Assembly (NCBI GenBank): GCA_002737665.1
Contig: NSIF01000017.1
Span: forward strand, 1-36,273
Direction: 5' to 3'
Length of the DNA stretch: 36,273 bases
From: Flavobacteriales bacterium
GTDB lineage: Bacteria; Bacteroidota; Bacteroidia; Palsa-965
The stretch's first letter is position 1; each line of letters opens with the position of its first letter. This document shows positions 1 to 36,273 of this stretch, piece by piece. The translations under genes and the position numbers were made by a program. Under the pieces are notes generated by a model. The model had not been told where the DNA came from. It saw only the letters and a list, made by a program, of their open reading frames with translations, and did no database searches.

Positions 1-189
1 ACGTTCATTAGCTGTGCTACCAGAAACAAAAATAATTTTTCCATTATTCGTTGGTTCAATAGTAGCATAGGCATAGCTGCTAATTGTAGCATTAAGAATA
101 GCACCTCCGTATAAATCAGAGTAAGGAGAAACATCTGTTCCGCCACCGGCTAGTCCTAATCGTAATGGCGCTTTCGATTTGATCATCAT
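1..189 (-). CDS. GHMP-family sugar kinase, probable D-glycero-D-manno-heptose 7-phosphate kinase, partial (3' end outside window)
   Basis: Reverse complement from ATG at 189 is open to position 1: [93 protein letters not shown]-type N-terminus is typical of HddA-like kinases. Absent from the ORF track because it is truncated by the window edge. Confidence 0.8.
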
Positions 190-238
190 AACTGAAAATA
201 CTTTAATTTATTTTAATGTAAATCTATTTTTTAAAAAT

Positions 239-1414
239 TTAGTTTTCAATAATTTTTCTGTACAAAGTTTCTATACTTTCTACCATCACATCCCAGCCAT
301 ATTTTTTCTTTTCTTCAATGGTAGTTTCTACGAAATGTTTTTCCCGATTATTTTCATAGTAATCGACAATCGAATCTGCAATTGTTTTTGCATTTGGCTC
401 AACGACATATCCCGATTTGCCATGAAGAATAATTTCACCGAGTCCACCTACATTTGTAACGAGTGATGGTTTGTTAAACTGCATTGCAATTTTCGTAACA
501 CCACTTTGCGTTGCGGTATGGTAAGTTTGTGTCACTAAATCGCAAGCCGAAAAATACCAACGCACCTCTTCATTTGGAATAAAATCTGTTTTCAAAACGA
601 GCCTGTTTTTCAACTCAAATCGTGCTACTATTTCTTCGTAATATTTTGAGTCTTCATAATATTCTCCAGCAACAATCAATTTCACGCCAAGTTTTTTTAT
701 ACGTTCATCTGCCATTGCTTCAAGCAAAAGATCGAGTCCTTTGTAACGACGAATAAATCCAAAAAACAATAAATATTTCCCGGATTCTTCCAACTGTAAA
801 ATTTTGCGCGCTTCAGTTTTTTGAACGGCCTCGCCAAACGAAGTGTACAATGGATGTTCTGTAAAAAGTTTGTTTTCTGATTTTGTAAACTGTTCCAAAT
901 CGGTCAATACTTTTTGGGACATTGTTAAGTAACCATCGCAATTTTTTATAAAATAGGATGAGAACATGCTATCACCAATTCTTTTTTCATGCGGAATCGC
1001 ATTATCAACGATTGCGATAATTTTTGTTTTTTTGTTTTTTTTAGCGCGTTTCGCAATTGTCCCTAGTGAAGGTCCCATAAAAGGAAGCCAATACCGAATT
1101 AAAATAAAATCGGGTTGTTCTTTTTTGATGTAATTTCCTACAGCTATCCAATTGAATGGATTAACCGAATTTATTTTTGTTTCTATCCTAATTCCTTCAG
1201 GAGATTCACCACTTTCGTCAAATTGTGTTGTGCCGGGAAAAAGAAAATTTGGGTATTGTAGTGAAAAGGAAATAATTCTTGCATCATGTCCAGCTGAATT
1301 CAATGAAAGACAAAGCAACTCGTCAAAGGTGGCAAGGCCGCCTCGCAGAGGCCAGGCAGGACCAAGAATGAATATTTTTTTTTGTTCCAAAATCTTGCTC
1401 AAAGGTAAGACCAT
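239..1414 (-). CDS. Glycosyltransferase, family 1/4-like (GT-B)
   Basis: GPAWPLRGGLATFDELL N-terminus; KYLLFFGFIRRYKGLDLLLEAM and GLGEIILHGKSGYVVEPNAKTIADSI C-terminal GT-B motifs. ORF extends to 1432; Met at 1414 is the more likely start. Confidence 0.85.
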   Translation of the reverse strand: MVLPLSKILEQKKIFILGPAWPLRGGLATFDELLCLSLNSAGHDARIISFSLQYPNFLFPGTTQFDESGESPEGIRIETKINSVNPFNWIAVGNYIKKEQPDFILIRYWLPFMGPSLGTIAKRAKKNKKTKIIAIVDNAIPHEKRIGDSMFSSYFIKNCDGYLTMSQKVLTDLEQFTKSENKLFTEHPLYTSFGEAVQKTEARKILQLEESGKYLLFFGFIRRYKGLDLLLEAMADERIKKLGVKLIVAGEYYEDSKYYEEIVARFELKNRLVLKTDFIPNEEVRWYFSACDLVTQTYHTATQSGVTKIAMQFNKPSLVTNVGGLGEIILHGKSGYVVEPNAKTIADSIVDYYENNREKHFVETTIEEKKKYGWDVMVESIETLYRKIIEN

Positions 1415-1576
1415 ACAAATATAAAAGTTCATTAATTTGATGCTTAAACTCCTTATTCTCCAATTATTGACCTAAAATTGTAAGGTTTTTGGGGTTTAAG
1501 ATTTGTTTTTTTGGAATTTAGGATGAGGTTACCTACATTTGCCACCCTAATAAAAAAGAACCTACAAATTATACAA

Positions 1577-1771
1577 ATGATCGTAGTTGCAGTAAAAGAA
1601 GGAGAGTCTATTGAAAAAGCTCTCAAAAAATTTAAGAAGAAGTTTGAAAAAACTGGCGTTGTTCGCGAATTGCGTGACCGTCAGAAATTTACTAAACCTT
1701 CTATACGTAAACGTGAAACAAAATTAAAAGCGATTTACAAGCAAGGACTCCAGTTAGCTGAAGAGATTTAA
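1577..1771 (+). CDS. rpsU: 30S ribosomal protein bS21
   Basis: MIVVAVKEGESIEKALKKFKKKFEKTGVVRELRDRQKFTKPSIRKRETKLKAIYKQGLQLAEEI; ATG at 1577 (the listed ORF starts at an upstream TTG, 1511). Confidence 0.93.
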   Translation: MIVVAVKEGESIEKALKKFKKKFEKTGVVRELRDRQKFTKPSIRKRETKLKAIYKQGLQLAEEI

Positions 1772-1818
1772 AAATCTTTTTTTTCTGCTTCAAAGAGCTT
1801 TCACACTATTTAGCTAAT

Positions 1819-1882
1819 AATACATACAATTGTTATAACTTCTTCTGAAGTAATACGTATAATTGTATGTATTTTTTTTTGT
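1819..1882 (+). terminator. Candidate rpsU terminator: perfect 13-bp inverted repeat followed by T-tract
   Basis: aatacatacaatt (1819-1831) / aattgtatgtatt (1861-1873), internal acttc-ttct-gaagt hairpin, then a run of T. Confidence 0.5.
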
Positions 1883-1886
1883 AGCA

Positions 1887-2810
1887 ATGCTGACCGTCCC
1901 CACTTCTTCTTTTGAATCATTTTTGGACTATCTCGCTTTTGAAAAGCGTTATTCCTCCCATACCATTACTTCTTATCGCACAGATCTTATACAATTTAGA
2001 GATTTTCTAGTTGTTACTTACGACAATTTATCGTTGCTTGATGCTAATTATCAGTTGGTTCGTACATGGGTCGCGAATTTGATGGATGCAGGAATAGCTC
2101 CTCGTTCAGTTAACAGAAAAATCACTACCCTGCGTAGTTTCTATCTCTTCCTTTTAAAGAATGAGATCATTAGCGTTAACCCAATGCTAAAAATTCAAGG
2201 GCCTAAAGCCGGAAAACGACTACCAGTTTTTGTCGAGGAACGGCAAATGAATAGTTTGTTAGATAAAAAAGTTTTTGAAGAAAAAGAGGCAGACGTTTAT
2301 GATTCAATGCTTGTGCGCCTTGTTGTTGAGTTGCTATATGAGTGTGGTATACGTTTGTCGGAGTTGACAGGTCTAAAGCAAGCGGACTACGATTTTTATA
2401 AAGGAACCATTAAGGTACTGGGAAAAAGAAATAAAGAGCGAATAATTCCATTGACACAAGAATTAAAAGCTAGTATATCAAAGTTTATCAATTTGAAAGT
2501 TGAATTACAAATTCCTGAAGCTGTCGATGGAATTGTTTACCTGGTTCAAAAAAAAGACGGGAAAAAGTTGAATCAAAAATTTGTTTATGGGCGCGTCAAA
2601 TATTACCTCGGTCTTGTTACAACAATAGATAAAAAGTCACCCCATGTATTGCGGCATTCTTTTGCTACGCACATGCTTAACAATGGCGCAGACCTTAACG
2701 CCATTAAAGAATTGCTTGGGCATGCCAACCTATCAGCGACTCAAATTTATACCCACAATACAGTTGAAAAACTAAAAGCAATTTATCATAAAGCGCATCC
2801 GCGCGCCTAA
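1887..2810 (+). CDS. xerD: Tyrosine recombinase XerC/XerD family
   Basis: Core-binding N-terminus FLDYLAFEKRYSSHTITSYRTDL; catalytic ELLYECGIRLSEL, HVLRHSFATHMLNNGADLNAIKELLGHANLSATQIYTH. ATG at 1887 preferred over the TTG at 1863. XerC versus XerD not resolved. Confidence 0.9.
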   Translation: MLTVPTSSFESFLDYLAFEKRYSSHTITSYRTDLIQFRDFLVVTYDNLSLLDANYQLVRTWVANLMDAGIAPRSVNRKITTLRSFYLFLLKNEIISVNPMLKIQGPKAGKRLPVFVEERQMNSLLDKKVFEEKEADVYDSMLVRLVVELLYECGIRLSELTGLKQADYDFYKGTIKVLGKRNKERIIPLTQELKASISKFINLKVELQIPEAVDGIVYLVQKKDGKKLNQKFVYGRVKYYLGLVTTIDKKSPHVLRHSFATHMLNNGADLNAIKELLGHANLSATQIYTHNTVEKLKAIYHKAHPRA

Positions 2811-2850
2811 ACTATTCTTAGTCTAAATCATTAAAAAAAGGGAAATCACC

Positions 2851-3150
2851 ATGGACATCCAGATTCAATCCATTCACTTCACAGCTGATGTGAAACTGCT
2901 CGATTTTGTAAAGGAAAAAGTTTCAAAACTATCTCATTTTTACGATGGAATTATTAGCAGCGAAATTTTTCTTCGCCTAGACAATTCAGATAATTTAACC
3001 AATAAGATAGCTGAGATAAAAATCCAAGTCCCAGGTAATGATTTGTACGTAAAACGACAGTGTAAAACCTTTGAGGAGGCAATTGACAAAGGAACTGTTG
3101 CTCTTTCAAAGCAAGTTATGCGCTATAAAGAGAAACATAAAAGGGAATAG
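2851..3150 (+). CDS. hpf: Ribosome hibernation promoting factor, short form (HPF/RaiA)
   Basis: MDIQIQSIHFTADVKLLDFVKEKVSKLSHFYDGI...YVKRQCKTFEEAIDKGTVALSKQVMRYKEKHK. Confidence 0.85.
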   Translation: MDIQIQSIHFTADVKLLDFVKEKVSKLSHFYDGIISSEIFLRLDNSDNLTNKIAEIKIQVPGNDLYVKRQCKTFEEAIDKGTVALSKQVMRYKEKHKRE

Positions 3151-3172
3151 GAATTGCAAGAATGTATTAAAT

Positions 3173-3197
3173 GGGCTGGGACAATAGCCCCTTTTTT
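3173..3197 (+). terminator. Intrinsic terminator after hpf
   Basis: gggct-gggacaat-agccc followed by cTTTTTT. Confidence 0.65.
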
Positions 3198-3270
3198 ATG
3201 TTTTAAACCCAATATTTAGGTATTTTAAAAGCGCAAGTCCAAAAAATACTCAAAAAAATAATTTCATATA

Positions 3271-3300
3271 TTGTTACTTGACTAATTTTTTATACATTTG
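3271..3300 (+). promoter_or_regulatory. Bacteroidota-type promoter for tRNA-tuf operon
   Basis: TTG (3271-3273) - N19 - TACATTTG (3293-3300), matching TTG-N~19-TAnnTTTG. Confidence 0.65.
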
Positions 3301-3409
3301 CAGTCCTTTTTAAGGGGCATGCTGTAAAAAGCACCCTAGAAGTTCTTTGAAATCAGGAGATAAATGTGTGATGGCGCCTCGTCAACATCACCCAAATTTA
3401 CCAATAATA

Positions 3410-3482
3410 GCCGGTGTAGCTCAGCTGGTAGAGCAGCTGATTTGTAATCAGCAGGTCGGAGGTTCGATTCCCTTCGCCGGCT
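3410..3482 (+). tRNA. tRNA-Thr (anticodon TGT)
   Basis: Cloverleaf with GCCGGTG/CGCCGGC acceptor, loop tttgtaa, GGTTCGATTCC T-arm. Confidence 0.95.
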
Positions 3483-3543
3483 CAACACACCTTTATTGTT
3501 GTCTGCCTTGACATTCGAATTTGCACATCATCAATGGCTTCGA

Positions 3544-3625
3544 GGGGAGATACTCAAGCGGCCAACGAGGACAGACTGTAAATCTGTTGACTTAGTCTTC
3601 ACAGGTTCGAATCCTGTTCTCCCCA
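3544..3625 (+). tRNA. tRNA-Tyr (anticodon GTA)
   Basis: GGGGAGA/TCTCCCC acceptor, long variable arm, anticodon loop ctGTAaa. Confidence 0.95.
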
Positions 3626-3651
3626 CTTTGACCGCAGAGTTAAAAACAAAA

Positions 3652-3724
3652 GCGGAAGTAGCTCATTTGGTAGAGCGATAGCCTTCCAAGCTATAGGTGG
3701 CCGGTTCGAGCCCGGTCTTCCGCT
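3652..3724 (+). tRNA. tRNA-Gly (anticodon TCC)
   Basis: GCGGAAG/CTTCCGC acceptor, loop ctTCCaa. Confidence 0.95.
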
Positions 3725-3787
3725 CATTAATTATTAAAATTTCCATTGGAAAGATGAATAATAAAAAAATGATAACTCCTGATAATC

Positions 3788-3859
<72 letters not shown>

Positions 3860-3958
3860 CTCCAGAGGGACTCAAATTGGCAAAGTAATTGAAAAAAATA
3901 GTGTTAAATAGTAAATCATTCATATAAGTAATAACAATCACCAAATAAATAAATAGCA

Positions 3959-5146
3959 ATGGCAAAAGAAAAATTTGACCGCTCAAAACCTCACGTGAAC
4001 GTGGGAACCATCGGTCACGTTGACCACGGCAAGACGACCCTTACCGCTGCAATCACAAAAGTTTTAGCATCTAAAGGACTAGCTGAAGTTCGCGACTTTT
4101 CGTCTATCGACAACGCACCTGAAGAAAAAGCTCGTGGTATCACAATTAACACCGCTCACGTGGAGTATTCAACGGTATTGCGCCATTATGCGCACGTTGA
4201 CTGCCCAGGTCACGCTGACTATGTAAAAAACATGGTTACAGGTGCTGCCCAAATGGACGGCGCTATACTTGTTGTAGCTGCAACTGATGGTCCTATGCCA
4301 CAAACTCGTGAGCATATCCTTCTTGCTCGTCAAGTAGGTGTTCCTGAAATTGTTGTGTTCATGAACAAAGTCGATATGGTTGATGATGAAGAACTTCTTG
4401 ACCTAGTTGAGATGGAAATTCGTGATCTTCTTGTATTCTATAAATTTCCAGGTACTAAAACTCCAATCATTCGTGGTTCTGCCCTTGGTGGATTGAATGG
4501 TGATGATAAATGGGTTCCAAAAATTATGGAATTAATGGATGCTGTGGATACTTTCATCCCTACTCCAGTTCGTGATAGAGACAAGCCTTTCTTGATGTCT
4601 GTTGAGGACGTATTCACAATCACAGGTCGTGGTACTGTTGCAACTGGCCGTATAGAAACTGGTGTTGTTAACGTTGGAGAAGATGTTGAGATTATTGGAA
4701 TGCAAGTTGATAAACTTAAATCTACCTGCACAGGTGTTGAGATGTTCCGTAAACTTCTTGATAGAGGTGAAGCTGGAGACAATGTTGGTCTTCTACTTCG
4801 TGGTATTGATAAAGATGCTATCCGTCGTGGAATGGTAATCGCGAAACCAGGTTCTATTACACCTCACCATGATTTCAAAGCTGAAATCTACGTTCTTAAA
4901 AAAGAAGAGGGTGGCCGTCACACGCCATTTCACAATAAATACCGTCCACAGTTTTATTTCCGTACAACAGATGTAACAGGAGAGATAGAACTTCCAGAAG
5001 GACGCGAAATGGTAATGCCAGGTGATAACGTTACAATTACAGTAAAATTGATTGTTCCTATTGCTATGGATAAAGGTCTTCGTTTCGCTATCCGCGAAGG
5101 TGGACGTACTGTTGGCGCTGGTCAGGTAATTGAAATTTTGAAATAA
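3959..5146 (+). CDS. tuf: Elongation factor Tu
   Basis: [70 protein letters not shown]. Confidence 0.99.
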
Positions 5147-5274
5147 TCAGGGACCTGTTTCTCCTTAGCGTACGCAAAGGAAAGACAAGATCAAAGACAG
5201 AGAAAAATAATTTTCACTAGAAAATTGAAAATTATTTTTCACTGTTAAATGGAACCTCGCTATCCGACATAAAA

Positions 5275-5345
5275 ACGGGAATAGTTCAATGGTAGAATAG
5301 CGGTCTCCAAAACCGTTGATCTTGGTTCGAGTCCAGGTTCCCGTG
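5275..5345 (+). tRNA. tRNA-Trp (anticodon CCA)
   Basis: ACGGGAA/TTCCCGT acceptor; anticodon loop ctCCAaa; between tuf and secE. Confidence 0.95.
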
Positions 5346-5364
5346 CAAAATAAAAATAGAAGTG

Positions 5365-5559
5365 ATGAATAAAATTAAGGTTTACATTCAGGAAGTAGTT
5401 GAGGAGCTTGGTAGCAAGGTTACTTGGCCTACTTGGTCAGAACTTCAGGAGAGTGCCATTGTTGTAATGATCGCAACATTGATTTTTGCAGTTATAGTTT
5501 TTGTAATGGATTTTTCTTTTAATAAGGGAATGGAAAAAATTTATCAGATTTTTACATAA
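5365..5559 (+). CDS. secE: Preprotein translocase subunit SecE
   Basis: Single-TM SecE, VEELGSKVTWPTWSELQESAIVVMIATLIFAVIVFVMDF; located tRNA-Trp - secE - nusG. ATG at 5365 (GTG at 5362 in ORF track). Confidence 0.93.
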   Translation: MNKIKVYIQEVVEELGSKVTWPTWSELQESAIVVMIATLIFAVIVFVMDFSFNKGMEKIYQIFT

Positions 5560-5591
5560 TCAGATTTCGCAAATAAATAGTATCAAAGGTA

Positions 5592-6167
5592 ATGAGTGCA
5601 AAGGTCCCTATAAAACATACCAAAGAGCCACAAGTAAAAAAGTGGTATGTATTGCGTGTAGTAAATGGTAAGGAGAAGAAGATTAAGCAATACATCGACT
5701 CTGAGATTTCACGTCTTGGCATGAAGGATTATGTTTCTCAGGTTTTGATACCAATTGAAAAAGTAATTCAAGTTCGTGCTGGTAAAAAAGTGAGTAAAGA
5801 GCGTAATATTTTTCCAGGTTACATCATGCTTGAAGGAATATTAGTTGGAGAAATTCCACACATGCTAAAGAATATTACAGGCGTGATTGGTTTTCTTGGT
5901 TCAAAATCAGGAGAGGCTGTTCCATTACGTCAGTCTGAAATAAATAGAATTCTAGGAAAAGTTGATGAGATGGCAGGTGCTGAAGAAACAATGCTAAACC
6001 AATTCATAGTTGGAGAGCAGGTGAAAGTAATCGACGGACCATTTAATACCTTCTCGGGTGTGATTGAAGAAATTAATGAAGAGAAGAAGAAGCTGAAAGT
6101 GATGGTCAAAATTTTTGGCCGCAAAACCCCACTCGAGCTTAACTACATGCAGGTTGAAAAAGAATAA
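5592..6167 (+). CDS. nusG: Transcription termination/antitermination protein NusG
   Basis: KWYVLRVVNGKEKKIKQYI..., NIFPGYIMLEG, GEQVKVIDGPFNTFSGVIEEI KOW domain. Confidence 0.96.
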   Translation: MSAKVPIKHTKEPQVKKWYVLRVVNGKEKKIKQYIDSEISRLGMKDYVSQVLIPIEKVIQVRAGKKVSKERNIFPGYIMLEGILVGEIPHMLKNITGVIGFLGSKSGEAVPLRQSEINRILGKVDEMAGAEETMLNQFIVGEQVKVIDGPFNTFSGVIEEINEEKKKLKVMVKIFGRKTPLELNYMQVEKE

Positions 6168-6230
6168 CCTGCATCCAAATTCGCTGTTACGCGCTTCCAC
6201 AAATAACAGAAACAAAGTAAAAAAATCAAA

Positions 6231-6674
6231 ATGGCAAAAGAAGTAAGTGCTCTAATTAAACTCCAGATCAAAGGTGGCGCAGCCAACCCGTCTCCTCCAA
6301 TAGGACCTGCTTTAGGTGCTAAAGGTGTGAACATCATGGAATTTTGTAAGCAGTTCAATGCCCGTACACAAACTCAAGCAGGAAAAGTTCTGCCGGTTAT
6401 CATCACGGTTTATAATGATAAATCATTTGAATTTATCCTTAAACAACCACCAGTTGCTATCCAGTTGAAAGATGCTGCAAAAGTTCAAATCGGTTCTGGT
6501 GAATCCAATCGTAAGAAAGTTGGATCTGTCACATGGGAACAGGTTCGTGCAATCGCTGAAAACAAAATGCCTGACTTAAATTGTTTTTCCATGGAATCAG
6601 CAATGAGCATGGTGGCAGGGTCGGCACGTAGTTTAGGTTTCACGGTTACAGGAACGAACCCGCTTAAAAAGTAA
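6231..6674 (+). CDS. rplK: 50S ribosomal protein uL11
   Basis: [38 protein letters not shown]. Confidence 0.98.
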
Positions 6675-6741
6675 ATTTTAGAAGTTTAACACGAGGGAGT
6701 TTTTGTAATTCAAAAACGTTTGAACCTCACAAATTTTTCAA

Positions 6742-7434
6742 ATGGCTAAGCTCACGAAAAAAAGAAAGTCAATCATCTCTAAGTTCGATTCAACAAAGTC
6801 GTACTCTTTAGTTGATGCTGCTAAGATTGTTAAGGAAATTACGACAACAAAGTTTGATTCTTCTGTAGACCTAAGCGTTCGCTTGGGTGTTGATCCTAAA
6901 AAGGCAAACCAGATGGTTCGTGGAACAGTTACTCTTCCACACGGAACAGGTAAAACTCTTCGTGTATTGGTAATTTGTACTCCGGATAAAGAAGCCGAAG
7001 CGAAAGCTGCTGGTGCTGACTTTGTTGGCGGAGATGATTTTATTACAAAAATCAAGGAAGGTTGGACAGATGTTGATGTAATTATTACCACTCCATCTAT
7101 GATGGGTAAAGTTGGAGCTCTTGGAAAAGTTCTCGGACCCCGCGGCCTCATGCCTAATCCAAAAACTGGAACGGTAACGATGGAAGTTGGAAAAGCTGTT
7201 AAGGATTCCAAAGGTGGCAAAATTGATTTTAAAGTTGATAAGGCCGGTATTATTCACTCCTCTATTGGTAAGGCATCTTTTGATGTTGAAAAGCTTGCTG
7301 AAAACGCAAACGAAATACTTCAGTCTATTCTTAAAATGAAACCCGCTTCTGCAAAGGGTGCTTACATGAGAAGTATTTACCTCTCTAGCACAATGAGCCC
7401 GAGTGTTCAGGTTGAAACTAAATCGCTTGCATAA
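6742..7434 (+). CDS. rplA: 50S ribosomal protein uL1
   Basis: [41 protein letters not shown]. Confidence 0.98.
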
Positions 7435-7468
7435 TTGACTTTTAATCGGATTTTAAACCGATACGAAA

Positions 7469-7981
7469 ATGAATAAAGAAAATAAAACACTAATCATTAC
7501 CGACCTCGCAGATCGTCTTGCTACAAACAAGAATTTCTATTTGGCCGATACTTCTGAGTTGCCGTCTAATAAGACCAGCTCTTTGAGGAGAAAATGTTTT
7601 GATCAAAATATTAAACTGATTGTTGTAAAGAACACTCTTTTGCAGAAAGCAATGGAGCGTACAAACGATGAAGAATTTAAACCTCTTTATGTCGCTTTGA
7701 AAGGTTCTACATCAATTATGTTCTGCGATTCTGCCGCAGCACCAGCGAAACTTATTAAAGAGTTTCGTATAGCAAATAAAAAGCCGGTGTTAAAAGGCGC
7801 ATATGTAGAACATAGTGTTTATATCGGAGACGATCAATTGGATACGCTTGCTGCAATAAAATCGAAAAACGAACTTATTGGCGACATTATCGGATTGCTC
7901 CAATCTCCTATTCAGAATGTTGTTTCTGCACTTTCATCAAGCAGCGATAAACTTTTGGGTGTTGAACAAGAAGCCTCCTAA
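7469..7981 (+). CDS. rplJ: 50S ribosomal protein uL10
   Basis: Position between rplA and rplL; IKLIVVKNTLLQKAME, AAAPAKLIKEF. Confidence 0.95.
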   Translation: MNKENKTLIITDLADRLATNKNFYLADTSELPSNKTSSLRRKCFDQNIKLIVVKNTLLQKAMERTNDEEFKPLYVALKGSTSIMFCDSAAAPAKLIKEFRIANKKPVLKGAYVEHSVYIGDDQLDTLAAIKSKNELIGDIIGLLQSPIQNVVSALSSSSDKLLGVEQEAS

Positions 7982-8083
7982 CTTAGGAAAAAACCAAACG
8001 GTTTTTATTCTAATGCTATTAAAGAATACAGAAAAAAAGAAAATTATTCACTCAAGTTAAATATCAAAAACCAAATAAATAAA

Positions 8084-8455
8084 ATGGCAGACGTAAAAGC
8101 AATAGCAGAAACGTTAGTTAACCTTACTGTAAAAGAAGTAAGTGAACTCGCAAAAGTTTTAAAAGATGAATACGGAATCGAACCTGCAGCAGCTGCTGCT
8201 TCGGTAGCTGGACCTGGTGCTGGCGCACCTGCCGCTGCTGAAAAAACGTCATTCGATGTTATTCTCAAAGCAGCTGGCGGACAGAAGCTTCAAGTTGTTA
8301 AAGCGGTTAAAGACGCAACAGGACTTGGACTTAAAGAAGCAAAAGATCTTGTTGATGGTGCTCCAAAGCCAATCAAAGAAGGTGTCAGCAAAGAAGATGC
8401 TGAGTCTCTAAAAAAGATACTCGAAGACGCTGGAGCTGAAGTTGAGATTAAGTAA
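8084..8455 (+). CDS. rplL: 50S ribosomal protein bL7/bL12
   Basis: [70 protein letters not shown]. Confidence 0.98.
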
Positions 8456-8478
8456 TTCAATCTCAGCCTAACTATTAA

Positions 8479-8519
8479 GGTTTAAATTCTTACCGATAAA
8501 ATTGGTAAGAATTTAAACC
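8479..8519 (+). promoter_or_regulatory. Long perfect hairpin in rplL-rpoB intergenic region (candidate attenuator / RNase III site)
   Basis: ggtttaaattcttacc (8479-8494) / ggtaagaatttaaacc (8504-8519), 16 bp perfect; inner gat-aaa-att could extend it with one G-T wobble. No T-tract downstream. Confidence 0.6.
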
Positions 8520-8560
8520 ATTTATTGCTTGCTTTTAATTAACGTAATAATTCCGACGCC

Positions 8561-11500
8561 TTGGAAACGACCAAAAAACAGCAACGTATCAGTTTTGCAA
8601 AAAGCAAAGCTCAAATTGATTATCCAGATTTTTTGGATATACAACTTAAATCTTTTCAGGATTTTTTCCAGTTAGAAACAACTAGCGAAAATCGTCAAGA
8701 CGAAGGGTTGTTTAAAGTATTCAGTGAAAATTTTCCAATTACTGATGCTAGAAACAATTTCGTTCTTGAATTCCTGGATTATTTTGTTGACCCTCCACGT
8801 TACACAATTGATGAGTGTATAGAGCGTGGATTAACACACAGTGTGCCGCTTAAGGCAAAACTTCGTCTGTATTGTACGGACCCAGAACACGAAGATTTCG
8901 AAACTATTGTGCAGGATGTTTATTTAGGAATTATTCCTTACATGACGCCTCGCGCTACGTTTGTTATCAATGGTGCTGAGCGTGTTATTGTTTCCCAGCT
9001 TCACCGTTCTCCTGGTGTTTTCTTTGGACAATCTCGCCATGCTAATGGTACGAAACTTTATTCTGCTCGTGTAATTCCTTTTAAAGGATCTTGGATTGAA
9101 TTTGCAACTGACATTAATAATGTCATGTATGCATATATTGATCGTAAGAAAAAATTGCCAGTAACAACCTTGCTTCGCGCAATCGGTTGGGAAAGTGATA
9201 AACAAATTCTTGAACTATTCGGTCTTGCCGATGAAGTGAAAGTTTCTAAAGCTGCTTTGAAAGCAGTGATTGGTCGCAAACTTGCTGCTCGTGTTTTGAA
9301 AACATGGATAGAGGACTTTGTTGATGAAGACACTGGCGAAGTAGTTTCCATTGAACGTAATGAAGTAATCATAGATCGCGAAACCATCCTTGAAAACCAG
9401 CATATCGATCGCATTGTTGATGCAAATGTAAAATCGGTTATTCTTCATAAAGAAGATTCTGCTAATCTAGATTACTCTATAATTTATAATACACTCCAAA
9501 AGGATACTTCAAATTCTGAGAAGGAAGCTGTGGAGCATATTTACCGTCAGCTTCGTAATGCTGAACCACCAGATGAAGAAACAGCTCGTGGAATTATCGA
9601 CAAATTGTTTTTCTCTGATAAACGTTATGACCTCGGTGAGGTTGGTCGTTATCGTATCAACAAAAAATTAAAAGCAACAACATCTGAAGAGGTGCGCGTG
9701 CTCACAAAAGATGATATTATTGCAATCATAAAATATCTTATTGAATTGATTAATTCAAAAGCAGATGTTGATGATATAGATCACTTGTCAAATCGTCGTG
9801 TTCGTACTGTAGGTGAACAACTTTACTCCCAGTTTGGAGTTGGTCTTGCGCGTATGGCAAGAACAATTCGCGAGCGTATGAACGTTCGTGACAATGAAGT
9901 TTTTACACCAACAGATTTGATCAACGCGAAAACTCTTTCGTCCGTAATCAATTCGTTCTTTGGAACAAATCAGCTTTCACAGTTTATGGATCAAACCAAT
10001 CCTTTGGCAGAGATTACGCACAAGCGTCGTCTTTCCGCCCTAGGACCTGGAGGTCTTTCTCGTGAACGTGCAGGATTTGAAGTTCGTGACGTTCATTATA
10101 CTCACTATGGTCGTCTTTGTACAATCGAAACTCCTGAAGGTCCAAACATTGGTTTGATTTCTTCTTTATGTGTTTTTGCGAAAATAAATAAATTAGGTTT
10201 TATTGAAACGCCTTACCGTACAGTCACAAATGGTAAAATTGATATCAATAAGCCAATTATTTATCTTACTGCGGAAGAGGAAGATATGCGTACAATTGCT
10301 CAGGCAAATGCGCTAACAGATGACAAAGGAAATTTCCTTGAGAAACGTCTTAAAGCAAGGTACGAATCAGATTATCCTGTAGTAGAGCCGGAAGTAATTT
10401 CATTGATGGACGTTGCTCCTAATCAAATAGCATCTATTGCTGCTTCATTAATTCCTTTCCTTGAACATGATGATGCTAACCGTGCTCTTATGGGCTCGAA
10501 CATGCAACGTCAGGCAGTTCCACTTCTTCGTCCTGAAGCTCCAATTGTTGGAACAGGACTTGAAGGTTTAATTGCTCGTGACTCACGCGTACTTTGGCAA
10601 GCCGATGGTGATGGAGTAGTTGAATATGTTGACGCATTAGAAATCACAATTCGTTACAATCGTTCCGATAAAGATCGTCTAGTAAGTTTTGACGATGATT
10701 TGAAAACGTATAAAATCACAAAATTCCGTAAGACTAACCAAAGTACTTGTATCAACCTTCGCCCATTGGTAAAGATTGGTGATAAAGTAAAACGTGGTCA
10801 AATTCTTTGCGAAGGTTATGCAACAAAGGATGCCGAAGTTGCATTAGGAAGAAATCTGAAAGTGGCTTTTATGCCATGGAAAGGTTACAATTTTGAGGAT
10901 GCAATTGTTATCAGCGAACGTGTTGTGCGCGATGATATTTTTACCTCGCTTCACATTGATGAATATGTGATGGAAGTGCGTGATACAAAGCGCGGACTTG
11001 AAGAGTTAACTTCTGATATTCCAAACGTTTCTGAAGAGGCAACAAAAGACCTTGATGAAAATGGTTTAATTCGTATTGGTGCAGAAGTAAAGGAAGGTGA
11101 TATTCTTATTGGAAAAATAACTCCAAAAGGAGAAACAGATCCATCACCAGAAGAAAAATTGTTACGTGCAATTTTTGGCGATAAAGCAGGCGATGTAAAA
11201 GACGCATCATTAAAGGTTCCACCATCTATTCGTGGTGTCATCATTGACAAAAAACTTTTCTCTCGTGCTGTCAAGGACAAAAAATTAAGGGCTGACGAAA
11301 AAGTACTTGTCGAAAAGATTGACGCTGAAGAAGCTGCTGAGTTTGCTGCGTTGAAATCAATTCTTGTAGAGAAATTAACTTCTATATTAACTGGAAAAAC
11401 AACTCAAGGTATATTTAGCAACCTCAAAGAAGAAGTTGTTGAGAAAGGAACAAAGTTCTCTGGCAAAGTTCTTGAGAAAATTGATTATGCTAATGTGAAT

Positions 11501-12370
11501 CAATCTAAGTGGACAAATGATGCTGATACAAATGACCTTGTAAAAGCAGTTCTTCACAACTTTAATATCAAGAAAAATGATCTTGGTGGTATTTATAAGC
11601 GTAAGAAATTCGCGCTACAAGTTGGAGACGAATTACCTGCCGGAATTGTTCAGCTTGCTAAAGTTTACATTGCTAAAAAACGTAAACTTAAAGTAGGCGA
11701 TAAAATGGCGGGTCGCCATGGAAATAAGGGCATCGTTGCTCGTATTGTACGCGATGAAGATATGCCGTTCCTTGAAGATGGAACAACTGTTGACATTGTG
11801 CTTAATCCACTTGGTGTTCCTTCTCGTATGAATCTTGGACAGATTTACGAAACTGTTTTAGGTTGGGCTGGTCAAAAGCTCGGATTGAAATTCGGTACGC
11901 CAATTTTCGACGGAGCATCAATTGATGAAATCAACGCTTATACAGATCAGGCAGGACTTCCACGTTTCGGTCGTACTTTCTTAACTGATGGTGGCTCAGG
12001 TGAACGTTTTGATCAACCAGCAACTGTTGGTGTGATTTATATGCTGAAGCTAGGTCACATGGTTGATGATAAAATGCACGCGCGTTCAATAGGACCATAC
12101 TCACTCATCACACAACAGCCGCTTGGTGGTAAAGCACAGTTTGGTGGCCAGCGTTTTGGAGAGATGGAAGTTTGGGCACTCGAGGCATTTGGTGCAGCAA
12201 ACATCTTACAGGAAATTCTTACCATCAAATCTGATGATGTTGTAGGCCGTGCAAAAGCTTATGAAGCCATTGTTAAAGGTGAGAACATGCCAACTCCAGG
12301 AATTCCGGAATCATTCAACGTATTGTTGCATGAACTTAGAGGTCTTGCGCTAAATGTTAGTCTTGATTAA
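8561..12370 (+). CDS. rpoB: DNA-directed RNA polymerase subunit beta (TTG start)
   Basis: RpoB signature throughout, e.g. [55 protein letters not shown]; ends [12 protein letters not shown]. Only TTG is available as start. Confidence 0.99.
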
Positions 12371-12417
12371 TTTAATAAAGTCAGTTTTTATTTTCACGAA
12401 CGAAAACAAAATACGAT

Positions 12418-15400
12418 ATGTCTTTTAGAAAAGATATCAAAGTAAAAAGTAACTTCTCTACGATCACGATCAGTTTGGCTTCTCCTGAATCCATTCTAGA
12501 ACGTTCGAGCGGTGAAGTTTTAAAGCCTGAAACTATTAACTACCGTACTTACAAACCTGAGCGAGATGGTTTGTTTTGCGAAAGAATATTTGGGCCAGTA
12601 AAAGATTGGGAATGTCATTGTGGTAAATACAAGCGAATCCGATACAAAGGAATTGTTTGCGATCGCTGTGGCGTTGAAGTAACGGAGAAAAAAGTACGTC
12701 GCGAGCGTATGGGACATATCAATTTGACTGTACCCGTTGCTCACATTTGGTACTTCCGTTCTTTACCAAATAAAATAGGATATCTTCTTGGTCTTCCAAC
12801 GAAGAAATTAGATATGATTATTTACTACGAACGTTATGTAGTAATTAATGCTGGTATTAAATCTGAAGATGGAATTCAATACATGGATTTCCTTACTGAG
12901 GAACAATACCTTGAAATTCTTGATGCACTTCCAAAGGAAAATCTTCAGCTTGATGACATGGACCCTAATAAGTTCGTTGCTCGTATGGGTGCAGAAGCGT
13001 TGTATGATTTATTGCAGCGCACAAAATTGGATGAACTTTCGTATGACTTACGAAATAAAGCAAACACCGAGACTTCTCAGCAACGCAAAAATGAAGCATT
13101 GAAACGTCTTCAAGTTGTAGAAGCGTTCCGTCATGCAAACAAACATGTTGAGAATAATCCAGAATGGATGATTATCAAAGTTGTTCCTGTAATACCACCG
13201 GAGCTTCGACCTCTTGTTCCGTTAGATGGTGGCCGTTTTGCAACTTCTGATTTGAACGATTTATACCGTCGTGTTATTATTCGTAATAATCGTTTGAAGC
13301 GATTAATTGAAATTAAAGCTCCTGATGTAATTCTTCGTAACGAGAAGCGTATGTTGCAGGAAGCTGTTGACTCATTATTTGATAATTCACGTAAATCAAA
13401 TGCTGTAAAAACAGAATCCAACCGCGCACTTAAATCACTTTCTGATTCGTTGAAAGGAAAGCAAGGCCGTTTCCGTCAAAATTTACTTGGAAAACGTGTT
13501 GATTATTCTGCGCGTTCTGTAATCGTCGTTGGGCCAGATTTAAAATTACACGAGTGTGGATTGCCAAAAGATATGGCAGCCGAACTTTTCAAACCATTTA
13601 TTATTCGTAAGCTTATCGAGCGTGGAATTGTAAAAACAGTTAAGTCAGCGAAAAAAATCGTTGATAGAAAAGACGCTGTAGTTTGGGATATTCTTGAGAA
13701 CGTACTTCGTGGACATCCAGTATTATTGAACCGTGCTCCAACACTTCACAGATTAGGAATTCAAGCTTTTCAACCAAAGTTAATTGAAGGAAAAGCTATT
13801 CAATTGCATCCACTTGTTTGTACAGCTTTCAACGCCGATTTTGACGGTGACCAAATGGCGGTGCATGTTCCACTTGGGAACGCAGCTATTTTGGAAGCAC
13901 AAATTTTAATGCTTGCATCTCACAATATTTTGAATCCTGCCAATGGTGCTCCAATTGCTGTTCCTTCACAGGATATGGTTCTTGGGTTGTATTATATGAC
14001 TAAAGGAATGCGCACCGACAAAACCGTTACCGTTAAAGGTGAGGGATTAAAATTCTATAGCGCAGAAGAAGCAATTATTGCCTATAACGAAGGACGCGTT
14101 CAGCTCCATGCTTGGGTTCATGTAAAAATTCAAAACCATAAAGAAGGGGGACAACTCATTCCGAAAGTTATTGAAACAACACTTGGTCGAATTATTTTCA
14201 ACAAAGTTGTTCCGCATGAGGCTGGTTATATCAACGAATTGCTTACTAAAAAATCGTTGCGAGATATTATTGGTGCAATTGTGAAAGAAACAGGAATGGC
14301 AAAAACAGCCAAATTCCTAGATGACATTAAAGAACTTGGTTTCCGTATGGCTTTCAAAGGCGGATTATCATTTAACCTAGGTGACATTATTGTGCCGGAA
14401 GAAAAAGTAAAAATGATTTCTGAAGCTAACAATCTAGTGGAGGAAGTGAGATCTAATTATAACATGGGTTTCATTACCAACAATGAGCGTTACAATCAGA
14501 TTATTGATATTTGGACTCACACAAACAACAGAATTACAAAACGTGTATTGGATCAGTTGTCGTCAGATCGACAAGGTTTTAATCCTGTTTATATGATGCT
14601 TGATTCTGGTGCACGTGGATCTAAGGAGCAAATTAAACAGCTTGGTGGAATGCGCGGATTGATGGCAAAACCTTCAAAAGCTGGTTCATTGGGTGGAGAA
14701 ATTATTGAGAATCCAGTTATTTCAAATTTCAAAGAAGGTCTTTCTATTCTAGAATATTTTATTTCAACACACGGTGCGCGTAAAGGACTTGCCGATACAG
14801 CTTTGAAAACTGCAGATGCTGGTTATCTTACACGTCGACTTGTTGACGTTGCACAGGACGTTGTAATTAATGAAGTTGATTGTGGCACTTTACGAGGTTT
14901 GATTGCAATTCCTCTTAAGAAAAATGAAGAGATTACTGAATCGTTGTACGATCGTATTCTTGGTCGCACTTCAGTTCACGATGTTTATGATCCACAAACT
15001 GGCGATTTAATTATCGAATCAGGAATGGAAATTACAGAGGACTACGCGGCAAGAATTGAAAATTCAGCGATAGAGTCAGTTGAAATCCGATCTGTACTTA
15101 CTTGTGAATCTAAATCTGGAGTTTGTGGCAAATGCTACGGAAGAAATCTTGCTTCTGGTCGTATGGTTCAACAAGGAGAGGCTGTTGGTGTTATCGCTGC
15201 GCAGTCTATTGGAGAGCCAGGCACACAGTTAACACTTCGTACATTCCACGTTGGAGGAACTGCGTCAAGTGTTGCAGCTGCTTCTAAATTAGAAGCGAAG
15301 TATGATGGTGTTATCGAAATTGAAGAGTTGCGCACGGTGAAACGTAAGAATGCAGATGGGGCAGTTGTTGATGTTGTTATCGGACGTTCTGCTGAAATGC

Positions 15401-16719
15401 GAATTGTTGATGTGAATACAAAAATTGTTCTTACTACAGGAAACGTTCCTTACGGTTCGCAATTATTTGTTAAAAATGGTTCTGCCATAAAGAAAGGTCA
15501 AACCATTTGCGATTGGGATCCTTACAATGCGGTTATCGTTTCTGAATTTGGTGGTAAACTTAAATTCGAACATATCGAAGAAGGTGTTACGTTCCGTGAA
15601 GAGACTGACGAGCAAACAGGTTTCCATGAAAAAGTAATTATCGAGTCAAGAGACAAAACAAAAAATCCTTCTATTCAAATTATGAGTGGCAGTGATGTTT
15701 TGAAAAATTACAATATTCCTATCGCAGCACATATTGTTGTTGATAATGGCAACAAGATTGAGCCGGGACAAATTCTTGTAAAAATTCCGAGATCATCTGG
15801 TAAAACAGGTGACATCACAGGAGGTTTACCTCGTGTAACAGAACTTTTCGAAGCAAGGAATCCTTCTAATCCTGCTGTGGTTACTGAAATAGATGGTGTA
15901 GTAACTTTCGGAAAAATTAAACGTGGTAATCGTGAAGTGCTTGTAGAATCTCGCACTGGCGAACGTAAAACATATCTTGTTCCTTTATCCAAACACATTC
16001 TTGTTCAGGAAAATGATTTCGTTCGTGCAGGTGAAGCTTTATCAGATGGATCGATTAGTCCTGCAGATATTCTTGCAATAAAAGGGCCAACTGCCGTTCA
16101 GGAATACTTAGTAAACGAAGTTCAAGAAGTTTATCGTTTGCAAGGTGTAAAAATCAATGACAAACATTTTGAAGTTATTGTCCGTCAGATGATGCGCAAA
16201 GTGGACATTGTTGATCCGGGCGATACTGTTTTCTTGGAAACACAGCTAGCAAATAAAGCTGATTTCATGAATGAAAACGATAAATTGTTTGGCAAAAAAG
16301 TTGTTATTGAGCCAGGAGATTCTCCAAACATTAAAGCAGGTCAAATTATTTCTGCTCGAAAGCTTCGTGATGAAAATTCTATGTTGAAGCGTAAAGATTT
16401 TAAATTGATTGAAGCTCGAGATGCAATTACAGCCACTTCATCACAGATTCTTCAAGGTATAACACGTGCTTCTTTACAGACTAATTCATGGGTTTCAGCT
16501 GCTTCTTTCCAAGAAACAACTAAGGTTCTAAATGAAGCTGCTGTAAATGGTAAAGTGGATACGCTTAACGGACTAAAAGAAAACGTTATTGTCGGTCACC
16601 TTATTCCTGCTGGAACAGGTCATCGCACATACGAAAAACTTGTTGTTGGATCCAAAGAAGAATACGAAAAACTCCTTGCTGCTAAAAAAGAAGCAATGGA
16701 AGAAGAGGTTGGAAATTAA
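12418..16719 (+). CDS. rpoC: DNA-directed RNA polymerase subunit beta'
   Basis: [24 protein letters not shown] zinc site; [15 protein letters not shown] catalytic motif. Confidence 0.99.
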
Positions 16720-16732
16720 AATGCAGAACTTT

Positions 16733-16764
16733 AAAAATCCCTCCTTTAAGGAGGGATTTTTTTT
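16733..16764 (+). terminator. Strong intrinsic terminator after rpoC
   Basis: aaaaatccctcctt-t-aaggagggattttt followed by T-tract. Confidence 0.92.
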
Positions 16765-16846
16765 GGAAATAATTTAATCGGCTCAATAACAGTTTTTCTA
16801 CTTCTTTGCTTTCTATATTGAAAATTCAGAATCGTTTTAAAATTAA

Positions 16847-16854
16847 TAACTTTG
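16847..16854 (+). promoter_or_regulatory. Candidate -7 element upstream of DUF3467 gene
   Basis: TAACTTTG matches TAnnTTTG, 22 nt before the ATG at 16877; no well-spaced -33 TTG. Confidence 0.35.
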
Positions 16855-16876
16855 TATAAACACAAAAACTATTTCC

Positions 16877-17194
16877 ATGCAAGATGAAAATGCAAACCAA
16901 CAGCAACTTAATATTGAGTTAAATGAAGATGTTGCTTCAGGAATTTATTCCAACTTTGCCGTAATCACTCATTCTGTTTCAGAATTTGTTGTAGATTTTA
17001 TTCAGGTAATGCCAGGCGTTCCAAAGGCAAGAGTAAAATCAAGAATTATCATGACACCGCAGCATGCAAAGCGTTTAATGAAAGCTTTGAAAGAAAATAT
17101 TGCTCGCTTTGAAAGTACAAATGGAGCGATCAATGATGCTGAATTTGCGCAAGCATATCCTTTGAATTTCGGTGGCCCTAAGGGAGAAGCTTAA
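16877..17194 (+). CDS. DUF3467 domain-containing protein
   Basis: YSNFAVITHSVSEFVVDFIQVMPGVPKARVKSRIIMTPQHAKRLMKALKENI. Confidence 0.85.
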   Translation: MQDENANQQQLNIELNEDVASGIYSNFAVITHSVSEFVVDFIQVMPGVPKARVKSRIIMTPQHAKRLMKALKENIARFESTNGAINDAEFAQAYPLNFGGPKGEA

Positions 17195-17283
17195 ACAAAC
17201 CGGGAAATCATATACATTATTTGAGCGCAACCAAAATTAATTTTTGGGATAAAAAATTTGTTTTGCTTTTTAATGGTACTCTA

Positions 17284-19440
17284 TTATTTTCCTCGAATCA
17301 GTTGTACAAAACCAGTTATTGATTTTTTTATGTTGGGGCCGCTTAAAACGTAGTAGTAAGTACCATCGGTGCAGTTGGTATTAGCTCCATTTTTCTTACC
17401 ATTCCATTCATTATTGTAATTTCCATTTTCATAAATTAGAGCACCCCAACGATCATATATCTGAATTTTTGAATTTGGGAAAAACTCTAAATTTTTAATT
17501 ACAAAAAAATCATTCGTACCATCGCCATTTGGTGTGAATACATTTGGTAATAACACATCATACGGCAAAACAATTACATCACTACAAACGATATTCATGC
17601 ATCCGAGGTTGTTGGTTGTGGTAAGACAAACACGGTATGTTCCAGCAGCAGTATAGGTGTGCTGTGGATTTTGTATCAAGGAGTTATTGCCGTCGCCAAA
17701 ATCCCAAAACCATCCTGTAATGTTAGGTGTAGATTGATCTGCAAAGTAGTAAGTGCTGTCTGCAAAAATTACTGTCGGAGAATACGTAAACGAACTTGTT
17801 GGTAGTGGTAAAACTAAAACGGTTGCAGTAGCCACATCTATACATCCAATTGCAGTTGTAACGGTACAAGTATAAGTTGTATTTGTAACAGGTAATGCAA
17901 TCGGATTTGGAATATTAGGATTGCTTAACCCAATTGTTGGTGTCCATGCATATGTAATTCCTCCAGTTGCATTCAGTACTACATTGTCACCACTACAAAT
18001 GCTTGTATCTGGACCTGCAATTGCAAAAGCATCTTGCACATTAATTGTTACAGGTTCAGTTGTAGTACAAGTACCGTCACTCACAGTAACAAAGTAGGTA
18101 GTTGTTGTAGTTGGCGTTGCTATAGGATTAGCAATAGATGCATTGCTTAGGTTGGTTGCTGGAAGCCAACTGTATGTTCCCCCACCATTTGAATTTAAAT
18201 TTACAATACTTCCTACGCAAATGGTGGTGTCGTTACTAGCAATAACTATTGGCGAAGCAATAACTTCAATTACAATTGGAATTACAGTAACGCCAGCGGG
18301 TACTCCATTATCAGTAGCAGTTATTATAATATTATTATACCCAATGTTATTTGTTGAACCAATAAAGTACGAGTTTATAACTGCCGTGTTTCCAACAGTA
18401 TTGGTAACAATTACAAATCCTGTAACACCAGTTGTATCAATTGTAATTGTTGTGGACTGTGCCACTTCAGGCGAAAAAAAAGTAGCATTAAAAGGCAGAG
18501 AATCTCCTTCGCATAAGCGAAGTGTATCACAAATTGTAATGCCATTTGGAGTAGGAGGAACGTTGTTTGAACTTGCACATGCATCAAACAAAAAAGTTTG
18601 GTTATCCAACCAATCAATTCCGCTGTTAGGGCCTGCTGGTCCATTATAATTTCCACCAGGTTGGTTGAAGGCACCAAATTGAATATAATTCACGCCATCA
18701 CCAGAGTTTGCACCAACAATTGCATCCGATCCGTTAAATCCATTTATTCCACCTGATGCATCTCCTGTTGTCCATTGCATGTCTTTGTAACAAAAAGAAA
18801 CATTTCCTCCTGGCACAATTAGATCACTTCCATTTGTAATAATTACTTGAAATGTATTGAGCTTGTCAAAGTAACTATTATAATATCCAACGCTATCCCA
18901 TTGCACTACCATATAGGTAGGAGTAATTTTGTAGTATGGAAGTCCGCTTGGAATTCCTCTAGTATCTACGTCTGACCAAAATGGAGCAACCATTATAAAT
19001 GATGCATTTGGGAAGCCCGATGCCGTAAATGTTCCGTAGGGAGAGCCAAATGAGATATTTCCATTATTGTTTATGTAGCAGTTATTCCAATTTGTGCCAT
19101 ACAAACAAAAGGTAAATGGAATACTAACTATAGAAGACGACCCGTCGTCATTTCTGTATTCTGGAGGTATGCCTCCATTCACAGGAACAATGGACCATGA
19201 GGAATCACGAGTTTGCCAACATTGGCAAATGCTTGACGATGAGTGAACAGGTGTATTTGGAGCAATTCGATACTCCATGGGTGTTTTCTTGGCTATTTTT
19301 TGAGATGCTTTTTCCTTTCCATTTATTTTTCGATTCTCTTTTGCTTTATCCCATTGTGAAGGTGTAAGTGTCGATTGTGACGGAGCAATTATGAAAAATA
19401 GCAGACCAATAATTAAACTTAGTATTTTTTTGATTTTCAT
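17284..19440 (-). CDS. Secreted surface protein: nidogen-like (NIDO) domain, Ig/PKD-type repeats, T9SS type-B (gliding motility-associated) C-terminal sorting domain
   Basis: Signal peptide; APFWSDVDTRGI...MVVQWDSVGYY...NTFQVIITNGSD; PKD FADQSTPNITGWFWDFGDGNNSLIQNPQHTYTAAGTYRV; C-terminus LPNVFTPNGDGTNDFFVIKNLEFFPNSKIQIYDRWGALIYENGNYNNEWNGKKNG...YYYVLSG. Confidence 0.82.
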   Translation of the reverse strand: MKIKKILSLIIGLLFFIIAPSQSTLTPSQWDKAKENRKINGKEKASQKIAKKTPMEYRIAPNTPVHSSSSICQCWQTRDSSWSIVPVNGGIPPEYRNDDGSSSIVSIPFTFCLYGTNWNNCYINNNGNISFGSPYGTFTASGFPNASFIMVAPFWSDVDTRGIPSGLPYYKITPTYMVVQWDSVGYYNSYFDKLNTFQVIITNGSDLIVPGGNVSFCYKDMQWTTGDASGGINGFNGSDAIVGANSGDGVNYIQFGAFNQPGGNYNGPAGPNSGIDWLDNQTFLFDACASSNNVPPTPNGITICDTLRLCEGDSLPFNATFFSPEVAQSTTITIDTTGVTGFVIVTNTVGNTAVINSYFIGSTNNIGYNNIIITATDNGVPAGVTVIPIVIEVIASPIVIASNDTTICVGSIVNLNSNGGGTYSWLPATNLSNASIANPIATPTTTTTYFVTVSDGTCTTTEPVTINVQDAFAIAGPDTSICSGDNVVLNATGGITYAWTPTIGLSNPNIPNPIALPVTNTTYTCTVTTAIGCIDVATATVLVLPLPTSSFTYSPTVIFADSTYYFADQSTPNITGWFWDFGDGNNSLIQNPQHTYTAAGTYRVCLTTTNNLGCMNIVCSDVIVLPYDVLLPNVFTPNGDGTNDFFVIKNLEFFPNSKIQIYDRWGALIYENGNYNNEWNGKKNGANTNCTDGTYYYVLSGPNIKKSITGFVQLIRGK

Positions 19441-19521
19441 AACCAGTTATTATACTATTAAAGATAATATTATTTAGGGAAGTTTAAACATTTCTATCCA
19501 ATGGCTCAGGTTTTTACAAAA

Positions 19522-21897
19522 TTATTCTAATGCTTTTCTATTAAAAATGAGAAATCCAAAACTAAAAAGTAAACTGAAAGGTTGCTTTTGAGGGCTGTAA
19601 TAATTTAAGCTAGCGCTAAATGTTCCAATTGGAGAAGTATAAACAAAAGCTGTCATCGCTATAGAAGAAAGTGTTTTTATATATTGAAAATTGAATGCTG
19701 GTGGTGACGCATAGGAAACGGTGTGGTTTGGATTTTCAATAATTTTTTGATAAGGAGCAAATAAAAACCCTTCCATTCTCCACTCTATATTTTTTGAAAT
19801 TATCAAAATGCTTTTTATACCGGATGCCGCAAATTGATGTGCACGGAATGCGGGAATGAAAAAGGTTTTACTCTCAGGTGTTGGCTCAAAAGCTAGACAA
19901 TTCATCATTGTTGACGTGTAATTATGGAAAAATGGTTGTTTCGAAATCGGTTGTGTACTATATGCTAATTCTCCATAAAACCCCAATCGCCATTTTCCAC
20001 GCTCTTTAAAATAGGTATCATAGGTTAAGCGAAATTGTAACCAATTATGAATGGAACGAAAATTATTTTCGAAAACAGAGGTAGATCCAGCAGTATAAAA
20101 TTCTTCTCCTTGAATAAAACGCCCACGGATTGCAAAGTAAGTTCCTGCCGAGGCAAATTGTTTTCTGTTTAATGTATTTCTTTCAAACAAAAAGTAGGAA
20201 CTTAATGAACTGAAATCTGTTCTGTCGGTAGTATCTGTTGAAGTAAAAGTATTTGTTTGATAATATAAATTTCTATTGGAAGCAAACCCTGAGCCAATTA
20301 CAATTCGTCCTTTATTACGAATAGGAAAGCCAGCGGTTAATTCTGCAAATCGTTCAATGTTAATTAAAAATGCGGGCTTTGTATCAATAAAATAGTTAGC
20401 GCTGCTTTTAAAAAAGTCCCATCTATTCCATGTTACAATTGGTTCTAAAAAAAACGGGAATTTAAATGGGAAGTCAACTCGCATTTTAATCTTTCCCGAA
20501 TTATATAATTTTCCGAAATAGGCATTTCCACTAAAGTCAATAGATGGATTACTAAGTACGTTATAATGCATTCCAATATATCCCATGTTGATTGGTCTAT
20601 TTGAGATGTTTCCTCCAAATTCAGTTGAGATTTTTTTTTCTTTTTTAATGTCGAGCTGTAAAGTGAAAAATCCCGTTTTTTTATTGTAAAATGATTTAGG
20701 AAAAACAGATTTTATTTTATCGTCGGCCGCCAAGCGAAAGTAAAAAGGTTTTATTTGTTCAAGTGGAATGAGCTTTTCATTTTGAGTTAATAATCGACTT
20801 ATATAGGATATTTGGCGTTTCTTTAAACCCTTTCCTTGAATAGATATGCTATCGAATACTATTTTTGGTTGCTTGGCAATGAATGCCGATCTTGCTTTTG
20901 CAAGTTGTTCAGCATTAGTTCGTCGCTTAATATTAAGTTTTATTTCCTCTATTTTTCTAGCTGATGCTACATATCCGCTGTCAATTATTCGTTGCCCATT
21001 TTCAAACTCAAAAAGCCCAACCCAATTTGCGTTTGGCTCAATTATTATTCCATTTTCGCACAATGGATTGAAATCGGATTTGCTTGTAAGCATCGCTCTT
21101 ATCTGCGAAATTAAATCATCCTCCTCTGGGTTTTGAAATTCAGAAGCAACATTACTTCCAATAATAAAATCTGGAAAGAAATCTTGGTACATTATATTAG
21201 CTGGAAAGTTATTGTAAAGTCCTCCATCATACAAAAGTGTTTCATTAATTCGAACGGGTTTTAAATAAAATGGATACGACATTGATGCTCGAACAGCTTC
21301 ACCTAAATCCCCACTTTTGAAAACAATTGATTTTTTCGCAGAAATATCAGATGCCAAACATCTGAATGGAATAAATAAACTATCAAAATTATAATTTGCC
21401 GCCGCCGCTGCCGCCGCTGTATTTTCCATTAAGGCAAAGTCCAGCTGGACTGGCGAAATCATATTCGTTGGAAGATTATTGGAAAAAGTTGTATCAAAAT
21501 TTAATTTGAATGTGATCCACGAAGCGTTATCCTCTTTTTTCTTGAAATAATAGATGTTATTTGGTTGTGTAACTCCAGTTGACCAACTAATGAATTCTTC
21601 TGAACTCACTAATTTTTCCATTTCAAAAGGTGTGAAACCCATGGTGTACATACAAGCTACCAAAGCTCCCATAGAAGTTCCACAGATATAATCAATAGGG
21701 ATATTATTTTCTTCCAACGATTTTAACACACCTATATGCGCTAGACCAGCAGCTCCACCACCACTTAAAACAACTCCAACTTTTTCTGTGTTGTATTGAA
21801 TTGGACCTACTTGTTCAGGAAACCGCTCAGTTGTTTGCGCCGCTACAAACGAAGCCCCAAAAATTAATAAAAAAAGTATATTTATAGATCGAAACAT
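19522..21897 (-). CDS. Patatin-like phospholipase with POTRA-like segment and C-terminal outer-membrane beta-barrel (PlpD-like architecture)
   Basis: VGVVLSGGGAAGLAHIGVLKSLEE, GTSMGALVACMY (GxSxG), YDGGLYNNFPA (DGG); C-terminal ~350 aa barrel-like alternating aromatic/hydrophobic strands ending in LIFNRKALE. Confidence 0.85.
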   Translation of the reverse strand: MFRSINILFLLIFGASFVAAQTTERFPEQVGPIQYNTEKVGVVLSGGGAAGLAHIGVLKSLEENNIPIDYICGTSMGALVACMYTMGFTPFEMEKLVSSEEFISWSTGVTQPNNIYYFKKKEDNASWITFKLNFDTTFSNNLPTNMISPVQLDFALMENTAAAAAAANYNFDSLFIPFRCLASDISAKKSIVFKSGDLGEAVRASMSYPFYLKPVRINETLLYDGGLYNNFPANIMYQDFFPDFIIGSNVASEFQNPEEDDLISQIRAMLTSKSDFNPLCENGIIIEPNANWVGLFEFENGQRIIDSGYVASARKIEEIKLNIKRRTNAEQLAKARSAFIAKQPKIVFDSISIQGKGLKKRQISYISRLLTQNEKLIPLEQIKPFYFRLAADDKIKSVFPKSFYNKKTGFFTLQLDIKKEKKISTEFGGNISNRPINMGYIGMHYNVLSNPSIDFSGNAYFGKLYNSGKIKMRVDFPFKFPFFLEPIVTWNRWDFFKSSANYFIDTKPAFLINIERFAELTAGFPIRNKGRIVIGSGFASNRNLYYQTNTFTSTDTTDRTDFSSLSSYFLFERNTLNRKQFASAGTYFAIRGRFIQGEEFYTAGSTSVFENNFRSIHNWLQFRLTYDTYFKERGKWRLGFYGELAYSTQPISKQPFFHNYTSTMMNCLAFEPTPESKTFFIPAFRAHQFAASGIKSILIISKNIEWRMEGFLFAPYQKIIENPNHTVSYASPPAFNFQYIKTLSSIAMTAFVYTSPIGTFSASLNYYSPQKQPFSLLFSFGFLIFNRKALE

Positions 21898-21947
21898 TTT
21901 TGCTTAAAGTGTGTTAGTAAAGGTAATAATTCCTTCTTTTCCTTTGT

Positions 21948-22745
21948 TCAGCTAAACTGCCTCATTAAATCAATCAGGTATTTTGGACTTTTTAGCAGCC
22001 TGGTGCCGTACCATGAAAATAATTCTCCGTTTACTAGAACAATTTTAGCTTTTGGACAAACAACACTCAGCTCTTCTATATGTTTTTGTTTAAAAGGGTA
22101 GGGCTCTGATGAAAGAAAAATAATTTCGGGGTTCCTTGCAGCCAATTCGTCAATTTGAATTTCAGGATATCTACTTTCAGCAGCTGTGAAAATATTTACC
22201 AAGCCACATTTTCCAATTAAGTGATCAATGAATGTATTTTTTCCTGCAGCCATCCATGGATTCTTCCAAATTAAGTAGGCGATATTTTTTTTGCTTGGCA
22301 CATTTACATTTTCTTGAAAATAGTTAAATCGTGTTTTTAGTTCAGATACATATTCTATTGCCTTTTCTTTTTTGCCAGTCAACTCTCCAATTTTTGAAAT
22401 CATTTCGTAGGCGTCTGGGAGTGTTTTAATATCACTCATCCATACCGGATAACTTTTCATTAATTCTTCAATTTGCCCCTTCTCATTTTCTTCCTTATTG
22501 CCAATAATAAGATCGGGATTTAGTAATTTGATCTTTTCAAAATCAAATTCTTTAGTGCCACCAATCCTTGTTTTATGCTGAAACCATTGTTGTGGATGAA
22601 TACAGAATTTAGTTAGGCCAACTACCTCATCTTCTAAGCCAAGGTCAGCGAGTAATTCTGTTTGTGATGGAACAAGTGAAATAATTCTCCTTGGAATGTG
22701 CTCAAGGGAAATGGTATGATTCATTTGGTCTGTGAATTCCGACAT
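21948..22745 (-). CDS. Helical-backbone metal receptor / BtuF-like cobalamin-binding protein (no evident signal peptide)
   Basis: RRIISLVPSQTELLADLGLEDEVVGLTKFCIHP...LLNPDLIIGNKEEN...IDELAARNPEIIFLSSEPYPFKQKHIEEL. Confidence 0.8.
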   Translation of the reverse strand: MSEFTDQMNHTISLEHIPRRIISLVPSQTELLADLGLEDEVVGLTKFCIHPQQWFQHKTRIGGTKEFDFEKIKLLNPDLIIGNKEENEKGQIEELMKSYPVWMSDIKTLPDAYEMISKIGELTGKKEKAIEYVSELKTRFNYFQENVNVPSKKNIAYLIWKNPWMAAGKNTFIDHLIGKCGLVNIFTAAESRYPEIQIDELAARNPEIIFLSSEPYPFKQKHIEELSVVCPKAKIVLVNGELFSWYGTRLLKSPKYLIDLMRQFS

Positions 22746-22815
22746 ACTATTTTTCAGATTTTATTGCCCAGGATATTCCTTTAAAATATATTACCAATTG
22801 CAGAAAATAAAAATT

Positions 22816-24219
22816 CTAACAAAGGGCCTTTATAATATCGTGTCTGGTAATAATAAAATCGGAGTCCGTTTTGAAATCACGGATTAAAACTGCGGGATTT
22901 TCTGGGGTAATCATTGCCGCGAGCGATTCTACAGGAGTTGAAATGTCAACAAATGGAAATGCTGCCTGCATGATAGTTTCCACTAATTCAGTTTTTTGAT
23001 CTGGGTTTTTTACTAAGCAATTAAATAATTGTAGCTCGTTAATTGACCCAACAATTCTTCCTTGGTTTGTAACCGGCATTTGAGAAAAATCATTTTCGCG
23101 CATAATTTTTACGGCACGTTCTATTGGCTCATTAAATTCAATCGACTTAAGTTTTGCACCTTTAATTGCCGACACAACATCTTTGGCGGTCTGTCCTTTG
23201 GGTTCAAAAAATCCTTTCTCTCGCATCCACTCATCATTGTACATTTTTCCTAAGTAGCGCGTGCCATGGTCGTGAAAGATAACCACCACCACATCACTTT
23301 CTTTTAATTTAGAACACAATTGCAGCAGTCCCGCCATTGCAGAGCCAGCAGAGTTTCCTGCAAAGATTCCTTCTTCTTTGGTAATGCGGCGTGTCATTAT
23401 TGCCGCGTCTTTATCCGTAACCTTTTCAAATAAATCAATAATACTAAAGTTCACATTCTCTGGAAGAAAATCTTCGCCAATACCTTCTGTAATATATGGG
23501 TAGATTTCATTTTTGTCGAAAATACCAGTCTCCTTATATTTTTTAAAAACAGAACCATAGGTGTCAATTCCCCAAATTTGCACGTTCGGATTTTTTTCTT
23601 TTAAAAACTTGCCCGTTCCACAAATTGTTCCACCTGTGCCAACGCCAACTACCAAATGTGTAATTTTTCCTTCGGTCTGTTCCCATATCTCAGGCCCCGT
23701 TTGTTCATAGTGTGCTTTCGAATTGGAAAGGTTGTCGTACTGATTAGGTTTCCAGGAATTTGGTATTTCATTTATTAATCTTGACGATACAGAATAATAG
23801 GAACGAGGATCTTCTGGTTCAACATTAGTAGGACAAACAATTACCTCAGCTCCAAAAGCTTTTAGTGCATCCACCTTTTCTTTTGATTGTTTATCTGTTG
23901 TAGTAAAAATGCATTTGTACCCTTTTATAATCGCTGCAATTGCTAAACCCATTCCCGTATTGCCCGATGTTCCTTCTATAATGGTCCCACCAGGTTTTAA
24001 TCGGCCATCTAATTCTGCGTCTTCAATCATTTTTAAAGCCATTCTGTCTTTAATAGAATTGCCAGGATTAAAAGTTTCTACTTTAGCGTAAACACTTGCA
24101 TTAGTTAATCCTTTTGTGAGTGTATTAATTCGAACAAGTGGCGTATTTCCAATTGCACCGAGAATATTTTCGTAAACATGTTTGCTAGGATTCACAGGGG
24201 TAGTTTTAGGAGTGTACAA
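22816..24219 (-). CDS. Cystathionine beta-synthase-like PLP enzyme with C-terminal CBS domain pair
   Basis: ILGAIGNTPLVRIN, NPGNSIKDRMALKMIEDAE, EGTSGNTGMGLAIAA, GVGTGGTICGTGKFLKEKNP; C-terminal IERAVKIMRENDFSQMPVTNQGRIVGSINE. Confidence 0.88.
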   Translation of the reverse strand: MYTPKTTPVNPSKHVYENILGAIGNTPLVRINTLTKGLTNASVYAKVETFNPGNSIKDRMALKMIEDAELDGRLKPGGTIIEGTSGNTGMGLAIAAIIKGYKCIFTTTDKQSKEKVDALKAFGAEVIVCPTNVEPEDPRSYYSVSSRLINEIPNSWKPNQYDNLSNSKAHYEQTGPEIWEQTEGKITHLVVGVGTGGTICGTGKFLKEKNPNVQIWGIDTYGSVFKKYKETGIFDKNEIYPYITEGIGEDFLPENVNFSIIDLFEKVTDKDAAIMTRRITKEEGIFAGNSAGSAMAGLLQLCSKLKESDVVVVIFHDHGTRYLGKMYNDEWMREKGFFEPKGQTAKDVVSAIKGAKLKSIEFNEPIERAVKIMRENDFSQMPVTNQGRIVGSINELQLFNCLVKNPDQKTELVETIMQAAFPFVDISTPVESLAAMITPENPAVLIRDFKTDSDFIITRHDIIKALC

Positions 24220-24308
24220 ATGTAATATTTTACTCAGGTATTTCGATTAATGTCATAGCAGATTTTGGTTTTTAAGAGCACGAAATCGAAGTATTAAAGA
24301 AATAGTTA

Positions 24309-24357
24309 CCTGCTTTCCGCTACAAGTCCGGTGGGGCTTTTCGCTGCAATCAGGGCT
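24309..24357. repeat. Candidate dispersed intergenic repeat (REP/MITE-like) with central hairpin
   Basis: cctgctttccgctac-AAGTCC-ggtg-GGGCTT-ttcgctgcaatcagggct. Termini (TAGCGGAAAGCAGG ... AGCCCTGATTGCAGCG on the minus strand) resemble, from memory, a motif recurring in Flavobacteriia intergenic regions; only one copy seen in this window. Confidence 0.5.
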
Positions 24358-24376
24358 ATTTAGAGCATTCACAGTA

Positions 24377-25618
24377 CTAACTAAACCGAATGGCTTTCAC
24401 CGGTGAAATTTTGGTTACAATTAAAGCTGGAATTAAAAGAGCTATTTGGCAGAGTAGTAGTGTTGCTGTATTTAGAAATAATATGTTAAGCCAATTGATC
24501 GAAATAGGAACTGTTTTTAAATAGTAAGAGGCCTCTTCCAATTGTACAATACCAAAATGACTTTGCAAAAAACACAGTCCCAATCCCAACAAGTTTCCAA
24601 TAAGCAATCCCAATAAAATTAATTTGGAAGCGTGAATTAAAAACACAGTAGTAATATTTTTGTTTGTCGCCCCCATCGCTTTTAAAACTCCAATCATGTT
24701 AGTGCGATCAAGAATTAAAATAATTAAGGCACTAATCATATTGATCATGCTTACAAATAAAAGGAGCACAATTATGATAATCGCATTCACATCCAACACA
24801 TCTAGCCAAGAAAAAATTTGTGGTGTCAATTCTTTTATGCTTTTTGCGTTCAAATTTGCATCTATCGTATTGTTTATAGTAGCTGTTACTTCGTCCAGCA
24901 CTTCATAGGAGTTTACCAATACTTCAAACCCAGCAACTGAATTTTCTTCCCAATTATTAAGCTTTTGCACTTGGCGAATGTCGCATAACAAAAACAAATC
25001 ATCAAAGCCATCAATCAATCCAGTTTCATAAATCCCAGCAACTCGAAATGCACGTTGCTTTGTTTCATTGTTTAGGAGAAAAAACATTCTGAATTTTTTC
25101 CCAATTTGAAGATTCATTTTATTAGCAATAAAACGGGAAACCAAAACCTGATCACTTATTGTGTCTTGGCATTCGAAAATCTTCCCTTCTTTCAAATTTT
25201 GTTTAAAAAAAAGCCAGTCAAAATTTTTGTCAATACCTTTTAAAACAACTCCCATCAGTTGGTCATCAGTTTTAATAATCCCTGCTTTAGTGGCAAACAC
25301 TTGAACATGCCTTACACCTGGAAGTTTTTTTATGTTCTCAATACTCGGTTGGACTTTGCTCATCGAATCCATTTCAAAAGATTCGTTTGTATTGTAAGCG
25401 GTAATCTGTATATGCGATCCAAAACCAATAACTTTTTGGCGAATGGATTGTTTGAATCCGTTCATCACCGCCAATGTTAAAATCATCACCGCTATTCCTA
25501 TGGCTATTCCGCCAACAGCTACCCTCACAATTGGCTTTGAAATCCGCCCACTGGAATCCGCCTGGTTGAGCATGCGACTAGCAATAAGTCGTTCGAAAAA
25601 TAATCGGGCCATGTACAA
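24377..25618 (-). CDS. FtsX-like / LolC-LolE-type ABC transporter permease
   Basis: MYMARLFFERLIASRML...GGIAIGIAVMILTLAVMNGFKQSI; four TM pattern; LDRTNMIGVLKAMGATNKNITTVFLIHA. Confidence 0.83.
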   Translation of the reverse strand: MYMARLFFERLIASRMLNQADSSGRISKPIVRVAVGGIAIGIAVMILTLAVMNGFKQSIRQKVIGFGSHIQITAYNTNESFEMDSMSKVQPSIENIKKLPGVRHVQVFATKAGIIKTDDQLMGVVLKGIDKNFDWLFFKQNLKEGKIFECQDTISDQVLVSRFIANKMNLQIGKKFRMFFLLNNETKQRAFRVAGIYETGLIDGFDDLFLLCDIRQVQKLNNWEENSVAGFEVLVNSYEVLDEVTATINNTIDANLNAKSIKELTPQIFSWLDVLDVNAIIIIVLLLFVSMINMISALIILILDRTNMIGVLKAMGATNKNITTVFLIHASKLILLGLLIGNLLGLGLCFLQSHFGIVQLEEASYYLKTVPISINWLNILFLNTATLLLCQIALLIPALIVTKISPVKAIRFS

Positions 25619-25722
25619 AGTTATTGCTTATTGTGGATTTGTTATGCTGAATTTTTTTAATGTAATATTCCAACTAATTTGATTTGAAACAGGTAAAAAA
25701 TACTTACTTTCACATTCCAAAT

Positions 25723-26931
25723 ATGCGATTTTATTTATCTCTTTATTTTGTATTAATTCTTTCGGCAAACGCTTTTTCGCAATCGGCTGCGCGAGCAAAA
25801 CTCAACATTGAAAAGACCGATGCTGATATTAAAGTGGGTGCTGAAAGGACTGCAGTTTATTTGCCAATGCTTATTGGTAAAAATATAGCCGTTGTAGCAA
25901 ACCAGACTTCGCTTATCAATTCAACTTCCTTGATTGATAGTTTGATTAGTTTAAAAATTAAAATAAAAAAAATATTTTGTCCCGAGCACGGTTTTCGTGG
26001 TGTTGCAGAAAACGGCGAAGAAGTTAGCAATGCTATTGATTTAAAAACTGGATTGCCAATTATTTCCTTGTATGGAGATCATTTAAAACCAACGACGAAA
26101 GATTTAAGTGGTATCGATGTTGTGGTTTATGACATTCAAGATGTTGGTGTGCGTTGTTACACTTATGTAACAACTATGACTAATGTAATGGAAGCCTGTG
26201 CAGAGCAGAAAAAAACTTTTTTGATTTTAGATCGACCAAATCCTAATGGGTATTATATAGACGGCCCAATTTTAGAAAACACATACAAATCTTTTGTAGG
26301 CATTCACCCTGTTCCTTTAGTTTATGGAATGACTATTGCAGAATATGCGCTAATGGTAAATGGGGAGAAATGGCTTGCGAATGGTATTCATTGTGATTTA
26401 AAAACAGTATCCTGCGAAAATTATGTTCACTCCGATTGGTATCAATTGCCTGTTGCACCATCTCCTAATTTGCCGAATATGGCAGCTGTATATTTGTATC
26501 CTTCACTTGTACTTTTTGAAGGAACAGTAATGAGTGTTGGTCGTGGAACGGATCTTCCTTTCCAGTTAGTAGGTCATCCTAAATTAAATAATGCTGTTTT
26601 AAAATTCACACCAACACCTCACCCTGGCGCAAAAAAACCGTTGTATGAAAACCAAGTCTGCCTTGGACATAATTTGCATGATTTTGCATTGCTTTATATT
26701 CGCGACTACAAAGGCCTTTACTTGTATTGGATTTTATCTTCATACAACGATATGCCCGAAAAGGATATTTATTTTAATGACTTTTTGGAAAAGCTTGCGG
26801 GAACAAAAACTCTTCGACAACAGATTATAGAAAAGAAATCAGAAGAACAAATAAAGGCAACTTGGCGACAAGGAATTCTAAAATTTAAAATCATTCGAAA
26901 GAATTATTTGCTTTACGATGATTTCGAATAA
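25723..26931 (+). CDS. DUF1343 protein (NamZ-like exo-beta-N-acetylmuramidase family), with signal peptide
   Basis: GKNIAVVANQTSLI, IFCPEHGFRG, GLPIISLYGDHLKPTTKDLSGIDVVVYDIQDVGVRCYTYVTTM, DRPNPNGYYIDGP, SVGRGTDLPFQLVG. Met at 25723 is a more likely start than the TTG at 25684. Confidence 0.85.
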   Translation: MRFYLSLYFVLILSANAFSQSAARAKLNIEKTDADIKVGAERTAVYLPMLIGKNIAVVANQTSLINSTSLIDSLISLKIKIKKIFCPEHGFRGVAENGEEVSNAIDLKTGLPIISLYGDHLKPTTKDLSGIDVVVYDIQDVGVRCYTYVTTMTNVMEACAEQKKTFLILDRPNPNGYYIDGPILENTYKSFVGIHPVPLVYGMTIAEYALMVNGEKWLANGIHCDLKTVSCENYVHSDWYQLPVAPSPNLPNMAAVYLYPSLVLFEGTVMSVGRGTDLPFQLVGHPKLNNAVLKFTPTPHPGAKKPLYENQVCLGHNLHDFALLYIRDYKGLYLYWILSSYNDMPEKDIYFNDFLEKLAGTKTLRQQIIEKKSEEQIKATWRQGILKFKIIRKNYLLYDDFE

Positions 26932-27008
26932 TAATTTTTTACCACTTAGTAATGCTACATGGATTAATTATTTAACATTAGTAAGTCTAAAAATAAAAAA
27001 AATTAAAA

Positions 27009-28583
27009 ATGAAAAAGTTTTTTCTAATTTTAGTAGTCTTTGTTTATTCGTTTTTACTTAAAGCGCAAACAGGACCATACTGGGCAACAGATGTTGCACC
27101 GATTCTTTATCAGAATTGTACAAGTTGCCACAACGCAAATGGCATCGCACCGTTTTCTTTAATGACTTATGCTGATGCCTTTCCAAATGCAGGAGCAATG
27201 GCTTCAGAAGTTAGTAATCGGACAATGCCGCCATGGCCACCCGACACTTCTTATGTTCGTTTTTGTAATGAACGAGTTTTATCTCAAGCTGAAATTCAAA
27301 CTATTGTTGATTGGGATGCGAATGGGGCTCAGCAGGGAAATTTAGCTAACGCTCCTGTTCCACCCACTTATACTGGTTCAGCGCTATTGGTAAACCCTGA
27401 TCTTGTAGCACAAATTCCACTTTATACTGTCAATACGGCTACTGATTTATACCGATGTTTTGTTGTCTTGAGCGGAGTCCCAACAAATGAATTCATCTCC
27501 AAAATTGAATTTATTCCAGGCAATCGTTCAATTGTTCACCACATACTTCTTTACCAAGATCAATCTAATACTTGTGTTAATCTTGATAACGCTTCACCTG
27601 GTCCAGGTTATACAAACTTCGGTGGTGTGGGTTCTAATACTGCAAAGTTTGTTGCGGCTTGGGTGCCAGGCCAAGAAGTTTATGTGTTGCCTGCTAATAT
27701 GGGAATTCAATTACTCGCTAATGCTAAACTAATCTTTCAAATTCATTATCCAGGAGGCACTTTTGGACAAATTGATAGTACTCAAGTTCGTTTAACGTTT
27801 GCAAGTGGGCTTGTGCGAAATGTTTCAATTGATCCAACAATTAATCATTCCCAATCGCTTACCAACGGTCCCTTATTTATTCCAGCAGATACCGTAAAAA
27901 CATTTTATGCGCAGGAATATATAGGTTATAATGTAAGTGTCATAAGTGTTGCTCCACACATGCATTTAATTGGTCACAACATTACAAATTATGCTGTAAC
28001 ACCTAATAGTGATACAGTTCCATTGATTCAGATTAATAATTGGGATTTTCACTGGCAAGGATTTTATAATTTCCGACAGCCAATTCACATACCATTGGGT
28101 AGCACCATTTATGCTCATGCAGAATATGACAATTCAGTAAATAATCCACACAATCCAAATTCTCCCCCGCAGCACGTATTCTTAGGTGAATCAACTAACG
28201 ATGAAATGTTTCTTGTGTATTATGCTTATTTGCTTTATCAGTTTGGTGATGAAAATATAATTATTGATTCTACGCTGATGGGAATGCAAGATCATACATT
28301 CCCTGGATTGGTCATTTGCCCGCAGTTGTATGCACCGTTTCCTTCACCAGCGTTGAATAACGAAAATATAAATATTGAATTTTATTTACCGAATAAGGTA
28401 AAAGTGAAAATCGAAATTGTGGATGTCAATGGCAGAACTGTTCTTATTCCCGTACAAGATATTGAAACCTCTGCCGGTTATGGTTCTCATAGATTAAATA
28501 CAAACGGATTAGCAAAAGGAACATATTTCGTTCGACTTTCTGCTGACGGTAGTGTGAAAACAAAACCAATAGTAATTCAGTAA
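27009..28583 (+). CDS. Secreted cytochrome c-like / copper type II monooxygenase (PHM-like) fusion with T9SS type-A sorting domain
   Basis: Signal peptide; heme motif CTSCHNANGIAPFSL; copper-ligand-like motifs VHHILLYQ, QIHYPGG, APHMHLIGHNI, NDEMFLVYYAY; C-terminal KVKIEIVDVNGRTV...LNTNGLAKGTYFVRLSADGSVKTKPIVIQ. Confidence 0.78.
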   Translation: MKKFFLILVVFVYSFLLKAQTGPYWATDVAPILYQNCTSCHNANGIAPFSLMTYADAFPNAGAMASEVSNRTMPPWPPDTSYVRFCNERVLSQAEIQTIVDWDANGAQQGNLANAPVPPTYTGSALLVNPDLVAQIPLYTVNTATDLYRCFVVLSGVPTNEFISKIEFIPGNRSIVHHILLYQDQSNTCVNLDNASPGPGYTNFGGVGSNTAKFVAAWVPGQEVYVLPANMGIQLLANAKLIFQIHYPGGTFGQIDSTQVRLTFASGLVRNVSIDPTINHSQSLTNGPLFIPADTVKTFYAQEYIGYNVSVISVAPHMHLIGHNITNYAVTPNSDTVPLIQINNWDFHWQGFYNFRQPIHIPLGSTIYAHAEYDNSVNNPHNPNSPPQHVFLGESTNDEMFLVYYAYLLYQFGDENIIIDSTLMGMQDHTFPGLVICPQLYAPFPSPALNNENINIEFYLPNKVKVKIEIVDVNGRTVLIPVQDIETSAGYGSHRLNTNGLAKGTYFVRLSADGSVKTKPIVIQ

Positions 28584-28601
28584 AATAGTTTAGGAAAAAT
28601 T

Positions 28602-28631
28602 AAAACGATTCGTAGATGGATCGTTTTTTTT
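28602..28631 (+). terminator. Intrinsic terminator between convergent genes
   Basis: aaaacgat (28602-28609) / atcgtttt (28620-28627) followed by T-tract. Confidence 0.7.
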
Positions 28632-28644
28632 GTTTTTAATTGGG

Positions 28645-29241
28645 CTAGTTAATCTCCTTAACAGGTTGGAATATTTTTTTATTTAACCACCAACAAGCCC
28701 ACGCACATCCCGCGCCAACAATTGCACCTGCAAAAACATCGGTAGGATAATGAACTCCTAATCGCATGCGAGAATAGCCGACTGTCGTGGCCCATATAAA
28801 AGTGGGTGCAACGAAATACCACTTAGGGTATTCGAGTGAGATAGAAGTTGCCAATGCAAATGCTGAAGATGTATGTCCAGAAGGGAATGATTTTGATCCC
28901 GCATTTCCTTTTTTAATTATGTCGGGATAGGTTACGAAAGGCCTTGGACGATTAACGGCATATTTTAATCCAGTTGTAATTGCGCCACATGTTACTACTG
29001 CACATAAAGCAACAAGAGGTTTTCTTTTTTCATCAATCGTAGTATGTCGAATCAAATCATAAGTCAATATTCCTAATGGCAAGCCGATAATAAAAGGAGT
29101 CACGCTTTGTGATGTAAGTTGCATTGCTTCGTCAAGTCTTGGGTTGTTGGTTTGACTTATGCAGCGAAGCCAATGAATATCGTTGGTTTGCGAATGTGCA
29201 GTAGTAGAAAGAAATAAAATTAAAAAAAGAAAATTTCTCAA
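28645..29241 (-). CDS. PAP2 superfamily phosphatase
   Basis: KYAVNRPRPF, SKSFPSGHTSSAFALATS, YSRMRLGVHYPTDVFAGAIVG. Confidence 0.88.
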   Translation of the reverse strand: MRNFLFLILFLSTTAHSQTNDIHWLRCISQTNNPRLDEAMQLTSQSVTPFIIGLPLGILTYDLIRHTTIDEKRKPLVALCAVVTCGAITTGLKYAVNRPRPFVTYPDIIKKGNAGSKSFPSGHTSSAFALATSISLEYPKWYFVAPTFIWATTVGYSRMRLGVHYPTDVFAGAIVGAGCAWACWWLNKKIFQPVKEIN

Positions 29242-29259
29242 TGGTTTACTTTGTATTTT

Positions 29260-30459
29260 CTAATTAACGCTTCCGGGATAAACTTTCAAAGCTTCCTCTA
29301 AACATTTCATTGCACTTTTTAAATCAGACAGGTTTAGGACGTAAGCAATTCGCACTTCATTAAGTCCAGCATCTAAAGAAGAGTAAAATCCTGTGGCTGG
29401 TGCAAGCATTACCGTTTCTCCATTGTACTGAAAATCTTCCAAAAGCCATTGACAAAATTTATCTGAATTATCGATTGGTAATCTTGCTATGCAATAAAAT
29501 GCACCAGATGGCTTCGGGCAAAATACGCCGTCCATTTTATTAAGTGCTTCAATTACATAATTTCTTCGATTGGTATATTCATTCGTAACCGAATCAAAAT
29601 AAGATTGTGGTGTTTCTAATGCTGCTTCAGCACCTATTTGTCCAAATGTTGGTGGACTTAAACGGGCCTGTGCAAATTTTAATGCTGCGCTCATTACCTC
29701 TTTATTTTTTGAGATCAAGGCTCCGATTCTTGCTCCACATGCACTGTATCTTTTGGAGATTGAATCGAGGAGTACAACATTATTTTCTATGCCTGACAAA
29801 TGCATCACAGAAGTGTATGATTTTCCATCGTAGCAAAATTCACGGTAAACCTCATCCGACAATAAAAACAAATCGTATTTCAGGACTAATTCTTTAAGCG
29901 CTTCTAGTTCTGTTTTAGTGTAGAGGTAGCCTGTAGGATTTCCAGGATTGCAAATCATAATACCTTTTGTTTTCGGCGTAATTTTTTTTTCGAATTCTTC
30001 AATAGGTGGCAACGCGAATCCTGTTTCGATATACGAACGAATAGGTTTTATTACTAAATCCGCCGCGCATGAAAATCCATTGTAGTTTGCATAGAAGGGC
30101 TCTGGTATTAATATTTCATCACCAGCATTGAAACAAGTTAACATTGCAATTTCAATTGCTTCTGATCCTCCTGTTGTAATAATAATGTCTTCGGTCTCTA
30201 CATTCATTTGAAACTTCTGGTAATATCCAGCAAGTTTATTACGATAGCTTTCTATACCGGCCGAGTGTGAATACTCAATGATTTTTATTTTAGAATTTTT
30301 AATTGCATCGAGCATGACAGCAGGAGTTTCAATGTCGGGCTGACCAATATTGAGGTGGTAAATTTTTCGTCCGTCCTTCTTTGCCTTTTCTGCAAAAGGG
30401 ACTAGCTTACGAATTGGAGATGGCGGCATTTGGCCCGCTTTCTGTGATACTTTAGGCAT
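29260..30459 (-). CDS. Pyridoxal phosphate-dependent aminotransferase, class I/II
   Basis: YHLNIGQPDIETP, ITTGGSEAIEIAMLTCFNAGDEILIPEPFYANY, IMICNPGNPTGYLY, LLDSISKRYSACGARIGALIS. MPKVSQKAG start at 30459. Confidence 0.88.
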   Translation of the reverse strand: MPKVSQKAGQMPPSPIRKLVPFAEKAKKDGRKIYHLNIGQPDIETPAVMLDAIKNSKIKIIEYSHSAGIESYRNKLAGYYQKFQMNVETEDIIITTGGSEAIEIAMLTCFNAGDEILIPEPFYANYNGFSCAADLVIKPIRSYIETGFALPPIEEFEKKITPKTKGIMICNPGNPTGYLYTKTELEALKELVLKYDLFLLSDEVYREFCYDGKSYTSVMHLSGIENNVVLLDSISKRYSACGARIGALISKNKEVMSAALKFAQARLSPPTFGQIGAEAALETPQSYFDSVTNEYTNRRNYVIEALNKMDGVFCPKPSGAFYCIARLPIDNSDKFCQWLLEDFQYNGETVMLAPATGFYSSLDAGLNEVRIAYVLNLSDLKSAMKCLEEALKVYPGSVN

Positions 30460-30508
30460 AGCTATGAAATGAATTTCAAAGTTCGTAATTAGCGGGTAAT
30501 TAACATTC

Positions 30509-30541
30509 AATTATCATTTTTATTTATGCAAAATGATAATT
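30509..30541. promoter_or_regulatory. Perfect 12-bp inverted repeat upstream of the aminotransferase gene
   Basis: aattatcatttt (30509-30520) - tatttatgc - aaaatgataatt (30530-30541); no T-tract. Confidence 0.4.
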
Positions 30542-30601
30542 TAACAGGCTAGTAAACCAAAATATTGAGGTATAAAGCTGAAATTATATTTTTTGAATAC
30601 G

Positions 30602-30991
30602 CTACTTCGCCTTTAATACAACGCATTTAAATGTTAGCGTTACGGGTGAATTCAGCGCATTTGACTTCAAGAGCACAGTTCTTTCCTGTCGTCCGATTGT
30701 AGTTTTACTATCAAATGTTACTCGAATTGTTTCTTTTTGACTTTTTTTAATAGGACTTTTTGGGTAATCAACGGTTGTGCATTTGCAACTCACATCTGCT
30801 TGCTGAATAATTAAAGGCTCGTCTCCTGTATTTGTAAACATAAAATCATGAAATGTAATTTCACCTTGGTGAAGGAATCCAAAATTAAATTTCAATTCCT
30901 CCAAATGCATCTCTGGCGAAATTTTTTCGCATGGTGACTGGCGAAATGCGAACGTAACAAATGCAAGAATTAAAACAGTTAATTGCTTCAT
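30602..30991 (-). CDS. DUF1573 domain protein (divergent copy, CKC motif)
   Basis: FNFGFLHQGEITFHDFMFTNTGDEPLIIQQADVSCKCTTVDYPKSPIKKSQKETIRVTFDSKTTIGRQERTV. Confidence 0.78.
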   Translation of the reverse strand: MKQLTVLILAFVTFAFRQSPCEKISPEMHLEELKFNFGFLHQGEITFHDFMFTNTGDEPLIIQQADVSCKCTTVDYPKSPIKKSQKETIRVTFDSKTTIGRQERTVLLKSNALNSPVTLTFKCVVLKAK

Positions 30992-31060
30992 ACGTTGTAT
31001 CTAAATTATTTCGTATTCAACAAATGTATGTTTTTAGTTATGATTTTTTTGATTAAACAT

Positions 31061-31089
31061 AAAAACGCGAACAGTATGTTCGCGTTTTT
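31061..31089. terminator. Bidirectional-type intrinsic terminator at end of three-gene DUF1573 cluster
   Basis: aaaaacgcgaac-agtat-gttcgcgttttt, 12-bp perfect stem. Confidence 0.85.
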
Positions 31090-31108
31090 AATCGAGTTTT
31101 AACCAAAA

Positions 31109-31531
31109 TTAATTTCCGCTTGTGGCCGGTGTGCCAGCGGGAATTACAGAACCTTTAATTTTCACTTCCACTATACTGTTTGACGCATTTGATGTAACAG
31201 TAATTTTTTTATCAAACATACCAATACGAATACTGGTATCGTATTTTACTTTAAAATTTGCACTTGAACCAGGGGCAATTGGATTCTTCGGCCAACTTTC
31301 TGGAAACGTTGTGCAACCGCAGGCTCCTTTTATACTAGCAATAGTAAGTGGAGTTTTTCCAGTGTTTTTGAACGAAAATGTGCGTATAGCTTCACTGCCT
31401 TGTGTAATATTTCCGAAATCAATAACTTCTGATTGAAACGTAATTTCTGGTGCATTGATATCTGAATTTATTTGTGCAGATAAAAATGGAACAGAAAATA
31501 ACACTATCAATATGGAAGCAATAAGTTTCAT
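31109..31531 (-). CDS. DUF1573 domain protein
   Basis: DFGNITQGSEAIRTFSFKNTGKTPLTIASIKGACGCTTFPESWPKNPIAPGSSANFKVKYDTSIRIGMFDKKITVTS. Confidence 0.82.
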   Translation of the reverse strand: MKLIASILIVLFSVPFLSAQINSDINAPEITFQSEVIDFGNITQGSEAIRTFSFKNTGKTPLTIASIKGACGCTTFPESWPKNPIAPGSSANFKVKYDTSIRIGMFDKKITVTSNASNSIVEVKIKGSVIPAGTPATSGN

Positions 31532-31548
31532 TTACGTTCTTGACTAAA

Positions 31549-32049
31549 TTAATTATTCACCGGTGCTCCTCCATTTGCAGGGACTGACCCTGGCCCTGGA
31601 AAGGGTGTTTCAGAAATAGGTGCAGAAACCGTGCCATGAATTCGAATTACCGCAGGGGCTTCCTTTCCCTGAAAAGTTATTGTGACTTGTTTGTCAAAAG
31701 GCCCTAGGCGATTTGTGTCGTAACGAACTTTGATACCCACAGTTTGCCCAGGTTTTATAGGTTCTTTTGAGTATTCAGGTACAGTACAGCCACATGAACC
31801 ATGCGCTTCAGTAATTACAAGCATTTCTTTACTTGTATTTGTCAGTTTGAACTCGCAAATAGGTTCCCCACCTTTAAGGATGGTACCATAGTCGTTGCTC
31901 GTCTTGTTAAACTTGTAGCCTAAATCTACAATATCAACTTTAGCTGTTTGCGTAGGATTTGACTTAACAACTGGTTTTGAAGTGCTTGCTTGAGAAAAGC
32001 CATAGCTAAAGCTAAGACAACATATAGAGATTGTAACAATCTTTTTCAT
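31549..32049 (-). CDS. DUF1573 domain protein
   Basis: NDYGTILKGGEPICEFKLTNTSKEMLVITEAHGSCGCTVPEYSKEPIKPGQTVGIKVRYDTNRLGPFDKQVTITFQG. Confidence 0.83.
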   Translation of the reverse strand: MKKIVTISICCLSFSYGFSQASTSKPVVKSNPTQTAKVDIVDLGYKFNKTSNDYGTILKGGEPICEFKLTNTSKEMLVITEAHGSCGCTVPEYSKEPIKPGQTVGIKVRYDTNRLGPFDKQVTITFQGKEAPAVIRIHGTVSAPISETPFPGPGSVPANGGAPVNN

Positions 32050-32071
32050 ATTGAAAAAGGATTTAAATGAG

Positions 32072-32596
32072 TTAATTCTTTGGTTTTGTGGTCTCAGGTA
32101 ATGTAGTTGGCATCACTTGTGGAGCAGGTGTAGTAGATATTGTTGCACCACCATTTTGCCCTGGAGTTTCTGCAGGAGTTGGATTTGCAGGAGCCGCTTC
32201 AACTGTTCCTTTAATATGTAACACTATTGACTTGTCGGTGTCGTAAGTTAAAGTAACTGTTTTATCTTGGATACCCATTTTACCAGTTGAGTTAAAGGTA
32301 ACTTTAATTGTTCCACTTCCTTTTGGCTTAATTGGTTCTTTAGGATAATCAGGTACGGTACAACCGCAAGATCCAACAGCATTATTAATAATTAATGGCT
32401 CTTTTCCTGAGTTTTTAAATTTAAATTCATGGGTAGCGGTCTCGCCTTGTTTGATGTTTCCAAAGCTATATTCTAGCGCATCAAAAGTCATAACTGGACC
32501 ATTTTTTGTTTCCAATCCTGAGGTTACAGGTGCTTGAGCATTGGCCTGAGTCAAAGATCCCAAGATCATTAATGGAAGAAATAGTAATTTTTTCAT
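32072..32596 (-). CDS. DUF1573 domain protein
   Basis: YSFGNIKQGETATHEFKFKNSGKEPLIINNAVGSCGCTVPDYPKEPIKPKGSGTIKVTFNSTGKMGIQDKTVTLTYD. Confidence 0.85.
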   Translation of the reverse strand: MKKLLFLPLMILGSLTQANAQAPVTSGLETKNGPVMTFDALEYSFGNIKQGETATHEFKFKNSGKEPLIINNAVGSCGCTVPDYPKEPIKPKGSGTIKVTFNSTGKMGIQDKTVTLTYDTDKSIVLHIKGTVEAAPANPTPAETPGQNGGATISTTPAPQVMPTTLPETTKPKN

Positions 32597-32728
32597 TGTT
32601 CTGTTTTTTTTGGTTTTTAATTTTCAAATTACTTGCCATAATCGTGCCACAATTTTCTACTAAATTGTCGGAAATTAGTAGTTTTGTGTCCCTAGTAATT
32701 TAGGCAATGGTCGAAGATAAGTTAGATT

Positions 32729-35380
32729 ATGGAGATTCCCAAAAATTTTGAGTTTTCAGCAGCCGAAAAACGTTGGTATGCATGGTGGACTGAAAAGGGT
32801 TTTTTTCGATCCGTTCCCGATGAGCGTGAGCCTTATACCATTGTAATCCCCCCCCCAAATGTTACCGGTGTCCTACATATGGGGCACATGTTAAACAATA
32901 CCATTCAGGATGTCCTTATTCGGCGTGCTCGCATGCTTGGTAAAAATGCTTGTTGGGTACCTGGTACCGACCATGCCTCTATTGCAACCGAGGCTAAAGT
33001 TGTTGCTTTTTTAAAAGATAAAGGGATCAATAAGAAAGATCTTACACGTGATGAGTTTTTGAAATATGCTTGGGAGTGGAAAGATAAATATGGTGGAATA
33101 ATACTTGAACAATTAAAAAACCTCGGTGCATCTTGCGATTGGGACCGCACGCGATTTACCATGGAGGAAGAGTTGAGCGAGTCCGTTATTGATGTGTTTA
33201 TTGACCTTTATAAAAAAGGACATATTTACCGCGGAACAAGGATGGTGAATTGGGATGTCTCTGCATTGACTGCTGTTTCTGATGAAGAGGTAATTATGAA
33301 GGAATCAGTTTCAAAGCTTTATTATCTGCGATATTTAATTGAAGGAACAAAAAATGAATACGTAACAATTGCTACAACTCGTCCTGAAACAATTCTTGGT
33401 GATACTGCTGTTTGTGTCCATCCAGATGATGAGCGTTATGCAAATTTGAAAGGGAAAAAAGTACTTGTTCCTCTGCTAAATAAAGCAATTAATATTATTT
33501 ACGACGAATACGTTGATAAAGAATTCGGAACAGGTGCATTAAAAGTAACTCCTGCTCATGATCGGAATGATTATGAATTAGGAAAAAAACATAAACTTGA
33601 ATCCATTGATATTTTTAATCCAGATGGAACAATCGCTCTTGCTGGAAAATTATATGTTGGCAAAGATCGTTTTGCTGTTCGTAAAGAAATTATAAAGGAT
33701 TTGGAGGAAGCTGGGCATCTTGTGAAAGTGGAAGAAATCAATAACAATGTTGGTTATTCTGAAAGAACTAAATCAGTGATTGAACCACGCTTATCCATGC
33801 AATGGTTTCTTTCGATGAAGGATATTTCTAAACCTGCTTTGGATAATGTATTGAATGGAAATGTAAAGTTGATTCCCGATAAGTTTCTTGGAACATATAA
33901 GCATTGGATGGAAAATGTACATGACTGGTGCATTTCGCGTCAATTGTGGTGGGGACAACAAATACCAGCGTGGTATGACAACAAAGGAAATTTTGTAGTT
34001 GCCAAAACAAAAAAAGAAGCTTTCGAACAATTCAAAATTAATAATTCAACAATAGAAATTGAAGAGATTCGTCAAGATGAAGATGTAGTTGATACTTGGT
34101 TTTCCTCTTGGTTATGGCCGATTTCTGTTTTTGATCCAACTTTTTTTGGTAAAGAAAAAGGAAGTCCGGGCAATGCTGATTTACAATATTATTATCCGAC
34201 GAACGATTTAGTTACAGGACCCGATATTTTATTTTTCTGGATTGCTCGAATGATCATTGCTGGATACGAATACAAAAACGAGAGGCCGTTTGAAAATGTT
34301 TACCTGACAGGAATTGTTCGCGATAAACAAGGACGGAAAATGTCAAAACAATTGGGTAATTCTCCAGACCCTTTAGAACTCATTCAAAAATACAGTGCGG
34401 ATGGTGTGCGTGTTGGAATGCTTTTATGCGCACCAGCTGGAAACGATTTGCCGTTTGACGATTTGATGTGTGAGCAAGGCAGAAATTTCTCAAATAAAAT
34501 TTGGAATGCATTTCGTTTGTTAAAAGGATTCAGTGTTGACAATTCAGTCGAGCAACCCGAATCGTCCAAGTTTGCCATTCAATGGTTCAATGCAAATTTC
34601 AATGAGCAGCTTGTCGTTATAAATGATTTGTTCTCCAAATTCCGTTTGTCAGAAGCTTTGATGGCAAGCTATAAATTAGTGTGGGACGATTTCTGTGCTT
34701 GGTATTTGGAAATGATTAAACCAGATTTTGTGAATGGTGTCGCAAAAAGTATTGATGAAAAAACATTTTTAGCAACAACAGAATTTTTCGAAAAGATTTT
34801 GAAAGTGTTGCATCCGTTCATGCCGTTCATTACTGAAGAATTGTATCATCATTTAGCAGAACGAGAGGAGCGCGATGCAATTATTATTGCCAAATGGCCC
34901 GTGGTAGCAATTGTAGATCAATCCATTTTAGAAAAGTTTTCGGTTTTTCAGGATATCGTAATTGGGGTTCGGGCAATTCGAAATTCAAAAAATATTTCTC
35001 CAAAGGAACCGCTTAATCTTTTTGTTAGAACAGAAAATAATTCAACAATTCAAAAAAGTGAAGGAGCAATTAAAAAACTGTGCAACGTTTCTCAACTTCA
35101 ATATACGAATCAAAAAGTTGAAAACGCATCTTCTTTTTTGGCTGGAGGATTAGAGTTTTATGTTCCTCTCCCTAATAATTTTGATTTGAAAGCAGAAAGA
35201 GAACGGTTGGAAAAGGAACTTGTATACAACCAGGGGTTTTTAATTTCTGTTCAAAAGAAATTAGCGAATGAAAAATTTGTTTCAAATGCAAAGCCGGAGT
35301 TAATTGAGTTAGAGCGTCGCAAGCAATTAGATGCCGAATCTGCTATTAAATCTATTGAGGAACAGCTATCAAATTTATAG
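32729..35380 (+). CDS. valS: Valyl-tRNA synthetase
   Basis: YTIVIPPPNVTGVLHMGHMLNNTIQDVLIR; ACWVPGTDHASIATEAKV; GRKMSKQLGNSPDPL; C-terminal coiled-coil arm. Confidence 0.97.
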   Translation: MEIPKNFEFSAAEKRWYAWWTEKGFFRSVPDEREPYTIVIPPPNVTGVLHMGHMLNNTIQDVLIRRARMLGKNACWVPGTDHASIATEAKVVAFLKDKGINKKDLTRDEFLKYAWEWKDKYGGIILEQLKNLGASCDWDRTRFTMEEELSESVIDVFIDLYKKGHIYRGTRMVNWDVSALTAVSDEEVIMKESVSKLYYLRYLIEGTKNEYVTIATTRPETILGDTAVCVHPDDERYANLKGKKVLVPLLNKAINIIYDEYVDKEFGTGALKVTPAHDRNDYELGKKHKLESIDIFNPDGTIALAGKLYVGKDRFAVRKEIIKDLEEAGHLVKVEEINNNVGYSERTKSVIEPRLSMQWFLSMKDISKPALDNVLNGNVKLIPDKFLGTYKHWMENVHDWCISRQLWWGQQIPAWYDNKGNFVVAKTKKEAFEQFKINNSTIEIEEIRQDEDVVDTWFSSWLWPISVFDPTFFGKEKGSPGNADLQYYYPTNDLVTGPDILFFWIARMIIAGYEYKNERPFENVYLTGIVRDKQGRKMSKQLGNSPDPLELIQKYSADGVRVGMLLCAPAGNDLPFDDLMCEQGRNFSNKIWNAFRLLKGFSVDNSVEQPESSKFAIQWFNANFNEQLVVINDLFSKFRLSEALMASYKLVWDDFCAWYLEMIKPDFVNGVAKSIDEKTFLATTEFFEKILKVLHPFMPFITEELYHHLAEREERDAIIIAKWPVVAIVDQSILEKFSVFQDIVIGVRAIRNSKNISPKEPLNLFVRTENNSTIQKSEGAIKKLCNVSQLQYTNQKVENASSFLAGGLEFYVPLPNNFDLKAERERLEKELVYNQGFLISVQKKLANEKFVSNAKPELIELERRKQLDAESAIKSIEEQLSNL

Positions 35381-35404
35381 TTTTTTTGAATGGCGATTAT
35401 TGGC

Positions 35405-35556
35405 TTAACTAGAAATTAAATAGTTTTCCTTTTGTAAAGCTGTTATTTGATCCTCTGTTAATGTATTTCCTTCAATTTATAATGAGGAATGAAATGTTTT
35501 TTTTCTGTTTGTTTTCGAAGTTGAGGATATTGTTTAGTCAGGTAATTAGCATTCAC
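35405..35556 (-). pseudogene. Possible frameshifted gene remnant
   Basis: Two overlapping minus-strand open segments: VNANYLTKQYPQLRKQTEKKHFIPHYKLKEIH* (35556-35458) and, one frame over, EGNTLTEDQITALQKENYLISS* (35473-35405). Confidence 0.3.
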
Positions 35557-35727
35557 CTATCCTAACTTTTCGGAAATTGAACTTATTGATTTTATTTTTT
35601 TTGTTAATGTCGTAAGGATACTTCATTGATACTATCATTTCATACTATCAAAAGTGATCTATTTTCTGTGAAATGTTGAATTATTGTTGTTTTCTTAATC
35701 GTAGTTTAGTGAAAGCTAACCTGCGTG

Positions 35728-36273
35728 CTATGGGCTAGTTATTTTCTCATTTGTGCTGTCTTTGGCTACTGCTATTTTTATCTTTTTTATACCAAACCGC
35801 CAAAGGAATATAATAAATACAGTAAAAATAATTAATAATATTCCAGCAAACCCGGCATCCACTTTTGATAAATTACTAGAATACATTAAAAGAAAGTCAT
35901 AGGTGCCATGAAGACCCATTGGAACGAGTAAAGTAAGCATTAAATATTTTTGTTGATTATGGTCTTTATTGAATTTTGCTAAAGAAAGAAAATATCCCAT
36001 TGCCACTGCGAATAAACCATGTCCAGGCACAGCGAGAATTGCTCTCATAAATGCAATTCCTAGTCCGTGTTCAAAAACATACAAGATATTTTCTACTAAA
36101 GCGAATCCTAACGAAACAAAAACAGCATATATGATTCCATCGTAATGTTCATCGAAAAACTTGCTTTTCCAGATGATCCAATATAAAATAATAAACTTCG
36201 CGAACTCTTCAGGAATGGCAGCTACAAAAAAAGCATCGTAAAACGATTTAAATAGTGGAGATTGAAACGCAGT
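35728..36273 (-). CDS. PrsW-family intramembrane metalloprotease, partial (5' end outside window)
   Basis: Open to the window edge in frame: TAFQSPLFKSFYDAFFVAAIPEEFAKFIILYWIIWKSKFFDEHYDGIIYAVFVSLGFALVENILYVFEHG...AILAVPGHGLFAVAMGYFLSLAKF...VPMGLHGTYDFLLMY. PEEFAKF, ExxxY and HxxxD-type motifs; the ORF track shows only the part after an internal start. Confidence 0.8.
   Translation of the reverse strand, partial: TAFQSPLFKSFYDAFFVAAIPEEFAKFIILYWIIWKSKFFDEHYDGIIYAVFVSLGFALVENILYVFEHGLGIAFMRAILAVPGHGLFAVAMGYFLSLAKFNKDHNQQKYLMLTLLVPMGLHGTYDFLLMYSSNLSKVDAGFAGILLIIFTVFIIFLWRFGIKKIKIAVAKDSTNEKITSP

Follow-up and report, generated by a model that had tools for sequence, protein, structure and literature searches.

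The hairpin at positions 24309-24357 of the window (the whole stretch of DNA analysed, 36,273 nucleotides) belongs to Flavo-1 (Rfam RF01705), a family for which the discovery paper of 2010 gives a table entry (PMC2864571) and which is filed by Rfam as 'Gene; sRNA'. The best explanation of the data, with about equal chances of being right and wrong, is that Flavo-1 is a dispersed DNA element of the REP-like, non-autonomous kind, spreading and being recognised in the form of a folded single strand. The family behaves as DNA because its copies are orientation-neutral towards genes, show bursts of copy number between congeners, are present or absent at the same junction in related species, and are found in phages, a microvirus and conjugative plasmids.

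The window copy and its family

The sequence-only reading had taken this stretch for one of a dispersed set of REP/MITE-like elements between genes, in which conserved termini enclose a variable hairpin, built on a recurrent motif. Both points were borne out, the motif being that of the named family: the window copy exceeds the gathering score of RF01705 (42) over the full length of the model (positions 1-76), and further copies are found across Bacteroidota. The minus-strand letters, AGCCCTGATTGCAGCG-AAAAGCCCCACCGGACTTG-TAGCGGAAAGCAGG, had been read correctly, but the limits 24309-24357 were too narrow, as comparison with relatives places the whole element from ~24376 to ~24276, longer than Rfam's model. 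It had missed the existing name, the extension on both sides and the related architecture that phages and plasmids carry. The features of the region are as follows.

24377 to 25618, minus strand: upstream neighbour, MacB_PCD/FtsX-like permease (Pfam PF12704, PF02687)
24358 to 24376, minus strand: left type A extension TACTGTGAATGCTCTAAAT, abutting the upstream stop codon, like ACTGRGATGGTCTRAAATAG of the copies in genome G006
24302 to 24361, minus strand: RF01705 Flavo-1 match, core hairpin P2 and short flanks (44.7 bits, E 1.3e-6)
24342 to 24357, minus strand: 5' arm of P2, AGCCCTGATTGCAGCG, with covarying X=T, W=T and Y=C, pairing with the 3' arm
24323 to 24341, minus strand: inner arm and apical hairpin AAAAGCCCCACCGGACTTG (AAG-CTT stem, C.A mismatch, CC-GG), by DNA fold
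24309 to 24322, minus strand: 3' arm of P2, TAGCGGAAAGCAGG, by covariation
24276 to 24308, minus strand: right type A extension TAACTATTTCTTTAATACTTCGATTTCGTGCTC, like the right end AACTGNNATTTC..CTGCTCC of the G006 copies
22816 to 24219, minus strand: downstream neighbour, PALP (cystathionine beta-synthase-like) and CBS domain (Pfam PF00291, PF00571)

The stretch 24309-24357 begins 20 nt past the TAG stop (24379-24377) of the permease gene and lies upstream of the PALP+CBS gene, on the same (minus) strand. The left extension starts directly at the stop codon (24376), and the hairpin of the right extension, which ends at ~24276, is degenerate. Each consensus end has one mismatch-free occurrence in the window, the imperfect matches being at chance level. 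The CBS gene probably starts at the GTG at 24195-24193, to judge from an alignment with genome G002. Between the element and this start, TACATTTG (24224-24217, minus strand) is seemingly kept in G002 and G004; it matches TAnnTTTG, the -7 consensus of Bacteroidota promoters. As a member of a known family, the window copy is unremarkable and somewhat degenerate. Elsewhere in the window, five tRNA genes (Thr, Tyr, Gly, Thr, Trp) are arranged around a 395-aa ORF (3410-5346), and this cluster precedes large ORFs at 8561-16719.

The element is not single-copy in its host, whose assembly (66.6% complete) holds five matches at E <= 1e-3, two of them above the gathering score. Same-genus relatives contain 5, 6, 32, 1, 0 and 72 Rfam matches per genome, and swings of this size between congeners are typical of a spreading repeat. 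A copy at E <= 1e-8 is present in 28 of the 119 genomes of a class-level sample, and the comparison set overall comprises ~300 copies from bacteria, phages and plasmids. Flavo-1 is high-copy, intergenic and dispersed, as expected of a REP-type element.

Folding of the element strand

When copies are aligned together with their flanks, the P2 core hairpin is found set in two larger frames. Type A, that of the window, reads TTTGAAACTGRGATGGTCTGAAATAGCCC-(core)-GCGGGAGAAGTG..GAAACTG..ATTTC..CTGCTCC in G006 and has a shorter form in Flavobacterium-like genomes. Type B reads GCGTKAGGGAT-(core)-AGCCCGACC-hairpin-GGGMACGCC and forms a three-way junction with paired ends GCGTN/NACGC. The hairpin feet are TAGCCC..GGGA in type A and GCGTN..NACGC in type B. 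The Rfam model covers the type A core only and finds 1 of 12 viral type B loci.

Between the 5' and 3' arms of P2, four core pairs covary in at least 97% of 177 distinct copies. They are complementary in 176 (W-W), 176 (Y-R), 173 (X-X) and 177 (P-P) of these copies, against ~85, 141, 119 and 152, respectively, expected by shuffling partners within type, and a control position outside the pairs came close to random behaviour. The window copy shows the same conserved P2 pairing in its DNA fold. In type B, P1 covaries as well (GCGTT/AACGC in 90 copies, GCGTG/CACGC in 64). Conserved G.A juxtapositions (GNA opposite GNA) lie between the covarying pairs. The AGYGG/ARCGG arms resemble AAGCGG, which we take to be the PriA effector hexamer. 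Two further loci (L226, at 2451, and L228, minus strand) share P1, the lower P2 and the 3' side while carrying another upper stem, GGGAACCGGCGAGACAGG..TGGCTCGA, and possibly represent a wider class outside Bacteroidota.

With DNA energies, 193/170/201 of 266 element strands have the covarying pairs in their minimum free energy structure, compared with 16/17/52 of the complements, and these pairs are 4-12 times more frequent on the element strand than on its complement. RNA energies give no such asymmetry, both strands forming covarying pairs. That the element strand also forms its Y-R and X-X pairs under RNA energies counts against the single-stranded DNA reading.

The central stem of six pairs described in the sequence-only reading is present, with T.G on the plus strand and C.A on the minus strand; the idea that this wobble points to plus-strand RNA found no support. 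On the minus (element) strand the core pairs include 23 G.T and 3 A.C wobbles, and neither is preferred in the apical stems (36 versus 32). As core and apical counts disagree, this G.U-versus-A.C strand test is ambiguous. The C.A mismatch on the element strand is shared by 58 of 60 copies with the window-type inner arm, so that it is a family feature and not a local oddity of the window.

Phages, plasmids and chromosomal sites

A search for the type B pattern that tolerated one mismatch gave 139 occurrences in G006, compared with two each in G003 and G005, and the reversed-pattern control gave 0. In a genome-collection scan the pattern was nearly confined to Bacteroidota, with one Spirochaetales MAG among the records listed. 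It is present in 46 viral contigs, ~35 of them with a complete element, and the exact type A pattern has zero occurrences in viral contigs. In phages the genes on either side mostly run antisense to the folding strand (16 -- versus 3 ++). In ~11 distinct phages the element lies <= ~25 bp past terL, always antisense. A conserved partnership with terL was rejected, as related prophage terL genes mostly lack the element and the association is sporadic; in the viral searches, neither an alignment of terL nor individual terL proteins performed well as queries. One copy is located in an ssDNA microvirus (Microviridae), upstream of its VP4 (Rep-like) gene.

Among Bacteroides-type plasmids, 84 records match type B; plasmid matches to the window sequence itself were set aside as chance. 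In four plasmid families (pBF9343, p5482-like, CP103219, MT837462), the element starts, with the same polarity, ~10-20 nt past an oriT-like arrangement, which consists of an inverted repeat and TACCTTA-N4-GGGTGGGTGGG. The oriT-like motif was located at the following positions.

L541, 2532 and 3997: oriT-like motif
L542, 3990: oriT-like motif
L545, 3071: oriT-like motif
L248, 444: oriT-like motif

This inverted repeat with its TACCTTA motif is common to several Bacteroides plasmid families and is duplicated in pBF9343. Beside its oriT-like region, p5482 carries an extra hairpin block of ~150 bp that pBxylCL11 lacks (L543 versus L542).

This context brings forward the nearest rival, an unlikely one in our estimation, which holds that the element is a functional single-strand site, either for primosome initiation or as an Frpo-like ssDNA promoter, helping entering ssDNA to be converted or transcribed and kept on chromosomes for lagging-strand or repair priming. 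Frpo and ssi sites are folded ssDNA found in leading regions of plasmids (PMC11541004), and Flavo-1 shares with them a folded single strand with mismatches and, in some plasmids, the position beside an oriT-like signal. Placement in the leading region beside a putative oriT, with the transferred strand as the folding strand, fits the four plasmid families; in two of them ardC, which encodes an ssDNA-binding protein, lies to the left of the element, the folding strand being the ardC template. The microvirus copy, the strand-specific DNA folding and long retention at orthologous chromosomal sites point in the same direction. However, the remaining plasmid copies are in other settings, far from oriT-like motifs, and most sampled Bacteroidia have no high-score copy, so that the element is not needed for replication. 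Unlike Frpo/ssi sites, Flavo-1 is also chromosomal in large numbers, and any promoter or priming activity of its fold is putative. The plasmid context speaks for this rival; the many other contexts do not.

On chromosomes, the orientation of neighbours relative to the element is mixed: among 102 bacterial copies that have near neighbours it is ++ in 32, -- in 24, +- in 28 and -+ in 18 (neighbouring genes were assigned by plain open-reading-frame criteria, and individual cases may be in error). Ends that face a stop codon are nearer to genes than ends that face a start, often within 22 nt. At the window junction, gene order is kept in G002, G004 and G008; G002 shares the element (AACCCCGATGGAAGCGCTTTGCCGCGCAATAGCGACAGCGGG) with the window, and G004 and G008 lack it.

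In a Flavobacterium-like genus, four loci of G068 were searched in 40 other species. Between nuoH and nuoI, 14 of the 20 species fetched (15 with G068) carry the element, with loops that differ yet stay paired, and G409 and G400 are cleanly without it, AAGAACCGTAA being joined directly to TTAGCTTTAAATAA. Judging by these junctions, the absence looks like later loss; no target duplication was seen at clean empty sites, which are probably deletions. At a '--' junction of the same genus some species keep the element and others do not. Conserved copies precede nuoI, metG and rimO in the co-directional orientation, and oppositely (antisense) oriented copies are conserved as well. Loops are more similar within one genome than between orthologous loci (0.264 versus 0.172; permutation p 0.008), and G402 has an identical loop at two loci. 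By these comparisons, the sites are old, with stems maintained and loops exchanged or rewritten, a pattern that fits concerted evolution. It does not fit the simple decay of a dead insertion, and this is the strongest point for a function. Retention of several copies at orthologous sites in many species goes beyond a purely neutral relic and counts against the preferred reading of Flavo-1 as a spreading DNA element. Another repeat, ACTTCACTTAATTT..GGAGTTCAGTGAACTCCGTTTG, is inserted in Flavo-1 arms of several Flavobacterium-like species, at L374 (G401), L372 (G409), L397 (G413) and L394 (G411).

The same data bear on the reading under which Rfam files the family, a small RNA or a cis-regulatory or 3'UTR structure, to which we give a lower probability than to a single-strand site. 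Strong covariation, the core excess of G.T over A.C on the element strand (23 to 3), and the conserved co-directional copies before nuoI, metG and rimO speak for it, and in the Flavobacterium psychrophilum transcriptome some 5' transcribed regions coincide with Flavo-1 matches (PMC9723704). But in that transcriptome the matches are indiscriminately sense or antisense, many of them outside transcribed regions (PMC9723704), the apical stems show no G.U excess, antisense copies are also conserved, and the phage folding strand is mostly antisense. The lack of a transcription-strand preference speaks against a common function as leader RNA or sense-strand 3'UTR; the option of a 3'UTR element, raised in the sequence-only reading, is disfavoured by this and by the published RNA-seq. 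The Flavo-1 RNA of Rfam (Weinberg 2010) has the same P2 core and phylum as the element described here; Rfam treats it as an sRNA gene, with a model limited to the type A core, whereas the family analysed here behaves as a dispersed DNA repeat and has outer parts and a type B. The filing of Flavo-1 as RNA has little support.

Mobilisation, mechanism and meaning

Of the options taken up from the sequence-only reading, a mobilised palindrome fits best, although the search for a mobilising enzyme found none. An all-against-all comparison of ~1900 ORFs near copies returned common families only, with no transposase or cognate gene, and three gcvT neighbours showed inconsistent geometry. A serine recombinase beside plasmid copies was not taken as the enzyme, since it is not seen at chromosomal copies. 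Flavo-1 shares with MITEs the form of a short, non-autonomous dispersed element with covarying ends (those of type B are complementary); no target duplication was seen, and no DDE transposon was found next to copies, nor any DDE transposase with matching ends.

The classical REP mobilised by a RAYT (TnpA-REP, for example of subclass 2.6 of Bacteroidetes) was also considered, and we regard it as improbable to a high degree. Flavo-1 resembles REP/BIME sequences in being short, imperfectly palindromic, intergenic and present in many copies, with one strand that folds better. Subclass 2.6 RAYTs have been described with atypical flanking structures and without GTAG-type REPs (PMC6006769), and RAYT-like genes (NHxH, YIHxNP; ~180 aa) exist in the genus of the window (loci L026, L027, L020, L019 and L028). 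These genes are nevertheless not adjacent to Flavo-1 but flanked by genome-specific palindromes (CCGCAGGATTTGCAAATCCTGCGG, CTCGTTTGTAACGAG or GTCGGG..CCCGAC), and the RAYT was rejected as mobiliser after 12 genus or family genomes and 119 class genomes had been searched and the flanks read. The loci examined are unassociated with Flavo-1, except for one IS200-like gene with its own palindrome, and Flavo-1-rich genomes exist without any Y1_Tnp match (G019, with 21 copies, and G025, with 6). Unlike REP/BIME sequences, Flavo-1 is longer, has no GTAG or CGTC tetranucleotide at the foot of type A or type B, flanks no RAYT, and contains tandem G.A steps and a three-way junction. The classical REP-RAYT pair is unsupported because no gene recurs beside the copies and the Y1/RAYT genes carry other palindromes. 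Bacteroidota genes of IS200-like subclass 1.2 (Y..Q..HH, ~150 aa), listed in a survey as being without REPs (PMC6006769), have short flanking palindromes of their own (IS200-like Y1 genes at loci L021, L025, L095, L107 and L108).

Least probable of all is a transcription terminator or mRNA 3'-end stabiliser, suggested by element ends often 0-22 nt from stop codons and by the position after terL in phages, since most copies have no T-run after the hairpin in either direction, orientation is neutral, the rimO copy lies beyond the U-run of a separate terminator, and the window hairpin has no T-run on the minus strand and a single terminator-scan match, on the strand antisense to both genes.

Under the preferred reading of a DNA element spread as a folded single strand, the strand would become single during replication, conjugal entry or an ssDNA phage stage, and would fold into a stem interrupted by tandem G.A steps. 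A candidate trans-acting, ssDNA-handling enzyme would bind this fold and copy or insert it into other intergenic sites; it is from the folding as ssDNA that we infer spread by an ssDNA-processing enzyme. Deletion between short repeats across the hairpin could eliminate the element, and exchange between copies could maintain stem pairing as the loops change. The window copy, flanked by the stop codon of the permease and by the CBS gene's promoter region, would be tolerated there and not form part of the CBS gene. Copies on both strands of one 1.1 Mb contig (G068:C11) count against this mechanism, as they are unlike known lagging-strand ssDNA transposition.

A broader proposal is made more tentatively, as it has a lesser chance of being correct: Flavo-1 may be no RNA family but the type A branch of a Bacteroidota-wide set of DNA elements that act in single-stranded, folded form, with tandem sheared G.A steps, reside on chromosomes, dsDNA phages, microviruses and conjugative plasmids (in some beside the transfer origin), and exchange their loops via an ssDNA-processing system. 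As far as the literature shows, the type B class, the folding as single-stranded DNA and the distribution over phages and plasmids have not been described.

Since 2010 Flavo-1 has been classed among the RNAs that lack an assigned function. Should it prove to be a DNA element that acts single-stranded, it ought to leave the sRNA class, and the annotation of its copies as RNA genes should cease. The type B consensus and the orthologous junctions with and without the element are ready test substrates and strains, and the reading as a folded single DNA strand makes its role testable. On the same condition of a DNA element acting single-stranded, one ssDNA-handling system may link the chromosomes, phages and conjugative plasmids of Bacteroidota.
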